In this document: one piece after another, positions 1 to 64,000 of the stretch | Layout: every line of letters begins with the position of its first letter | Position numbering within the stretch: the stretch's first letter is position 1 | Origin: Phycisphaerales bacterium | GTDB lineage: Bacteria > Planctomycetota > Phycisphaerae > Tepidisphaerales > Tepidisphaeraceae | Direction: 5' to 3' | NCBI GenBank assembly: GCA_020847375.1 | Contig: JADLCB010000005.1 | Span: 1-64,000 of the forward strand | DNA: 64,000 nucleotides | Program-made: the position numbers and the translations under genes | Notes under the pieces: generated by a model | Told to the model about the DNA's origin: nothing | Seen by the model: only the letters and a program-made list of their open reading frames with translations | The model's database searches: none

Positions 1-2504
<2,504 letters not shown>

Positions 2505-2692
2505 ACTTTTACCGATCACCGTCATTCAAGTTCAACCAACACCAATCTGATCCCGATCATCCGTATTACCGTTTGACCGAAACCCGATTTGCATCGACCA
2601 AACCTTCGACAGGGCAGTCGTGACGCTGGCCAGTCCTACAGACCTGACCAAAATCGATAACGTATCATCTCACCGAAAAGGTGCTCGACGAT

Positions 2693-2743
2693 GTCCACCC
2701 GACGGAAAGCTGGGCGGGGGATCCGCCCTAAGCAGGGGTGGAC
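2693..2743 (-). other. nested hairpin in the 23S leader
   Basis: Outer arms GTCCACCC (2693-2700) and GGGTGGAC (2736-2743) enclose an inner hairpin GGGCGG/CCGCCC (2712-2717 and 2723-2728). It lies about 190 nt upstream of the mature 23S 5' end, between boxA and the gene, where precursor-processing structures are usually found. A role in processing is inference; the pairing is seen. Confidence 0.55.
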
Positions 2744-2786
2744 ACCGCAGTATTTACCTAATATCTTTGAACCTCAACTATTCACT

Positions 2787-2798
2787 TGTCAAAGAGCA
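2787..2798 (-). promoter_or_regulatory. boxA antitermination site of the 23S operon
   Basis: On the minus strand this reads TGCTCTTTGACA, followed by AGTGAA. The E. coli rrn boxA is TGCTCTTTAACA, so one base differs. In known rRNA operons this RNA site binds NusB/S10 and makes transcription resistant to Rho. Its position, about 360 nt after the promoter and 280 nt before 23S, fits that role. A GGC-GATAA-GCC mini-hairpin lies just upstream. Confidence 0.8.
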
Positions 2799-2961
2799 TC
2801 AAGAAACTTGCTTTCGCAGGCTTATCGCCTTTGAACTCAATTCTCTCGATTTCAAGTGCCGGTGACAAATTTCTTCGTCATCCGCAACATTCGCCGGTCA
2901 TACCAGCCTTACTACGCTCAAGCCCCTCTCAAGGTTCCGCCGTGCGACAAAAATTCTCTCT

Positions 2962-3009
2962 GAATGACACTGGGTCATTCTCATCTTCTGTCGCCGGTTC
3001 TCCAGCGAC
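2962..3009 (-). other. two adjacent hairpins in the 23S leader
   Basis: Two stem-loops can be read: GAATGAC/GTCATTC with a 5-nt loop at 2962-2980, and a GTCGC(T/C)GG-type stem with a 4-nt AGAA loop at 2990-3009. They lie in the roughly 650-nt untranslated leader between promoter and 23S. No tRNA or ORF is evident in this leader. The function is unknown; leader folding is the simplest reading. Confidence 0.45.
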
Positions 3010-3158
3010 TCCACTTTTATTCCTGGGGGTCAGCCGGAGGCTAGCGGATGGAGAATAAAATCTTGCTCAAACGGCTGTTCTTTCTTGTGAGGCCTGAGTC
3101 ACTCTTCTTTGATCAGGCAGGCATCCCGAAGACACTTGCTCGATCAGTTGAGCCACCA

Positions 3159-3186
3159 AGTATAGCTACGGTTTTCGGCCCGTCAA
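3159..3186 (-). promoter_or_regulatory. promoter of the 23S rRNA unit
   Basis: On the minus strand TTGACG (3181-3186) and TATACT (3159-3164) are separated by 16 bp. This is a strong sigma-70-type promoter aimed at the 23S gene, with the boxA site downstream. It implies that the 23S (and presumably 5S) RNA is transcribed independently of 16S. Positions 3187-3467 between this promoter and the next gene hold no recognisable gene; the AT-rich part at 3340-3400 may act as an UP element. Confidence 0.78.
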
Positions 3187-3467
3187 GCACTGGTACTCAA
3201 ATTTTTCTTTTTGTCAGTCGCGTGGCCCGTTGACCGCTGGCAAACTGAGTCACATCACTCAGCGTTAACCACGCCAAGCGAGTTGCGAAATGTATCCTCC
3301 CCCCCAGCGAATGCAAGCGCCACCAACAAAAATTTCTTGCTCAAAAAAATAAACTGACCATTTACGCTGAATATCGACAATTTATCACAAATTATTTTTT
3401 GCCCCGTGTGGGTTGTTTTTACTTTCTTCCGTCAGATCAATCTCCGGTTGACCCTCGCCAGGCTCAT

Positions 3468-5216
3468 CTACAGCGACGATACCGGCTCGTTGTCAACCGC
3501 TGCTGCCAGCGCCTCATCCGCTGTCTGGCTGGCTTGCATCTGGCACAAAACCCACAAGGTGTTGACGCCAACATAAAAATAACCGCCCGCAAAAATCACC
3601 AGAAAAGGCACACTGGCCCGGCCCCACTGGTAATACAGGCTGATGAAAATGCAGCAGCTCATGTAACAACCGAAGGCGATTTCCAGAATAGGCAACACCA
3701 GTCGATTAAACGACAGAAAACTCTTGCGCGCCGGCGGCAGTTCAAGGTTGGATGCTGAATTTTTTCGGCAATCCATACCTTCTGCGGCAAAATCAGCCTT
3801 AGTCCTGTTTGCGCCCGCCGCTGTATTTCCTTCTGAAACTGCATCATCCTTCCCCGGCTGCCCGCTGGTCAGTTCACCCGCAAAATAGGTGGCGGACTGG
3901 CTGATCTGCTGCGATCGACGACTGTGCCCCGTGACACCATATTTGGGTGTTCGCACAAATTCGCTTGGTTGTTTGCGTATGGCTGACCAGCACGCTTCCA
4001 GCACCGCCTTGGCGTTATTCAGACAGATGCCAACGCCCAAACCCATCAAAAACGGAAGATGCAGGATCGTCTTCCAACCCGTTTTGGCGCCGAAAAGCTC
4101 CCGTTGACCAAACACAAAAAACGTACTGGCCGAACAGGTTGCCAGCACAAACAGACTGGCTGAAAAGACGATCCGGCTGATGTTGTCATTATCCTTGAAC
4201 GGACTGGCGATATTAAAAAACGTCGGCCACATCAGCACCGTCAGCAGCACCATCAACGGGTAAACAACCGTATTGGTCAAATGAAAAAACGCCTCGATTT
4301 TGACCCGCCACGGCAGATGATGCGAGCGCAGGATTTTGGGCAACAGTTTAATGGCGGTCTGCACCGAGCCCTTGGTCCAGCGATGGGCCTGCTGCTTGAA
4401 CGCCACCATTTCCGGTGGCAACTCCGCCGGAGCGCAAAACTGCGGTAAATAAACGAATTTCCACCCCTTCATCTGGGCGCGATAACTCAAATCCAGATCT
4501 TCCGTCAGGGTGTCATGTTCCCACCCGCCGGCATCATCAATGCACGAGCGCCGCCACAGGCCGGCTGTACCGTTGAAGTGCATGAACCGACCGCTGCGAT
4601 TGCGCGCGGTATGTTCAATCATGAAGTGGCCATCGAGAAAGATCGCCTGGCTCTTGGTCAAAAGCGAGGCATCACGATTCAGATGATCCCAGCGCACCTG
4701 AACCATTCCCACCTGGTCATCGGCAAAGTAATGCACCACATTCATCAGCACATCGCGCGGCGGAACAAAATCAGCATCAAAAATGGCAATCAACGAGCCG
4801 TGACTTTGCTTCAACCCCGCTGCCAGCGCCCCCGCCTTGTAACCCACGCGATCCGCCCGGTGGATATGCTTGATGTCATACCCCTTGGCTGCCCAGTCCG
4901 CGCAACACTCCTGGCAAATTTCCTTCGACTGATCCGTCGAATCATCCAGAACCTGTATTTCCAGCTTATCTTTCGGATAATCAATCAAACACGTCGCGCG
5001 AATGATTCGCTCGGCCACCGCACCTTCGTTAAACATTGGCAACTGCACGGTGATTGTCGGCAAATCATGAAAATGCTTCTGAAGCTTGTAGATGTTGTCC
5101 CGGTGCTTCACATAAAGATAAAGCAGAATATAGCGATGCAGACCATACAGCGCTATCAGCAGCAGCGTGCCTACGTAAATCGCTACAATCAGATAAATCA
5201 AAAAGTTGGACCACAT
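3468..5216 (-). CDS. family 2 glycosyltransferase, processive cellulose-synthase-like
   Basis: Membrane glycosyltransferase of 582 residues that probably polymerises or extends a beta-linked surface polysaccharide or glycolipid from a nucleotide sugar. An N-terminal membrane helix (residues 5-35) is followed by a cytosolic GT2 domain with the expected residues: DDS at 91-93, DAD at 147-149, TED at 238-240 and QQAHRW at 275-280, the Q-x-x-R-W motif of processive enzymes. Further membrane helices follow from about residue 310 and again from about 520. Between them (about 420-500) is a charged, low-complexity cytosolic stretch. It stands alone on the minus strand with its own promoter at 5450-5479. 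The closest named relatives are likely the CESA-like/ceramide-glucosyltransferase type; the actual sugar cannot be told from sequence. Confidence 0.85.
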   Translation of the reverse strand: MWSNFLIYLIVAIYVGTLLLIALYGLHRYILLYLYVKHRDNIYKLQKHFHDLPTITVQLPMFNEGAVAERIIRATCLIDYPKDKLEIQVLDDSTDQSKEICQECCADWAAKGYDIKHIHRADRVGYKAGALAAGLKQSHGSLIAIFDADFVPPRDVLMNVVHYFADDQVGMVQVRWDHLNRDASLLTKSQAIFLDGHFMIEHTARNRSGRFMHFNGTAGLWRRSCIDDAGGWEHDTLTEDLDLSYRAQMKGWKFVYLPQFCAPAELPPEMVAFKQQAHRWTKGSVQTAIKLLPKILRSHHLPWRVKIEAFFHLTNTVVYPLMVLLTVLMWPTFFNIASPFKDNDNISRIVFSASLFVLATCSASTFFVFGQRELFGAKTGWKTILHLPFLMGLGVGICLNNAKAVLEACWSAIRKQPSEFVRTPKYGVTGHSRRSQQISQSATYFAGELTSGQPGKDDAVSEGNTAAGANRTKADFAAEGMDCRKNSASNLELPPARKSFLSFNRLVLPILEIAFGCYMSCCIFISLYYQWGRASVPFLVIFAGGYFYVGVNTLWVLCQMQASQTADEALAAAVDNEPVSSL

Positions 5217-5603
5217 AAGGTCTTATTTTCACTCCAAGTCAGCTCAGCAACTCATTGATGATGCCATCCCAACGGAAGCACCCTCAAAGTCACTTGATTT
5301 CAACCCCTCGTCAAGATGACCACTTCACAACAACGTTGGCCCTGATTCAAAGGGAGGTGCCTGTTCCAAGCAACCCCCATTCAATCAAAAGACAACAACC
5401 CCCGCACCACCCACTTGATCATCCCGACACGCTCAAAAATGCAATCGCTATTTTAGTTAACCTCTTTAGCGCGTGTCAATTATTGAATATTACGACATTT
5501 CTTTGAAAAAAGTGCAATTAACTATGATTTTTGTAAAAATACCCTGACTTATTTCAATGACGCCATCTCTGCCCGACATGAGTTGCAAACCATTGCTGCT
5601 AAT
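5217..5603. other. intergenic region with 5' leader of the GT2 gene
   Basis: This gap lies between the stop of the QueC-like gene and the start of the GT2 gene, both on the minus strand. It holds the promoter at 5450-5479, which gives a leader of about 230 nt. The 5500-5560 part is AT-rich. No ORF with a plausible ribosome site, no tRNA and no known riboswitch was recognised. Confidence 0.5.
5450..5479 (-). promoter_or_regulatory. sigma-70-type promoter of the GT2 gene
   Basis: On the minus strand TTGACA (5474-5479) is followed after 18 bp by TAAAAT (5450-5455). The -35 box is perfect. Transcription would start near 5443 and run into the glycosyltransferase gene at 5216. Confidence 0.65.
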
Positions 5604-6266
5604 TTATTTACGATTGGCGGGTACTTTCATCCGTAACGGATCCGGCCGACCTGCCTGTTGAAACGCCTCTTCCCGCTGGCGACAACCCCGGCAATTCCAG
5701 CACGGTTCATCCTCCTGATTCAGGCAACTCCACGTCCGATCAAACGGAGCTGCCACCTGATATCCCGCATCCACCACCTGCCACGCTTCCAGCTCCAGCA
5801 CCGGCATGCGCAGCTCCAATTCCCCTAATTTGCACGGCAATTGCTGCATTTCGTTCCAGATTTGGCCATACTCCGTCGCGGCTGCCAGATCCTCTGCCTC
5901 CGGGCCAACCCGCAACCCCAAATAAACCGCCGATGCCTGATAAAACGCCGCAAAACGCACTGCAATCCCAATCAGCGGCGTTAACTCCAGAAGTTGCTGC
6001 TGAATGGGTCTTGCTTCACCCGCCGCACCAGCCACCGGTGCCGCTGGATTGGTCAGCGTTAATTGCCAGGGAATCGCCAGCGTATGCTCCCGATAGGGCT
6101 TGAAATACTCCACCTGCTGCTCATACGCCTTGCGTAAGCGCGTCACCTCACTGCCGCCCGCCTCGGCGCACAGCAAAATTGGTCGGAACTTCTGTGCCGC
6201 CATTGCGGTCACAACCGCGCTATTAACACCACCATTATTCAGAACAATCGCTAGATCCTTGGCCAT
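5604..6266 (-). CDS. QueC-like PP-loop/zinc protein with altered ATP loop
   Basis: Protein of 220 residues from ATG at 6266 (a GTG 18 bases upstream is an alternative start). The C-terminus carries the four-cysteine zinc pattern of QueC, 7-cyano-7-deazaguanine synthase (Cys181, Cys189, Cys192, Cys195, in CWNCRGCRQREEAF), and the QueC-type ending AGRPDPL. The N-terminus has the right place and strand for the PP-loop, but SGGxDS is replaced by NNGGVNS (residues 10-16), so the Ser and Asp that position ATP pyrophosphate are both Asn. QueC makes preQ0 for queuosine and archaeosine-type bases. Whether this copy is catalytic is doubtful; it may be a paralogue with another substrate. It is divergent from the GT2 gene at 6499, and no other queuosine gene lies nearby. 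Confidence 0.65.
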   Translation of the reverse strand: MAKDLAIVLNNGGVNSAVVTAMAAQKFRPILLCAEAGGSEVTRLRKAYEQQVEYFKPYREHTLAIPWQLTLTNPAAPVAGAAGEARPIQQQLLELTPLIGIAVRFAAFYQASAVYLGLRVGPEAEDLAAATEYGQIWNEMQQLPCKLGELELRMPVLELEAWQVVDAGYQVAAPFDRTWSCLNQEDEPCWNCRGCRQREEAFQQAGRPDPLRMKVPANRK

Positions 6267-6498
6267 ACGTGATGATCCTATCACAACAACCCTTCATTCA
6301 GGCAAATTTCCTTCAATTTTCCTCCTCCCCCCGGCTAAAGCTGGCATCGGCACATCGTTGTAAGCAATGCAAAAACCCGCTATTTCGCCCTGTTTTTCGA
6401 CAATTAACCCTTCCTGCCCATCCCCGCACCACATTACCTACAGCATCGGTCAGCCCATAACCGATGAAAACTATAGGACCGCCCTTTTTTGCGCGGCC

Positions 6499-7296
6499 AT
6501 GAAAGGCATTGGCATGTACGATTTGTCGATTATCCTGCCCACCTGCAACCGCGGCGGTCTGCTGGAACGAACTCTGGCAGCCATCTGGAGCGGAACCACC
6601 TGCAGCTACGAAATTATTGTCGTTGACGGAGCCAGCTACGACCGCACCACCGGCGTGTTAACCGAAGCGCAGGTTGATATGGGGGAACGTTTGAAAATCA
6701 TCCGCGAAGAACAGCGCGAAGGTTTTGTCCGTGCTGTCAACAAAGGCTTCGCCCAGGCGACCGGACGCAATGTCATTTGGCTTAACGATGATGCCCGCCC
6801 CCTTCCCGGCGCGCTCGACAGCGCACTGTATCAACTGGATCATGCGCCAGCCGATATTGGCATGATGGCGCTATACCACTATTTTCAATCCCCGCGCAAC
6901 GTCGCTTATGAAACCCGGCGTAACGGAAAAACATACCGCCTGCTGCACATTCGCGGCACACTCTACGCCAATTTTGGCATGCTCAAAACAGAATATCTCC
7001 GCTCACTGGGCGGCTTTGACGAGCGCTTTTATATCAACGGCGCTGATCCTGATCTCTCCCTGAAAGTCTGGCACAGCGGCAAGCGCGTGGTTCAGGCATA
7101 CGACGCCCTGATCGACCATGACGAACATCCCGATGGCCGCCGCTACATCGACATGCCCCGTGGCCACGATGACAACGCCAAACTTTTCGCCAAGTGGGAT
7201 TTGCCTCCCATCAACCCCACGCACAACACCTTCGATCCCGATAACCCCTGCACACTGGCTGGTCTGCGCCCCGATGCCCAGACCGCCGCCGCCTGA
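6499..7296 (+). CDS. family 2 glycosyltransferase (rhamnosyltransferase-like)
   Basis: Soluble GT-A fold enzyme of about 265 residues that transfers a sugar from a nucleotide donor, probably to a growing surface glycan. The N-terminus LSIILPTCNR, the IIVVDGAS donor-binding loop, the NDDA motif in place of DxD, and the late GGFDERFYINGADPDLSLKV block are typical GT2 landmarks. No membrane helices are seen. An ATG at 6499 and another at 6514 are both possible; the second has GAAAGG upstream at good spacing. The frame stays open upstream to 6367, but that part lacks family similarity and a ribosome site. A GT9 gene follows after about 170 bp, so the two may act in one glycan pathway. Confidence 0.8.
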   Translation: MKGIGMYDLSIILPTCNRGGLLERTLAAIWSGTTCSYEIIVVDGASYDRTTGVLTEAQVDMGERLKIIREEQREGFVRAVNKGFAQATGRNVIWLNDDARPLPGALDSALYQLDHAPADIGMMALYHYFQSPRNVAYETRRNGKTYRLLHIRGTLYANFGMLKTEYLRSLGGFDERFYINGADPDLSLKVWHSGKRVVQAYDALIDHDEHPDGRRYIDMPRGHDDNAKLFAKWDLPPINPTHNTFDPDNPCTLAGLRPDAQTAAA

Positions 7297-7467
7297 AGCG
7301 CCGGGCTGATCCGCAACTACTGGCGCTTCCCGGCTACGCACGGCACCCCCCCCCTGCGCCTCCCATCGCCTCTTCTGGCCGGTCATCACATCTGTTTTGA
7401 CTTGCGGCATATTTTATTGATTCGACTCTGGCAACACCGCACCGGCGCGCCTATCCTGTGACACAAC

Positions 7468-8553
7468 ATGGCCCTGTTGCTATCCACCCCGCCCCAACGC
7501 CTGCTCATCATCAAGCCCAGTGCCATTGGCGATGTCGTCCACACCCTGCCCATGCTCAACCTGTTGCGCCAAACCTGGCCCCAGGCGCAAATTTCCTGGC
7601 TGGTCACACCCGCCTGCGCCAATATCCTTCAGGCGCATCCCCAGCTCGATGAATTGATCACCTTTGATCGCAAAGCCCTGGCCCGCTGGTGGCATCACCC
7701 ACCCACCGCCGCGAACCTCTGGCGATTCTGTTCGGCTTTACGCCGAAGGAAGTTTGATCTCGTTCTCGATTTCCAGGGTCTTTTTCGTTCCGCCTGGTTT
7801 GGCTGGATGAGTCGTGCCCCCGTGCGCATCGGCTTTGCCAATGCCCGCGAAGGCGCGCCGTTGTTCTACACCCACCGCGTCGATGCCGGCCCCATCGAGC
7901 AGCACGCCATTGATCGCTACCGTCGCCTGCTCGATTTCATCGGCTGCCCCACCCAACCCATCAACTTTTGCTTTCCGACCGATGCCGCCGACCGCCAAAT
8001 GATTTCCAATCTTGTCGGCACTGATCCCTACGCGGTCATCCTCCCGGGGAGCAACTGGGCTACCAAACGCTGGCCTGTCGATCGCTTTGCTGCCTTGGTT
8101 CCGGTCTTGTTGGATCGCTGGGGGTTGAAAACCGTCGTGGCCGGTTCACCCGCTGAATATGACCTGGCCCAACAGGTTCATGGCCATATCAATCTCTGCG
8201 GCCAGACCAACCTGCGCCAGCTCGTTGCCCTTCTGGAAAAAGCCTCCATCGTCATCGCCAATGATTCCGGGCCGATGCACATCGCCGCTGCCCTCGGCCG
8301 ACCGCTGGTGGCGCTGTTCGGGCCGACCAATCCGGTTCGTACCGGCCCGTACGGCCGACTCGATGCCGTCGTCCGCCACAGCATTGTCTGCAGCCCCTGT
8401 TATCGGCGCACCTGCTCCCATCAAAGCTGCCTCACACTTTTAACCATCGACCCGGTTGTGCGCGAAATATCCCGCCAATTAAACCTGGCTAATTTTCCCC
8501 CACTCAACTCCGCTGCCATCACCAACGCCCCAGCCACTACGCCGCTGTCATAA
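7468..8553 (+). CDS. family 9 glycosyltransferase (ADP-heptose:LPS heptosyltransferase-like)
   Basis: GT-B enzyme of 361 residues that adds heptose (or a related sugar) to lipopolysaccharide core or another envelope glycan on the cytosolic side. Seen are KPSAIGDVVHTLP at residues 16-28 (the family N-terminal signature), LPGSNWATKRW near 192, and NDSGPMHIAAALG near 265-277 followed by ALFGPTNPVRTGP, the nucleotide-sugar binding end. These match WaaC/WaaF-type enzymes. A cysteine-rich tail (CSPCYRRTC, CLT) is also common in the family. A GmhB-like heptose-phosphate phosphatase occurs at 60.3 kb. Its last 17 bases overlap the end of the convergent CPBP gene. Confidence 0.87.
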   Translation: MALLLSTPPQRLLIIKPSAIGDVVHTLPMLNLLRQTWPQAQISWLVTPACANILQAHPQLDELITFDRKALARWWHHPPTAANLWRFCSALRRRKFDLVLDFQGLFRSAWFGWMSRAPVRIGFANAREGAPLFYTHRVDAGPIEQHAIDRYRRLLDFIGCPTQPINFCFPTDAADRQMISNLVGTDPYAVILPGSNWATKRWPVDRFAALVPVLLDRWGLKTVVAGSPAEYDLAQQVHGHINLCGQTNLRQLVALLEKASIVIANDSGPMHIAAALGRPLVALFGPTNPVRTGPYGRLDAVVRHSIVCSPCYRRTCSHQSCLTLLTIDPVVREISRQLNLANFPPLNSAAITNAPATTPLS

Positions 8554-9469
8554 AAATCGTAATCTGCAAGGCGTTGAATAAACCGTGCATGATGATGCTG
8601 ACCCACAAATTGCCCGTCCGCTCGTAGGCATAACCCAGACCGGCTGACAATAAAAATAGCGGCGCCATCCACAACCACTCCCCATGCACCGCCGCAAAAG
8701 CCAGCGACGTGATCCCGATTGCGCCCCACCGCGCTGCAATCGCCCGACCACCCGCCAACGCTGCAACCGAATGATCCGCCCAAACTTCCTCCCCGACCTG
8801 AAGGCTGCCCCGACTCTGATTGCGATCCAGCACCTTCACCAAAAAACTCTGCATCATCCCCCGGAACATCATCTCCTCAAAAATCGGTGCCAGCACCACC
8901 GCCACCACCCATAACCCCACGACCTCCGTCCAGCTATCGGTGCTGCGCATTTCCCTCAGCACTTCATGCGTCGGCAACGCCCAATTCCACCACCGCGCCA
9001 CCTCCTCGATCACTTGGCCACAAACCATCACCAGCGGCAGCAGCACCACCAAGCCAATCGCCCCCTGCCACAGCCCCCGCGGAATTTGCCCAACCCTCAT
9101 CCCCAGCCGCCCTCCATCGTCGCCACGCAACCGATGGTTCAACATCACCAGCACCAGCGCACCAGCCAGATTGAACACCCCTCCAACGGCAAAACTCCGC
9201 CAGGCCGGATCACGAATCAGCGGCGCTGCAATCATCGCTGCCAGCAATCCGCCCAGCAAAGACGCCAAAAATAATAAAACGAAAAGCCCCGCGCGCTCAT
9301 GCTCGGCTGTCCGCATCGGCCCGACAATTTTCCCCCGCCGAAAACATTTAAGAACATAAAGCAGCATCACCGCCAGAATCAGCCACGGCAGGAGCAAAAC
9401 CCACGCACTGGCAACATGGATCTGCTGTCCCTGATCCGCCGCTGCAATGATGTTTGACATCCCGACCAT
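8537..9469 (-). CDS. CPBP family intramembrane protease (CAAX/bacteriocin-processing type)
   Basis: Multi-pass membrane protein of about 310 residues. The glutamate-type protease motifs are present: FEEMMFRG (Glu pair at about 197-198 from this start), FAAVHG, and a late IIMHGLFN. In the family these residues form the active site of Rce1-like proteases that cut prenylated or secreted peptides; the natural substrate here is unknown. About eight hydrophobic segments are visible. ATG at 9469 or 9460 are both reasonable starts; the longer reading to 9502 adds residues without family character. Transcribed divergently from trpC and convergent with the GT9 gene, whose stop it overlaps. Confidence 0.82.
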   Translation of the reverse strand: MVGMSNIIAAADQGQQIHVASAWVLLLPWLILAVMLLYVLKCFRRGKIVGPMRTAEHERAGLFVLLFLASLLGGLLAAMIAAPLIRDPAWRSFAVGGVFNLAGALVLVMLNHRLRGDDGGRLGMRVGQIPRGLWQGAIGLVVLLPLVMVCGQVIEEVARWWNWALPTHEVLREMRSTDSWTEVVGLWVVAVVLAPIFEEMMFRGMMQSFLVKVLDRNQSRGSLQVGEEVWADHSVAALAGGRAIAARWGAIGITSLAFAAVHGEWLWMAPLFLLSAGLGYAYERTGNLWVSIIMHGLFNALQITIFMTAA

Positions 9470-9600
9470 CCTGTCTAAACTCGCCCCAGGTGACGCTGGC
9501 ACTATCGTGCGCGCCTTGTCCTATTACGGATCGGGCGCGCCGAATCCGAACCGTACAAACCAGCCTTCGGCATCTTAATCGCCCAGCCACCGGTTGTCGC

Positions 9601-10410
9601 ATGAGTGATATTCTTCAGCAAATCGTCCAGACCAAACGCCAGGAACTCGTCCAGCGCAAAGTCGCCAAACCGCTGGAAGAACTGCAGGAGATCATCACCA
9701 CGCTCGGCCGCCCGCGCAATTTTTTCCAGGCCGTCACCAAACCCCCGAAAAACAAACCGCTGAACCTCATCGCTGAAGTCAAAAAAGCCTCACCCAGCGC
9801 CGGTTTGATCCGCCCTGATTTCGATCCGGTGGACATCGCCCGCCAATATGCCCAGGCCGGCGCTGATGCCCTGAGCGTGCTGACCGATGAACACTATTTC
9901 CAGGGCAGGCTCGAATACATCCATCAAGTGCGCGACGTGGTGAAATTGCCCGTATTGCGCAAGGATTTCATCATCGATCCCTACCAGGTCTACGAAAGCC
10001 GCGCCGCCGGGGCCGATGCAATCCTGCTCATTGCTGAATGTCTGCCCACCAACGAACTGATCGATCTGCAGATTCTCGCCACCGAGCTTAGCCTCACCTG
10101 CCTCATCGAAGTGCACGACATGGACAACCTCATGCGCGTGCGCGATCGCATCATCGGCTTCCCCCACAAAAGCTACAGCCTCATCGGCATCAACAACCGT
10201 GATCTGCGCACGTTTCAGACCAGCCTGGGCAACACCCTGCGCATGGCTGAACTGGTCGAAGATCGCCAGGTGCTCGTCAGTGAAAGCGGCATTCACACCC
10301 GCGATGATGTGGACAAACTCGCCCAGGCCGGTGTCCGCGCCATCCTCGTCGGCGAAAGCCTCATGCGCTCCAATGACATCGGCGCCAAAGTCCGCGAATT
10401 GCTCGGTTGA
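9601..10410 (+). CDS. trpC: indole-3-glycerol phosphate synthase
   Basis: Tryptophan pathway enzyme (269 residues, normal single-domain length) that cyclises carboxyphenylaminodeoxyribulose phosphate to indole-3-glycerol phosphate in the cytosol. The TIM-barrel signature is intact: EVKKASPSAG near residue 58, LTDEHYFQG near 98, LRKDFIIDPYQ near 119 with the catalytic Lys, IGINNRDL near 196, and VSESGIH near 227. The ATG at 9601 is chosen because family similarity begins there; the frame is open upstream to 9454 but without similarity. No other trp gene flanks it, so the pathway genes are scattered, as is common in planctomycetes. Confidence 0.96.
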   Translation: MSDILQQIVQTKRQELVQRKVAKPLEELQEIITTLGRPRNFFQAVTKPPKNKPLNLIAEVKKASPSAGLIRPDFDPVDIARQYAQAGADALSVLTDEHYFQGRLEYIHQVRDVVKLPVLRKDFIIDPYQVYESRAAGADAILLIAECLPTNELIDLQILATELSLTCLIEVHDMDNLMRVRDRIIGFPHKSYSLIGINNRDLRTFQTSLGNTLRMAELVEDRQVLVSESGIHTRDDVDKLAQAGVRAILVGESLMRSNDIGAKVRELLG

Positions 10411-10470
10411 TCGGTTGTTTGATTCCGCCCCTCTCTGAATCGTCTGAAATTGCGCCAATCCGCCAGCCCC

Positions 10471-10992
10471 TTACGGCTGCGCCGGTGGATGCAGCAGAAA
10501 CATCGACTCCGGCAACGCGATTACTTTCAGCGTCGGCACGCCATCGCCGCCATCACCCGCATCTTCAGCAATAATGCCCCACCGCATACCACCGTGCGAC
10601 GGCGCTGCATCATATAAAATCAATTGCGCCTGCCGCTGCGCCATATAAATACCGCTGGGATTATAAATGTACGGCAAGTGCGAAACCGGGCAGACCAGAC
10701 TCGGCAACGTCCCGCCGCCCGGCATGGCCTGCAGCTCGTCCAGCGACTGTGGCAACTCCCCATGATCAACAAAATAGAGCAAAAACGCGCCGCAAAGATC
10801 GTGCATCTGCGCTGCACAGGCATCGGTGTTGGTAATCGGCGCGGTCTTCGCCGGTTGCGCAGCCAATGATCCCTGGCCTGACACCCGGCTGGCTGATTGC
10901 CGCGAAGCCGGGTGCGCCCGATCCGCTGCGCAGCCTCCCACCATCAACCCAACCAGTAAGACCATCATCACGATCCCGCTTCGCATCAGCAC
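10471..10992 (-). CDS. predicted lipoprotein, possibly last gene of the T2SS operon
   Basis: Protein of 173 residues with a lipoprotein signal: a short charged N-terminus, a hydrophobic run and a VGGC lipobox with Cys21. After a low-complexity linker, the mature part contains LYFVDHGELPQSLDEL and a CPVSHLPYIYNPSG segment, which resembles the small C-terminal domains found in planctomycete pseudopilin-like proteins, though there is no prepilin cleavage site. It lies 211 bp downstream of gspD in the same direction and could be a secretin-associated (pilotin-like) lipoprotein; that role is only positional inference. No firm family recognised. Confidence 0.6.
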   Translation of the reverse strand: MLMRSGIVMMVLLVGLMVGGCAADRAHPASRQSASRVSGQGSLAAQPAKTAPITNTDACAAQMHDLCGAFLLYFVDHGELPQSLDELQAMPGGGTLPSLVCPVSHLPYIYNPSGIYMAQRQAQLILYDAAPSHGGMRWGIIAEDAGDGGDGVPTLKVIALPESMFLLHPPAQP

Positions 10993-11128
10993 ATCATCTC
11001 CTGATTGAACTTGTCACACCATCCAATCATGTTAATCCATTTCGACCATTTCATCCTGATAAAATATCCGCCACGGGGTTTTACCCACAGGGCAAACGCA
11101 AGTAGGCGTCCGACAGGCAATCTCGTAC

Positions 11129-11156
11129 GAGCCGCGACCGTCAGGGAGCGGTTTTT
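11129..11156 (+). repeat. hairpin element ending in a T-tract, possible dispersed repeat
   Basis: A GAGCCGCGACC core and GGGAGCGG arm form CCGC..CC/GG..GCGG pairing around a GTCA loop, followed directly by TTTTT on the plus strand. It lies between gspD and the lipoprotein gene. From memory, close variants of this motif occur in many copies in planctomycete genomes; that needs a genome search. It could act as a plus-strand terminator. Confidence 0.45.
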
Positions 11157-11203
11157 GAGCCGATCACCGCGGGCTACTTGCCAAAGCCACGGGTCTGATC
11201 CAT

Positions 11204-13744
11204 TCAATTCTGATCCGCAGGAACAGGAACCGGGCTGGCCTCTGCCGGTTGGGTCGCCGGCGCTGTTCGCCCGCGTTGCAGCCCGTCCATATGCTCCTGA
11301 AATGCGCCCGGCGTCACCGCATTGGGCACGATCTTCGCCCCTTCCTGCTCCTGCTGACCCATCGCCCCAAGTTGATCAGGGTCGCTGGCCACATGCGGCG
11401 TCAGGAAAATGAGCAGCTCGGTCTTGGCCTTGCTGACTTCATTACGCTGGAACAACATCCCGAGCAGCGGGATGTCCCCCAGAATCGGCACTTTATTGAC
11501 CGTCTGCGTCTTGCGATCCTCCATCAAACCACCGATCACAATCGTCTGCCCGTTGCGCACACCCACGCGCGACTGGGCTGATCGCTTGGCGATGATCGGC
11601 GAGGAAACCTGTTCATTCAGCGGCACACTGCTGCCGGTCAACGCGCTGATTTCCGGCGCCACATCCAGAATCACCAGCCCATCGGGATTGATATGCGGCA
11701 CGACATCCAGCAGGATGCCAATATCCCCATATTCAATCGTGTTGATGATCCCGCCCTGATCGGTGATGCGCGAATTGGTGATGAACGGAACTTCCTGCCC
11801 CACCGTAATGCTCGCCAGTTGATTATCCGATGCCAGAATATAAGGCCGCGACAACACATCCAGCTTCCCCTCGGTCTCCAGCGCCCGAATCGCCGCTGAA
11901 AAGTTGGACTCCAGCACCTGCACCACCAGACCGGTGGCGCTGGCTCCCTGCGTGGGGATGTTGTAATTCGTCCCCGCCGTCTGACCATTGCCATTGGCGC
12001 GTAGATTCAAGACCGACATTTCCGTCCCGATATCCGAACCATTTTCATGTGTCACCTCCGCAATCAACACCTTGATCAGCACCTGGGCGACCGGTTTATC
12101 CAGCTCCTGCAGAATCTCCTTCACCTTCTGATAATTGGTCGGCGAAGTGCGCACCAGCAGCGAATTGGAATCAGGATCGGCAATGATGGTCACCTGCCCC
12201 GCCAGATCGCCTGCCTGCTGCTGCGCCGTGGACGACAGACGCGCCTGCGCCGAGGCAAAACCAGACTGCTGACCGAACGTTCCCGTCCGCGTCTGACCCT
12301 GGGCGAATGTCCCGCCGCTGCTGCCCAGTGTTGTTGTCCCGCGACTGCTGCGGCTGCTGGTTCCACCGCGGGTGGATGTCCCCCGGCTGCTGCGGGCGCT
12401 ATTGAGCGTATTCTGCTGCTGGGTGCTGGTACTCCCGCGCGAAACCGTGCCCGCCCCAAACAGATTATTCAACACGGATTCCAGATTCAGCGCCTGGGCA
12501 TTGCGCAGGCGAAAGACAAACACCGTTTCATCCGACACCGGGTTGGCATCCAGTTGTTTAAGAACTTCACCCACCGATTGCAGGATATTTTCCGATCCAC
12601 TGATCACCACGCTGTTGGTGCGCGTATCAGCTGATGCAGTCACCTTGTTCCCCAGCGCCGAACCGCGCGCCTCGCGCTGCGCCTCCTCGCGCATCCGCTG
12701 CATGAACGCCCCCGGCCCGCGATTGCCTCCCTGCTGGTTGCTGCTTGTACTGCCGGCACCGGTCATCAGATTACCGAAGATTTCATTGATCAACCGGGCC
12801 GCATCGGTCGCACTGGCATATTTCAGCGCAAAAACCTTGACCGACACCGCGTCAGCCAGCGATGTGTCCAGCGCCGCGATAATCTCCACCACCCGCCGCA
12901 CATTGGCCGAAGTATCGGTGATGATCAGGGCATTGCTCGATTCATTGCTGGCAAAATCCGCCTGCGGGTTGACCAGTGGTTGCAGATCACTGCGCAGTTG
13001 CGTGGCACTGGCGTAGCGCAGGGGAATAACCTGCGTAATCATTTCATCCGTCGGCGCAATCAGGCGCGGATCAGATCCGCTGTGTACCGGTATATTCATC
13101 CGTTTCGCCTGATCGCGCGCCACGATCTTGAGAATCCGCCCCTGCTTGATCGCGCTATATCCGGCATTGTGCAGCACCGTATTCAAAAGCGTCACCGCTT
13201 CTTCCTCATTGACCGGCTGACGACTGGTCAACGTCACCCGCCCTGACGGTTTGGCTTCCTTGACCACAATATATCCTGCAGCCGCTGACAACTCGTCCAG
13301 CACAACATCAATGCTGGCATCGCGGAAATTCAGCATCATCCCGCCACCCTGCCGCGTGACATGCTCACCATTGGTGCCATTGCGCGCCGGCTGGGTCGTA
13401 TCCGCACCGGGCACACTAGCCGGACTGTCATTGGCCGGAACCGCTGGTTGATAATAATTGCGCGACCGCGGCAGCGCCGGGGCCTGCCCCTCCGTGCCAT
13501 CCGGCATGATGACTGTATCGGGCATTGGCGGCCCCGCCTCCGGTTCATCCGCCCCAGCCTGGGCTGGCTCGTGCTGCGCGGCCTCATCAACCTGCGCTGC
13601 GGCATCCGTCGCCTCGCCCGACGCCTGCCCCTGCGCCCATTGTCCGCCAAGCCCTGCCCCCACACCGGCACACGCCAGAAAAATCACCCATCGCTGCATC
13701 ATGGAGGCCTCACATCGATCTTGAACATTGCTGTTGTTTTTCAT
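11204..13744 (-). CDS. gspD: type II secretion system secretin GspD
   Basis: Outer-membrane channel subunit, 846 residues, longer than typical GspD (about 650-700). A signal peptide lies at the N-terminus; an in-frame ATG at 13702, preceded by GAGG, may be the true start. Domains in order: acidic/proline linker 40-130, N0 about 136-212, N1 235-298, N2 300-400, N3 405-550 and secretin barrel 555-785 with VPILGDIPLLG at 752-762, the family C-terminal signature. Two insertions enlarge it: a polar, charged insert in N2 (about 330-360) and a Ser/Thr/Gly/Gln-rich insert in N3 (about 432-510). The C-terminal tail (790-846) is proline-rich and could bind a pilotin. It starts 2 bp after the upstream gene and closes the gsp run. 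Confidence 0.93.
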   Translation of the reverse strand: MKNNSNVQDRCEASMMQRWVIFLACAGVGAGLGGQWAQGQASGEATDAAAQVDEAAQHEPAQAGADEPEAGPPMPDTVIMPDGTEGQAPALPRSRNYYQPAVPANDSPASVPGADTTQPARNGTNGEHVTRQGGGMMLNFRDASIDVVLDELSAAAGYIVVKEAKPSGRVTLTSRQPVNEEEAVTLLNTVLHNAGYSAIKQGRILKIVARDQAKRMNIPVHSGSDPRLIAPTDEMITQVIPLRYASATQLRSDLQPLVNPQADFASNESSNALIITDTSANVRRVVEIIAALDTSLADAVSVKVFALKYASATDAARLINEIFGNLMTGAGSTSSNQQGGNRGPGAFMQRMREEAQREARGSALGNKVTASADTRTNSVVISGSENILQSVGEVLKQLDANPVSDETVFVFRLRNAQALNLESVLNNLFGAGTVSRGSTSTQQQNTLNSARSSRGTSTRGGTSSRSSRGTTTLGSSGGTFAQGQTRTGTFGQQSGFASAQARLSSTAQQQAGDLAGQVTIIADPDSNSLLVRTSPTNYQKVKEILQELDKPVAQVLIKVLIAEVTHENGSDIGTEMSVLNLRANGNGQTAGTNYNIPTQGASATGLVVQVLESNFSAAIRALETEGKLDVLSRPYILASDNQLASITVGQEVPFITNSRITDQGGIINTIEYGDIGILLDVVPHINPDGLVILDVAPEISALTGSSVPLNEQVSSPIIAKRSAQSRVGVRNGQTIVIGGLMEDRKTQTVNKVPILGDIPLLGMLFQRNEVSKAKTELLIFLTPHVASDPDQLGAMGQQEQEGAKIVPNAVTPGAFQEHMDGLQRGRTAPATQPAEASPVPVPADQN

Positions 13745-13746
13745 GT

Positions 13747-14340
13747 TTACGGATTCCTGTTGATGATACGCTGACGGTTCTGCCGCAACCGCTCCAGCGT
13801 ACTGAGCGCTGCTGGGTCCGTTGCCGCCTGATCCTGTTCGGCTGGTTTACCCCCGGCCGTTGCCGTCGTCGGTGACGATGACGCGCCCGCCGGCGTGGCA
13901 TCCACCACCACACTGGCGCCGGTCAGATCATGACCGATCTCCACCCAGCGGCTGCGCCCCTGGCTGTCCAGATAGGCAACGGCGTCAATGGCGATTTCCG
14001 TCACCACCCCCTTGCCAATGCTTTCCCCCGGCGACACGCGCACCGGCGCACCACCTGACAGATTTTCAAAGTATGCACGCACCTGCCCGTCTTCAAACAC
14101 CACACCCGTCAGCATGAGCGACTGCTCGATCGTCCGCGGTGGTGCCGCCGGACGTGTCGTCGGTTCAACCGTGCGCTGACCGCGCTGGCGCAGAAAGATG
14201 TTGTCCTGAATCACCACGCCATAACGCTGGTTGAACTGATCGGTTTCATCGCGATTTTCCGGTGTCTGACCCGACACCTCTGTGCCGCACAACGCCGCCA
14301 TCAGCGCCATCAAAATCGTAGTTCGTGCCATGTTGTTCAT
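13747..14340 (-). CDS. GspC/PilP-like periplasmic T2SS protein
   Basis: Protein of 197 residues with an N-terminal signal-like hydrophobic segment. Its middle contains LTGVVFEDGQVRAYFEN and VSPGESIGKGVV, the small beta-sandwich pattern (homology region) by which GspC or PilP contacts the secretin N0 domain. No PDZ domain follows; the C-terminus is low-complexity and ends in charged residues. Its position between the GspM/PilO-like gene and gspD is exactly where pilP or a gspC substitute would be expected. It overlaps the upstream gene by 4 bases (ATGA). The function as inner-membrane-to-secretin connector is inferred from motif and position. Confidence 0.65.
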   Translation of the reverse strand: MNNMARTTILMALMAALCGTEVSGQTPENRDETDQFNQRYGVVIQDNIFLRQRGQRTVEPTTRPAAPPRTIEQSLMLTGVVFEDGQVRAYFENLSGGAPVRVSPGESIGKGVVTEIAIDAVAYLDSQGRSRWVEIGHDLTGASVVVDATPAGASSSPTTATAGGKPAEQDQAATDPAALSTLERLRQNRQRIINRNP

Positions 14341-14894
14341 CGCTTCGCCTCCATCCCGGCCGGTTCATCAGCCAGCAGGATCGTGGATAATCCGATCACC
14401 ACCGACAGATCATCCGTGTTCTCCTTGCGCGAGGTGATCTGCACATCGCTGATGCGCACCGGTATGCTGGCCGACTGCACCTGGCTGAGAAACCGCGCCA
14501 CCTGCTGCATCGTCCCCACCGCCGCCGCCCGCACGGTGATTTTCTGAAACCCCCGCTCCTTTTCGCTGCGTTCGGGTTTGAGTGACTGCAGCGACAACCG
14601 GCTGACATCGGCCCAGTTGCGCGTTGCATTCAGAAGCTGACTTTCGCTGTCCGACGCATTGTTCTTGAGCGTATCACCTTTCATCTGATCCCAGACACCC
14701 TGGGCATGTTGATCGTTCGTCAGGGTCTGGCGGGCTGCGTCCAACTCGCTGCGCGCCGCCTTCAACGTCGCCCCCGCTTCAGACCAGCGCGTCAATAGTG
14801 GCGACAGCAGCACCCGGTCCAGCGCCAAAAGCCCCAGGGCAATCGCCGCGATCAAACCAATGCGCTTCTCGCGACTGTTGAGACTACTGAGCAT
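14337..14894 (-). CDS. gspM: GspM/PilO-like T2SS assembly protein
   Basis: Single-pass membrane protein of 185 residues: an N-terminal membrane helix at about 11-32, a predicted coiled coil at about 40-62, and a C-terminal ferredoxin-like region that contains FQKITVRAAAVGTMQQVARFLSQ and IRISDVQI-type strands. This is the GspM/PilO layout: it dimerises with GspL/PilN in the inner membrane and supports the assembly platform. The first 11 bases overlap the end of the PilM/GspL-like gene, which suggests translational coupling. The family name is assigned mainly from topology, length and operon place. Confidence 0.72.
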   Translation of the reverse strand: MLSSLNSREKRIGLIAAIALGLLALDRVLLSPLLTRWSEAGATLKAARSELDAARQTLTNDQHAQGVWDQMKGDTLKNNASDSESQLLNATRNWADVSRLSLQSLKPERSEKERGFQKITVRAAAVGTMQQVARFLSQVQSASIPVRISDVQITSRKENTDDLSVVIGLSTILLADEPAGMEAKR

Positions 14895-16350
14895 CAGCGC
14901 CTCCGATATAAATGAAGTTGATTGAAAATGTCACCTCGCTGCTGCTGCCGGTTGACTGGCCTAATTGCAGGTCGGTCAGCCGCCCATTGGTTTTCAAACG
15001 ATCCAGCAGCGCCAGCACCGAAGGATGGCTGACCGCCTTGCCCATGAGCGAGCCTTTGCGATTATCCCGCAATAAAAACCCCGTTGCCCAGATCGAGCTG
15101 TCCGTGCCAAACGCCGTGGCAATATCACGCAGGCAATCCAAAGCAGGCGGCCTTTGCTGATAAAATGAACGCCCGAAACTGAAGCGGTCCAGATTCGCCT
15201 CCGCCTGTTTCACCTGCGGTTTTAATTCATCGAGCTGGCTTTGCAGCCCCTTCGCCTGCCCCTCGCGGCTGACAACCGAATAATACAGACCCGCCAGCCC
15301 AAGCAGAATAATTACAATCGCCACACCGCCCAGCAGCATCGGTCGTTCCAGATGGCGCGATTTCGGAGTCACCAAACGTGGCTGAACAAAATTGACATTC
15401 CCGCTGTTGGGTCTCCCCGCCAGCATCCCCACCGCAATCGCCGGCCACAGAGCCTGCAACTGCTTCGCGTCACCCGCCTCGTCTGAAACGGACAAACCCA
15501 GCAGCGCCGACATATTTTGCAACTGCAAAAATTCAACCGGCAATCCATCCCGGACAGTGGATGACGCCCCTGCAAACTGGCCCGGCCCTTGTTCGCTCCA
15601 CACCAACAGTCCGCGCGGCACATCGCCCGGCCGGCTGCTCATCATCAGTGTTCGCCGCACCTCACCCAGCATCGTCGTCATTCGCCCGGACGATGATTGC
15701 GCTCCGCCTTGCGCCTCGCCGTCATCCGCACCGCCAAGATGCTTGAGCAACAACGGTACACCCTGCTGCTGCCACACCAGCTCATCATCCAACCGGCCCA
15801 TCATCACCAGTGGCCGCCCCTCGGCCGATAGTGGCTGCGCCATCGCCAGCGCCGTCGGACAAATACCCACCAGCTTCAGTTGCGCCGTCCGGCAGATCTG
15901 TTCGATATGATTCTGCTGCCGTTTGAGAATCCCCACCAACAACACCTGCGACGCCGCACTGCCGCCCAGCACCCCGGCCACATCAAACACCATCTCCTCG
16001 ACGGCCATGCGCTCGCTTTGCAACTGCAACATCGCCACCGCCCCACCCGCGTCAATCGGTGGCAATTGACGCAATTGCGCAATCACCCACTTCGCCGGTA
16101 CGCCGACATAAACGCCATGCCCTTCAAAATGGTGTTGGTCGAGAAACGCGCGCAGCAATTGACCTGCCGCCTCGGGCTGATCGACTGTCATGCCTTGGGA
16201 AAAATCCAGTCGCGCCAATTTCTGCACAACCGCCCCGCGGCTGCGCAGCGCCAGCTGAGCGCAGCTGATCCCGCGCTCATCCACTGCCAGCCCAATAACT
16301 CCATGCCTCATCGCCTTCATGCTGTTGCGTTCCTCGTTCTGCTGTTTCAT
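14884..16350 (-). CDS. gspL: GspL-like protein (PilM actin-like domain fused to PilN-like domain)
   Basis: Protein of 488 residues combining what type IV pilus systems make as two proteins. Residues 15-320 form an ASKHA/PilM-like cytosolic domain (VIGLAVDERGISCAQLAL at the start, then VYVGVPAKWVIAQLRQLPP, and an AIAVGML block near 308). A membrane helix follows at about 338-360, then a coiled coil (about 365-392) and a PilN-like periplasmic domain. That order is the layout of GspL, which anchors GspE to the inner membrane. An internal ATG 30 bases downstream (residue 11) is an alternative start. The gene lies between gspK and the GspM-like gene. Confidence 0.78.
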   Translation of the reverse strand: MKQQNEERNSMKAMRHGVIGLAVDERGISCAQLALRSRGAVVQKLARLDFSQGMTVDQPEAAGQLLRAFLDQHHFEGHGVYVGVPAKWVIAQLRQLPPIDAGGAVAMLQLQSERMAVEEMVFDVAGVLGGSAASQVLLVGILKRQQNHIEQICRTAQLKLVGICPTALAMAQPLSAEGRPLVMMGRLDDELVWQQQGVPLLLKHLGGADDGEAQGGAQSSSGRMTTMLGEVRRTLMMSSRPGDVPRGLLVWSEQGPGQFAGASSTVRDGLPVEFLQLQNMSALLGLSVSDEAGDAKQLQALWPAIAVGMLAGRPNSGNVNFVQPRLVTPKSRHLERPMLLGGVAIVIILLGLAGLYYSVVSREGQAKGLQSQLDELKPQVKQAEANLDRFSFGRSFYQQRPPALDCLRDIATAFGTDSSIWATGFLLRDNRKGSLMGKAVSHPSVLALLDRLKTNGRLTDLQLGQSTGSSSEVTFSINFIYIGGADAQ

Positions 16351-16390
16351 CCATCAGCACCAATGCTGATTACCTGATTCTCCGCCAGAC

Positions 16391-17878
16391 TCAGTTCAAC
16401 CGCGCTGAACTCGCCACCGCGCTACCGGCGCGCAGGTTGTCCAGTATCGCCTGATCCAGCGGCCAGCCGCGTTCGGTCATGTCACGCCGAAACAAAATTC
16501 GCGGCGGGCTGGTCTCCCGCGCCACCACCAGCCGTACACGCTCAAATGCCCGGCCATCACCACTGACTGCCACAATATCGGCTGACCAGATGGCGCCTTG
16601 ACCGGTAATCTGATCACCCAGGTCGATCAGCTTCTGGCTGACACGCTGTGGATCGCCAAAGGCATCCAGCACCCACGCGATTGATCCCGCATCGGTCGTG
16701 CTGAGCGTGGTACCCTGCACCGGTCGCCGTGCCAGTAGCGTGTCCGCATCGGCCTCACTCAAGCCCGCCAGCGTCATCAGTACCTGGCGCGGGGCTGAAT
16801 TGATATTGACGCGCAGCGGGGGCAACGCGGCTGGATCATTCTGCCCCTGCGTCAACGGTTCAACCCGGATATAGGGTTCGAGCGTCCGCAATTCCGCAGC
16901 GCTCAACCGGGTGCGAATGGCAAAATCCAGCACATTTCGCAAATCGCCCCGACCCAACAAACCCGCCACTTCATCCCCACGACTCTGCCCCAGTTGCTGC
17001 CGCAACATCGCTGCAAATTCATTGCGCATCTGCTGATTATTCGGATTCAGCCGATCGGTTCCTTCACTGCTTTGCTGCGCTGCCCGGCCCCAGACCGTCA
17101 ACAGATCATACACCCCATGCGCCTGATACCACTGCGGCGCAAAAGTCTGACTCTGACCGGTCAATGTACTGCCCGCCCCATCCGCCTCCACCCCGAAAAG
17201 CAGTTGACGATCCATCCCCTTGACCATCAGCAATTCTTCCACACTCTCAAACGGACTGTTCTTGGCGCGATACGGATCACGCCGTGATAGATAGCTTTCG
17301 CTCTCCGCCCCCTGGCCGGTGATGCTGTCATCTTCGTCGCGCCAATCGACAATGCTGTCAGCCAGTTCGTCCGTCATCCCCTCCAATTTTTTCAATACAT
17401 CCAAAGGAGCCAGATTGATATCCAGTTTGGATGATTCATCCACCAATCCGAACGCCGGCAAACCCGGATCATCATAATCCGGTCGCACCAGCCAGAAATA
17501 TCCGCTCCCCACCGGCACGGCCGCAAAATCCGCCTCGGGTAATGATTCGATCGGATCGGTGCTTTCACTCAGCATCGCCAGCACATACTGCTCCGCCGAA
17601 CGCGCCACCATCCGCGCCTGCGCCGCTGATCGCTCATTGGCTGACGCCGATAATTCAACCTGCATCGCCTGGCCCAGCACAATCACCATCGACACCAGCG
17701 CAAAAATAATGACCATCGCCGCAATCAGCACCATCGCCCGCCGCTGCCGCTTGCGTCCCTCTGTCCATCGGCGCGCAATCACATAAGAACCAAAACGCTC
17801 AACAGCGCTGACATAACGACAATCGCAAATTGGCTGGCACTTACCGGGCAATGCTCTGCTCCTGCGATTGGCTGTCAA
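16391..17878 (-). CDS. gspK: type II secretion minor pseudopilin GspK
   Basis: Large minor pseudopilin of about 495 residues; GspK caps the pseudopilus tip with GspI and GspJ. A hydrophobic helix (about 49-70, after RKRQRRAM) is followed by the family body, which contains the two helix-hairpin-helix-like saposin-type stretches LDINLAPLDVLKKLEGMTD (about 152) and VNINSAPRQVLMTLAGLSE (about 364). Such paired INxAP motifs are characteristic of GspK. The reading to 17878 overlaps gspJ by 38 bases and gives a long N-terminus; a GTG near 17782 would give the usual short prepilin leader, so the start is uncertain. The canonical Glu5 region is weak, as is usual for GspK. Confidence 0.85.
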   Translation of the reverse strand: MTANRRSRALPGKCQPICDCRYVSAVERFGSYVIARRWTEGRKRQRRAMVLIAAMVIIFALVSMVIVLGQAMQVELSASANERSAAQARMVARSAEQYVLAMLSESTDPIESLPEADFAAVPVGSGYFWLVRPDYDDPGLPAFGLVDESSKLDINLAPLDVLKKLEGMTDELADSIVDWRDEDDSITGQGAESESYLSRRDPYRAKNSPFESVEELLMVKGMDRQLLFGVEADGAGSTLTGQSQTFAPQWYQAHGVYDLLTVWGRAAQQSSEGTDRLNPNNQQMRNEFAAMLRQQLGQSRGDEVAGLLGRGDLRNVLDFAIRTRLSAAELRTLEPYIRVEPLTQGQNDPAALPPLRVNINSAPRQVLMTLAGLSEADADTLLARRPVQGTTLSTTDAGSIAWVLDAFGDPQRVSQKLIDLGDQITGQGAIWSADIVAVSGDGRAFERVRLVVARETSPPRILFRRDMTERGWPLDQAILDNLRAGSAVASSARLN

Positions 17879-18611
17879 CCGCCGTACTCAGTGGGAATAT
17901 CTGGCTAATCTGATACGGCCGCTGCCCATCGACCGGCGACGGGCTGTCGAATGTCAACGTCACCTCCACCGCGCGCGGAAGCACCTGGCCATCAACATCA
18001 GAATCCCATTGCTCCACCCACCCCTCGGTGCTGCTGTAATAACGCAAGGCCAGCGCACGCACATGCTCCGACAGCACTTCCGTGATCGCCTCACGTTCAA
18101 CCGGCGACAATAAATTCGGTTCAACCAGCCGCACCAGTTGCGCCGGCTGCACATCCGTGCGCAACTGCAGCGTAATGCGTCGCGCTCCCTCGGCCAGAGG
18201 ATCATCACTCGCCGCTGCATCATCCCGCTGCAGCGCGTAAAACTCGACCCAGTCGCTGGCAGCATTGGCATCGCCGCCACGATCCCCGACAAACGCACTG
18301 CTCAACGTGCCATCCGGCGGCAGAATCGACTCGAAATCCTGGCGGATGATATTGGTGATAATCGACGCCTGACGCATCGCATCCACCTGCCGGCTCGCCT
18401 GACGGCGCGCCTGAAATGCCGTCGCCAGCGCCGTGTAAAGCGCTGCGGCGATAACCGCGACCATCGCCGTAGCCAGAATCACCTCCAGCAGGGTGAATCC
18501 GCTGATACCCCAATGCCTCTGATGACCTGGGCAGCCAGAACCACGCTGGCGCAAATAGCGCCCGCCACACTGCTGATCCCGTCTGATGCAATGATCCTTT
18601 TTGATATTCAT
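17841..18611 (-). CDS. gspJ: type II secretion minor pseudopilin GspJ
   Basis: Prepilin-like protein of 256 residues. The leader is unusually long and charged (about 36 residues), ending in the cleavage motif SG|FTLLEVILA with the conserved Glu5. Then follow the N-terminal helix and a periplasmic domain of GspJ type, including a QLRTDVQPAQLVRLVE strand region and a late TLTFDSPSP. It forms the pseudopilus tip complex with GspI and GspK. ATG at 18611 overlaps the gspI stop as ATGA, which supports this start and translational coupling; the longer reading to 18683 is inside gspI. Confidence 0.85.
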   Translation of the reverse strand: MNIKKDHCIRRDQQCGGRYLRQRGSGCPGHQRHWGISGFTLLEVILATAMVAVIAAALYTALATAFQARRQASRQVDAMRQASIITNIIRQDFESILPPDGTLSSAFVGDRGGDANAASDWVEFYALQRDDAAASDDPLAEGARRITLQLRTDVQPAQLVRLVEPNLLSPVEREAITEVLSEHVRALALRYYSSTEGWVEQWDSDVDGQVLPRAVEVTLTFDSPSPVDGQRPYQISQIFPLSTAVDSQSQEQSIAR

Positions 18612-19090
18612 TGCACCACCTGCCCCGGCGGATACATCCAGCCGTCCAAAGTCACCGAGTATTCCTGCCCGCGCTCCTGCCAACTGACCGTCATCTGCGC
18701 TTCATACAAACCCCAGTCGCGGCTGACCGCTGTCACCTGCCACCGATATTCAGGCCACGACTGCCCAAAATCACCCGAACCGCTGAGCAGCGCCACATTC
18801 TGCTGAATGAGCAACTCATTGAGTTTCGCCTCAGCCAGATGAGTCGCCTCTGCTTCATGCCGCGATCGACTCGCCGCCTGCGCTGACAGCGTTATTCCGC
18901 GCATCACCGCTGGCAGGGCAATACCCACCAGCACCAGCGTCGCCAGGGTCTCAATCAGCGTAATACCGCTGCGCCGCTGTCCACTGCAGCGCGCTGCCAC
19001 AACGTCATGCCTCCGTGCAACAGCCTCATGCCCGCGCGCAGTCTCGCGCCGTTGATGATGTAACCACGAAGTTGTATGACAAAACTTCAT
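18608..19090 (-). CDS. gspI: type II secretion minor pseudopilin GspI
   Basis: Prepilin-like protein of 160 residues with cleavage motif RSG|ITLIETLATLVLVG after a long, arginine-rich leader of about 40 residues, Glu5 present. The mature protein has the short GspI layout (EAEATHLAEAKLNELL, then a WPEYRWQV and SVTLDGWMYP ending). GspI nucleates the pseudopilus tip. ATG at 19090 overlaps the last base of the gspH stop (TGATG), so this start is preferred to the one at 19165 inside gspH. The long leaders of gspI and gspJ are odd and may indicate that a downstream start is used. Confidence 0.83.
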   Translation of the reverse strand: MKFCHTTSWLHHQRRETARGHEAVARRHDVVAARCSGQRRSGITLIETLATLVLVGIALPAVMRGITLSAQAASRSRHEAEATHLAEAKLNELLIQQNVALLSGSGDFGQSWPEYRWQVTAVSRDWGLYEAQMTVSWQERGQEYSVTLDGWMYPPGQVVQ

Positions 19091-19575
19091 CACATCGCCC
19101 CGGTTGGCACGAGTTGAAACAGCTCCGCTGGAGCACTGGCCCGCAGCTCGACCACTTCGCCCCAATCCGCCATCAACCGGATCGAACCCGGCGTCACGCG
19201 CCCATCCGGATAAAACTCCAGCTTGTTCGTCGTTTGATTCAATGGCTGCATTTGCACCCGAAAATTAACCGGCAGCTCGATGGCATGATCGAATTCGCCG
19301 TCCGCCGGCTTATTACCCATCACACCCGTCGCCACCACTTGATACGCGGTACCATCGGCGCTGGCCTCCAGTTGATAAACCCTCGCCGTCGCCACCGCCC
19401 GACTACGCGCAAAGCGGGTCGCCGCGATTAGCTGATCTGTCGCATCGCGCAACTTCGATCCACGCCCCCATCCGCGCAGATTCGGAACGGCCATCGCCAT
19501 CAACATCGCCAATACCGCCAAGACGAGCACCAGCTCGATCAACGTAAAGGCAAAATGACTGCGACGATGCGCCAT
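19090..19575 (-). CDS. gspH: type II secretion pseudopilin GspH
   Basis: Pseudopilin of 161 residues with a short basic leader (MAHRRSHFA) and the cleavage/methylation motif A|FTLIELVLVLAVLA, Glu5 present. The body contains LIAATRFARSRAVATARVYQLE, the ARSRA pattern characteristic of GspH/FimT-type minor pilins, then a beta domain with FYPDGRVTPGSIRL. It sits between gspG and gspI. FimT of type IV pili is the main alternative, but the surrounding gsp genes make GspH the better name. Confidence 0.87.
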   Translation of the reverse strand: MAHRRSHFAFTLIELVLVLAVLAMLMAMAVPNLRGWGRGSKLRDATDQLIAATRFARSRAVATARVYQLEASADGTAYQVVATGVMGNKPADGEFDHAIELPVNFRVQMQPLNQTTNKLEFYPDGRVTPGSIRLMADWGEVVELRASAPAELFQLVPTGAM

Positions 19576-19622
19576 TCAATCATCTCCATCACAACCCCAG
19601 CCCCACCGCAACAACCGGCCCG

Positions 19623-20060
19623 TTACTGCCAGTTGCCAATGTCATCTTCGCTTTCGCGCCCATCAGGCCCGAACGACCACAAATCAAACCCCTGCGCATT
19701 ACGCTGGCCGGGATAACGATACTGATACTCGTTGCCCCACGGATCCTTGGGCATACCCCCATCCAGATACGGCTGACGCCACCCGCTGACATTGGCCGGC
19801 TTGGTGATCAGTGCGCCCAGACCTTCATCCGTCGTCGGGTAACGCCCGTTATCAATCTCAAACGTGTTGATCGCCAGTTTGATACTGGCAATATCCGCCT
19901 TGGCCGCCGTTTCGCGCGCCTGCTCGGATCGGCCGGTAAACTTGGGAATCACCAGCGCCGCCAGCACACCAAGAATCACCAGCACCAACAACAGCTCCAT
20001 CAAGGTAAAACCCCGGCGAAGCACCCGCCTGCGATTATTGCCATTGTTCATCGTCATCAT
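19623..20060 (-). CDS. gspG: type II secretion major pseudopilin GspG
   Basis: Major pseudopilin, 145 residues from ATG 20060, which has AGGAG at ideal spacing; an in-frame GTG at 20132 overlapping gspF gives an unlikely 41-residue leader. The cleavage motif RRG|FTLMELLLVLVILG has Glu5. The mature protein is a canonical GspG: KADIASIKLAINTFEIDNGRYP then TTDEGLGALITKP, GGMPKDPWGNEYQYRYPG and FDLWSFGPDG with the calcium-binding loop. Polymerised GspG forms the pseudopilus that pushes substrates through GspD. It needs a prepilin peptidase, which is not in this window. Confidence 0.95.
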   Translation of the reverse strand: MMTMNNGNNRRRVLRRGFTLMELLLVLVILGVLAALVIPKFTGRSEQARETAAKADIASIKLAINTFEIDNGRYPTTDEGLGALITKPANVSGWRQPYLDGGMPKDPWGNEYQYRYPGQRNAQGFDLWSFGPDGRESEDDIGNWQ

Positions 20061-20128
20061 GTTCAAACTCCTGTTTTGTGTCTTTGATCCGCTCATATTC
20101 ATATTCATCATCATTTCACCGGTTGTTT

Positions 20129-21355
20129 TCACTTGATCATGTCCTGCAAGGTGAACAGCGGCAGCAGCATCGACACCACCACCGTGCCAATGAGCGCAGC
20201 CATGATCAAAAGCAGCAGCGGTTCAGCCAGGCCAACCAGAATGCGCAAATTGCGATCCAGGTCGCTCTCGTACGCACTGGCCAGACGCTGCAGTTCACTG
20301 TCCAACCGGCCTGTTTCCTCCGCCACACTGATCGTCTCGACCACGCTGGCTGGAAACAGCAGCGTGCTGTCGGCCAGCGCCCGGTTCAGTGGCGTCCCGC
20401 GCTGCACTTCATTAATCGCGTGTTCAACCGTATCCTGCAACGTCTGATTGCCAATCGCCTGCCTGGCCACGCGCAGCGATGTCACCAGCGGCACCCCCGC
20501 CCCCACCAGCGTGCCGAGCATCCGGCAGAACCGCACCAGCGCAAAGCGTGAAATCACCGTCCCCAGGGCTGGCGTGCGCAACATCGCGCGCTCAATCGTC
20601 CGGCGACCCTGGTCGGTTGTCGCTGCCCGTCGCAGCGCCACCGCCGCAATAACACCCGCTGCCGCAATCACCACGCCATATTCCAGCAACCACCGGCTTA
20701 CGTTCACCACCACGCGCGTCAACAGCGGCAACTCCGAACCGAACTGGGCGAAAATACGGCTGAAACGCGGAATAAAAAATGTCAGCAAAAAGATCAGAAC
20801 CCCCGTCGCCACCACCGCCAGGGCAACAGGATAAATCAGCGCTGTTTTGACTTTGCCCGTCAAATCCTGCTCACGCTGGCGAAAATCCGCAATCTGTTGC
20901 AGCACCACATGCAGAAATCCGCCGGCCTCACCCGCCCGCACCATCGCCACATAAACCGGGCTGAAGACGCGCGGCCAGACCGCCATTGCATCACCCAGCG
21001 ACTGACCCCCAACCACATCGTCGTGAATTTTTGACCACACACTGCGGGCGGTTGCATTGGATGCCTCGCGCCGCAACAACGCCAGCCCACGTGACAACGA
21101 CAACCCGCCAGCCAGCAGGTTCGCCAGTTCGCGTGTGAATGATTCCACCGCTTTTTTATGAACTTTCACGCTCGCTGCCGGCACGGCCGTAATTGCAGCA
21201 GCCCCCCCGTTGCCATTGGCCTTTTCCTCAAGCGACAGCGGGGACAACCCCCTGCCTGCCAGGCTGTCCATGGCCGCAGCGCGCGAGTCCGCTGGCATCG
21301 TACCCTGGGTACGCCGCCCACTCTGATCGATCGCCACATACGCAAAAACAGCCAT
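20129..21355 (-). CDS. gspF: type II secretion inner-membrane platform protein GspF
   Basis: Polytopic platform protein of 408 residues, the normal length. The N-terminal MAVFAYVAIDQSGRRTQG and the duplicated GspF/PilC domains are present: VHKKAVESFTRELANLLAGG near 85, GQSLGDAM near 135, and FCRMLGTLVGAGVPLVTSL in the second copy. There are three membrane helices (about 190, 240 and 385). It works with ATPase GspE to add and remove pseudopilin subunits. The ATG shares a base with the gspE stop codon, so the two are coupled. Confidence 0.94.
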   Translation of the reverse strand: MAVFAYVAIDQSGRRTQGTMPADSRAAAMDSLAGRGLSPLSLEEKANGNGGAAAITAVPAASVKVHKKAVESFTRELANLLAGGLSLSRGLALLRREASNATARSVWSKIHDDVVGGQSLGDAMAVWPRVFSPVYVAMVRAGEAGGFLHVVLQQIADFRQREQDLTGKVKTALIYPVALAVVATGVLIFLLTFFIPRFSRIFAQFGSELPLLTRVVVNVSRWLLEYGVVIAAAGVIAAVALRRAATTDQGRRTIERAMLRTPALGTVISRFALVRFCRMLGTLVGAGVPLVTSLRVARQAIGNQTLQDTVEHAINEVQRGTPLNRALADSTLLFPASVVETISVAEETGRLDSELQRLASAYESDLDRNLRILVGLAEPLLLLIMAALIGTVVVSMLLPLFTLQDMIK

Positions 21356-23082
21356 CAGCCCTTCACCTCCGGCGATAGCGCACCGCCCATCAGATGCTGA
21401 TCCGCCTGCTCATCCTTGGTATTGCGGATCACTTCATCGACCGTCGTTCGCCCCTCGCGCACAATCCGCCAGCCATCATCACGCAAACTGCGCATACCCT
21501 GCCTGCTCGCCACTTTGCGCAGCTCATGCGACGGCGCACCCGCCAGAATCAAGGCGCGGATTTCATCCGTCACTTCCATCATTTCAAAAACACCCTGACG
21601 CCCATAAAAACCGGTGTTCTGACAGGCGCGGCAACCCGCCCCCTCATACAGGTGTTCCGGCACCAGCTCACCAAAGGTGGCGCGCAGTTTGTCCGCTTCA
21701 CGCCTGGCCATCTCCCGTTTGCACTGCGGGCAGATCAACCGCACGAGCCGCTGCGCCAGAACCACCTCCAGCGATGAGGAGACCAGATACGGTTCCACGC
21801 CCATGTCCACCAGCCGCGTCGCGGCGCCGGGCGCATCATTCGTATGCAGCGTGCTGAAAACCAGATGGCCCGTCAACGATGCCTGCACCGCAATTTCCGC
21901 TGTTTCCAGATCACGAATTTCCCCCACCAGCACCACATCAGGATCGTGGCGAAGAATCGAACGCAAACCGGCTGCAAACGTCAAACCGGTTTTGGTGGAA
22001 ACCTGAATCTGATTCACCCCGCGCAATTGATATTCCACCGGGTCTTCAATGGTGATGATCTTGCGCTGCACATCATTGATCCGACTCAGCCCGGCGTACA
22101 GCGTGGTGGTTTTACCCGAACCCGTCGGGCCGGTGACCAGCACAATGCCATGAGGCATATCCAGCACCCGGTCGAAAATGTCGCGGTCACGCTGCGCCAT
22201 CCCCAGATGCTCTGGCCCCAGCAGCGCGTCGCTGCGTTGCAAAAGGCGCATCACCACCGCTTCACCATGAATCATGGGAATGATCGACACGCGCACGTCG
22301 ATTTCCCTGCCCGCCAGCTTGAGCTTGATGCGCCCGTCCTGGGGCAGGCGTTTTTCGGCAATGTCCAGATGCGCCAGAATCTTGATGCGCGACACGATGG
22401 CTGCATGAAACCGCCGGATGCTGGGCGGAACATTGGCTTCCTGCAACACGCCGTCAATGCGGTAACGCAGACGAAGCTGGTCCTCAAAAGGTTCGACGTG
22501 CACGTCGGTGGCCCGGCTCTCGATTGCCTCGATCAACACCTGGTTGACGAACTTGATGATTGACGCATCATGCGCCGCCGAGCTGACATCCAGATCATTT
22601 TCATCTTCACTGATGACTTCAATGCCCGCCGCCGCATCGAGTGATTGCAGCGTATCGGCGCCCACGCCCAGCAGACGTTTGAGGGCACGGCCAATTTCCC
22701 CCGCCGGCGCCAGTGCCGGCGTGCAATCACGTCCGGTCGCCAGACGCAACTGATCCAGCGCCCCGCCACTGTCACTCAACCGCGAAACCGCCACCAGTGT
22801 GCGCCCGCTGCGCAGCTCCAGCGGCAGCACATTGTGCTCCACCAGAACGCGCACGGGAAACTGGCTGAGAAATTCACGATCCGGTTCGACCTTTTCCACA
22901 TCGACATACGGAACATCGTAAATATCCGCCAGCACCTGCAGCAGCGTCTGCTCACTGAACCCATCGGCGGCCAGCACCGCGTCCTCCAGTGTTTTTCCTT
23001 CATTCAGCAACTGACGCGCGCGGCTCATCCCCGCCGCATCCAGCAGCCCGCGCTGACCGATAATTTCAATTAAATGACTCAT
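21355..23082 (-). CDS. gspE: type II secretion ATPase GspE
   Basis: Secretion ATPase of 575 residues. An N-terminal MshEN-like domain (about 1-140) is followed by the N2 and RecA-like domains: GPTGSGKT Walker A at 318-325, Asp box IITIEDPVEYQ near 342-352, Walker B DPDVVLVGEIRD at 380-391, and His box GHLVFSTLHTND. A zinc module with CxxC pairs is intact (Cys451, Cys454, Cys484, Cys487). It powers pseudopilus assembly at the cytosolic face, docked on the GspL-like protein. The first secretion gene of the operon, 139 bp below a Spy-like gene, with a palindromic element in that gap. Confidence 0.95.
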   Translation of the reverse strand: MSHLIEIIGQRGLLDAAGMSRARQLLNEGKTLEDAVLAADGFSEQTLLQVLADIYDVPYVDVEKVEPDREFLSQFPVRVLVEHNVLPLELRSGRTLVAVSRLSDSGGALDQLRLATGRDCTPALAPAGEIGRALKRLLGVGADTLQSLDAAAGIEVISEDENDLDVSSAAHDASIIKFVNQVLIEAIESRATDVHVEPFEDQLRLRYRIDGVLQEANVPPSIRRFHAAIVSRIKILAHLDIAEKRLPQDGRIKLKLAGREIDVRVSIIPMIHGEAVVMRLLQRSDALLGPEHLGMAQRDRDIFDRVLDMPHGIVLVTGPTGSGKTTTLYAGLSRINDVQRKIITIEDPVEYQLRGVNQIQVSTKTGLTFAAGLRSILRHDPDVVLVGEIRDLETAEIAVQASLTGHLVFSTLHTNDAPGAATRLVDMGVEPYLVSSSLEVVLAQRLVRLICPQCKREMARREADKLRATFGELVPEHLYEGAGCRACQNTGFYGRQGVFEMMEVTDEIRALILAGAPSHELRKVASRQGMRSLRDDGWRIVREGRTTVDEVIRNTKDEQADQHLMGGALSPEVKG

Positions 23083-23119
23083 GATCCATCAACCATCACA
23101 GCGATGACCAAACGCCTCA

Positions 23120-23194
23120 ACCGGTGACGATTTTGCCTGTCCGCCACACCAGCCACTGGCCAGTGCGCATCGAACCGACAACACCGTCACCGGT
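23120..23194. promoter_or_regulatory. palindromic element upstream of gspE
   Basis: Perfect 10-bp arms ACCGGTGACG (23120-23129) and CGTCACCGGT (23185-23194) flank a 12-bp palindrome CACTGGCCAGTG (23154-23165). As RNA it can fold into a long cruciform-like structure just ahead of the gspE ribosome site. There is no T-tract, so it is not an ordinary terminator. A regulatory role for the secretion genes is inference. Confidence 0.5.
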
Positions 23195-23221
23195 ATCGGC
23201 TTGTGCTGATTTCGCGCCGGA

Positions 23222-23761
23222 CTATTCAAGCATCCCCACCATCACCAGGACCGCTTCCTGACGCGGGGTCAACACTTCAGACAGCTCCTTGCGGGCGGTA
23301 TCCAGATCACCTTCCGCCTTCTCACGGGCGGCTCGATAGGCAACCAGTTTTTCCTGGATCGCCTCCTCCGTGCTGGCCTCATCGCGCACCGTCTGGCGCA
23401 ATTCGTCATGGGTACGCTGCACATCGTTTTGCGGCTGGTCATCGTCGCGCATCCGGTCGCCCCGACCGAAAGCGCCGCCAAAACCACGCAGAGACCGCTG
23501 GATTTCAGCCACTTTCTCGATTCGCGGCTGAATCACCGTCCATTCCTCGTCGGTCGTTTTAAGTTGCTCTTTCAGACGATTCATCATCATCTGGCGCATC
23601 TGCTCGGGGTCCATGCGCGGCCGGTCACCGCGTTCACCACGATTGCCACGCTCATTGCGTTCGTTTCGGTCGCCACGGGGTGGCGCGTCATTCTGCGCCC
23701 AGGCCAATGTTCCAACCAGCGTGCTTCCTGCCAGCACCAGCGTCAACAACTGCCGTTTCAT
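23222..23761 (-). CDS. secreted Spy/LTXXQ-like protein
   Basis: Protein of 179 residues with a clear signal peptide (MKRQLLTLVLAGSTLVGTLAWAQ, cleaved at AWA-Q). A strongly charged RGD/RNER repeat region (about 28-48) is followed by a helical domain: MDPEQMRQMMMNRLKEQLK, and near the end EVLTPRQEAVLVMVGML, the LTxxQ motif of the Spy/CpxP/CnrX superfamily. Family members are periplasmic chaperones or stress and metal sensors. It is one of two such proteins between the sigma/anti-sigma pair and gspE, so a role in sensing or protecting envelope proteins during secretion is plausible but unproven. Confidence 0.65.
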   Translation of the reverse strand: MKRQLLTLVLAGSTLVGTLAWAQNDAPPRGDRNERNERGNRGERGDRPRMDPEQMRQMMMNRLKEQLKTTDEEWTVIQPRIEKVAEIQRSLRGFGGAFGRGDRMRDDDQPQNDVQRTHDELRQTVRDEASTEEAIQEKLVAYRAAREKAEGDLDTARKELSEVLTPRQEAVLVMVGMLE

Positions 23762-23863
23762 AAGTCACTCACTTTCCGAGCCAATCGCGGCTCAATTAAA
23801 GAGGGTTGGGAAAAACTCCACGTTATCCGTTTTTTTATCAACCAGCGCCAGCCCATTCATCGT

Positions 23864-24448
23864 TTACGGCCTTGCTTCATCCGGCGCGTCATGGCCGGGC
23901 ATCATCCGGTTGGTCGGCCGGCTCGATGGCCCGCCGCGCGGCCCCATGCGGCGATGCTCGCGATCGCGCTGTTCCCAGCGCTGGGTGAGCTGTTCATATT
24001 TTTCCAACTGCTGCGGCGTCAGAATCTGCCGCGTCTTTTGCATCGCTTCGTCATAGGCGCGGCGCCACTGCTGATCCTGCTCCACTGAACGCCGGGCATA
24101 ATCATTGACAATCGCCTCATACGATGCCTTGTCTTCCGGGCGGATCAGCGCTGCAATCGCCTCCTCCCGCTGCTGACGCAGTTCCCGACGACGCTCATCC
24201 ATCAGGCCCCGCCCCGCCCCCACTGCCTGCGACCAGATTTCACGCATCTGTTGCTGCTGGTCGGGGCTGAGCGACAACTGCGACGCCAGGAATCCGCCCC
24301 GATCCGGCGGGGCTTCGCCACGGCGCGCCCAAGGTTGCCCACTGGCAGCTCCAGGCGGATCATGACGTTGACCAAATCGGTTCAGCCCGACGATCAAACC
24401 CGCTAGAAACGCCACGACAAAACCGATTGTCACCATCAGGCGTGTCAT
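23864..24448 (-). CDS. membrane-anchored Spy/CpxP-like (LTXXQ) periplasmic sensor protein
   Basis: Protein of 194 residues with an N-terminal membrane anchor (about 5-23) and a helical periplasmic domain. It carries two copies of the superfamily motif: LSLSPDQQQQMREIW near 60 and QILTPQQLEKYEQL near 145, separated by a long arginine- and glutamate-rich helix. The tail is low-complexity, rich in Arg, Gly and Pro. The start overlaps the anti-sigma stop by 4 bases (ATGA), so it is translated with the sigma regulators. In CnrX-type systems such a protein signals to the anti-sigma factor; the arrangement here makes that the leading hypothesis. Confidence 0.68.
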   Translation of the reverse strand: MTRLMVTIGFVVAFLAGLIVGLNRFGQRHDPPGAASGQPWARRGEAPPDRGGFLASQLSLSPDQQQQMREIWSQAVGAGRGLMDERRRELRQQREEAIAALIRPEDKASYEAIVNDYARRSVEQDQQWRRAYDEAMQKTRQILTPQQLEKYEQLTQRWEQRDREHRRMGPRGGPSSRPTNRMMPGHDAPDEARP

Positions 24449-24906
24449 GGTTGCACCCTCGACATTTCCGCCAGATCGCTGGCCATCCAGTCGGCCACCA
24501 CCAGCGAATCAGGCACGCTGCCATCACCGCCGCTGAGCATCACAAACTGATCCACCGGCGAAAAATCAGTTGCTGCCGCCGATGAATTGGACTGCGCCGG
24601 AGTCAAATCCGGTACGGCAAAACTCAACGCCAGCACCGCCGCCGCTGCCGCCGTCAACCAACCACTAAGCCGGCGCACCGATTGTTCGCGATTGTTTCGC
24701 AGGACACGCCGTAGCCGCTGGATCGTCATCGGCAACGGCTGAACGAGCGGCGCCTCATCCAACAGGCGCGAAACACCCTGCAACTGCGCCAATTCCTGGG
24801 TGCATTGGCTGCACGTGCGCAAATGCGACTGAAATTCCAGTTCTTCCCGCGGCGTCAGTTCGCCGTCATGATGAAGCTGAACGAAATTATGCTGATCGCA
24901 TGTCAT
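24445..24906 (-). CDS. anti-sigma factor with zinc-finger (zf-HC2) domain
   Basis: Protein of 153 residues. The N-terminal zf-HC2 signature is seen (Cys3, then HLRTCSQC with the His-x3-Cys-x2-Cys pattern at about 29-36), followed by a single membrane helix at about 82-103 and a periplasmic tail. This is the standard layout of an anti-sigma factor that holds its ECF sigma at the membrane and releases it on an envelope signal. It begins 40 bp after the sigma gene and overlaps the next gene by 4 bases. The tail contains a VDQFVMLSGGDG motif of unknown role. Confidence 0.85.
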   Translation of the reverse strand: MTCDQHNFVQLHHDGELTPREELEFQSHLRTCSQCTQELAQLQGVSRLLDEAPLVQPLPMTIQRLRRVLRNNREQSVRRLSGWLTAAAAAVLALSFAVPDLTPAQSNSSAAATDFSPVDQFVMLSGGDGSVPDSLVVADWMASDLAEMSRVQP

Positions 24907-24946
24907 GGTCTGTTGCCTGTGATTCAGATCCGCTGTCGTTTGACAT

Positions 24947-25504
24947 TCATTGTTTTTTCAACATCTGCTTCAACTGCTGCCGCGCCCGGTGCAGCCGCGA
25001 CTCAACCGTACCGCGCGGCACATTCAACACTTCGGCAATCTGGTCATAACTCATCTGCTCCAGCTCGCGCAGAATGATGACCTGGCGCTGATCTTCATCC
25101 AGCCTGGAAAGCAGTTCCGCTAGGTCCAGACGCGCATCCACCGCAGCTGTGGCATCGGACACGGGCTGGGGCGGCGGCTGATCCTTCTCGCGCCGCCAGC
25201 GCCGCCAGCGCCGGCGTGACAGGGCAATCTGCCGCAGCAAAATGCCCACCAGCCATGTCCGCACCGCCGATGAACCATCAAACCGCGCCTTCAGCGCTGC
25301 TGCCAGACATTCCTGCACGACATCTTCCGCATCATGCACCGACCGCAGCGAAGCCCGGGCAATGCTCAGCAAATAAGGGGCATGACGATCGACCAGTTCA
25401 CCAAACGACCGCTCGTCGCCGCACTGGCTACGCTGCAGGAGTTGATCATCCGGCGTCGTCTGGCCCATGCGCTGGAGCATTCCCTTCGTAAGATATGGTT
25501 GCAT
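24947..25504 (-). CDS. ECF-family RNA polymerase sigma factor
   Basis: Sigma factor of 185 residues with region 2 (FGELVDRHAPYLLSIAR, then DAEDVVQECLAAALK near 60-75, and FDGSSAVRTWLVGILLR for -10 recognition) and region 4 (LDEDQRQVIILRELEQMSYDQIAEVLNVPRGTVESRLHRAR split over about 132-175, a helix-turn-helix). There is no region 1.1 or 3. A basic RRRWRRWRREK linker joins the domains. It likely directs transcription of the operon it heads, which runs through the Spy-like genes to the gsp genes, under control of the neighbouring anti-sigma factor. Starts at Met9 or Met13 are possible, since no strong ribosome site precedes Met1. Confidence 0.9.
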   Translation of the reverse strand: MQPYLTKGMLQRMGQTTPDDQLLQRSQCGDERSFGELVDRHAPYLLSIARASLRSVHDAEDVVQECLAAALKARFDGSSAVRTWLVGILLRQIALSRRRWRRWRREKDQPPPQPVSDATAAVDARLDLAELLSRLDEDQRQVIILRELEQMSYDQIAEVLNVPRGTVESRLHRARQQLKQMLKKQ

Positions 25505-25567
25505 TAAACGCGCATTTTCTTCCCGCTGATAAAAAATTTTATCCGATAACGCCCGCCCCAGCGAACC

Positions 25568-25595
25568 TTGACACTTTCAACCCCGCTTTTATGAT
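25568..25595 (+). promoter_or_regulatory. promoter of the tRNA-Gln gene
   Basis: TTGACA (25568-25573) and TATGAT (25590-25595) with a 16-bp spacer lie 13 bp before the tRNA. This is a strong stable-RNA-type promoter, close to and divergent from the ECF sigma gene. Confidence 0.75.
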
Positions 25596-25608
25596 AGGTT
25601 CCCTTGAT

Positions 25609-25679
25609 AGGGGTATGGTGTAACGGTAGCACAAGCGCCTCTGGAGCGCTTTGTCTAGGTTCGAATCCTAGTACCCCTG
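25609..25679 (+). tRNA. tRNA-Gln (anticodon CTG)
   Basis: A full cloverleaf can be drawn: acceptor AGGGGTA/TACCCCT, D-stem GTGT/GCAC, anticodon stem AGCGC/GCGCT around loop CTCTGGA (anticodon CTG, reads CAG), and T-arm CTAGG-TTCGAAT-CCTAG. The discriminator base is G and CCA is not encoded. The A-T first pair fits glutamine tRNAs. Confidence 0.95.
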
Positions 25680-25773
25680 TTCTTCCCCTCAACGTCGATC
25701 AGTTGCGCGAACACCCAGGTGCGTCAAGGTATGATCCCAAACGCGCAACGCCATGTGAGGAAGATCACACTGC

Positions 25774-26811
25774 TCACGCCAAACCAAGTAGCTGCCTGGC
25801 GTTACCCCCGAAGAGACGTTCGATATCAGGATCGCTTAGCCGAAGCTGCTGACAAGCGACCTGCAGGGCCAGCAGCGATTCAATACCAATCAGCATGGGC
25901 AGGACTTCCCCTTTACGCTCGGATTTCCAATCAACATTGTCCTGGTACATCCAGAAAAATGAATCGCCCACGCTAACGCAGCGCCCACGCATATTGCACA
26001 CGGGGAAATCCATGGCAAACATGAGTCTTTGCGTGCCCATGGTCTGGATAATGGCTTGGAAGGCCTCGGGTTCACAAATGGCGGAGCTGTCAAAAAAGAC
26101 ATTGTCCAAACCGCGCAGCGATTCGATGCCAAAGACGGTATGGCGGGCGCAAAAGCCGCGGGCAGCGTGGGCTAGAATGAGCCTGGCATTGGGATACTTA
26201 CGGCAGTGGGACTGAATGTATTTTTGATTGTCCTCATCCGACAATGCCCGCGGGCGCACCATATGCAACATAATGCCCAGCCCATGTTTGTTGGCTAGTT
26301 CCCACATCCACTCGGAAAGAAATTCACCGGTGGCGGCGTTAAACGAATCGGGGCGATCCGCATAGCAGTGATAAACCTTGAATCCCACAAAGCCCTCTTC
26401 GCGGACGGTGCGCTCAATCTGGGCTGGGTCATCCTTGGGATGTACCACCATCAAGGCGCGCGATCCCGGAAGTTTGCGCACCTGGTCGGCTACGAACTTA
26501 TTTTCATTGGGGCGATCGGTGGTGGGCGTGGGCACGCCGAAAAACAGGCCATTGCGTGGATAACGATCACCCATCCAAGCCGAAGTAAATTGCTGGTAGG
26601 CTTGGACACTCATAATGCCATCCTGCGCATTCGCCACCTTGTACTCAGAGGGGGGGAAAGTGCCGGGGAATGTATAGAGGTGGGCATGGGCATCAAAGGC
26701 ACCGGGAGGAACAAATGATCGTAATTCACGGTCAAAGAACTCCGCATCGCGGCAAAGCACGGGGTGGTGTTCAGATAGCGAAGAAAACTGTTCCACGATT
26801 TTGTCGGCCAT
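25774..26811 (-). CDS. amidohydrolase (metal-dependent TIM-barrel hydrolase)
   Basis: Protein of 345 residues of the amidohydrolase-2 type. Seen are FDAHAHLYT (first metal ligands, about 38-46), a FKVYHCYAD strand, IMLHMVRPRA near 180 (His ligand), ILAHAARGF near 215 and a MFAMDFPV near 270 with the catalytic Asp. Relatives hydrolyse lactones or decarboxylate aromatic acids; the substrate here is unknown. It is the last gene of the minus-strand carbohydrate locus, 169 bp after the sialidase-like gene, so cleavage of a sugar lactone or a sugar-derived metabolite would fit. There is no signal peptide, so it is cytosolic. Confidence 0.75.
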   Translation of the reverse strand: MADKIVEQFSSLSEHHPVLCRDAEFFDRELRSFVPPGAFDAHAHLYTFPGTFPPSEYKVANAQDGIMSVQAYQQFTSAWMGDRYPRNGLFFGVPTPTTDRPNENKFVADQVRKLPGSRALMVVHPKDDPAQIERTVREEGFVGFKVYHCYADRPDSFNAATGEFLSEWMWELANKHGLGIMLHMVRPRALSDEDNQKYIQSHCRKYPNARLILAHAARGFCARHTVFGIESLRGLDNVFFDSSAICEPEAFQAIIQTMGTQRLMFAMDFPVCNMRGRCVSVGDSFFWMYQDNVDWKSERKGEVLPMLIGIESLLALQVACQQLRLSDPDIERLFGGNARQLLGLA

Positions 26812-26980
26812 GCCAGTCAGTTATATGTATCGAGCTGGCGTAAGACAACACGGGCGCTGCCGTAACAGGCACGCCACTAAAATTTATATTTTCTCACGAT
26901 TCACCTTCGACCAACGGATTGCCGTGGTGAATCGATTAAATTAACGTGGTTGGATGATCGGAAAAGCGTGCCCTGACTGA

Positions 26981-28168
26981 TCAAACCTGGATCAGCGCCG
27001 CCATCATGCGGTTCTTGTCTGTACCGGTGACACCGCCGTTGCACAGCTTGCTATGGGAATAGACAAACAGCAGTCGTCCCGGCGCCACTTCCACGCATGA
27101 GGGATTGCAGCAGCTTTCGTAATGCAGGGCCGGATCACCCCGGAAAATATCCGACACCTCACCCAGGTCGCCGGTTTCCGGATCGACGGGAACCAGCAGA
27201 TTCCCCGGCCGGCCGCAAATCAGGAAAATCCGCCCATCGGACAGACGGCGAAGCTCGGGCCGAACGCCGTGCATGCCCAGCGATTCCAGCGGCGACCATG
27301 TCCGCCCCCCGTCGCTGGAAAACGAGCGGTGCATGAAACCACGTTCAGACGACCGGTCGAAATTGATGTTGCCCGTGCGCATAATCACGAGAATCCGGCC
27401 ATCGTCCAACTGCATGGCCGCCGGTTCGCAAGGTCCTTCATATCCGATCCGACCATCCGCCGGCGGCGCATCAAAATCCGACACCCGCCCGCACACACGC
27501 CATGTCAGACCGGTGTCGAGCGATTCAATCGCCAGCACATTGTTGTACTCCATTTCCTTCTGCACGGTGGTGTTGCTCGTGGTCGTTTTCGACCCGTGCA
27601 CCAGCGCCACCAACCGCCCGTCGCCCACCGAAATCGGTGGTAGATGCAGGTTGTAGTTCCGGTAATCCTTCGGACACTCATAGCGAACCTGCTGCTCGTC
27701 GCTCCACGGCCCGGGCGTCCAGAACGGGTCCCCGTCCCGCTCCACATCACTCTGGTTCTTCCACACACGCGAACCGGCGTCGCGCGCCCACCGATACCCG
27801 ATCATCGGCCCGCCGCGACTCTGCCAGCGCTGTTCATACGTGTAAATCGTTGACCCACATTGAAACGTGATCAGTCCCCACTGGTTCAACGAATCGATGC
27901 GCGTCGGCATGGCTACTTCCTTCCATGTCTGACCGGCATCGGATGAGATCAGGTGAAAGGTCTGCTCCGCCCGCGTGCAATGCACGCCCCGTGTCCCCTG
28001 CAGCAGCAGCCGCCCATCGCTGAATTGGCTGAGAAACGGGAACGCCAGATCGTCATCCGATTCGAGAATCGCCCAACGTTCCAACAGTTTCACCCCGGCA
28101 GCCAGATTTTGACCCCGTTCAGCACCCGCATACGGAATTGATAACGTAGATGACATTAAGGAGGTCAT
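26981..28168 (-). CDS. BNR/sialidase-fold (exo-alpha-sialidase-like) protein
   Basis: Six-bladed beta-propeller protein of 395 residues. Three Asp boxes (S-x-D-x-G-x-T-W type) are visible: SDAGQTW near 97, SLDTGLTW near 220 and SSDGGRTW near 285. ATG at 28168 overlaps the stop codon of the upstream glycosidase as ATGA, so it is preferred over 28207 and indicates coupling. There is no signal peptide, unlike its neighbours. Planctomycete genomes hold many sialidase-fold proteins whose substrates are often not sialic acid, so only the fold is claimed; an exo-acting glycosidase or lyase is likely. Confidence 0.75.
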   Translation of the reverse strand: MTSLMSSTLSIPYAGAERGQNLAAGVKLLERWAILESDDDLAFPFLSQFSDGRLLLQGTRGVHCTRAEQTFHLISSDAGQTWKEVAMPTRIDSLNQWGLITFQCGSTIYTYEQRWQSRGGPMIGYRWARDAGSRVWKNQSDVERDGDPFWTPGPWSDEQQVRYECPKDYRNYNLHLPPISVGDGRLVALVHGSKTTTSNTTVQKEMEYNNVLAIESLDTGLTWRVCGRVSDFDAPPADGRIGYEGPCEPAAMQLDDGRILVIMRTGNINFDRSSERGFMHRSFSSDGGRTWSPLESLGMHGVRPELRRLSDGRIFLICGRPGNLLVPVDPETGDLGEVSDIFRGDPALHYESCCNPSCVEVAPGRLLFVYSHSKLCNGGVTGTDKNRMMAALIQV

Positions 28169-30405
28169 TCTACCACACTCTCGGCATCCAGGGTAATCTG
28201 CGCCCACGCAGCCGGACGTTTTCCATCAAACACAACCTGTCCGGAAATTTTCTGGGTCTCAAACGCCGCCGGAAACGCGTTGTACCAGGTGCAGGTTCCC
28301 GTCCGACCCGCTCCCAGATCCACCGTCGCTGCCGGCCAATCAATGATCACTGGATTGGCGCCTTTATTGACAATCCCTTCGATCATGCCGATGAACCCCT
28401 TGTCCTTGGAGGCCGCCGGATCGTAGACATATCCCGTATTATCCGAGGTGCCCAGCAGCGTGAGCTTCAGGTTTTTGCTGGTGGCGATCGGTTGATCATC
28501 GGTGCTGATCAGGGCAAAGGCGATAAACTTGCCCGGTTGCATTCCGGTAAGACGAATCCCATCAGAAAATTCCACCGTGTCGCCCCCCGGCCAACCGGCG
28601 AACATTTTCACCCGGGCTGAATCGGAAAACATCTGCCGCTTGCCAAAATCCATGCGCACATCAGGCCCGTACCGACCGTTCTGCACCGCCCCGAACGAAT
28701 TCGTCGGAACATCGCGCACCTTGCCACCACCAGGTAAAAACTTGATCCGGTTTCCGATCTGACCCCCGAACGATGCCGTCAGATTCATCCACGCTTCCAT
28801 GAAATTGAACGACCAGATCAGGTCTTCCCGGTTCAACACCACCCGCGCCGGATTCGGCGAAGGACGCAGCAACCCCTGGCGGAACATCTGCCCCGCCAGG
28901 TGCAATGATGCCAGCTCAATTTCATCGCAACTGATATTCACCCCCGACCACTGATCGCTCATCGAATCGTATCTCAGATACCCATCCTTCTGGATTTCCT
29001 GATAGTTCAGCGGCGACGGCGTCAAGGGGCCACCATCCATCCAGTAATACCAGAAGACCGCGTCCCAATCCTGCGACTGCGTATACGCCGACACCACCAT
29101 CGGGAAGGCGGCCCGATATGGCGCCGGTCGATGCACGTTGATTTCATAGATGATCGTCGGTTTACCTTCGATCGGCGCCAGATTCATCCCGTACCAACCG
29201 TTGCCCGCCAGCGACGAGCTGAACGGATACGTCGGATCGGACGTATCGAAGGTGCGATACCACTTATACGTGCCAACAATCGCCACATCGCCCGCGGTGG
29301 CGCAGTACGCATTCAACAGGCTCGGCGTAAAATGCGTATCAAAACCAATCGGAACCACCGCGACGCCCTCATTGGGTTCAGAGGCCTGCGCCCGCATCGT
29401 GGCGACCAGTTCGTTGTTGGCATCGATATAACCATTGACAAAGAACGTGATCAGATCACTCACCCGGTGCGACGGATAGGCCGCATCCTCATAATACGGT
29501 TTGCTGGTTTTGGGCACCGGCAGCGGCATCAACTGGATCGTCCCCTCCTCCAGCGATTCGCCATCGAGCAGGCTGCCCCACTGCTTCTTGAGCTGCGCGG
29601 TCGTCTTATAGTGCTTTTTGAGAAACTCGTTCCAAAGCTTCTGCGTCTGCTCGCCCCAATAACCCTTGAGCGCTTCGGAGCTGCCATCCAGAATCCGGTC
29701 GATGTAGCAGCTTTCGTTGGTCAGCTCCCACAGTCCAATCGCCGGTTCATCGGCCACGCGGTTGCCGGTGTACGGGTTGACATGATTCAGCAGGTTCTTC
29801 GCGTAGGCATGGGTGATGGCGGTCAGCCGCGCATCGGTCGGCCACACCTGCTCAAAATTGGTCATCGGCGCGGGCGCTTCCTGCAGCTTCGCCAGCGCGT
29901 TCTTCCACGCCGCCTCATCCCCCCCAGCCGGAAGGACGTTGTACGCCTCGGGCGCGATGGTCGCGTGCCTTCGGTCCAGCGTAAAATAGAGGATCAGTCC
30001 GCGCTTGGCTGCACCAGCCACGTAATAATCAAACAGATCGAGCGGCGAATTGTCCCCCTGGACGTAGCTATACAAATCATAGCCATTACCCCCATCGGGC
30101 ATCAGTCGCCAGTCGGGCAGGTGGATGCGGATCGCGTTAAACCCCATCGCCGCAATCCGGTCGAGGATGCGGTCCTGATCTTCCTTGTCCCGGCGATATT
30201 CATTGACGTTGTTGATCCCCCAGATGCGCAAGCGCTGACCGTCGCGCACCAGGTGCCCATCCTTCACACCCACAAACCCCGGCGCCGGTTCCGGCAAGTT
30301 CGCCTCGGCCCCGCGCGAAAGCGGAATCGACGACTGGGCTGACAGCACCGCAGCACCAACCAGAACAACACTGACGGACAAAACCAGGGCGAGGACTCGA
30401 TTCAT
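28165..30405 (-). CDS. secreted cellulase-family (clan A type) glycoside hydrolase
   Basis: Secreted protein of 746 residues with a signal peptide cleaved near LSAQ (about 23). The N-terminal half is a TIM barrel: GFVGVKDGHLVRDGQRLRIW (split near 42-62), GFNAIRIHLPDW near 88, and LWELTNESCY near 223, the Asn-Glu acid/base pair. The likely nucleophile is Glu in IIYEINVHRP near 420. The barrel is followed by beta-rich domains to the C-terminus. GH5 or a related clan-A family is most likely; the exact family cannot be settled by eye. There is no PEP-CTERM tail, unlike the two upstream secreted proteins. A terminator at 30423-30459 separates it from the LamG gene, and it is coupled to the sialidase-like gene. 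Confidence 0.78.
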   Translation of the reverse strand: MNRVLALVLSVSVVLVGAAVLSAQSSIPLSRGAEANLPEPAPGFVGVKDGHLVRDGQRLRIWGINNVNEYRRDKEDQDRILDRIAAMGFNAIRIHLPDWRLMPDGGNGYDLYSYVQGDNSPLDLFDYYVAGAAKRGLILYFTLDRRHATIAPEAYNVLPAGGDEAAWKNALAKLQEAPAPMTNFEQVWPTDARLTAITHAYAKNLLNHVNPYTGNRVADEPAIGLWELTNESCYIDRILDGSSEALKGYWGEQTQKLWNEFLKKHYKTTAQLKKQWGSLLDGESLEEGTIQLMPLPVPKTSKPYYEDAAYPSHRVSDLITFFVNGYIDANNELVATMRAQASEPNEGVAVVPIGFDTHFTPSLLNAYCATAGDVAIVGTYKWYRTFDTSDPTYPFSSSLAGNGWYGMNLAPIEGKPTIIYEINVHRPAPYRAAFPMVVSAYTQSQDWDAVFWYYWMDGGPLTPSPLNYQEIQKDGYLRYDSMSDQWSGVNISCDEIELASLHLAGQMFRQGLLRPSPNPARVVLNREDLIWSFNFMEAWMNLTASFGGQIGNRIKFLPGGGKVRDVPTNSFGAVQNGRYGPDVRMDFGKRQMFSDSARVKMFAGWPGGDTVEFSDGIRLTGMQPGKFIAFALISTDDQPIATSKNLKLTLLGTSDNTGYVYDPAASKDKGFIGMIEGIVNKGANPVIIDWPAATVDLGAGRTGTCTWYNAFPAAFETQKISGQVVFDGKRPAAWAQITLDAESVVE

Positions 30406-30422
30406 GGTGTGGGTCTTTCGAT

Positions 30423-30459
30423 AAAAACTCCGGATGACGATTTTTCACGCCATCCGGAG
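30423..30459 (-). terminator. Rho-independent terminator after the LamG gene
   Basis: On the minus strand the stem CTCCGGATG/CATCCGGAG (arms 30451-30459 and 30428-30436) is followed by TTTTT. It lies between the LamG gene stop and the start of the secreted glycosidase, so it can end or attenuate transcripts inside the locus. Confidence 0.8.
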
Positions 30460-30486
30460 GGTTAAAACTTCAATGATGCAAAACGA

Positions 30487-31398
30487 TCAGGCCATGCGAC
30501 GACGACGCAGCATCGCCAGCCCGCCCAGCGCCAGCAGCGACAAGCTGGCTGGCTCGGGAATTTCTGTACCAAACTCGCGGGCGACGTTGGAATACCGCAC
30601 TTCGTCGATATCGCCGTTGTAAATGGTGGCAGACGTGGATGTGCCGCGATTACCGAAGATCAGCGGCTGACCAATCGCCTGAATTCGCCCAGCAAAAGAG
30701 CTGTTGTAATAGTTCGCGTCGGCTACTTCGACGCCGTTAACATATAGGTGCAGATGATCATTCCACCCGTCCGTTTCATTCTCGATATACACGGCGGCCA
30801 CATGATACCATTGGCCCGCCGTCAAGTCAGTGGAACCTGTGGCGGATTTGTAAGTTTGAGCCGTATTTGTCGCCTCAAAATACAGCTTTCCACCATCCAA
30901 TCCCAAATTCCATCCTTCACCGTTATTGCGATTGCCCGCAAAGTAGACGAGGTGGCCAAGATCGTAGGTGCTTGGACGAATCCACGCTTCGATCGTGAAC
31001 TGTACTGGGTTGGCGTTGTTTCCGACCTCCATGCCAGCAGCCGGCACTGAGCCGAAATTGTAGAACAGATTGTCGGGGAATGGCTGTTGGGTCGGGCTGA
31101 AATTCAGCGATTTGCCGAATGTTCCAGCGCCGGGGCCGGCGCCAGCGCCGCTGGTTCCGGGTGCGGTGAGCGTGAAGGTGCTACTGTCAAGAACATAGCT
31201 GCTCAGCGTTCCGTTGTGAGCGCCGCCGCTGGAATCGGCAAACGTTCCGGTGGGGCCGGTGACATCATCAAAATGCCACAGACCAAGGGTATTGGCATCT
31301 GTGGTGTACGGCGCCCACCAGTTCGATGGGGCAGCCAGAGCTGAACCCGCTGAAAAACCAACAACTGCCAATGACGCAACTAAAAATGTACCTCTCAT
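30487..31398 (-). CDS. secreted LamG-domain protein with PEP-CTERM anchor
   Basis: Protein of 303 residues: a signal peptide (cleaved near ALA-A, residue 23), a concanavalin/LamG-type beta-sandwich (TLGLWHFDD near 36, FTIEAWIRPSTYDLGHLVYF near 150, WYHVAAVYIENE and LHLYVNGVEVAD), and a C-terminal PEP-CTERM tail: IPEPASLSLL, a hydrophobic helix and RRRR. Such tails are cut and anchored by an exosortase, which is not in this window. LamG domains bind carbohydrate, so it may hold the polysaccharide at the cell surface for the neighbouring hydrolases. GAGAGGAG precedes the ATG. Confidence 0.85.
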   Translation of the reverse strand: MRGTFLVASLAVVGFSAGSALAAPSNWWAPYTTDANTLGLWHFDDVTGPTGTFADSSGGAHNGTLSSYVLDSSTFTLTAPGTSGAGAGPGAGTFGKSLNFSPTQQPFPDNLFYNFGSVPAAGMEVGNNANPVQFTIEAWIRPSTYDLGHLVYFAGNRNNGEGWNLGLDGGKLYFEATNTAQTYKSATGSTDLTAGQWYHVAAVYIENETDGWNDHLHLYVNGVEVADANYYNSSFAGRIQAIGQPLIFGNRGTSTSATIYNGDIDEVRYSNVAREFGTEIPEPASLSLLALGGLAMLRRRRMA

Positions 31399-31466
31399 GA
31401 CAAACTCCTCTCAAATATGAACCTCTCTCTTATTCAAAACACACAAATAACCCTGCTTCTCTGCGT

Positions 31467-33329
31467 TTATTCCATGCCTGCCTCCGGTGAAATTTTCCCC
31501 GCTCCGCGCCCGGGGCCATCGTGCCCACTGGTGCCTGCGGCTGCTGATTGATATGAATGATGACCATGAAGGGGTGATGCCAATTGGCGCCGGCGGCGCA
31601 GCAGCGCCAAAGCACCAAACGAGACGCCAAACAACGCCAGACCGGTTGGTTCGGGAACCTGAATCACCAGCATCGCCAGTTCGGCGGGTTTGACGGTGAA
31701 CGTAAAGTTGGACAGATCGATCTGTCCGGTCAGATCGCTGGTGATCCAATCGACCGAAGTCCCGTTGGTGTGAAAGTCGTTGCCGCTCATGAGCGTGGTG
31801 CGACCGGTCGTATCAGCCAGGCGCAGGAGCGTGATCTGGCCGGGGGTAATACCCAGATCCGTCAGGGAAATATTGAACGTCTTGTCGGCGTCGCCTGGGT
31901 CACCAAAGAGGAAATTCATGCCCCAGATGGTCACGGTTCCGCTTTGGCTGTCCCGTGTGACATACAGGCGATTGCTGGTTTCGGATGTAACCGCCTTGAC
32001 CAGTACGTCGCCGCCGTACTCATTGAGCGCCTTGAAGGCTTTGTACTGGGGCAGTTCAGCGCCGTTGTTGACATAAGCCGGCCAAAGCCAGAACTGAGCA
32101 GCGGTAAAGCCCATCTGGGCGTAGGTCATCGTGGTTTCCACCACGCCCAGGGCATTCCATTGGCGCAGCCGCCAGTTGGAGTCTCCGCCCGGCGGCGGAC
32201 TGGGGTAGGCCGGGTTCCACTCCGTGGCGAGATACTCGAAATCGGAGGGGCTGCGGGGGCTGCTACCCCACCAAGCGCCACTGCTGCTGTTGTTGATCTG
32301 CGTATTGACCCAGTTGCGCTCCGCCTGCTGGTTGGCGCGGATCTCGCTGAGCTGCTGGGAGATCGCGCCATGGTTCGCGGGGTTGCCCGCATCCACACCC
32401 AGAACTTGATAGCCGTACGGGTGATAGGTGATGAAATCGACCTGGAGTTTGGAATAGGTTTTGAACCCACCTTCATAGAACGTGCCGTTTTTCAAGACTG
32501 TCTTAAGGTAGTCTTGCTGTCCAGCCTGCGGGCCGGACAAACCCGGGCCTGTCTTGATGGTGGCATCCTGGGTGCGCATCGCGGTGGTGATCTGGTCGTA
32601 ACGGCTGCGGTAATCCGCCGGCGAGGCGGAATTGTTACCCAGATCCACCTCGTTGCCGATTTCCCAGTAATTGACCTTGGGAACCATCGCTTCGCCGGGC
32701 GCCAGCAGCTTGTCGGAGGAATAGTCCGGACCATCCCAGTAAATCGAATTGAGGATGCGCTGATCATCAGCGCTCATCTGGGATTCCTGTCCCTGACGAT
32801 AGTTCTGCACGATGTAGTTGGTGTAGCGCACCCAATCCTTGGCCTGCTGGGTCAGCGTGCCGATGCTGGTGTCGGTGAAGACCCACTGATTGGTTACGCC
32901 ATCAAAGCCTCCGATGCCGCCGGTGTTGACCGTAAAAACGGGCATCGAGCCGTAGTCGCGAGCGTCACGCAGCACCTCCAGCGTCGATTTTCCCTTGGCA
33001 AACGAGTTGCCACCGGGCGCCAAGGTGCCCTGATTCTTGTCAACGCGGGTGAACCAGTTGTAGGTCATCGCGTTGGAGCCTTCGGACGGACCGCGGAAGC
33101 TGGTTCCTTCGATCAGTCCAAGGTTTTTTTCATAGCCAGCCTCCCGGCCCTGGGTTTCAAAGGCCTGATTGTTCAAACCCTGGCCGAAAATCGCCGGGTT
33201 GAACGCCGTCCCCCCGGCGGCATTCACATTGATCGTCTGCGCGCCAGCCGAACCCGCCGCCAGACCAATCAGCCCGCCACTGGCTGCCAAACTGACAACC
33301 GCCCAGGTTTTCCTTGAAGTCTGCTGCAT
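31467..33329 (-). CDS. secreted clan-A glycosidase (arabinofuranosidase-like) with PEP-CTERM motif
   Basis: Protein of 620 residues with signal peptide (cleaved near AGA-Q, about 30). The barrel has VNYWEIGNEVDLG near 220, the Asn-Glu acid/base of GH39/GH51-type enzymes, and LATEWNPAYPS near 370, with the probable nucleophile Glu. A beta-sandwich follows (about 455-550), then a PEP-CTERM-type tail VPEPTGLALFGVSFGALALL with RRRR near 575. Unusually, about 40 further residues follow the arginines, where PEP-CTERM proteins normally end. That may be a lost stop codon or frameshift. It is the first hydrolase below the LacI-type regulator and pseudopilin genes. The exact GH family is uncertain. Confidence 0.78.
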   Translation of the reverse strand: MQQTSRKTWAVVSLAASGGLIGLAAGSAGAQTINVNAAGGTAFNPAIFGQGLNNQAFETQGREAGYEKNLGLIEGTSFRGPSEGSNAMTYNWFTRVDKNQGTLAPGGNSFAKGKSTLEVLRDARDYGSMPVFTVNTGGIGGFDGVTNQWVFTDTSIGTLTQQAKDWVRYTNYIVQNYRQGQESQMSADDQRILNSIYWDGPDYSSDKLLAPGEAMVPKVNYWEIGNEVDLGNNSASPADYRSRYDQITTAMRTQDATIKTGPGLSGPQAGQQDYLKTVLKNGTFYEGGFKTYSKLQVDFITYHPYGYQVLGVDAGNPANHGAISQQLSEIRANQQAERNWVNTQINNSSSGAWWGSSPRSPSDFEYLATEWNPAYPSPPPGGDSNWRLRQWNALGVVETTMTYAQMGFTAAQFWLWPAYVNNGAELPQYKAFKALNEYGGDVLVKAVTSETSNRLYVTRDSQSGTVTIWGMNFLFGDPGDADKTFNISLTDLGITPGQITLLRLADTTGRTTLMSGNDFHTNGTSVDWITSDLTGQIDLSNFTFTVKPAELAMLVIQVPEPTGLALFGVSFGALALLRRRRQLASPLHGHHSYQSAAAGTSGHDGPGRGAGKISPEAGME

Positions 33330-33427
33330 TTCCGCTTTCTCCTAGTTTAGATGCCGATCACGTCGTTGAATCACTACCGCTTGGGTGAATTCATAGGTTC
33401 ATCCTCCTGGCTGGGACAAAGCGTTTA

Positions 33428-34285
33428 TTACCACACATCCAAGTCGTCTCCAGCCCAATACTTCACCTGCCACTGTACGATCTCCTCATCCCAGTTGGCC
33501 TGCTGGCACCAGAGCGTGCCGGGTTTGCGTGTACCCCTGAAGGTATAGGTGGTGACATGACCATCAGCCATCAGGAAATTGGCCTGTTTGCCATGGCGCA
33601 CATCCCAGCCAAACTCCCCACCGCTGCCTCCACCGGCCGAGCCTGAAGGATTAACAAAAATTGGAAAATAAGAAGGTGAACCGACATATGACTCCGCCAG
33701 CATGATGCTCATCGGTGCCGGGCGCAGGTCAGAGAGCTTGTGGGGCTTATATTGACCCGTCTGTGTGCCGTTGGTGTTATCTACGCCGAAAGCATAGTAG
33801 GGAACCGTGTAGGACCAGGTAGCCAGGTATGAATTCGCGGGGTCATCCCAGTAGGGTGACATATTGGCATTGGGGCAAAGCATAACCGCGATGTCGTATT
33901 GATTGACCCACGGAAAAGCGGTATTGGTGAAGCGATCCCCGCCGGCCGTGAGCGTGTTGGTTCGCAGCATAAGATCAACCCAGGTGGTTGAGTCAGCCGA
34001 AAGGGAGGAGGTATCCGCCAGATACGGAACCCTGCCGCCGCTGCGATAGACACTGGACATTGCCGGGGGCAGCCAGCCCTTCTCCTGTGAGGCGTACATC
34101 GCAAACGCGACGCCCACCTGGCGCATGTTGCTGGCGCACTGAACCATCTTGGCGGATTCACGCGCCTTGTTCAGGGCTGGCAAAAGCATGCTGATCAACA
34201 GGGCAATGATGCCGATGACGACCAGCAATTCCACCAGCGTGAAAGCTTGAAGTTGACGACGACGATCAGATACATGGGTCTTCAT
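33428..34285 (-). CDS. prepilin-like protein with N-terminal methylation motif (planctomycete type)
   Basis: Protein of 285 residues with the prepilin leader [24 protein letters not shown], Glu5 present, followed by [23 protein letters not shown], the standard start of the large planctomycete pseudopilin-like family. The C-terminal part contains [22 protein letters not shown], the family's DGH ending. These proteins are probably processed by the same prepilin peptidase as the type II secretion pseudopilins. It sits between the LacI-type regulator and the first glycosidase. A role in surface display or uptake of the sugar polymer is plausible but not shown. Confidence 0.85.
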
Positions 34286-34338
34286 AGCGAACTCCTTTTA
34301 CAACCAACAACACAACAATCGGCTCTCCAACTCCATCC

Positions 34339-35412
34339 TTAACCAACGGCGCCCTGCATCGGCGGGGGGGCAAATGTCTGGCCGAGGATTTGATGATCCA
34401 CAAAACCGCGGCTGGGCGGCGCGATACCGTCTTTTTCCAGCATGGTGACCATCATCTCCGCTGCACAGTGCCCCATGGCATAACGATCAAAACTGATCCG
34501 CCCCAGTTCAGGCCACTGATCCACAACGGAGGCATTGTCATCCAGGGCGATGATGGAAACATCCGTCGGCACCGACAGCCCTGCGGCGATACAGGCATTG
34601 CGCAGCCAGAAGGCTTCATTGACGCTGTAGCAGACAAAGGCGCTGGGGCGGTCGGGCTGCTTGAGAATCTGCTGTAATTCTGCCGCAGTCTGCTGATAGG
34701 TCAGCGTGATCAGACGCTGCGGCGCAAGCTTTTCAGCGGTCATCGTCTGACCATAACCAGCACTGCGCTCCGTGACGGAATGGTGGACGCTGTAGACCCG
34801 GTTGGACGGGCCTTCCGGGCCGCTGGACCGCTTATCCAGATAGGTGATCTTGCGATGCCCCAGCTCCACCAGTTTCTGCACCGCCAGGCGGGCGGCGCCG
34901 GCTTCATCGCGCCACACGGCGCCATGGTCTTCATGATGTCCGCTGTCCAGCCAGACCACCGGCACCTTCAAGGATGTAATAAAGTGCGACAGCAGCGGCG
35001 TGGTGGGATGGGTGCAAATCAGACCATCCATCGCCCGTTCACGGAACAAAACGGGCGTGCGATGACCTTCATCACCCGCCAATTGCCAATCACGCACGAC
35101 AATGGTTTTGTATTCACACTCCACCAAACGATCGGTAATTCCGGCTAAAAATTCGAAAAAGACCGGGCCGACGATCTGTTTGGCTGAACGGATATTAAAC
35201 AGTAAAACGCCGATGGCATGGGTCTGACCCGTGCGCAGCGACTGGGCATTGGCGAATGGCCGATAACCATATTTCTTGGCTGCCGCCTGAATCTCCGCCC
35301 GAAGTCCATCATTGACATAGGGGTGATCCGACAAAGCACGCTGCACCGTGACTCTTGAAACGTTCAAAAGTCGGGCGAGGTCATGCTGAGTCCGAATTCG
35401 CGTCACTGACAA
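34339..35412 (-). CDS. LacI-family transcriptional regulator
   Basis: Sugar-responsive repressor of about 357 residues. The N-terminal helix-turn-helix is HDLARLLNVSRVTVQRAL followed by the hinge helix NAQSLRTGQTHAIGVL; the periplasmic-binding-protein-like domain follows, with VVWLDSGHH near 175 and DVSIIALDDN near 285. No ATG fits: a TTG at 35412 and a GTG at 35406 both follow AGGAG, so one of these is the start, and the frame further upstream (to 35667) runs through the promoter. It is transcribed from the promoter at 35480-35507 and probably controls itself through the two repeats at 35437-35474, as well as the hydrolase genes that follow it. Confidence 0.87.
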   Translation of the reverse strand: MSVTRIRTQHDLARLLNVSRVTVQRALSDHPYVNDGLRAEIQAAAKKYGYRPFANAQSLRTGQTHAIGVLLFNIRSAKQIVGPVFFEFLAGITDRLVECEYKTIVVRDWQLAGDEGHRTPVLFRERAMDGLICTHPTTPLLSHFITSLKVPVVWLDSGHHEDHGAVWRDEAGAARLAVQKLVELGHRKITYLDKRSSGPEGPSNRVYSVHHSVTERSAGYGQTMTAEKLAPQRLITLTYQQTAAELQQILKQPDRPSAFVCYSVNEAFWLRNACIAAGLSVPTDVSIIALDDNASVVDQWPELGRISFDRYAMGHCAAEMMVTMLEKDGIAPPSRGFVDHQILGQTFAPPPMQGAVG

Positions 35413-35436
35413 CTCACTCCTCTCGAATGCCAACTG

Positions 35437-35474
35437 TGAACACGTGAACATAGTCTTTATGAACACGTGAACAT
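35437..35474. promoter_or_regulatory. tandem operator-like repeats of the LacI-type regulator
   Basis: The 15-mer TGAACACGTGAACAT occurs at 35437-35451 and again at 35460-35474, 23 bp apart start to start (about two helical turns). Each has a central CACGTG palindrome, like LacI-family sites with a central CG step. The second spans the expected transcription start and the first lies in the leader, ideal places for autorepression. That they bind this regulator is inference. Confidence 0.72.
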
Positions 35475-35479
35475 GAATC

Positions 35480-35507
35480 ACCATAACACATTTCCCTTTG
35501 GTGTCAA
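35480..35507 (-). promoter_or_regulatory. promoter of the LacI-type regulator gene
   Basis: On the minus strand TTGACA (35502-35507), a 16-bp spacer and TATGGT (35480-35485). The -35 is perfect and the -10 moderate. Transcription should start near 35473, inside the upstream copy of the operator repeat. Confidence 0.68.
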
Positions 35508-35660
35508 GAAAATTCTCCGAATTTTCAGATTGGCCCGATTTTGGCAACAATACGACATTCTTTTGGTGCTTCGGCCCAGGGTGATCGGGTTGATCGCACG
35601 CGGGCGCTGCGCGCGGAAGGGACGTTGGCAGGGGTGCGGATTGGTAGTAGGTTGGCAAGC

Positions 35661-36035
35661 ATGTCATTGGAACAACGAATCAAGCGTGGGCTGGTGGATA
35701 CGGATATGACGTTCAATCAGAAGGCGTGGGCGGTTTGTTCGCGCATACCGGCGGGGAAAGTCGCAACCTATGGCGAAATTGCCCGCGCCTTGGGCAGCAA
35801 TGGGGCGCGGGCGGTGGGCAACGCCATGCACAACAACCCGTATGCGCCGCACGTGCCGTGTCATCGCGTGGTGGGCAGCGATCGACGGTTGACCGGTTAC
35901 GCGGGTGGGCTGGCCAAAAAAGAGCGTCTGCTCAAAGCTGAGGGCGTGGAAATCCGCAACGGCCGGGTGGCACCACAATCGCTGTGCGTGCTTGAACCCG
36001 TGGCTGTCAAACCCAAAACAGCGGCCAGGCACTGA
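35661..36035 (+). CDS. methylated-DNA-protein cysteine methyltransferase, single-domain
   Basis: DNA repair protein of 124 residues from ATG 35661. It holds only the catalytic domain of Ogt/Ada-type enzymes: FNQKAWAVCSRIPAGKVATYGEIA near 18-41, GNAMHNNPYAPHVPCHRVV with the acceptor Cys67, and LTGYAGGLAKKERLL near 77-91. It removes O6-alkyl groups from guanine by transfer to Cys67. The active-site Cys is kept, so it is not an alkyltransferase-like (ATL) protein, but the usual N-terminal domain is missing. The frame is open upstream to 35541 without family similarity. It is divergent from the LacI-type gene. Confidence 0.85.
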   Translation: MSLEQRIKRGLVDTDMTFNQKAWAVCSRIPAGKVATYGEIARALGSNGARAVGNAMHNNPYAPHVPCHRVVGSDRRLTGYAGGLAKKERLLKAEGVEIRNGRVAPQSLCVLEPVAVKPKTAARH

Positions 36036-36189
36036 CCGGTCCATCTTGAAAAACTGATCCAATCAGCCCGGTATTACCGGACGGCGCAATTGATGCGCCA
36101 TCAGCCAAACCGCCCCTGGCAAAACGTCGATACTCCTAGCGGCGGCGCGCCATGCTGCGCCCGTGCCGGGTTGAAAAGGAGATCAGAAA

Positions 36190-36576
36190 ATGCCCACAAC
36201 AACACAACAGGATCAGCACGAAGTTCTACAGGTCGTGCAGGAAACCCAGCAGTTGATTGACAACCTGCAGGAACAGGTCAGCGATGGAACCTGGGGGCAA
36301 ATTGCCTCGAAACTGGCTGACCCCGCCCAATGTTTTCGCAAGGAAGTGATCAGCCGGGGAAAATTGAGCGACCAACCCTCCGGTTATGACCATCTGCCGG
36401 TGAGTCACGTCCATCTGCAGGGTGTCGGGTTTCGATCCAGCAAATCCCTGCCGCCCGGAACCATCCAATATCTGCAGACCGACACCGGCGGTCATCAGCT
36501 GAGCAGCAAGGTGCGCATTGTTTCCTGCCGACTCCGGGCGGATGGCGCGTTCGATATTACGGCTGAATTCTTTTGA
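36190..36576 (+). CDS. small protein with PilZ-like C-terminal domain (tentative)
   Basis: Protein of 128 residues with an excellent ribosome site (AAGGAG, 8 bases before ATG). The N-terminal third is an amphipathic helix rich in Gln (about 8-35). The rest looks like a divergent PilZ domain: LPVSHVHLQGVGFRSSKSLP replaces the usual D-x-S-x-x-G strand pattern, then PPGTIQYLQTDTGG and VRIVSCRLRADGAFDITAEF. PilZ domains bind cyclic-di-GMP, but the N-terminal RxxxR motif is not clear, so binding is doubtful. It stands alone, between MGMT and the convergent tyrS. Confidence 0.55.
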   Translation: MPTTTQQDQHEVLQVVQETQQLIDNLQEQVSDGTWGQIASKLADPAQCFRKEVISRGKLSDQPSGYDHLPVSHVHLQGVGFRSSKSLPPGTIQYLQTDTGGHQLSSKVRIVSCRLRADGAFDITAEFF

Positions 36577-36624
36577 TACCCTGCACATTGCGCTTTTCGG
36601 TGGCCGATAGCGCAGCGCCGGATA

Positions 36625-37827
36625 TTACGGAATCAACCGGACAAACCGGCGACCGAGTTTGAGGACACTCGGCTGGGTGATCGTCAACTGTCTCTGAAAA
36701 TCCGTGATCTTCTGACCCTCCAGACTGACCGCCCCCTCCTTGATTTTGCGCGTCGCCTGACCATTACTCTCAGCCAGCCCAGCCTTGACGATCAGCGCCA
36801 CCAGCCGCTGCGGTTGTGCCCCGACGCTGATTTCGGGCATTTCATCCGGCACACCCCCCTGGCTGAAGACCTTGACGAACTCCGCTTCGGCGCTGTCGGC
36901 ATCGGCCGGGCTGTGCAACCAGGTGATGATGAGCTTGGCCAGCTTGATCTTGGCATCGCGCGGTTTCTGGTCGATCAGCGGTTGATATTCACTTTCGGGC
37001 AATTCCGTCAACAGGCGGTAGTAGCTCGCCATCAATTCATCGGGCAGCGACATGATCTTCCCGAACATGCCATTGGCGCCGGACGGTGGATCAGCAATGC
37101 CGACATAATTCCCCTTGCTCTTGCTCATCTTCATCTTACCGTCCAGCCCCACCAGCAACGGCGTGACAATCACCGCCTGCGCCTCCTGGCCGGATTCAGC
37201 CTGAAATTCCCGGCCCACCAGATTGTTGAACAGTTGATCGCTGCCGCCCATCTCCACATCCGCCTGCACCATCACACTATCCCAACCCTGCAGCAGCGGA
37301 TACATCAGCTCATGCAGATAAATGTCGGTATGGCTGGCGTGACGATTGGCAAAATCCTCGCGGGCCAGCAACTGCGCGACCGTCTTGCGCGCCAGAAGCT
37401 GAATCACATCCATCATGTTCATCGAACCAAGCCACTGACCGTTGTAACGAACCTCCAGATGATCAGGGTCGGTCAAAAGAATCCGGCCAACCTGTTGGAC
37501 ATAGGTTTTGGCGTTGGCGTCAATTTCCTCCGGTTGCAACGTAGGCCGCAATTCATTGCGACCCGTGGGATCACCCACGCGCGCAGTGTAGTCGCCGATG
37601 ATCAGAACCGCCTTGTGCCCCCAGTCCTGAAACTGGCGGATGATTTTCAAGGGAACCGCGTGGCCAAGATGCACATCCGGCGCGGTCGGATCCATCCCCA
37701 GTTTGATGCGCAGCGGTTTGCCATCCGTCCGGGCACGCTGGAGCTTCTTACGCAGATCCGCTTCGGGCACGATTCGCTCGCTGCGACGGGCGAGGAGAGC
37801 CAGTTGTTCATCAATCGAAATCGACAT
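36625..37827 (-). CDS. tyrS: tyrosyl-tRNA synthetase
   Basis: Class I aminoacyl-tRNA synthetase of 400 residues that charges tRNA-Tyr. The HIGH motif is HLGH at 53-56, the tyrosine pocket region LIIGDYTARVGDPTGR follows near 75-90, and the KMSKS motif (KMKMSKSKGNY) is near 235. A C-terminal S4 RNA-binding domain is present at about 335-400. Length and motifs fit the TyrZ branch found in many planctomycetes and proteobacteria. No T-box leader was seen in the upstream region. Confidence 0.95.
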   Translation of the reverse strand: MSISIDEQLALLARRSERIVPEADLRKKLQRARTDGKPLRIKLGMDPTAPDVHLGHAVPLKIIRQFQDWGHKAVLIIGDYTARVGDPTGRNELRPTLQPEEIDANAKTYVQQVGRILLTDPDHLEVRYNGQWLGSMNMMDVIQLLARKTVAQLLAREDFANRHASHTDIYLHELMYPLLQGWDSVMVQADVEMGGSDQLFNNLVGREFQAESGQEAQAVIVTPLLVGLDGKMKMSKSKGNYVGIADPPSGANGMFGKIMSLPDELMASYYRLLTELPESEYQPLIDQKPRDAKIKLAKLIITWLHSPADADSAEAEFVKVFSQGGVPDEMPEISVGAQPQRLVALIVKAGLAESNGQATRKIKEGAVSLEGQKITDFQRQLTITQPSVLKLGRRFVRLIP

Positions 37828-38154
37828 CGTGCGACAATTTTATCGATTTGCCTGCTCGTTGCATCTATTGCCGCGCGAGCGATGATAATTTTCCCGTTCC
37901 GCAACAATTGCATCTGCTTTCGTGGCGGTATTTGACTGGAAAAGCACATTGGAGCATTACAATTTTTTCCGCTGCACCCACGCATGCAATTGTGGAGCTT
38001 CGTCAACCCTTTTTTCTCCGTAATCAGGGCAATGTTTTTGGCATCCGCAGACCGAATTATTCAACAGACGGCTTCAAGTGATTGGCCTAACAGATCGATA
38101 GAAACATTGTGAAATAAATCACGCCATAACTGAGCTGACTTAAAGGGGTACTGA
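37828..38154. other. intergenic region between divergent tyrS and receiver-like gene
   Basis: This gap should hold promoters for both divergent genes, but none is convincing: a TTGACT at about 37930 has poor spacing to the AT-rich TTACAATTTT. AAAGGGG before the ATG at 38155 is a good ribosome site. No RNA gene or repeat was recognised. Confidence 0.4.
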
Positions 38155-38574
38155 ATGTCATCATTGAAAAGAAAAAGAGTTGTCGCATTGTGCGATGAGC
38201 CACGAGTCATGCGGGCTTTGGCCAAGCAACTGGCCGACTGGGTCAACTTTCGCGAAGCTACGACAACGTGGCAGTTGAATCAGTTCCTGAGATCCTCCGA
38301 GACCGACGCCGTGGTAATGCCGCAATGGTATTTGCGTCGGGAGGACGGCATGGAACTCTTGCGCGACCTGCGCTATCGTTACCCCACGATCCGCCGCTGC
38401 CTGCTGGCGACGAGTCCTGATCTGGATCTGATCACCCAGGCAGTTCATGATGACCTGCTCGACAGCCTGATTTATATCCCGCTGATCAAGGAGCAGTTTC
38501 TCCGCGCCATCACCCCCGTGCTTGCGTCTGAGAAGCCCAAGACGCCACAAAGCGCCGACAACTGCGCCGCGTGA
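38155..38574 (+). CDS. degenerate response-regulator receiver-like protein
   Basis: Protein of 139 residues with the layout of a stand-alone receiver domain: VVALCDEPRVMRALAKQL at the start (the acidic pocket is reduced to DE), DAVVMPQWYLRREDGMELLRDL in the middle and a late YIPLIKEQFLRAI (the usual K-P dipeptide is lost). The phospho-acceptor Asp expected in the third strand is replaced within VVMPQW, so classical phosphorylation is unlikely. Atypical receivers of this kind work by protein contact. No histidine kinase or output domain is adjacent. It is convergent with the tsaC gene, whose stop lies 6 bp away. Confidence 0.6.
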   Translation: MSSLKRKRVVALCDEPRVMRALAKQLADWVNFREATTTWQLNQFLRSSETDAVVMPQWYLRREDGMELLRDLRYRYPTIRRCLLATSPDLDLITQAVHDDLLDSLIYIPLIKEQFLRAITPVLASEKPKTPQSADNCAA

Positions 38575-38580
38575 ACGATT

Positions 38581-39579
38581 TCAGCAGGGGCGCGAAGCGC
38601 GAAAAATACGGTCGCGCACCGCTGCCCACGATGCTTCATCCGGCGGGGTCTGAATATAAATCCGGTGTAAATGCCTGTTGTCCAGATCGCGCAGAGCTGC
38701 GTAAAGCTGCTGAGCATACGCAGCCGGATCACGCGGTAGTGTGACGATGCGGGCGCAGCTGCTGCCAAATGGTTCGGCCTCCAGCACAATCACGCCGGTC
38801 TGTTCATCCAGCTTCAATTGACCGTACTGATCGGGCGTGAATCGGAGTGTCAAAGTCTGCGGCGCATAATGCACGGGCAACTGCCCTGGCGCAAGCTGCC
38901 GATGCGATTCATTCGATTCCCTTAATTCACCCGATTGAACCGGCTGATCGCTGGCCAGCGGGCCGATGACCTGCTCGATCTGCCAGGCCGATATCTGCCC
39001 GGGGCGAAGGATGCGCGGCGCACCGTGCGCCAGATCAAGCACCGTTGATTCGATCCCCACCGTGCACGCCCCACCATCGAGAATCAGGTCAACTTTATCG
39101 CCTAATTCATCGCGCACATGGCTGGCGGTTGTTGGGCTGATGCAATTGGAACGATTGGCACTGGGGGCGGCAATCGGCCCGTCAAAGCAACGCAGTAGCT
39201 CCAGCGCCAACGGATGGTTCGGCACGCGCAGACCAACCGAATCCAGGCCCGCCGTTGCTCCATCCACAATTTCCCGGTTTTTCGGCAGCACCAGCGTCAG
39301 CGGTCCCGGCCAAAACCGATCCGCCAGTTTCCCGGCAGCATCCGGCCAATTGCGCGCCCAGCGCCGCGCAGCCGCAGTATCATGCACATGAACAATCAGC
39401 GGATTGGTCGCCGGCCGACCCTTGGCTATAAAAATACGCCCGACGGCGGCGCTGCTGCGCGCGTCAGCCCCCAGGCCATAGACCGTCTCGGTGGGTAACG
39501 CCACCAATCCGCCCCGCTGCAAAATGTCGACCGCCTGACTGATCCTGGTGCCAGGACGATCATCGCCTGTTGAGGTCAT
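38581..39579 (-). CDS. tsaC: L-threonylcarbamoyladenylate synthase (Sua5/YrdC type)
   Basis: Enzyme of 332 residues making threonylcarbamoyl-AMP from threonine, bicarbonate and ATP, the first step of t6A modification of tRNA at position 37. The YrdC domain has GGLVALPTETVYGLGADA near 24-41, IFIAKGRPATNPLIVHV near 50-66 and APSANRSNCISPT near 140. A linker and a C-terminal Sua5 domain follow (LPVHYAPQTL near 232), which makes this the long Sua5 form rather than the short TsaC. It is oriented with ahcY and lies about 120 bp downstream of it. Confidence 0.93.
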   Translation of the reverse strand: MTSTGDDRPGTRISQAVDILQRGGLVALPTETVYGLGADARSSAAVGRIFIAKGRPATNPLIVHVHDTAAARRWARNWPDAAGKLADRFWPGPLTLVLPKNREIVDGATAGLDSVGLRVPNHPLALELLRCFDGPIAAPSANRSNCISPTTASHVRDELGDKVDLILDGGACTVGIESTVLDLAHGAPRILRPGQISAWQIEQVIGPLASDQPVQSGELRESNESHRQLAPGQLPVHYAPQTLTLRFTPDQYGQLKLDEQTGVIVLEAEPFGSSCARIVTLPRDPAAYAQQLYAALRDLDNRHLHRIYIQTPPDEASWAAVRDRIFRASRPC

Positions 39580-39635
39580 AATTTACCACCAGTACTTCAG
39601 TGATCCGCCATCGTGATGATCTGCGTCCGAAGCTG

Positions 39636-39664
39636 AAAAAGAGGCTGGGCATTCACCCAGCCTC
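39636..39664 (-). terminator. Rho-independent terminator of ahcY
   Basis: On the minus strand a perfect 9-bp stem GAGGCTGGG/CCCAGCCTC with a 6-nt loop is followed by TTTTT. It begins 33 bp after the ahcY stop and separates ahcY from tsaC. Confidence 0.9.
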
Positions 39665-39697
39665 GCACAACCATCTTAACTTCCCAGCGCAACCGGA

Positions 39698-41278
<1,581 letters not shown>

Positions 41279-41496
41279 CTATCCGGATACATTGTTTAAC
41301 AGACGGTGGTTTCTGTCAAGAAAGCACCTTCCTCCGGCGAGAGGGCATCCTTGGCGTGTTGAATAAAAATTATCACAACTGAACCTTCGCTCCTTGCGCC
41401 GCTTGACCGATACAAAAGATGGATCAGGTATATTGAACCGGCGATTCGTCCGATAAATTGGACGAAGCGTCAGGCTATTGTTACATCGATAGGGTC

Positions 41497-43509
41497 ATGG
41501 GCACAGCACCATCGCAACCAACCTCCACCACCCAGCAGGTCATCGCCCAGGGTGATGAGCTGCGCAAGGCCGGTCAGACGCAGCAGGCAATCGAGGCCTA
41601 TTTGCAAGCGGCTAGCAGCACCGAAGTGCCCGAAGCAGCCCTGTGCCTGAAAATCGCCCGCTGCTACAGCCAGATCGGTGACGACGACAACGTTCGCCAC
41701 TGGGCAATGGCCAGTCTGGATGATGGGGATGATTTCCTCACCTGGCAGGGTGTGACCGGTCTGGTGAAAAAATATTTCGCCGGCAGTTGGTCCGGTTTTC
41801 AGCGCCAGGCGCGGGTGGCCATTCTCGGCAGCTACACCACCGTACAGTTCAAGCAGATGCTGGCGGTGGCAGCCATCAAGTACGGTATTCAACTGGAATT
41901 GTACGAATCAGACTTCGGCCAGTATCAACAGGATATCGTTGATCCTGATTCGCGGCTGTACCGTTTTGACCCGCAGTTCGTCATTCTGGCTACACACGCT
42001 GGTGAAGTGCATTTGCCTGATTTCACCGACGACCCCACCGCCGCACTGGAGCGCGAAACCGCCCGCTGGGTTGGATTATGGCAGAGGCTGCGTCAGCGCA
42101 GCAAGGCCAAAATCATCCAGCACAACTTCGCGCTGGAAGAAGCGGTGGCCATGGGGCATCTGGCCACCCGGCTGGCGGGTAGCCGCTACAACATGATGCA
42201 GCAACTGAACCATCGCCTGGCCATGGCGGCTGGCAATGACGTGGCGATGGTTGACTGCCAGCGTCTGTCGAGTCTGATCGGTCAATGGCGGTGGTTTGAT
42301 CCGAAATACTGGAACTTGTCCAAACAGGCGGTCTCGCTGCAGGCGCTACCGCTTCTGGCGCGGCATACCGCTGCGGTGCTGGCCAGTGAGCTGGGTTTGT
42401 CGCGCAAGTGTCTGGTGCTGGATCTGGATAATACGCTCTGGGGCGGGGTCATCGGCGAAGATGGAATGGGTGGCATCAAACTCGGTCAAGGTTCGCCCGT
42501 GGGTGAGGCGTATATCGCATTTCAGGAATATCTCCTGCAGTTGAAAAACAAGGGAGTGATCCTGACTGTCAACAGCAAGAACAATGATGCTGATGCCCGC
42601 GAAGTCTTCCAGAAACATCCGGAAATGCGCATCAAGCTGGATGACATTGCCGTTTTCGTCGCCAACTGGCAGCCCAAACCGCAAAACGTTCAGCATATCG
42701 CCAAAGTGTTGAACATCGGCATTGATTCCATGGTCTTTGTTGATGACAACCCAGTCGAGCGCCAGGCGATGCGCCAGTTTCTACCGCAGGTCGATACCAT
42801 CGTCATGCCGACTGATCCCAGCTTATATGTACGCACGTTGAGTAACTATCTGCTGTTTGAAACCAGCTCATTCACGCGCGAAGATGCCGCCCGCGCCCAG
42901 CAGTACCACGCCCGTGCCCAGATTGCTGAATTGGAGCAGTCAGCCGGCAGCATCGAAGATTTTTACCGTTCGCTGCAGATGAAAGCGACCGTCAAACCTT
43001 TTGACCGCTTTTCCCTCCCGCGCATCGCCCAGTTGCTCGGCAAAACCAATCAATTCAACCTGACGACGCGCCGCCACGGCGCTGGTGAGCTGGAAAAATT
43101 CATGGCGGATCCCGCCTGTGTTCATTACGCCCTGACGCTGCGCGACCGCTTTGCCAATCATGGTTTGGTTTCGCTGATCATTGCCTTCAAACGTGGCGAT
43201 ATTCTGGACATTGACACTTGGCTGATGAGCTGCCGCGTTATTGGCCGAACCGTCGAAGCCGAACTGCTCAGCCAACTCACCCACCAGGCACTGGCAATGG
43301 GCTGTAAAACGATTCAGGGCACTTATATTCCCACCGCCAAAAACGCGATGGTGCAGGACATTTTCGCCAAATTCGGGTTTACCCGCACGGCTGAAGACCA
43401 CGGCACGACCGTGTGGCAATATGATCTGACCCGCCAAGCCCCCATCACCAATGATTTCATCGAAAAAGTGGGGCGACTCGACGATGAAGCAGATACGCAA
43501 ACAAATTGA
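41497..43509 (+). CDS. FkbH-like HAD-IIIC phosphatase / glyceryl transferase
   Basis: Protein of 670 residues. An N-terminal helical, TPR-like segment (about 10-75) is followed by a domain related to the FkbH N-terminus (about 95-290), a HAD domain with LVLDLDNTLWGGVIGEDG near 306 (catalytic Asp pair) and VFVDDNPVERQ near 412, and a C-terminal GNAT-like domain (about 505-650, with FFNLTTRR-type motif QFNLTTRRHGAGEL near 519). FkbH enzymes take the glyceryl group of 1,3-bisphosphoglycerate and load it onto an acyl carrier protein. An ACP gene follows 165 bp downstream, which supports that role. No polyketide synthase or further tailoring gene is near. ATG 41497 is preferred over an upstream TTG at 41458. 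Confidence 0.85.
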   Translation: MGTAPSQPTSTTQQVIAQGDELRKAGQTQQAIEAYLQAASSTEVPEAALCLKIARCYSQIGDDDNVRHWAMASLDDGDDFLTWQGVTGLVKKYFAGSWSGFQRQARVAILGSYTTVQFKQMLAVAAIKYGIQLELYESDFGQYQQDIVDPDSRLYRFDPQFVILATHAGEVHLPDFTDDPTAALERETARWVGLWQRLRQRSKAKIIQHNFALEEAVAMGHLATRLAGSRYNMMQQLNHRLAMAAGNDVAMVDCQRLSSLIGQWRWFDPKYWNLSKQAVSLQALPLLARHTAAVLASELGLSRKCLVLDLDNTLWGGVIGEDGMGGIKLGQGSPVGEAYIAFQEYLLQLKNKGVILTVNSKNNDADAREVFQKHPEMRIKLDDIAVFVANWQPKPQNVQHIAKVLNIGIDSMVFVDDNPVERQAMRQFLPQVDTIVMPTDPSLYVRTLSNYLLFETSSFTREDAARAQQYHARAQIAELEQSAGSIEDFYRSLQMKATVKPFDRFSLPRIAQLLGKTNQFNLTTRRHGAGELEKFMADPACVHYALTLRDRFANHGLVSLIIAFKRGDILDIDTWLMSCRVIGRTVEAELLSQLTHQALAMGCKTIQGTYIPTAKNAMVQDIFAKFGFTRTAEDHGTTVWQYDLTRQAPITNDFIEKVGRLDDEADTQTN

Positions 43510-43593
43510 TTTTTAAGTTGAGAAACACCCGGATCAGACCGACGAAATAATGGCAGAACCATCCATCGGGCTGAAGTATCCGATTGATGAGTC

Positions 43594-43634
43594 TATAATT
43601 ATTTTGATCCACGCGATTTTGATTCTAAAATCGC
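43594..43634 (+). promoter_or_regulatory. possible promoter and operator ahead of the ACP gene
   Basis: A perfect TATAAT at 43594-43599 (with a weak -35, CTGAAG at 43571-43576) is followed by an inverted repeat GCGATTTT/AAAATCGC at 43613-43634, just downstream of the expected start site. It suggests that acp can be transcribed and regulated apart from the FkbH-like gene. Confidence 0.5.
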
Positions 43635-43674
43635 AAGCGATGGCAATGTTAATCATTAACTGCCGGGCTGACTT

Positions 43675-43908
43675 ATGACGACGCACGAACAATTACAGGA
43701 AGTTTTTCAGACGGTTTTTGCTGATGACAGCATCGAACTGACACCACAAACCACCGCCCACGATATTGCCCAGTGGGACTCGGTGGCCCATATCAATCTG
43801 ATGTTCTCCATCGAGCAGGCGTTCGGTATCCAGTTTGCGGGGAACGAATTAGCCGAATTTGCCAACATCGGCGAACTGGAAAAATATCTGGAAACCCGCC
43901 GCAGCTAA
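43675..43908 (+). CDS. acyl carrier protein
   Basis: Free-standing carrier protein of 77 residues, the normal size. The phosphopantetheine site is the Ser in QWDSVAHINLMFSIEQAF (about residue 38), a variant of the usual DSL. The acidic helices before and after it fit the four-helix bundle. The D-S-V form and the partner FkbH-like gene point to a specialised ACP that carries a glyceryl or similar unit rather than the fatty-acid ACP. The final destination of the unit is not evident from the neighbourhood. Confidence 0.88.
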   Translation: MTTHEQLQEVFQTVFADDSIELTPQTTAHDIAQWDSVAHINLMFSIEQAFGIQFAGNELAEFANIGELEKYLETRRS

Positions 43909-43994
43909 CCTTTGCTGCCTGGCCCGCCCTCTCATTTTGCTAATAATTTCCGGCAAAACCATTACGCAATTCCGTGCTGGTTATCGCTTGATCT

Positions 43995-44003
43995 TGGTAT
44001 AAT
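43995..44003 (+). promoter_or_regulatory. extended -10 promoter of the sugar-dehydrogenase-like gene
   Basis: TGGTATAAT is a perfect extended -10 element (TGnTATAAT), which can work without a good -35. It would give a leader of about 165 nt before the ATG at 44175. Confidence 0.6.
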
Positions 44004-44174
44004 AACTGGCTGGCGATGACAATCTGCCCGGATCAGCAATCGAGCCAGTCGCGCGTTTTGCAGCGTCTGGTTTCTTGCTGGTTTTCGTAATATCCGGTAG
44101 TTTGGAATACGTTGCGATTCAGGGATTCAGGGCAACTGCTTGGCGGGAACGAAGTTATGCAAAGGGAGCGATTG

Positions 44175-45863
44175 ATGAAGGTATCGCGGAATCAACCCGC
44201 AAACCAAATTCCGCCAGTCGGGCAGATTGCGCCATGGCTGGCTAAACAGCTCAAAGGCGCAGCGGTTTTACTGGTGGTGTTGATCGGTCTGCTTGTCGGT
44301 GGCTGCGTGCCAAGCCCCATCCTGCTGCGCCCTGAGCAGCGCACCATCGTTGACCGCAGCATCGTCGAATATCCGGCTGACTATGACCTGCAACTATTTG
44401 CCACCGGTCTGACCGCCCCCACCGCAATCACCTTTGACGCCGATGGCCGACTCTATCTGGCCGAAGGAGGGCTTAACGGCGCCGACCCTCACATTTTCGG
44501 TTTTGATCCCGACGGCAACCGCTTTGACATTTACCCCATCGGCCGGCGCGTTCCCATCTTCAAGCCAGGTTTTCGCATTTACGGGCCGGTGGGTGGCTTG
44601 GCTGTGTGGCAGGATCGTATTTATGTCTCCCACCGCGATGCCAATGGTCGCGGGATGATTACCGCCTTTGACCGTAGCGGCCAGCATGAAACCATTGTTG
44701 GCGACCTTCCGGCCCAGGGTGAATACAGCCTGACCGACATGGCGATCAACCCCGTCAATGAACGATTGTATTTTGGTCTGGGTTCCGCCACCAACAGCGG
44801 CGTCGTGGGGCTGGATGATTTTTCCACCGGATGGGTGCAGCAATACCCCCATTTTCACGACATTCCGTTTGTCAACTATCGTCTGACGCCGGCGCGCTTT
44901 ACCACGCGCAACCCGCGCGGCGGTCTATTCGGCGGGCCTGAAATCGCCGTCACCAGCGCCTTTCAACCCTTTGGAATGGCTGCCCTGCGCGCCCCCAAAT
45001 CCAATGTTGATCGCCCGACAGCAGCGATTTATTCCGTCGCCCTGAGCGGCGGCGGATTGAAAGTCGAAGCCCACGGTATCCGCTACCCGCGCGGTCTGGC
45101 GTTTAACGAATTTGCCAATCTCTACGCAACCAACCAGGGCATGGAACTGCGCGGCACGCGACCGGTCAAGGATGATCCCGACGCGGTTTTACGCATTGTC
45201 AGCGGCACCTGGTATGGCTGGCCTGATTACTCGACCACGCTGGAGGAAATCACCGCGCCTCGCTACCAGGCTGACCCAGCCATGCTGATTAAAACCGGTT
45301 ATCCTGAGTTGTCGTTTTTGATCGACCATGACGCCAGCAATCTGCTGCAACCCTCGCGATATCGCAAGGAATTGTTGCGCGGTGTGTTTCCCGCACTATC
45401 CGGTGCCTCCAAAATGGATTTTGTGACCAGCCAGGGCGCATTCAGTCAATACGCCGGGCAGGCGATTGTTGCCCTCTGGGGTGACCGCGCCCCCTTCGCC
45501 ACCAGCGGGCAGAAACTGCTCGGGCCGGTGGGCCGCAAGCTGGTGCGCGTGGATGTCGAGAAAAAGACCACGGAAGATTTTATCCGCAATACCCGCAGCA
45601 CGGGCACGAACTATCGCGGGGGCGCAGCCCGTTTCGCCCTGCAACGGCCGATTGATGTCAAATTCGATCTGGGCAGCTCGGCGTTGTACATCGTCGATAT
45701 GGGTCAGGTGCAGATCAAGGACGGGCGCGAGAACCCCGTTGTCGGCACGGGTAAAATCCTGCGTCTGATTCCCTCCGGCCCCAATGCCATCGCCCGCCAG
45801 CATGACTACGACAATCCCGCCTACGTCGGCGGCAAAGCCCACTTGCAGGATCACAAAAAATAA
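44175..45863 (+). CDS. lipoprotein of the sorbosone/PQQ-dependent sugar dehydrogenase propeller family
   Basis: Protein of 562 residues from ATG 44175, which has AAAGGGAG at good distance; upstream ATGs lack this. A hydrophobic stretch ending in LLVGGC (Cys near 40) marks a lipoprotein. The rest is a beta-propeller: FATGLTAPTAITFDADGRLYLAEGG near 79, LTDMAINPVNERLYFGLG near 195, RYPRGLAFNEFANLYATNQG near 305 and IDVKFDLGSSALYIVDMG near 515. This resembles NHL/sorbosone dehydrogenase-like proteins that bind PQQ and oxidise sugars, though PQQ contacts cannot be confirmed by eye. It acts outside the inner membrane. Confidence 0.75.
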   Translation: MKVSRNQPANQIPPVGQIAPWLAKQLKGAAVLLVVLIGLLVGGCVPSPILLRPEQRTIVDRSIVEYPADYDLQLFATGLTAPTAITFDADGRLYLAEGGLNGADPHIFGFDPDGNRFDIYPIGRRVPIFKPGFRIYGPVGGLAVWQDRIYVSHRDANGRGMITAFDRSGQHETIVGDLPAQGEYSLTDMAINPVNERLYFGLGSATNSGVVGLDDFSTGWVQQYPHFHDIPFVNYRLTPARFTTRNPRGGLFGGPEIAVTSAFQPFGMAALRAPKSNVDRPTAAIYSVALSGGGLKVEAHGIRYPRGLAFNEFANLYATNQGMELRGTRPVKDDPDAVLRIVSGTWYGWPDYSTTLEEITAPRYQADPAMLIKTGYPELSFLIDHDASNLLQPSRYRKELLRGVFPALSGASKMDFVTSQGAFSQYAGQAIVALWGDRAPFATSGQKLLGPVGRKLVRVDVEKKTTEDFIRNTRSTGTNYRGGAARFALQRPIDVKFDLGSSALYIVDMGQVQIKDGRENPVVGTGKILRLIPSGPNAIARQHDYDNPAYVGGKAHLQDHKK

Positions 45864-45923
45864 CCCCCGTCAGACCATGCTTGGCCGCAGCGAGTTGTAC
45901 CAAAACACGCGCATTTTGTTTCT

Positions 45924-47354
45924 TTAAGACGGCGGATTTCCCGTTTTAGATGCGCTGCTGGAATTTTTTCGGCGCAGGCGCAGCTCCTGCAAGCGCTGGC
46001 TGATTTGCCCCTCATAACCACGGGCGGTGGGTTGATAGTAGGTCTTATCCACCCCCAGATAGTCCTGTTCAACGTACCCCTCTTCATAATCGTGGGCATA
46101 TTTATAGTCTGCCCCGTGCCCCAGGCGTTTGGCTCCCTTGTAATGTGAATCGCGCAGATGCACGGGAACCGGAACACTGCGCCCCTGGCGCACATCGCTC
46201 ATGGCGGCCCAGATCGCCAGAGCGCTGGCGTTGCTCTTGGGTGCCGTCGCCATGTAGATCGCCGCCTGGCCGAGCGTCAACTGCGCTTCGGGCATGCCGA
46301 TGCGCTCCACAATGTCATAACAGGCACTGGCCACCATGATGGCGCGGGGATCGGCATTGCCAATATCTTCCGATGCCAGAATTGCGATGCGCCGGGCGAT
46401 GAACCGCGGGTCTTCCCCCGCCTCCAGCATCCGTGCCACCCAGTAAACCGCTGCATCAGGATCCGAACCACGCATACTTTTGATCAATGCCGAAGCTGCA
46501 TCGTAATGCTCATCACCCGTGCCGTCATACACAATTGCCTTGCGCTGGATGGATTGTTCGGCCACATCAAGATCGATGTGAATGGCCTGATCCGTTCCAG
46601 TGTTACTCCTCGCCATGGGTTGGGCATCGCCGTCCGACCGGGTTGGAGTTTTTGTAGCATCCGTCTGGCCGACGCTGGCACTGCTCAGCACGGCCACTTC
46701 CAGCGCGCCCAGGGCGCGGCGGGCATCGCCGTCGCTGGTCGTTGCCCAGTGCTCCAGGGCATCATCCTCGATTTTAATTTTCAACCGGCCAAAACCGCGC
46801 GCTTCATCACCGATCGCGCGCATCACCAGATTTTTAATCTGCTGACCGGTCAAAGGCATGAACTGGAAAATCTGGCTGCGGGAAATCAGCGGCGAATTGA
46901 TCGAAAAAAACGGATTCTCCGTCGTCGCCCCCACCAGCAGAATTTGCCCTGATTCGACATCCGGCAGGAGAATATCCTGCTGGGCACGATTGAAGCGATG
47001 AATTTCATCCAGAAACAAAACCGTGCGCTGGTTCTGATCCTCCAGACGCTGACGGGCAGCATCCAGCACCGCGCGAACTTCCTTCACCCCGACGCTGGCG
47101 GCGTTGAGCTGCTGAAAATGACTGCGCGTATACCCCGCCACCAGCTCAGCCAGGGTGGTTTTACCCGTGCCGGGCGGACCATAAAAAATCACGCTGGTCA
47201 ACCGGTCGGCTTCGAGCATGCGGCGCAGCAATTTGCCCGGCCCCAGAAAATGTTCCTGACCGGAGAATTCCTCCAGGGTGGTCGGGCGCATACGCACCGC
47301 CAGCGGCGCAACGCGCGACAGATTTTTCTGGCGATGCTGTGAAAATAAATCCAT
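45924..47354 (-). CDS. rarA: replication-associated recombination protein A
   Basis: AAA+ ATPase of 476 residues related to clamp loaders, acting at stalled replication forks (also called MgsA). Seen are LAVRMRPTTLEEFSGQEH near 18-35, Walker A GPPGTGKT at 59-66, Walker B LFLDEIHRF near 113-121 and the sensor region LLVGATTENPFFSIN. The C-terminal tetramerisation and helical domains are present (KSMRGSDPDAAVYWVARML, then HLRDSHYKGAKRLGHG). A polar insertion (about 225-255) separates the AAA lid from the C-terminal domain. ATG 47354 is preferred; the reading to 47474 would run under the divergent hemB. Confidence 0.93.
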   Translation of the reverse strand: MDLFSQHRQKNLSRVAPLAVRMRPTTLEEFSGQEHFLGPGKLLRRMLEADRLTSVIFYGPPGTGKTTLAELVAGYTRSHFQQLNAASVGVKEVRAVLDAARQRLEDQNQRTVLFLDEIHRFNRAQQDILLPDVESGQILLVGATTENPFFSINSPLISRSQIFQFMPLTGQQIKNLVMRAIGDEARGFGRLKIKIEDDALEHWATTSDGDARRALGALEVAVLSSASVGQTDATKTPTRSDGDAQPMARSNTGTDQAIHIDLDVAEQSIQRKAIVYDGTGDEHYDAASALIKSMRGSDPDAAVYWVARMLEAGEDPRFIARRIAILASEDIGNADPRAIMVASACYDIVERIGMPEAQLTLGQAAIYMATAPKSNASALAIWAAMSDVRQGRSVPVPVHLRDSHYKGAKRLGHGADYKYAHDYEEGYVEQDYLGVDKTYYQPTARGYEGQISQRLQELRLRRKNSSSASKTGNPPS

Positions 47355-47400
47355 CACCGTTATTGTACCGTCAACCCCCTTTAACCGTATCATATAACTT

Positions 47401-48387
47401 ATGTCAGACCGCCCCGTGATTCGTCCCCGCCGCCTGCGCCGCAGCCCGCTGTTGCGCGATTTGCTGCAGCGCACGCGCCTGAGCCTGGACGATTTTATTC
47501 TGCCGATATTCGTCCGCGCCGGTAAAAATATTCATCAACCGATTGCCTCCATGCCGGGCGTTTTTCAAATGTCGGTGGATGTGGCGCTGGACTGGCTGGA
47601 CGAACGCGCCAACGAAGGGTTCAAAGCCTACCTCGTTTTCGGTGTCATTGAACGCGAGAAGAAAGATGCGGTCGGATCGGCGGCGCTGGATGCGGACAAC
47701 ATCGTCTGCCAGATGCTGCGCGCCGCCAAGCAGGCCAAGCTCCCCATGCTCGGTATCACTGACCTGTGCTTTTGTGAATATACCGATCATGGTCATTGCG
47801 GACGGCTCACGGCCGATGGCAAGACTGTGGATAACGACGCCACCCTGGAACTGCTGACACGTCAGGCGATTGCCCACGCCCGCGCCGGGGCGGATATCAT
47901 CGCCCCCAGCGGCATGATGGATGGTACGATCGGCGCTCTGCGCCAGGGGCTGGATGACAGTGGTTTTGAGGACGTTGCCCTGCTCAGTTATGCCGTGAAA
48001 TACGCCAGCGCCTTTTATGGCCCTTTTCGTGATGCAGCTGATTCGGCTCCGGGGTTTGGTGATCGCCACAGCTATCAGATGGATCCGGGCCGCGGCGCTG
48101 ATGAAGCATTGAACGAAGTCCAACTCGATCTGGATCAGGGGGCGGACATGGTGATGGTTAAACCGGCAATGGCGTATCTCGACATTCTGTCTGCGGTGCG
48201 CCAGCAGGTGCATGTGCCCGTCGTCGCCTACCACACCAGCGCTGAATACAGCATGATCGAAGCCGCCGCCGCCAACGGATGGATTGATCGTGATCGGCTC
48301 CTGCTGGAAAGTTTAACCGCCATCAAGCGCGCCGGTGCGGATCTGATTATCAGCTATCACGGTCAGACTCTGGCCAAACTGCTGTAA
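47401..48387 (+). CDS. hemB: delta-aminolevulinic acid dehydratase (porphobilinogen synthase)
   Basis: Haem pathway enzyme of 328 residues that condenses two aminolevulinate molecules to porphobilinogen. The zinc cysteines are present (Cys123, Cys125, Cys133 in DLCFCEYTDHGHCG), so it is the zinc-dependent type. The two Schiff-base lysines are Lys200 (LLSYAVKYASAFYGPFRDA) and Lys254 (VMVKPAMAYLD). It is divergent from rarA with a 46-bp gap, and a histidine phosphatase gene follows after 28 bp, probably in the same transcript. Confidence 0.96.
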   Translation: MSDRPVIRPRRLRRSPLLRDLLQRTRLSLDDFILPIFVRAGKNIHQPIASMPGVFQMSVDVALDWLDERANEGFKAYLVFGVIEREKKDAVGSAALDADNIVCQMLRAAKQAKLPMLGITDLCFCEYTDHGHCGRLTADGKTVDNDATLELLTRQAIAHARAGADIIAPSGMMDGTIGALRQGLDDSGFEDVALLSYAVKYASAFYGPFRDAADSAPGFGDRHSYQMDPGRGADEALNEVQLDLDQGADMVMVKPAMAYLDILSAVRQQVHVPVVAYHTSAEYSMIEAAAANGWIDRDRLLLESLTAIKRAGADLIISYHGQTLAKLL

Positions 48388-48415
48388 CGCGCCTTCGTCC
48401 CCTGGAGATAACGCA

Positions 48416-48985
48416 ATGTCCAAGTTGATCCTGATCAAGCACGCCCCGCCGGAAAAAGACGCCGACACACCGTCGCATCAATGGGGTTTGTCCGCACAAG
48501 GTCAGCAGCTCAGCCGGATTATGGCCGGGGAATTGCGTCAGCATGCGCCTCAGATCATTATTTCCAGCCTCGAACCCAAGGCGTTGCAAACAGCACAAAT
48601 TATTGCCCGCGAGCTGGCGATTCCCGTGGAAACAGACGCGGATCTGGCTGAACATGAGCGCAATAACGTGCCACTCATGGAAACGCGCGATTTCATCTCA
48701 CTGATGGCGTTGCTGTTCAATCGACCACGCCAGTTGGTGCTGGGTCAGGAGACCGCTGAGCAGGCGAAAAAACGGATCACCAAGGCGCTGCACCGTATTT
48801 TTGATCAGCATCCTGATCAGACAATCGCTGTGATGACCCACGGCACGGTGCTGGCGCTGTATGCTTCAGAGTTGATCGATGAAGACCCATTTACGTTATG
48901 GCGCAAACTGGCGCTGCCATCGTACCTCGTCTTTTCGCGGCCACAGATGGAACTGCTGGAACGCCGAGACCGACTGGATCACTAA
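48416..48985 (+). CDS. histidine phosphatase superfamily protein
   Basis: Protein of 189 residues in the phosphoglycerate-mutase/SixA fold. The N-terminal motif is LIKHAPP, where the usual R-H-G is K-H-A (catalytic His9 kept), followed by SSLEPKALQTAQIIA near 45 (the second Arg is replaced by Glu-Pro-Lys) and VMTHGTVLALY near 142 with the second catalytic His. The altered first arginine makes the substrate uncertain. GGAG lies 8 bases before the ATG, and the gene is probably co-transcribed with hemB. It converges on carA. Confidence 0.78.
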   Translation: MSKLILIKHAPPEKDADTPSHQWGLSAQGQQLSRIMAGELRQHAPQIIISSLEPKALQTAQIIARELAIPVETDADLAEHERNNVPLMETRDFISLMALLFNRPRQLVLGQETAEQAKKRITKALHRIFDQHPDQTIAVMTHGTVLALYASELIDEDPFTLWRKLALPSYLVFSRPQMELLERRDRLDH

Positions 48986-49044
48986 CCATCGGGCAACCGC
49001 CATCGTCGATTGCATGACAATATGGCGCTACGTACCAATGCGCC

Positions 49045-50220
49045 TCAGGATTTGGCCAATTCAGCTTCGCCGGCAGCGGCTCCCACGGGAACCTGGCCGG
49101 TTTTCATCATCTGGATGAAAGCATTGAACAGATACGTCGCATCGTGTGGGCCGGGGCTGGCTTCGGGATGGTACTGCACGCAGAACATCGGCAACGTTTT
49201 GTGGCGGAAACCCTCGACGGTTCCATCATTGAGATTCAAATGCGTCACAACGCCCCCGTGCTGCTCCAATGACTGGCGATCGACGGCAAAGCCATGATTC
49301 TGGCTGGTGATTTCCACCCGGCCGGTGTCCAGATTTTTCACGGGTTGATTACCGCCACGGTGTCCGAACTTGAGTTTGAACGTTTTGGCGCCAATCGCCT
49401 GAGCCAGCAACTGATGCCCCAGGCAGATGCCAAAAATCGGCACTTTTTTGGTCAGCAGATCGCGCAGCGGTTGAACGGCATAATCCAATACCGCCGGATC
49501 GCCCGGCCCATTGGAAACAAACACGCCATCGGGTTTGTAACTGAGAATCTTTTCGGCACTGGTATCCGGCGGCAATACCGTCAGTTTGACACCACGTTGA
49601 ACCAGATTGCGCAGGATGTTGCTCTTGGCTCCGCAGTCCAGCGCCACAACATGCAAACCATCGCCGCGCAGCACCGGACCTTGGGTCCATTGTCCCTGAC
49701 CTTCCTCCCAGATGTACTGCCCGTCGGGTTTGACCGCCTGCACCCAGTCCGCCCCTTCCATCTGGGCTGCGGCACGGGCGCGCTGAACCAGCATCGCCTC
49801 ATCCAGAATCTCGGTTGATAAAACCCCGCGCATGGCTCCGGTGATGCGCAACCGGCGAACCAGCGCCCGGGTATCAATCCCCGCGATACCGATGATATTG
49901 TGCTTAGCCAGATACTCATCCAAGCTGAGCGTCGCCCGGTAATTGGAATGCAGCGCAGCCAGTTCTTTGATTACAAAACCCGCTACCTGGGTCTGCTTGC
50001 TTTCCACATCCTGCGGATTTACTCCATAGTTGCCGATCAGCGGGTAGGTCATCGTAACAATCTGTCCCTTGTAGGATGGATCGGTCAGAATCTCCTGATA
50101 ACCGGTCATGGATGTATTGAAAACAACTTCCCCCTGCGTCGTTCCTGATGCGCCAAACGCCTGACCGGTGAAAACCGCGCCATCTTCCAGCGCCAACTTG
50201 GCAATGCGTGATTCGTTCAT
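49045..50220 (-). CDS. carA: carbamoyl-phosphate synthase small subunit
   Basis: Glutaminase subunit of 391 residues that passes ammonia to CarB for arginine and pyrimidine synthesis. The N-terminal domain begins [17 protein letters not shown] and contains [17 protein letters not shown]; the class I glutamine amidotransferase domain has [10 protein letters not shown], the nucleophile in [16 protein letters not shown] (Cys near 273) and the late His-x-Glu in [15 protein letters not shown] 50220 is chosen by family alignment; the frame upstream to 50481 lacks similarity. carB is not in the window. Confidence 0.96.
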
Positions 50221-50374
50221 TCTGATTTTGATTATAGGCCTTGGCGCCCAACTTCCAATTATCACGCCGGTGATCCTGAAAATTGCCCTCTCTCCCTCCC
50301 ATAAAATCATTGCTGCCGTTTTCACCTCCTGCCCCAGCCGGTTATGATGCCCATTGCCATTTTTGGGATGTTTT

Positions 50375-51034
50375 ATGATTGAATTGCTGGCAGCAACAGA
50401 CAATTCTGGTTTTTCGCCAACGATCATCACCCTGAACACGCTGGTGTTGCTCTCGCGTTTTCTGCACCTGCTCAGCGCCACCTTGCTGGTCGGCGGTACG
50501 CTTTTTTATGAAATGGTCGTCCCCATTGCCATTGCTGACCTGAAATCCGAACAACAACTGCTGATTTTCGCCCGTGCCCGCTGGGTCTTTCGACGGATTG
50601 TCTGGCTTTCAACAGCGCTGATCATCCTCACTGGAACCGTATCCAGTCTGCGCAACTGGTCGGCCTACCGGCATCCCCAGTCCATGGCGCAGCAATACAC
50701 CCAAAAAGCGATTGACTCGTATGCCCACCAGACCGGGCAACCCTCCGCCGCGGTTTCGATTAAGGCTGAAAAAATACCGCTGGTGCGCCAACCCGGTTTG
50801 TGGTGGGCGGCTCATTCCGCCCTGGGCGTAATCGCCGTGGGACTCGCGATTTTTCTCACCCTCGGCCGCTCGCCGCCCAGCCACCCCGTCAGTTGGATGC
50901 GCATCAATCTGGTCATCCTGATGGTGGTTATCTTCCTGGCCAGTGCCACCCGGCATGTGCGCCGCATCACGGTTGAACCGCGCGTCACGCCAGCCGATGC
51001 CGCTTCGATTCTGTCGGCTTCGCCTGCCCGATGA
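50375..51034 (+). CDS. CopD/HemJ-like integral membrane protein
   Basis: Membrane protein of 219 residues with four hydrophobic segments (about 17-45, 75-100, 145-168 and 175-195). The first contains [20 protein letters not shown], close to the R-x-x-H-x-L...GG pattern of CopD-type copper transport and HemJ-like proteins, where the His can bind haem or metal. A second His lies in WWAAHSALG. The ATG at 50375 has GGGA upstream; an in-frame TTG 21 bases earlier is less likely. It is divergent from carA and 12 bp ahead of the FGGY kinase, so the two form an operon, though their roles do not obviously connect. Confidence 0.65.
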
Positions 51035-51046
51035 TAAAGTGGGGCT

Positions 51047-52375
51047 ATGGCGCTATTGGGTATTGATATCGGCTCATCGTCGGTCAAATGTGCCCTGCTC
51101 GACCAGGATCGTATCATCGGCCGTAGCGCAACAGCGCCGCTGCCCACGCGCTACATTGATCAACGGGCTGAGGTCAACCCTGTTTCGCTGCTGCGCGCCA
51201 TCCGTCAAGCCGTGGCGCAACTGGGCACGAAACGACGTAAAGCGCACGCCATCGCCCTGAGCGCCATGTCCCCCTCATGGGTGGCGATGGATCGGCGCGG
51301 CCGGGCACTGACGCCCATCGTAACCCATCAAGATCGACGCAGTATCACGATCGCCACCCAAATCGAGCAGCGCGTCGGCCGTTTGCGCCATCTTCAATTG
51401 GCAGGCAACCGCCCTTTCCCCGGCGGAATCAGCTCAACCACGGCGGCTTGGTTTTTGCGCCATGAACCGGAATTGATGCAGCGTGCTGACCTCGTCGGTC
51501 ATATTCCCACGTTCCTGCATCGCCAGTGGACGGGCAATCGGGTGATTGATCCTTCCCACGCTTCGTTTACGGGTCTGTTTGATGTTCCAGGTCTGGGCGG
51601 ATGGGTCGATGAACTTTGTCAAACCATCGGCCTGCCCATCTCGCTGCTGCCGGAAATCGTTGACAGCAACCGGATTGCCGGACGAATCAACCCTCAAGCC
51701 GCGTCCGAACTCGGATTACCTGATGGCATGCCCATGCTCGCCGGTATTGTTGACGGCAGTTGCGCCATGCTGCTGGCCGGTGCCCGATCCGGACAGTTGG
51801 TCAACACCAGCGGATCGACCGATGTACTGGCGCTGGCCACAACACAACCGCGCCCGCACGAGCGCTTGTTGACACGGAGGCTGGGTATTGGTCGAAAATG
51901 GCTGAGCATCAGCACCCTGGCCGCAACGGGGTCAGCCATTACCTGGGCGAAAGAACAGCTATTTCCCGACCTCGACTGGTCAGCCTTTACCCGCCTGGTG
52001 CGCAAAGTCAGCGGCAGTGGATCGACGCCGGAACAACCCGCAACCAAACAGTGGCCGACGGTCGAGCCTTACTTCGGTGGTGACCGCATGAGTCTGGAAC
52101 AAAAATCCGCCCGCATCGAAGGAATTACACTGGGCACCACGCGCCAGGATCTATTGGCGGGCCTTATTTTTTCCCTGGCCAAGGCCAGCGCCGACCGGCT
52201 GAACGATCTGGCGGTCAACCCCGTGCGCATGCGTCGCGATGTGCTGATCACCGGTGGAACAGTGCGTATTTTGAAAGAGGCTCTTTACAGCCAGTGGCCG
52301 GGGAAGTGGACTTTTATCGAACACAAGGACGCAACGTTGCGTGGTTTGGGCAAACTTTCACCACAATCGCGCTGA
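51047..52375 (+). CDS. FGGY-family carbohydrate kinase
   Basis: Sugar kinase of 442 residues, somewhat shorter than xylulokinase (about 490). The phosphate-1 loop LLGIDIGSSSVKCALLDQD is at the N-terminus; LSAMSPSWVAMD near 74 replaces the xylulokinase G-Q-x-H-G motif, so substrate specificity differs. The second ATPase lobe has MLAGIVDGSCAMLLAGA near 235, NTSGSTDVLAL and a late VLITGGTVRILKEALY with the adenine-binding GG. Candidate substrates are ketoses such as xylulose or sedoheptulose; sequence alone does not decide. It is transcribed with the CopD-like gene. Confidence 0.82.
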   Translation: MALLGIDIGSSSVKCALLDQDRIIGRSATAPLPTRYIDQRAEVNPVSLLRAIRQAVAQLGTKRRKAHAIALSAMSPSWVAMDRRGRALTPIVTHQDRRSITIATQIEQRVGRLRHLQLAGNRPFPGGISSTTAAWFLRHEPELMQRADLVGHIPTFLHRQWTGNRVIDPSHASFTGLFDVPGLGGWVDELCQTIGLPISLLPEIVDSNRIAGRINPQAASELGLPDGMPMLAGIVDGSCAMLLAGARSGQLVNTSGSTDVLALATTQPRPHERLLTRRLGIGRKWLSISTLAATGSAITWAKEQLFPDLDWSAFTRLVRKVSGSGSTPEQPATKQWPTVEPYFGGDRMSLEQKSARIEGITLGTTRQDLLAGLIFSLAKASADRLNDLAVNPVRMRRDVLITGGTVRILKEALYSQWPGKWTFIEHKDATLRGLGKLSPQSR

Positions 52376-52422
52376 TGCCCCCAGCGCGTGTCCATTTGCA
52401 CAATCGCATCATTTGCCGCGAT

Positions 52423-52671
52423 TCAGCGCCCCGCCAGCCAGACAATGAGCAGCAACGCCGCCGCCGCACCGATCATCCCCAGCAGTATCCAGAAAAAGAC
52501 CCCGATTGCCGCCTTGGGCAATTGGCGCATCTCCCGAACGCGAATCGCCTTGTAAACAATCGCCACGCCCAGGCAAAGCGGCAGGAGCAAAATCCACACC
52601 TGCCCCCAGATCGGAATTGGTTTGACAAACAAATCCCCCAACCCATACGCCAGACTGATCGCCGCATTCAT
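52423..52671 (-). CDS. small two-helix membrane protein
   Basis: Protein of 82 residues with two clear membrane helices (about 22-41 and 54-79) separated by a basic stretch (RVREMRQLPK). The ATG overlaps the stop of the upstream membrane-protein gene by 4 bases (ATGA), which is good evidence that it is real and coupled to it. No family recognised; the function is unknown. Confidence 0.65.
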   Translation of the reverse strand: MNAAISLAYGLGDLFVKPIPIWGQVWILLLPLCLGVAIVYKAIRVREMRQLPKAAIGVFFWILLGMIGAAAALLLIVWLAGR

Positions 52672-53258
52672 ACGCCACTCTCCCGATGGCGGGCGCGATG
52701 GGCTGCATCAATCAAAACAATCAGATTGAGCATGCCAGCGACAGCCGTATAAAGCACCGGAATTTCCCACATGCGCGCATGCGGTATCGGTGCACGTGGT
52801 TCCGATGAAATGGCGGGATCCGCTGGGCGGGCAGCATAAATACTCAACCCACCGCTGACCACGGCAACCGGCCCGATCATCACCTGGGCGATCGACCACG
52901 GCTTGTCGCGCAGTTCCTCGATCAGTGTCGCCCCGCCGACCCGCATCGCCTGCTGTCGATTGGCCGGGTTGACACGAAATTCCGGTGGCCCGATATATTG
53001 ACCCTGATCGTTGAACTTGGGCACTTCAATCACCCGCACCCCGCCGATGAGCAGGCCCATGATCCAGATACAGATAATCGTGATCCCCACGACCAGCGCC
53101 CGCGATTTTTGTCCCAGCAGCCAGTAACCGGCTCCGGGCAGCACCCACCCCGCCAGCGCAATCAACGGTGCCGGCACGGCAGGGGATTTTTCAACATATG
53201 CTTCAGCACTCCAAGCCATACGGCTGATTACTTTAACGACGTTGACCGCAAACGCCAA
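52668..53258 (-). CDS. planctomycete multi-pass membrane protein (DUF6677-like, tentative)
   Basis: Protein of 196 residues with about four membrane segments. The first holds PLIALAGWVLPGAGYWLLGQKSRA split near 31-54, the TM2/DUF6677-type signature in which a PGxG-x-x-L-G-x-K turn follows the first helix. A second helix follows, then a periplasmic loop with VIEVPKFNDQGQYIGPPEF. ATGA overlap with the next small membrane gene suggests they act together. It lies 38 bp below marC in the same direction. The domain name is from memory and tentative. Confidence 0.6.
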   Translation of the reverse strand: MAFAVNVVKVISRMAWSAEAYVEKSPAVPAPLIALAGWVLPGAGYWLLGQKSRALVVGITIICIWIMGLLIGGVRVIEVPKFNDQGQYIGPPEFRVNPANRQQAMRVGGATLIEELRDKPWSIAQVMIGPVAVVSGGLSIYAARPADPAISSEPRAPIPHARMWEIPVLYTAVAGMLNLIVLIDAAHRARHRESGV

Positions 53259-53296
53259 TTATCGCCCGCCCTGACCAGGCAGAAAATTGAAACTAC

Positions 53297-53896
53297 TTAC
53301 GGCGCTGCGCCCCACAGCAATTCTCGCGCACCGGCAAAAATCATCTGCGCTGCCATGGATACCAGGATCAAACCTGTCAACCGGCTGAGTATCGCCAGAC
53401 TGGTCCGGCTGAGGTAGCGTTCAACTTCGCTGGCGACAAAGAGCATCATTCCGATGCACAGCGCCGCTGCCAACATCGCGCTGCCCGCGACAATCTTGGC
53501 GTGGATGGGAATCACCTCGCCGCCCATGACCAGCAGCGCGCCGGTTGTGGCTGGCCCGACGGTGATCGGCACGGCCAGCGGAACCACCGCAATATCGTGC
53601 GTACTGTCTGCCGGTGGCGCAATATCCCCCCGCGACAGTGACAACCCCGACAAAAACAGCAGCGCCCCCGCCCCGATCCGAAACGCATCCAGCGTGATCC
53701 CGAATACCTCGAAGACATACCCGCCGAACAGAAACAGGATGCTGCACAGCACGATCACCGCCAGCGAAACGCGCACCGCCAGTTTGCGCCGGCTGCGCCG
53801 GTCCCAGCCGCTGGTCATCGCGATAAACATCGACAACGCAAAAAACGGCGTCAACAGGAAGAAAAACTTGAGGTAGACATTAAACCATGCCTGCAT
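53297..53896 (-). CDS. MarC family integral membrane protein
   Basis: Protein of 199 residues with six hydrophobic segments and the family core VVPLAVPITVGPATTGALLVM near 102-122 (in MarC proteins P-L-A-x-P-x-x-x-G-P). The N-terminal FFFLLTPFFALSMFI matches the first MarC helix and the C-terminal SRLTGLILVSMAAQMIFAGA the last. The family has no firmly known activity; an early link to multiple antibiotic resistance was not upheld. It heads a three-gene membrane operon with the DUF6677-like protein and the 82-residue protein. Confidence 0.88.
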   Translation of the reverse strand: MQAWFNVYLKFFFLLTPFFALSMFIAMTSGWDRRSRRKLAVRVSLAVIVLCSILFLFGGYVFEVFGITLDAFRIGAGALLFLSGLSLSRGDIAPPADSTHDIAVVPLAVPITVGPATTGALLVMGGEVIPIHAKIVAGSAMLAAALCIGMMLFVASEVERYLSRTSLAILSRLTGLILVSMAAQMIFAGARELLWGAAP

Positions 53897-53990
53897 GATC
53901 GAATCAGTATAGAGCTTCGATCAGTAGCGGGGAAATGAACTGAGGCATCTTCTACCTTTCAGTCGACAATTCGCCTGACAGTCGTGCCAG

Positions 53991-54662
53991 TTAGGATAAT
54001 GCGTACTTCTCAAGTTGAGCTATCCAGGCAGCGAAATGCGGGCAACGGTCGCGAATCAACTGAAGCCCGATGCGCTTCGTTGCGGTCGGACCGTGCAGCG
54101 TCTTGCGATAGGCAGGAAATATAGCGCTGATAAGGGCAGCGGGATTGTGACCGGGTCGCTCGTTAATTTGTTCCGGTGTTTGATATTGATTGCAAACCTC
54201 AGCAAACTGCGACTGCTTATCTTCTTCGGCCATCACCTGTGGCAGCGTGGCCGGGCACGAGAACACCCACGCTTCAAACTCATGCAAGGCGAAGAAAGGA
54301 ACCAGACGCTTATCATGAAAGTGCCCGGCAATGGCCTGTTCGACATGGTGAATTCGTGTGGACAGATCAATCGATGCCGGACGCGTGCCCATACCCGGAA
54401 AGTCATTGGGTAGTCGATAATAATCGAGCATGGTCGTCACCAGCGTGCCTTGACCCGCGCCACCGAGCAGTCGCAGCATGTCGGCTTGGAACTTATCGAA
54501 GCTGGTCACACCGCCTTTGAAGTTTGGTCCGCTCTTAACGATCTTAGTCGTGAGCAGCGTCGGCATCAGGTACATCCCGTTCGGATGAAAATGCGGCGCC
54601 AGAGTGTCTTTGACAAACCGCTCTTCGGTTTGCCCCTCGACCAGGATCAACGCCCGCTTCAT
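53991..54662 (-). CDS. DUF4276 (TOPRIM-like) protein paired with an AAA ATPase
   Basis: Protein of 223 residues with all DUF4276 landmarks: ILVEGQTEERFVKDTLAPHF at the N-terminus (the V-E-G-x-T-E acidic motif shared with TOPRIM-type nucleases of the OLD family), TTMLDYYRLPNDFPGMG near 75 (an Asp-Tyr-Tyr metal-site candidate), FFALHEFEAWVFS near 118 with Glu residues, and IGLQLIRDRCPHFAAWIAQL near 195. It likely acts with the overlapping ATPase as a nuclease or nucleic-acid effector; this is inferred from the motif and the pairing. ATG 54662 overlaps the ATPase stop as ATGA. Base composition is a little lower in GC than the neighbouring genes, which suggests transfer. Confidence 0.88.
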   Translation of the reverse strand: MKRALILVEGQTEERFVKDTLAPHFHPNGMYLMPTLLTTKIVKSGPNFKGGVTSFDKFQADMLRLLGGAGQGTLVTTMLDYYRLPNDFPGMGTRPASIDLSTRIHHVEQAIAGHFHDKRLVPFFALHEFEAWVFSCPATLPQVMAEEDKQSQFAEVCNQYQTPEQINERPGHNPAALISAIFPAYRKTLHGPTATKRIGLQLIRDRCPHFAAWIAQLEKYALS

Positions 54663-55753
54663 GGCCTGGCTCCGAGGAGATTCTTCTCCCACAACTCGCC
54701 CAACGCGTAGTTTTCAAGCCAGTGACTGCGGTCGGCGCTGTTTAATTGCGTGAAGACACTCTGGCCATCCAAGCGATCGACCGTCCAGACATCCCGGGGG
54801 CTAAACTGGTTGACAAGCGTGACCGATTGCGTTGCGACGATGACCTGCGTTTTCGTTGCGGCAGATTCGAGCATGTTGGCAAGGACGCCGATGGCGGCCG
54901 GGTGCAGACCAAGTTCTGGCTCGTCGATCAGAATAAGCGGCGGCAAGTCGGGCTGGAGCAGCAGCACGCAGAGGCAAATGAATCGCAATGTACCATCAGA
55001 AAGTGATGCAGCATTGAAGTACGCATCGCTACCACGCTCGATCCATTCGAGGCGGATCGTGGATTGATTGAGCCGATTTGGCGCGAGTTGAAAACGATCG
55101 AAGAACGGCGCGATTTGACGGACAGTATCTTCGATCAAGCTGAAGCTGTTCGGTTTCCGCTGTTGCAGGTAGTAGAGAAACGCAGCAAGGTTTTCAGCCT
55201 GCCGGCGAAAGTAGCGGTTATCGTTGATATCCGACGCACCCTTGGCCGGCGCGGTATCGCTCATATCGTGGAAGTGATAGACGCGATAGTTTTCGAGATC
55301 TCGAAAAATCTGGGTGGAACACTGATGCTGATCTTTCTGTTCGATCAATCTCGACTCAGGCGTATTCGACGCGATGGGCCAATCGTACGGTTTGGGATAC
55401 TTCTGGTCGTGGCAGTACGCCGTTTCTTCTGCAATGAAAAGCGAGTTGTCGTTCGTACCGGCAATCCTCACGCGATACCGATTCGTCGCATCCCTGGCTC
55501 CAAATTCGACCTCGATCTCCAGTTGTGGCGAGCGTTTACGGCCGTGGTAAAGAATGGAGTCGGCCCCGCCCATTAGTTGGGTATAACCAGCGAGATTCCG
55601 ATTGACGATTTCCTTCAGGAAGCGGAACACACCGATCAGGTTCGATTTGCCTGAACCATTGCCGCCGATGAACACATTCAGAGGCTGAAGCTGTAGTTCC
55701 TGCGCTCGAATCGACTTGAAGTTAGAGATCTTCAGGCGTTGTAAGATTCGCAT
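54659..55753 (-). CDS. AAA/SMC-type ATPase of the AAA_21 (OLD-like) group
   Basis: ABC/SMC-like ATPase of about 364 residues. Walker A is FIGGNGSGKSN near 29-39, the signature motif LSDGTLRF near 250, Walker B LILIDEPELGLHP near 272, and the D/H-loop VIVATQSVTLVNQF near 303. The C-terminus ENYALGELWEKNLLGARP is typical of ATPases that partner DUF4276 proteins. It has no nuclease domain of its own; the acidic TOPRIM-like motif is in the next gene. ATG 55753 is preferred, with a GTG at 55762 possible. A 47-codon ORF lies 54 bp upstream in the same direction. The pair resembles split relatives of OLD or Gabija-type defence ATPases. Confidence 0.9.
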   Translation of the reverse strand: MRILQRLKISNFKSIRAQELQLQPLNVFIGGNGSGKSNLIGVFRFLKEIVNRNLAGYTQLMGGADSILYHGRKRSPQLEIEVEFGARDATNRYRVRIAGTNDNSLFIAEETAYCHDQKYPKPYDWPIASNTPESRLIEQKDQHQCSTQIFRDLENYRVYHFHDMSDTAPAKGASDINDNRYFRRQAENLAAFLYYLQQRKPNSFSLIEDTVRQIAPFFDRFQLAPNRLNQSTIRLEWIERGSDAYFNAASLSDGTLRFICLCVLLLQPDLPPLILIDEPELGLHPAAIGVLANMLESAATKTQVIVATQSVTLVNQFSPRDVWTVDRLDGQSVFTQLNSADRSHWLENYALGELWEKNLLGARP

Positions 55754-55806
55754 GTCGTTCACCAACCGACCATACTATTGTACCCGCACTGCATCCAACT
55801 GATAGA

Positions 55807-55950
55807 TCACAAGGCCTTGTCGTGCCTTGCCCAGCTCTGAGCAGGTGGCGATGCATTTCTCACTGCGCAGTTGATGTGCTGCGTGTAAAACTCATCCTGC
55901 TTGCTCGTCTTGCCCGCGTGCAGGCTTTGATTCAGCGGTTTGGTTTTCAT
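55807..55950 (-). pseudogene. remnant N-terminus of an EcoRI-type adenine DNA methylase
   Basis: A 47-codon ORF with GGAG 7 bases before its ATG. Its first 24 residues (ending SKQDEFYTQ) strongly resemble the start of EcoRI-family adenine-specific methylases, which begin with K/N-rich residues and then D-E-F-Y-T-Q. After that the similarity stops and the reading ends in unrelated sequence. No N-P-P-Y or other catalytic motif follows. In another frame a stretch with EKCIATCSELGKARQGLVIY runs to about 55780, which may be the end of a different deleted gene. It is best read as a deletion scar upstream of the ATPase pair; a real small peptide is less likely. Confidence 0.6.
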
Positions 55951-56125
55951 AATTCGCTCCATCTGAGATAAACCTTATTCCGCCTCGCGTACCGCCCATA
56001 TACCACTCCCTGACGGGCATTGCTGCGCCCAGTCTATCGCACAGCGTATGGCGTTACAATTTACGCTGCGGCCGCTGAACCTGAGTGCCACCGGCAGCCA
56101 ATGAAACTCTTTCCCCCCGCATTAG
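55951..56125. other. intergenic region upstream of the methylase remnant
   Basis: This short region between the methylase remnant and the pckG terminator shows no ORF, repeat or RNA gene. It may carry the promoter of the ATPase/DUF4276 island, but no convincing -35/-10 pair is visible. Confidence 0.35.
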
Positions 56126-56155
56126 AAAACCCCCGACGGTTCATCGGGGGTTTTT
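56126..56155 (-). terminator. bidirectional Rho-independent terminator after pckG
   Basis: A perfect 7-bp stem CCCCCGA/TCGGGGG (56130-56136 and 56144-56150) with a 7-nt loop has AAAA on one side and TTTTT on the other, so it works in both directions. On the minus strand it lies 35 bp after the pckG stop. Confidence 0.9.
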
Positions 56156-56189
56156 CGTTCGACTCGTTTTCTGTCGATCAAACCATCTT

Positions 56190-58001
56190 TTACAGACGGC
56201 TGATCAGCAGTTCACGCTGAAAGAGCATCTCCTTGGGCAAATCGCCCGCCAGTTTCAGGAACAATTCCTCCTGGCTGATGATCTCCTGTTTCACTTCTTC
56301 AGCACTGATGGTCTGGATTTTGACAAAATCGCTCTTGTCGATCGTCAATCCTTCCAGATTGATGTCCTCAGGACGCGGCATCCAGCCCAGCGGGGTCTCC
56401 TTGGCATAGGCTCGACCATGAGCGCGATTGATAATCCATTCCAGCACGCGCATGTTTTCACCAAAGCCCGGCCAGACAAACCTGCCCTTTTCGTCCTTAC
56501 GGAACCAGTTCACCAGGAAAATGCGCGGGCAGTCGGTCATCTTCTTGCGCATGTGGAACCAGTGCACCAGATAATCGCGGATGTTGTAGCCAATGAATGG
56601 CAGCATCGCCATGGGATCACGACGCACCACGCCCACGGCGCCGGTGGCGGCAGCGGTCGTTTCCGAACCAATCGTCGCGCCGATATACACGCCATGAATC
56701 CAGTTGAATGACTGGAAAACCAGCGGAATCGTCTTGGAACGCCGACCGCCGAACATGATCGCAGTCACCGGTACACCAGCCGGATCATCCCAATTTTCAT
56801 CCAGCACCGGATTGTTGATCGCCGGCGCGGTGAAACGGCTGTTGGGATGTGCCGCCTTGGTTCCGCTGGCGGGCGTCCATTCCTTGCCCTGCCAGTCAAG
56901 CGCCTTAGCGGGCGCGGGCATATCCGAATCCTCCCACCATACGTCATACGTCCCATCATCCAACGTGACCAGCGCAACGTTGGTGAAAATGGTGTCCTTC
57001 TGCATCGACTTGACTGCATTGGGATTGGACTTGCTGTTCGTACCGGGAACCACACCGAAATAACCGCTTTCGGGGTTGATCGCGCGCATCTTGCCCTGTT
57101 CATCAACCCACATCCAGGCAATGTCGTCGCCGACAGTCGTCACTTTCCAATCACGATAACGATCCGGCGGGATGAGCATGGCGAAATTGGTCTTACCACA
57201 CGCCGAGGGAAATGCCGCAGCAATATAGCTCTTTTCCCCATTGGGGGCTTGAGCGCCCATGAGCAGCATATGCTCGGCCATCCAGTCCTGCTGACGCCCC
57301 AGATAGCTGGCAATGCGCAAGGCCAGACATTTTTTACCCAACAGCGCGTTCCCGCCATAACCTGAACCAAAACTCCAGATGGTGTTATCCAGCGGGAAAT
57401 GGCAGATATAACGCCGATCAGGATTGACATCGCCGATCGAGTGCAGGCAACGGGTAAAGGCGTTGGCGTTGCCTGGTTTGTCCAGAACATCCCACGCAAC
57501 ATTACCCATGCGCGTCATGATCGACATGCTGGCGGCGACATACAGCGAGTCCGTCAGCTCAATACCCACCTTGGCCAGCACGCTTTCAGCCGGCCCCATG
57601 ACAAAGGGCAGCACATACATCGTCCGACCCTTCATGCACCCCCGATAAAGCGGTTTGAGCTTGGCATACGCCTGACGATCACTCATCCAGTTGTTGGTCG
57701 GCCCGGCCATGTCTTCCGACGGCGTGCAGATAAACGTCAGATGCTCCGTGCGCGCCACGTCATTGGAATTGGATCGGTGATAATAACAACCTGGCCACTT
57801 CTTCTGATTCAACTCGTAAAAATCGCCCGTCTTCAATCCTTCCTGAAACAGACGCTTGCGCTCCTCCGGCGTACCGTCACAAAAAACCACCTTGTCGGGC
57901 TGACACAACGTAATACATTCATCCAGCCACTGCTTCACATAGGGGTTGGACATGGCCCGGGATTCACCAGCGGACTTAACGACAGCAGTCGAGGCAGTCA
58001 T
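56190..58001 (-). CDS. pckG: phosphoenolpyruvate carboxykinase (GTP)
   Basis: Gluconeogenic enzyme of 603 residues that converts oxaloacetate and GTP to phosphoenolpyruvate. The GTP-dependent family is shown by AAFPSACGKTNFAMLIPP near 262-279 (the kinase-1a loop with the reactive Cys), RYICHFPLDNTIWSFGSGYGG split near 200-220 (metal and substrate site), TVGDDIAWMWVDEQG near 290 and FGGRRSKTIPL near 420. The ATG at 58001 follows AAAGGAAG; a start at 58031 is unsupported. It stands alone, with its own promoter at 58171-58198 and terminator at 56126-56155. Confidence 0.96.
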   Translation of the reverse strand: MTASTAVVKSAGESRAMSNPYVKQWLDECITLCQPDKVVFCDGTPEERKRLFQEGLKTGDFYELNQKKWPGCYYHRSNSNDVARTEHLTFICTPSEDMAGPTNNWMSDRQAYAKLKPLYRGCMKGRTMYVLPFVMGPAESVLAKVGIELTDSLYVAASMSIMTRMGNVAWDVLDKPGNANAFTRCLHSIGDVNPDRRYICHFPLDNTIWSFGSGYGGNALLGKKCLALRIASYLGRQQDWMAEHMLLMGAQAPNGEKSYIAAAFPSACGKTNFAMLIPPDRYRDWKVTTVGDDIAWMWVDEQGKMRAINPESGYFGVVPGTNSKSNPNAVKSMQKDTIFTNVALVTLDDGTYDVWWEDSDMPAPAKALDWQGKEWTPASGTKAAHPNSRFTAPAINNPVLDENWDDPAGVPVTAIMFGGRRSKTIPLVFQSFNWIHGVYIGATIGSETTAAATGAVGVVRRDPMAMLPFIGYNIRDYLVHWFHMRKKMTDCPRIFLVNWFRKDEKGRFVWPGFGENMRVLEWIINRAHGRAYAKETPLGWMPRPEDINLEGLTIDKSDFVKIQTISAEEVKQEIISQEELFLKLAGDLPKEMLFQRELLISRL

Positions 58002-58392
58002 CGCGAAACTTCCTTTCCCTGCCCGCCACAAATTGCGGCAGTGCAGCTCAATTCAACAAACCCAACGGTGCAACCTGATGCTTCAGTCACGAGCTGTACT
58101 CATGTTCTTCCAGATCGCCGGCCCTGCCAACCGACAAAGCCTGTCGCACCTGCTTGTGAATTCTTTCACGATTATACACCACTAATCGGATATTTCAATC
58201 CTATTCCTTATCTGGAACACTTTTTGCCTGTCTATTTTTCATGTAATCAATTTACTGAAAACAACTTACGAAATATGAATTTTTGATTCTTGTCGCAGTC
58301 AACTTTTTTTCGTTCACCTCTTTGTTTTGCGATTATTTCAATTGTGCCCCGCCTCATGACGATCGCTCCCTACGATTACCCCCCGTTTTGCG
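58002..58392. other. intergenic region holding the pckG promoter and leader
   Basis: This gap lies between the pckG start and the trmB stop, both on the minus strand. It contains the pckG promoter (58171-58198) and a leader of about 160 nt. The AT-rich 58200-58320 part may be an upstream activator region. No gene was recognised. Confidence 0.5.
58171..58198 (-). promoter_or_regulatory. promoter of pckG
   Basis: On the minus strand TTGAAA (58193-58198), a 16-bp spacer and a perfect TATAAT (58171-58176). It gives a leader of about 160 nt before the pckG ATG. Confidence 0.72.
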
Positions 58393-59022
58393 CTATTTGG
58401 CGCTATTTGTCGCAGCCAGCGCGTAAAAAGCCCGTCCTTCACGCTGATACTTTCGCTCAAAATTCGTTCCCACATACTCCCCATTTCCTGCCGTCGCCGG
58501 TGTATTGTAATCAACCACCGTCAGCGCCGAGCCACGAATCGACGGTTCGATATTTTCCTCAAAATATCCCTGATGATCCGTCACCACCTGCAGGCGGCCG
58601 CCGATCTTAAGAACACGCTGCACCAGGGGCATGAACTTCGGCTGAATCAACCGCCGTTTATGGTGTCGCGCTTTCGGCCACGGATCAGGAAAATAAATAT
58701 GCAACACATCGAGGCTGTGCTCAGGAACGAACTCCGTTAAAAAAAAGGTCGCCTCAGCGCGAATCGTGCGTGCGTTGCCGCACTGTGCCCGGCGCAGGCG
58801 ATCCGAAGCATATCGCCAGAACCACCTGGCCCATTCGATACCGAAAAAATTAACCTCCGGTCGATTGCGTGCCTGCTCAAGAAGAAATGTCCCCTTGCCC
58901 ATACCGATTTCCAGTTCAACCGGATGGTCGTTGCCGAACAGCTCCGCCCACTTCAGCGGACGTTCCAGCGTCTCGGCATCCAGCCCGATCGGTTCAACAA
59001 CTAATTCACGGTGTGATTGCAT
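58393..59022 (-). CDS. trmB: tRNA (guanine-N7-)-methyltransferase
   Basis: SAM-dependent enzyme of 209 residues that makes m7G46 in the variable loop of tRNAs. The SAM site is LEIGMGKGTFLLEQA near 37-51, and IYFPDPWPKARHHKRRLIQ near 109-127 is the family signature, with Asp and the basic residues that contact tRNA. GTNFERKYQREGRAFYAL near 184 is the conserved C-terminal end. The motif set is complete. Expression is probably from a weak promoter in the adjoining 59.0 kb region. Confidence 0.94.
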   Translation of the reverse strand: MQSHRELVVEPIGLDAETLERPLKWAELFGNDHPVELEIGMGKGTFLLEQARNRPEVNFFGIEWARWFWRYASDRLRRAQCGNARTIRAEATFFLTEFVPEHSLDVLHIYFPDPWPKARHHKRRLIQPKFMPLVQRVLKIGGRLQVVTDHQGYFEENIEPSIRGSALTVVDYNTPATAGNGEYVGTNFERKYQREGRAFYALAATNSAK

Positions 59023-59422
59023 AGGCGCACCAGTATAGGCGTAACCGCTTGGTACGCATCACTTCAGCTCGCTGTCATTTTTCGCCTCTCCCTTGCCACC
59101 AATGCCAATCTGCCGCTGATTATCGGGCGTTGGTCGATTCGTACCGGCAGGTTGACCATCTCCTGTCAACACGAACACTTCGTCGATCAAATCTCATCTT
59201 TTGCCCGCAAACCCGCATAACCCCGTTAAAAGTTACAAACCGTCCCCATTACCCGTACTCCGCCCGATCGGTCAAAACTCCTGTTGACTATCCCCTTTTT
59301 TATTGGTTCCACCGGAATTACGGGGTAGGCTCGTCACGCCGGAATTTTTTATTTCCTGCCTCGCGGTTCCGGGAGTGTTCCAGACGGGAAAAATCCGCAG
59401 CAGGTCAGTCTGAGGCTTTGTC
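59023..59422. other. intergenic region with a G/C-rich leader before the small secreted protein
   Basis: The first half shows nothing recognisable. From about 59310 to 59415 the plus strand holds several short complementary blocks (CCGGAAT and ATTCCGG-like pieces, GGTTCCGGGAG) that could fold as a structured leader for the gene at 59423. No known riboswitch class was matched. Confidence 0.4.
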
Positions 59423-59635
59423 ATGGTTGCGCGTCGTTGGATTATCGCCTGTCTCGTCAGCCTCAGCGCAGCGGCGTCGGTTTCCTCCACGACCGCCCCG
59501 ACTCTGGTGATTCCTGCAACGCCTGCGATTCTTCCGGATCAAACCGTCAGCTTCAATCCCTTCCGTCTTCGCAAGCTGCACTTGGTTCGTCCTGATCTGA
59601 TTCCTTATCCCCTGGCGTATGAAGTCATTTGCTGA
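59423..59635 (+). CDS. small secreted protein of unknown function
   Basis: Protein of 70 residues. The first 25 form a typical signal peptide (MVARRWIIACLVSLSAAASV, cleavage likely near VSS-T). The mature part is short, proline-rich and ends in RPDLIPYPLAYEVIC with a single C-terminal Cys. GAGG lies 8 bases before the ATG. No family recognised; it might be a lone exported peptide or a protein bound through its cysteine. Confidence 0.5.
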   Translation: MVARRWIIACLVSLSAAASVSSTTAPTLVIPATPAILPDQTVSFNPFRLRKLHLVRPDLIPYPLAYEVIC

Positions 59636-59761
59636 TGCAGCCAGACGGCACCATCTGCGCGCATCGGGATGTCACAATGTCACTATCGACGCTGTTGCCT
59701 GGAGTTGAAAGTAACTGGCGTGGTTGGATCAATCTTCCATCGCTGATATGCTTTTAATTTC

Positions 59762-60253
59762 ATGCTTATTGGAATTCTCTCCGATTCTCACGATCGCCGC
59801 CCCGCCTTGCTCACCGCATTATCGCAATTATCTGAACTTCAAGTGACATATTACATTCACTGTGGCGATGTCGGATCGCAACTGATGCTCGATCTGATGG
59901 CTGGTTTGCCGCTGGCCTTTGTCACAGGCAACAGCGACGCGGATCCGTCGGGTCTGGTTCGTTATGGCCGGGCACTGGGTCTGACAGCTTCGGATACCTC
60001 ATTGGAGTTGACACTGGATGACAAACTTCTGGCGGTCACCCACGGCGATGACAGCCTGCTTCTGGAAAACCTGATCGAATCACAAAAATATGATTACGTT
60101 CTGCACGGTCATACCCACGCCTTGGACAATCTGCGCCTGGGGCGCACGCGCATCATCAACCCCGGCGCTTTGTATCGTGCAACCCCGAAAACCGTGGCGG
60201 TGCTGGACACGCACCGCGACGATGTTCAATTTATCCCCGTCGCATCGGTCTGA
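59762..60253 (+). CDS. YfcE-type metallophosphoesterase
   Basis: Phosphodiesterase of 163 residues with the full dinuclear metal site: LSDSHDR near 6-12, HCGDVGS near 33-39, VTGNSDADP near 54-62, VTHGDD near 93-98 and HGHTHALDN near 115-123. This is the short YfcE/MJ0936 class that cleaves phosphodiesters in vitro; physiological substrates are usually unknown. It lies 62 bp upstream of the GmhB-like gene and probably shares its transcript. Confidence 0.88.
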   Translation: MLIGILSDSHDRRPALLTALSQLSELQVTYYIHCGDVGSQLMLDLMAGLPLAFVTGNSDADPSGLVRYGRALGLTASDTSLELTLDDKLLAVTHGDDSLLLENLIESQKYDYVLHGHTHALDNLRLGRTRIINPGALYRATPKTVAVLDTHRDDVQFIPVASV

Positions 60254-60315
60254 CGGTTGAAATCGCCAGACTTTACATCTCGCAACTTGCCTGACGGCCT
60301 GCAATAATAGGGCCG

Positions 60316-61290
60316 ATGAAGCGCCCCGCCCTCTTTTTTGATCGCGATAATACCCTGATCATCAATGATGGTTATCTGGCCAATCCCGCTGATGTGCGCC
60401 TCATGGACGGCGCCGCCCAAGCCATCGCCAGCGCCCGGGCCATGGGTTATCTCATCGTCACCGTTTCCAACCAGAGCGGGGTTGCCCGCGGTCTGCACAG
60501 TCAAGCTGATGTCCATGCCGTCAACGCGCGCCTCGATCAATTGCTGCGCGCGCAAAATCCCGCTGCCGTCATTGATCGTCACGAATTCTGCCCCGATCAT
60601 CCGCAGGGGGTCATTGCTGCTTACCGGCGTGATTCTGACCGCCGCAAACCCGGGGCGGGCATGATCCACAGCGCCGCTGGCGCTTTGGATATCGACCTGG
60701 CTCAGTCTTGGTTGATCGGCGACGCCCCGCGCGATGTTGAAGCTGGCCGAAGGGCGGGTCTGCGCACGATCTTGTTTCATCATCCCGATTTGACTGCTTC
60801 GCCGGCGTCAGCCGAACCCTCAATCGCGCAGCCTGATTTCACCACTGATTCACTCACTCAAGCGGTCGAACATATTCAATCGGCTGGCCCGGCCCCGGAT
60901 CGCCTGGCCCCGGTTCATGAAACGGATAATCCCGAACCATCGGATGGTTCATCTTCACGTTCACCCATCACGCCCATGACCAACCAAAACCATTCTTCAG
61001 CATCGTCAACCACCCAGCCCACCACCGATCCTTCGCACAGCGATCCAGCCCGCACTGCCCAACAGACGGCTCAACTGATTCTCCGCGAGCTGGGTCATCC
61101 CATCCCGGCTGCTTCTGATTTTTCCGTCAGCCGTCTGCTGGCGGGAATCACGCAAATCCTGGCCATTGCCGCCCTGTTTTTCGCCTATCTGAATCGCGCC
61201 AGTGCCCCGCAGGTGCAGAACATTCTCCTGCTGGCGCTGGTGCTGCAGACCATGACGATCACGCTTTTACTGATGAATCGTCTGCGCTGA
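60316..61290 (+). CDS. GmhB-like HAD phosphatase fused to a membrane tail
   Basis: Protein of 324 residues. Residues 1-160 form a HAD phosphatase of the D,D-heptose-1,7-bisphosphate 7-phosphatase/histidinol-phosphatase group: FFDRDNTLI near 7-15 (Asp9, Asp11), TVSNQSGVARG near 49-59 and RRKPGAGMI near 109-117, IGDAPRDVEAG near 134. The zinc motif is only half kept: Cys92 and His95 are present, but the second cysteine pair is replaced. Residues 165-250 are a Ser/Thr/Pro-rich linker, and two membrane helices follow (about 273-291 and 300-320). Such a fusion is unusual for GmhB. It is a plausible partner of the heptosyltransferase at 7.5 kb. Confidence 0.75.
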   Translation: MKRPALFFDRDNTLIINDGYLANPADVRLMDGAAQAIASARAMGYLIVTVSNQSGVARGLHSQADVHAVNARLDQLLRAQNPAAVIDRHEFCPDHPQGVIAAYRRDSDRRKPGAGMIHSAAGALDIDLAQSWLIGDAPRDVEAGRRAGLRTILFHHPDLTASPASAEPSIAQPDFTTDSLTQAVEHIQSAGPAPDRLAPVHETDNPEPSDGSSSRSPITPMTNQNHSSASSTTQPTTDPSHSDPARTAQQTAQLILRELGHPIPAASDFSVSRLLAGITQILAIAALFFAYLNRASAPQVQNILLLALVLQTMTITLLLMNRLR

Positions 61291-61330
61291 CTTGCCTTTT
61301 TGATCTTCGGTGCTTTACCCTCATCTACTT

Positions 61331-62431
61331 ATGGAAGTCAAACTACTGGATCTTTCGCCGCAATACGCGCCGCTGCGCGATCAGATTCTCAAGGCGATTA
61401 CCGACCTGATGGATCGTCAGGCGTTCATCCTCGGCGCCGCTGTTGAGACCTTTGAAAAACATCTGGCGCAGTACTGCCACACCCGTCATGCCCTTGGCGT
61501 TTCCAGCGGCACCGATGCCTTGCTGTGCGCGCTGATGGCGCTGGATATCGGCCCGGGCGATGAAGTAATCGTCCCCGCCTTTACGTTCTTCGCCTCGGCG
61601 GGTTGTATCGCCCGCACCGGCGCCAAGGTCGTCTTTTGCGATATTGATCCCGCGACATTCAACATTGATCCTGCCGATGCGCGACGGCGAATCACCGGGC
61701 GCACCAAAGCCATCATGCCCGTGCATCTGTTCGGATTGATGGCGGATATGTCCGCGATTAACGCCATTGCCCGTGAACACAACCTGTATGTCATTGAAGA
61801 TGCCGCCCAAGCCATCGGTGCACGGCAGAACGATCAACCGGCTGGTTCCGTCGGCACGATCGGTTGTCTGAGTTTTTATCCCACCAAAAATCTGGGGGCG
61901 ATGGGCGATGCCGGCGGCATTTGCACCAACGACGATGCCCTGGCGGAAAAAGTGCGCCTGCTGCGCGTGCATGGCAGCGGCCATCAGTATCACCACAAAT
62001 ACATCGGCGGCATGTTCCGCATGGCTGCCATCCAGGCGGCCGTGCTGGACATCAAACTGCCTTACCTCGATACCTGGCACGCCGGTCGCCGGCGCAACGC
62101 TGCGTTGTACGATCAGTTGCTGGCGGGCAGCAACGTCATCACGCCGAAAATTCCGCCCGGCAATTTCAGTATTTACAACCAGTATGTGGTTCGCCTGACT
62201 CAGCGCGATGAGGTTCAGCGCAAACTGGCGCAAGCGAAAATCGGCAGCGCAATTTATTACCCCATCGCCCTGCACCAGCAGGAATGTTTCGCCAGCCTCG
62301 GTTACAAAGCCGGTGATTTTCCCGCCAGTGAGAAAGCCTGCTCGCAGGTGCTGGCCCTGCCGGTCTACCCTGAACTGACCGACGAGCAGATTCATTATGT
62401 GGCTGATACGTTGCGCGCGATCACGGGTTGA
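61331..62431 (+). CDS. DegT/DnrJ/EryC1/StrS-family aminotransferase
   Basis: PLP-dependent sugar aminotransferase of 366 residues. The catalytic Lys186 lies in SFYPTKNLGAMGDAG, with VSSGTDALLCALMAL near 57-72 (PLP phosphate site) and VIEDAAQAIGA near 155-165 (Asp for the PLP ring). It adds an amino group to a 4-keto (or 3-keto) nucleotide sugar for surface glycans. ATG 61331 is preferred; the reading from a GTG at 61310 adds seven residues. It probably shares a transcript with the GmhB-like gene 40 bp upstream and converges on the E2 gene. Confidence 0.9.
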   Translation: MEVKLLDLSPQYAPLRDQILKAITDLMDRQAFILGAAVETFEKHLAQYCHTRHALGVSSGTDALLCALMALDIGPGDEVIVPAFTFFASAGCIARTGAKVVFCDIDPATFNIDPADARRRITGRTKAIMPVHLFGLMADMSAINAIAREHNLYVIEDAAQAIGARQNDQPAGSVGTIGCLSFYPTKNLGAMGDAGGICTNDDALAEKVRLLRVHGSGHQYHHKYIGGMFRMAAIQAAVLDIKLPYLDTWHAGRRRNAALYDQLLAGSNVITPKIPPGNFSIYNQYVVRLTQRDEVQRKLAQAKIGSAIYYPIALHQQECFASLGYKAGDFPASEKACSQVLALPVYPELTDEQIHYVADTLRAITG

Positions 62432-62562
62432 TCGGCGCGGATCATCGCCTGGTCAATTCATTACAGGCCAACAGAGTTCATGCTGATTGTCGCCGGCTGG
62501 CGCACGACGTGCCGTCAGTCTCTCCTGTAACCAACAATCAAACTGTCTGATTGATGCACCTT

Positions 62563-63957
62563 TTACACCAGCATCAGGGCTGGTTCTTCCAGCATCTGCT
62601 TGAGTGTCTGCAGGAATTGGGCAGCCCCCGCGCCATCCACCGCCCGATGATCCACGCTTAAGGTCAGGCTCATCATCGTGCGCGCCACCACCTGCCCATC
62701 GCGCACCACCGCCCTTGGTTCAGCCGCTCCCACCGCCAGAATCCCCACTTCCGGCGGATTGATAATCGCAGAAAAATCGCGAATCCCATACATCCCCAAC
62801 GTACTGACCGTGAACGTCGCCCCGCTAAGCTCTTCGCGCTTGAGTCGCTGGGCACGGGCACGCTGGGCCAGATCGACGCTGCGCTGACGGATCTCGCTCA
62901 GGCCCATCTGATCAATGTTGCGCAAAACCGGAACGATCAATCCATCGGGCAGCGACACCGCAATGCCAAGATGCACATCGCCAAAACGGGTGATCTGATT
63001 TTTTTGACTGTCAAAATGGGCGTTGACCGCCGGATGCTGACGCAGTGCTGCCGCAATCGCCTTGTTGACAAAATCGCTGATGCTCAAACGAATGTTTTGC
63101 TTTTCCAGTTTCTGATTGATCGTCTGGCGCAACTCGCTGAGACCCTGCACATCAACATCGACCGTTTCATAAAAATGCGGCAACTGCTGCTTGGATAACT
63201 GCAGGCGCAGGGCGATGGTCTGGCGCATCTTCGACAGCTCGATCACTTCGGTCTTGCCGCTGGCCAGACGCTCAGGCAGATCCGGCGCTGTGATGGCGGC
63301 TGGCTGGCTGGCTGGCGCACCCCCCTCAGCCGCCGGGGCTGCTGCGCCGGCGCTGGGCAGTAATCGGGCAAACGCCAGCACATCGGCCTGCACAATTCTT
63401 CCCCCCGGCCCTGAACCTTCCAATCGGGCAAGGTCGATCCCCTTGCTCCGCGCGATTCGCCTGGCCAATGGGGAAATTTTAATGCGATGAACCTCCGATG
63501 ATCCGCTGCCCGGCGATTGATGCTCAGCAGAAGATGCTGCGGCTGCAACCGTCCCTGACTGAGATTCTGATTTGACCTCAACCACGGGGGAAGTCGATGG
63601 ACTCTGGGCTTTCTTGATCGGCGCAACTTGTTTAGCGCTGGTGGCTGACGATGCCACCGGCTCCGGCGCACTTCCACCGGTTGATTTGTAGTTTTTTTTG
63701 ACTTCTTCGGCCGATTCCTTGCCCGTTGCCAATACGGCGATCGTTCCGCCCACCGACACCTTGCCCCCTTCCGCCACCGCCAGAACCGCCAGCGTACCGC
63801 CTTCAAACGATTCCATCTCCATCGTTGCCTTGTCGGTCTCGACTTCAGCAATAATGTCGCCACCTTTAACTTTATCCCCCTCTTTTTTAAGCCACTTGAC
63901 GACGGTCCCCTCGGTCATGGTGTCCGAGAGCTGGGGCATGGTGATTTCGACGGGCAT
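62563..63957 (-). CDS. pdhC: 2-oxoacid dehydrogenase E2 (dihydrolipoamide acetyltransferase)
   Basis: Core of a pyruvate-type dehydrogenase complex, 464 residues. Domain order: lipoyl domain (Lys43 in ETDKATMEME is the lipoylation site), a long Ala/Ser/Pro linker, the E1/E3-binding domain (KISPLARRIARSKGIDLARL near 165-184, then GPGGRIVQADV), a second linker, and the catalytic acyltransferase domain ending with DHRAVDGAGAAQFL (His437). One lipoyl domain is typical of actinobacterial or Gram-positive-type E2. ATG 63957 follows GGAG. E1 and E3 genes are outside the window. It could also serve branched-chain or 2-oxoglutarate complexes, but the VDGAGAAQF ending favours pyruvate. Confidence 0.9.
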   Translation of the reverse strand: MPVEITMPQLSDTMTEGTVVKWLKKEGDKVKGGDIIAEVETDKATMEMESFEGGTLAVLAVAEGGKVSVGGTIAVLATGKESAEEVKKNYKSTGGSAPEPVASSATSAKQVAPIKKAQSPSTSPVVEVKSESQSGTVAAAASSAEHQSPGSGSSEVHRIKISPLARRIARSKGIDLARLEGSGPGGRIVQADVLAFARLLPSAGAAAPAAEGGAPASQPAAITAPDLPERLASGKTEVIELSKMRQTIALRLQLSKQQLPHFYETVDVDVQGLSELRQTINQKLEKQNIRLSISDFVNKAIAAALRQHPAVNAHFDSQKNQITRFGDVHLGIAVSLPDGLIVPVLRNIDQMGLSEIRQRSVDLAQRARAQRLKREELSGATFTVSTLGMYGIRDFSAIINPPEVGILAVGAAEPRAVVRDGQVVARTMMSLTLSVDHRAVDGAGAAQFLQTLKQMLEEPALMLV

Positions 63958-64000
63958 TACGGCTCCGGGATAAATGGGCAATTCGACTCAGACGGATCGG

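Follow-up and report, generated by a model that had tools for sequence, protein, structure and literature searches.

In this study, we show that the type II secretion system (T2SS) genes of a Phycisphaerales bacterium are headed by genes for an ECF sigma factor, a membrane-bound anti-sigma factor and a membrane-anchored Spy-family protein (LTQ1), here termed the cassette, and that this arrangement recurs in many genera. With moderate confidence, we regard as the best explanation an ECF switch that is dedicated to the T2SS and amplifies itself. That a dedicated ECF circuit controls the T2SS had been proposed in the initial annotation of this DNA, and this is strongly supported by the gene order, by a promoter located only at the operon head and found nowhere else in the genome, and by a relative (genome G098) in which the promoter motif heads a detached secretion operon. 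The window (the whole stretch of 64,000 nucleotides analysed) carries the operon on its minus strand, running in one direction from 25504 to 10471 as sigma, anti-sigma, LTQ1, LTQ2, gspEFGHIJKLM, a GspC-like gene, gspD and a lipoprotein gene:

25495..25523, minus strand: ECF-type promoter, 27.6 bits, with -35 element GGAAGAAA (25523-25516), 13 nt, and -10 element GCAACCAT (25502-25495)
24947..25504, minus strand: ECF sigma factor (PF04542, Sigma70_r2; PF08281, Sigma70_r4_2; TIGR02937; promoter position)
24445..24906, minus strand: ZAS anti-sigma factor, membrane-bound, with a conserved periplasmic tail motif WE ... WMxxDLS (PF13490 at 30.1 bits; alignment)
23864..24448, minus strand: LTQ1, Spy-family (LTXXQ) protein, membrane-anchored (PF07813 at 35.9 bits; profile match to E. 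coli Spy 3oeo, 5e-5; predicted model and Foldseek)
23222..23761, minus strand: LTQ2, secreted helical protein ending in LTxRQEAxLVxxGxLE (alignment; model with pLDDT 80.2; best Foldseek match CnrX, prob 1.00; gspE linkage)
23119..23194, minus strand: long stem-loop in the LTQ2-gspE gap, without a T-run (folding; comparable stable hairpins in many relatives)
21355..23082, minus strand: gspE (PF00437, PF05157)
20129..21355, minus strand: gspF (PF00482)
19623..20132, minus strand: gspG, major pseudopilin (PF08334)
19090..19575, minus strand: gspH (PF12019)
18608..19165, minus strand: gspI-like pseudopilin, open reading frame start probably too long (PF07963 below cut-off; position)
17841..18683, minus strand: gspJ, open reading frame start probably too long (PF11612)
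16391..17878, minus strand: gspK (PF21687, PF03934)
14884..16350, minus strand: gspL-like gene (position, kept in relatives; no Pfam match)
14337..14894, minus strand: gspM/PilO-like gene (PF04350)
13747..14340, minus strand: gspC-like gene (position, kept in relatives; no Pfam match)
11204..13744, minus strand: gspD secretin with N0 domain (PF00263, PF03958, PF21305)
10471..10992, minus strand: small lipoprotein-like gene at the operon end (no Pfam match; 3' of gspD in many relatives)

All genes are present on one strand in the order first described, from sigma through anti-sigma and the LTxxQ genes to gspE and gspD, and the reported overlaps of 1 to 11 bases were verified (1 base for gspE/gspF; 4 bases for gspF/gspG, gspM/gspC-like and anti-sigma/LTQ1; 11 bases for gspL/gspM). 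The secretion set comprises GspE, GspF, the pseudopilins G to K, L, M, a C-like protein and the secretin D with its N0 domain, L, C and I being recognized mainly by position, and a prepilin peptidase is encoded elsewhere in the genome. A tRNA-Gln gene (25608-25680, plus strand) is divergent from the operon. Secretin domains are also found within open frames of about 1,000-6,000 codons in many Phycisphaerae genomes (for example G044:C18:6228-7034, G009:C1:40670-41590 and G182:C128:1636-2475); these giant proteins are separate from the T2SS described here.

The sigma factor (185 amino acids) contains regions 2 and 4 only, which places it among the ECF sigma factors. Its annotated ATG (25504) falls within the -10 element of the conserved promoter, and the true start is therefore probably M9 (25480) or M13 (25468). 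The product of the gene 3' of sigma matches zf-HC2 (PF13490) above the cut-off and falls into the class I (ASDI/ZAS) anti-sigma factors; the His and Cys columns of its Hx3Cx2C motif are conserved at 92% across the alignment, and one transmembrane segment is read from the sequence. Homologues without the Hx3Cx2C zinc ligands occur in three T2SS cassettes (L034, L047 and L050). The conserved periplasmic tail of the anti-sigma factor is a candidate contact site for LTQ1, and the M50 proteases encoded in the genome are candidates for its cleavage. No Pfam match to a FecR-like regulator or a TonB-transducer receptor was found in the cassette proteins, which sets them apart from a VreAIR-type system.

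A conserved promoter motif was found upstream of the sigma gene. An unsupervised two-block count recovered GGAAG-N17-CAAC in 19 of 39 sigma upstream regions (maximum of 4 in shuffled sets), and the aligned consensus is GGAAGAAA-N13-GCAACTAT with identical spacing in 34 of 37 sites. A GGAA core in the -35 element and such spacing are typical of ECF promoters, and the consensus, with its GGAA-type -35 and fixed spacing, has the form of an autoregulated promoter. At the threshold adopted for a promoter site, 17 bits, the weight matrix matched upstream of 41 of 45 cassette sigma genes (25/27 linked to a T2SS and 16/18 others) and, among 8 sigma genes left out when the matrix was built, upstream of 7. 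Two of these held-out sites (L222 and L227) come from loci closely related to a modelled one (L050) and are not independent of it. At the same threshold there was no site upstream of LTQ2 behind a cassette (0/30), of gspE (0/61) or of stand-alone LTQ2 genes (0/27). The search for a target promoter of sigma suggested in the initial annotation was thus successful ahead of the sigma gene itself (25523-25495), but not ahead of gspE. Because the position of the motif before the sigma gene is strict, we infer that the adjacent sigma factor itself reads it. The sigma proteins are divergent, no other sharing more than 50% identity with that of the window, and it is this divergence that indicates, at the level of sequence, that the promoter element is kept by selection.

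The same gene order, which the initial annotation had proposed to look for, is found in other Phycisphaerae. LTQ1 is present in 36 of the 198 genomes of the class searched, and the complete order sigma, anti-sigma, LTQ1, LTQ2, gspE to gspD was found at 24 loci of the class with at least seven family codes (20-kb contexts; on broken contigs the order was followed as far as the contig reaches). It is also found in separately fetched named contigs, which brings the total to 27-30 distinct loci spread over many families of the Phycisphaerae, and a genome from another class-level group of Planctomycetota has it as well (L234; G286). At nearly all loci the LTQ1 gene overlaps the anti-sigma gene or directly adjoins it. 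The gene order is beyond chance because it is conserved in many genera, and the contrary prospect, that sigma and Spy-like genes would never stand beside gsp genes in relatives, does not apply. One T2SS cassette counted among the 24 (G097; L056) keeps the anti-sigma and LTQ1 genes, but both the sigma gene and the promoter motif have been lost from it.

It seems that the circuit serves this operon in particular. The only exact match to the motif in the 3.0-Mb genome of the window is the sigma promoter of the operon, and for this reason the sigma circuit looks dedicated to the T2SS operon; we consider it likely that the circuit is specific to it. Mismatched forms of the motif, which would have pointed to a wider regulon in this genome, were no commoner than a backward control, and 11 of the 14 exact matches in the 23 genomes with a linked cassette were sigma promoters. 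A second sigma promoter upstream of LTQ2 or gspE was searched for in cassette operons and is absent. In G098, the LTQ2-headed T2SS operon and the only cassette detected lie on separate contigs, the cassette stopping at a contig edge with its downstream neighbours out of view, and the motif stands at the head of the LTQ2-gspE operon (24.1 bits, 85 nt upstream of the LTQ2 match). This is the one motif-bearing head among 31 cassette-less LTQ2-gspE operons. Since the detached operon keeps the motif and the other 30 are without it, the comparison points to a sigma factor that acts on the T2SS genes as such, beyond its own gene. We hold it very probable that the sigma factor drives the operon.

The 139-nt gap between LTQ2 and gspE in the window contains a hairpin of -67 kcal/mol (z -3.4) with no T-run, and very stable hairpins, likewise free of a T-run, occur in the same gap of many relatives. 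A repeat-element origin of this hairpin was considered and set aside, its arm occurring once in the window. The hairpin might cut transcription, and among the structural arguments against a uniform transcript it is the principal one; it may also set different levels for the regulator and the machine genes. On this basis the cassette could be a short transcript of its own that happens to be a neighbour of gspE to gspD, the latter being transcribed from another promoter after the hairpin, and the existence of T2SS operons without a cassette would fit such an arrangement. However, the hairpin of the window has no T-run, the order is kept across many genera despite the low identity of the window's sigma factor to the others, and the motif heads the detached operon in G098. 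We therefore judge mere neighbourhood to be very unlikely, and retain a sigma factor that transcribes the whole operon.

The cassette is not an obligatory companion of the secretion genes. On the gspE tree, the cassette must have come or gone about nine times, and at least five of these events fall on well-supported branches (one locus, L255, is labelled as lacking the cassette only through the score cut-off, and another, L247, is cut by a contig end), and therefore the cassette has been repeatedly gained or lost with LTQ2 retained. The roughly 30 LTQ2-gspE operons that have neither cassette nor motif indicate that the T2SS can be run otherwise. Paralogous sigma, anti-sigma and LTQ1 sets without T2SS genes were also found; part of them form a supported clade, in which the -10 element is mostly GGAAC as opposed to GCAAC. 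In five of them (L049, L065, L066, L068 and L069) the cassette adjoins genes for proteins that are predicted to be exported and carry an LExRxLLS-like motif at the N-terminus, sedolisin-like peptidases among them by inspection, and no NCBIfam model matched these neighbour proteins. In L064 (350, minus strand) and L066 (15128, plus strand) the promoter motif has a second copy, which is divergent. Because paralogous cassettes adjoin other, probably exported, proteins, the module is not specific to the T2SS; perhaps the T2SS version is one branch of a general switch for exported proteins.

The overlap of the LTQ1 gene with the anti-sigma gene by 4 bases and the two LTxxQ copies of its product (LSPDQ and LTPQQ) were as initially described. 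LTQ1 exceeds the cut-off of PF07813 (24.3 bits) and belongs to the Spy/CpxP LTXXQ family; its predicted model consists of an anchor helix and a helical domain, with Spy as the top Foldseek match and CnrX as a weaker one. It was suggested that LTQ1 gates the anti-sigma factor as CnrX does. This is supported only as an analogy, LTQ1 being a Spy-family membrane protein whose gene overlaps that of the anti-sigma factor, but there are no conserved histidine ligands, and the anti-sigma factor is of the ZAS type and not CnrY-like. A metal sensor proper, in which LTQ1 would bind a metal ion and release the anti-sigma factor so that metal stress turns on secretion, would suit the similar three-part layout of CnrX-CnrY-CnrH and the Foldseek matches to CnrX, which is found for LTQ2 and more weakly for LTQ1. 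Nevertheless, no metal-binding histidine is conserved (the best His column reaches 33% in LTQ1 and 4% in LTQ2), LTQ1 is nearer to Spy by sequence and stays below the Metal_resist cut-off, and no metal-efflux genes were seen among the annotated neighbours. Metal sensing was rejected as the leading reading on the histidines, and we regard it as highly improbable. That LTQ1 modulates the anti-sigma factor is, in our opinion, reasonably probable.

LTQ2 had been described as a second secreted LTxxQ protein. It carries a signal peptide and one LTPRQ near its C-terminus, but it matches no LTXXQ model of Pfam or NCBIfam, nor any other family in these two databases, and has no sequence match in the PDB. 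Its model is a helical hairpin with pLDDT above 90 in the core (80.2 overall), and the top Foldseek matches are CnrX and CpxP with probabilities of 0.95-1.00 but E values of 0.19 or worse; its proposed kinship to Spy, CpxP and CnrX rests on the C-terminal motif and on a predicted fold that resembles those of CnrX and CpxP. Homology between LTQ1 and LTQ2 was not demonstrated by profile comparison (probability 17%). Among the genomes of the class, LTQ2 occurs in 45 of the 48 that match GspD strongly as against 14 of the remaining 150 (counts read by eye), and it lies upstream of gspE in 60 of 61 gspE loci, a count biased by loci found partly through LTQ2 itself; the exception (G040) was found through GspD. 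When named genomes were scanned with LTQ2 alone, 37 of 39 loci had gspE directly downstream (some of these contigs being loci already fetched from the class), and the LTQ2-gspE pair was found in Planctomycetota, Verrucomicrobiota, Lentisphaerota, Omnitrophota, Hydrogenedentota and Sumerlaeota. One named-scan locus (L233) has the cassette and LTQ2 with no gspE in the following 2 kb of the contig. No LTQ2 was found beside cassettes of the class outside T2SS loci, some of these contigs ending close to LTQ1. Four tandem LTQ2 genes lie between LTQ1 and gspE at one locus (L059:12202-14631, genome G080), and stand-alone LTQ2 paralogues without gsp genes were seen at L126, L127, L129, L130, L132, L133 and L135, among which no consistent neighbours were seen.

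The proposal that LTQ2 is a second sensor of the sigma circuit is at odds with these distributions, in which LTQ2 tracks the secretion genes and is missing from every class cassette outside the T2SS. Because it stands directly upstream of gspE without a cassette and is absent from paralogous cassettes, gene context indicates that LTQ2 is a member of the secretion operon and not of the sigma circuit, and we think it rather likely that it acts with the T2SS. A signalling role could still be imagined as a secretion checkpoint, in which the T2SS itself removes LTQ2, or LTQ2 resides on the machine, so that its periplasmic level reports machine function and its build-up acts on LTQ1 or the anti-sigma factor to change sigma activity, as in the export of FlgM in flagella. 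The place of its gene between the sensor genes and gspE (directly before gspE at the 60 loci above), its signal peptide, the four tandem copies and a model resembling the CnrX/CpxP/Spy fold of LTQ1 would all suit a checkpoint. However, LTQ2 is kept in the 31 operons without an adjacent cassette and in phyla that showed no cassette, and because it persists without the cassette, its main role is not signalling to this sigma factor; we find the checkpoint unlikely.

The dedicated switch could operate as follows. At rest, the ZAS anti-sigma factor would hold sigma at the inner membrane with the assistance of LTQ1, whose periplasmic Spy-like domain would contact the short periplasmic tail of the anti-sigma factor. 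LTQ1 would become occupied by exported proteins that wait for secretion, or by damaged envelope proteins, once these fill the periplasm; the anti-sigma factor would then be released or cleaved, and free sigma would transcribe the entire operon, so that more secretion machine, LTQ1 and LTQ2 would be made until the load is cleared. LTQ2 would be a periplasmic partner of the secretion machine (a chaperone, assembly factor or escort) rather than a sensor for sigma. As to the signal, secretion load or periplasmic protein stress is a tentative choice, for which we have slightly less than even confidence. More speculatively, LTQ2 may be a previously unnamed and widely conserved periplasmic T2SS component of Planctomycetota and allied phyla, which in Phycisphaerae has become linked with an ECF circuit, specific to the operon, that gauges how the machine is working and sets its own synthesis accordingly; this is possible, and we lean toward doubting it.

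The arrangement suggests that the cell tunes its secretion machine to envelope conditions. It is poorly understood how bacteria adjust their stock of secretion machines to the export load, and here switch and machine share one operon and one defined, directly testable promoter, with natural gains and losses of the switch that allow comparison. In addition, LTQ2 is a new protein family tied to the T2SS in several phyla where secretion has hardly been studied. The literature searched contained no operon-internal, apparently operon-specific T2SS circuit with a Spy-like membrane protein and no LTQ2 family; for the same arrangement in Planctomycetota nothing was found, subscription papers being mostly outside the coverage.

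ECF control of the T2SS is already known, because there are precedents in VreI-Hxc and RpoE-eps. VreI of Pseudomonas aeruginosa, encoded next to the Hxc T2SS genes, increases the expression of those genes (PMC2729926; PMC7035377). The VreA-VreI-VreR/Hxc region is similar to the present operon in that genes for an ECF sigma factor and its anti-sigma factor directly adjoin a T2SS cluster; it differs in its TonB-transducer-like sensor VreA with a cell-surface-signalling regulator, and in its wider phosphate-linked regulon (TPS, ExbBD), whereas here a ZAS anti-sigma factor and the Spy-like LTQ1 are found with one promoter heading the T2SS genes. In Vibrio cholerae, failure or loss of the T2SS activates RpoE, and RpoE is responsible for expression of the eps T2SS (PMC6598108, citing Sikora 2007 and Zielke 2014). 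RpoE is the general envelope sigma factor, in contrast to the present one, which is apparently specific to one operon and located inside it. The CnrY-CnrX-CnrH system of Cupriavidus metallidurans likewise combines an ECF sigma factor, a membrane anti-sigma factor and a membrane-anchored LTXXQ-fold protein; here, however, there are no conserved metal ligands, the anti-sigma factor is of the ZAS type and the targets are secretion genes and not metal efflux genes. Finally, LTQ1 shares PF07813 and its match to Spy with the Spy/CpxP/ZraP proteins, and the LTQ2 model is nearest to CnrX and CpxP. Unlike those proteins, LTQ1 is membrane-anchored and travels with an anti-sigma factor, and LTQ2, which is in no family model, travels with gspE.
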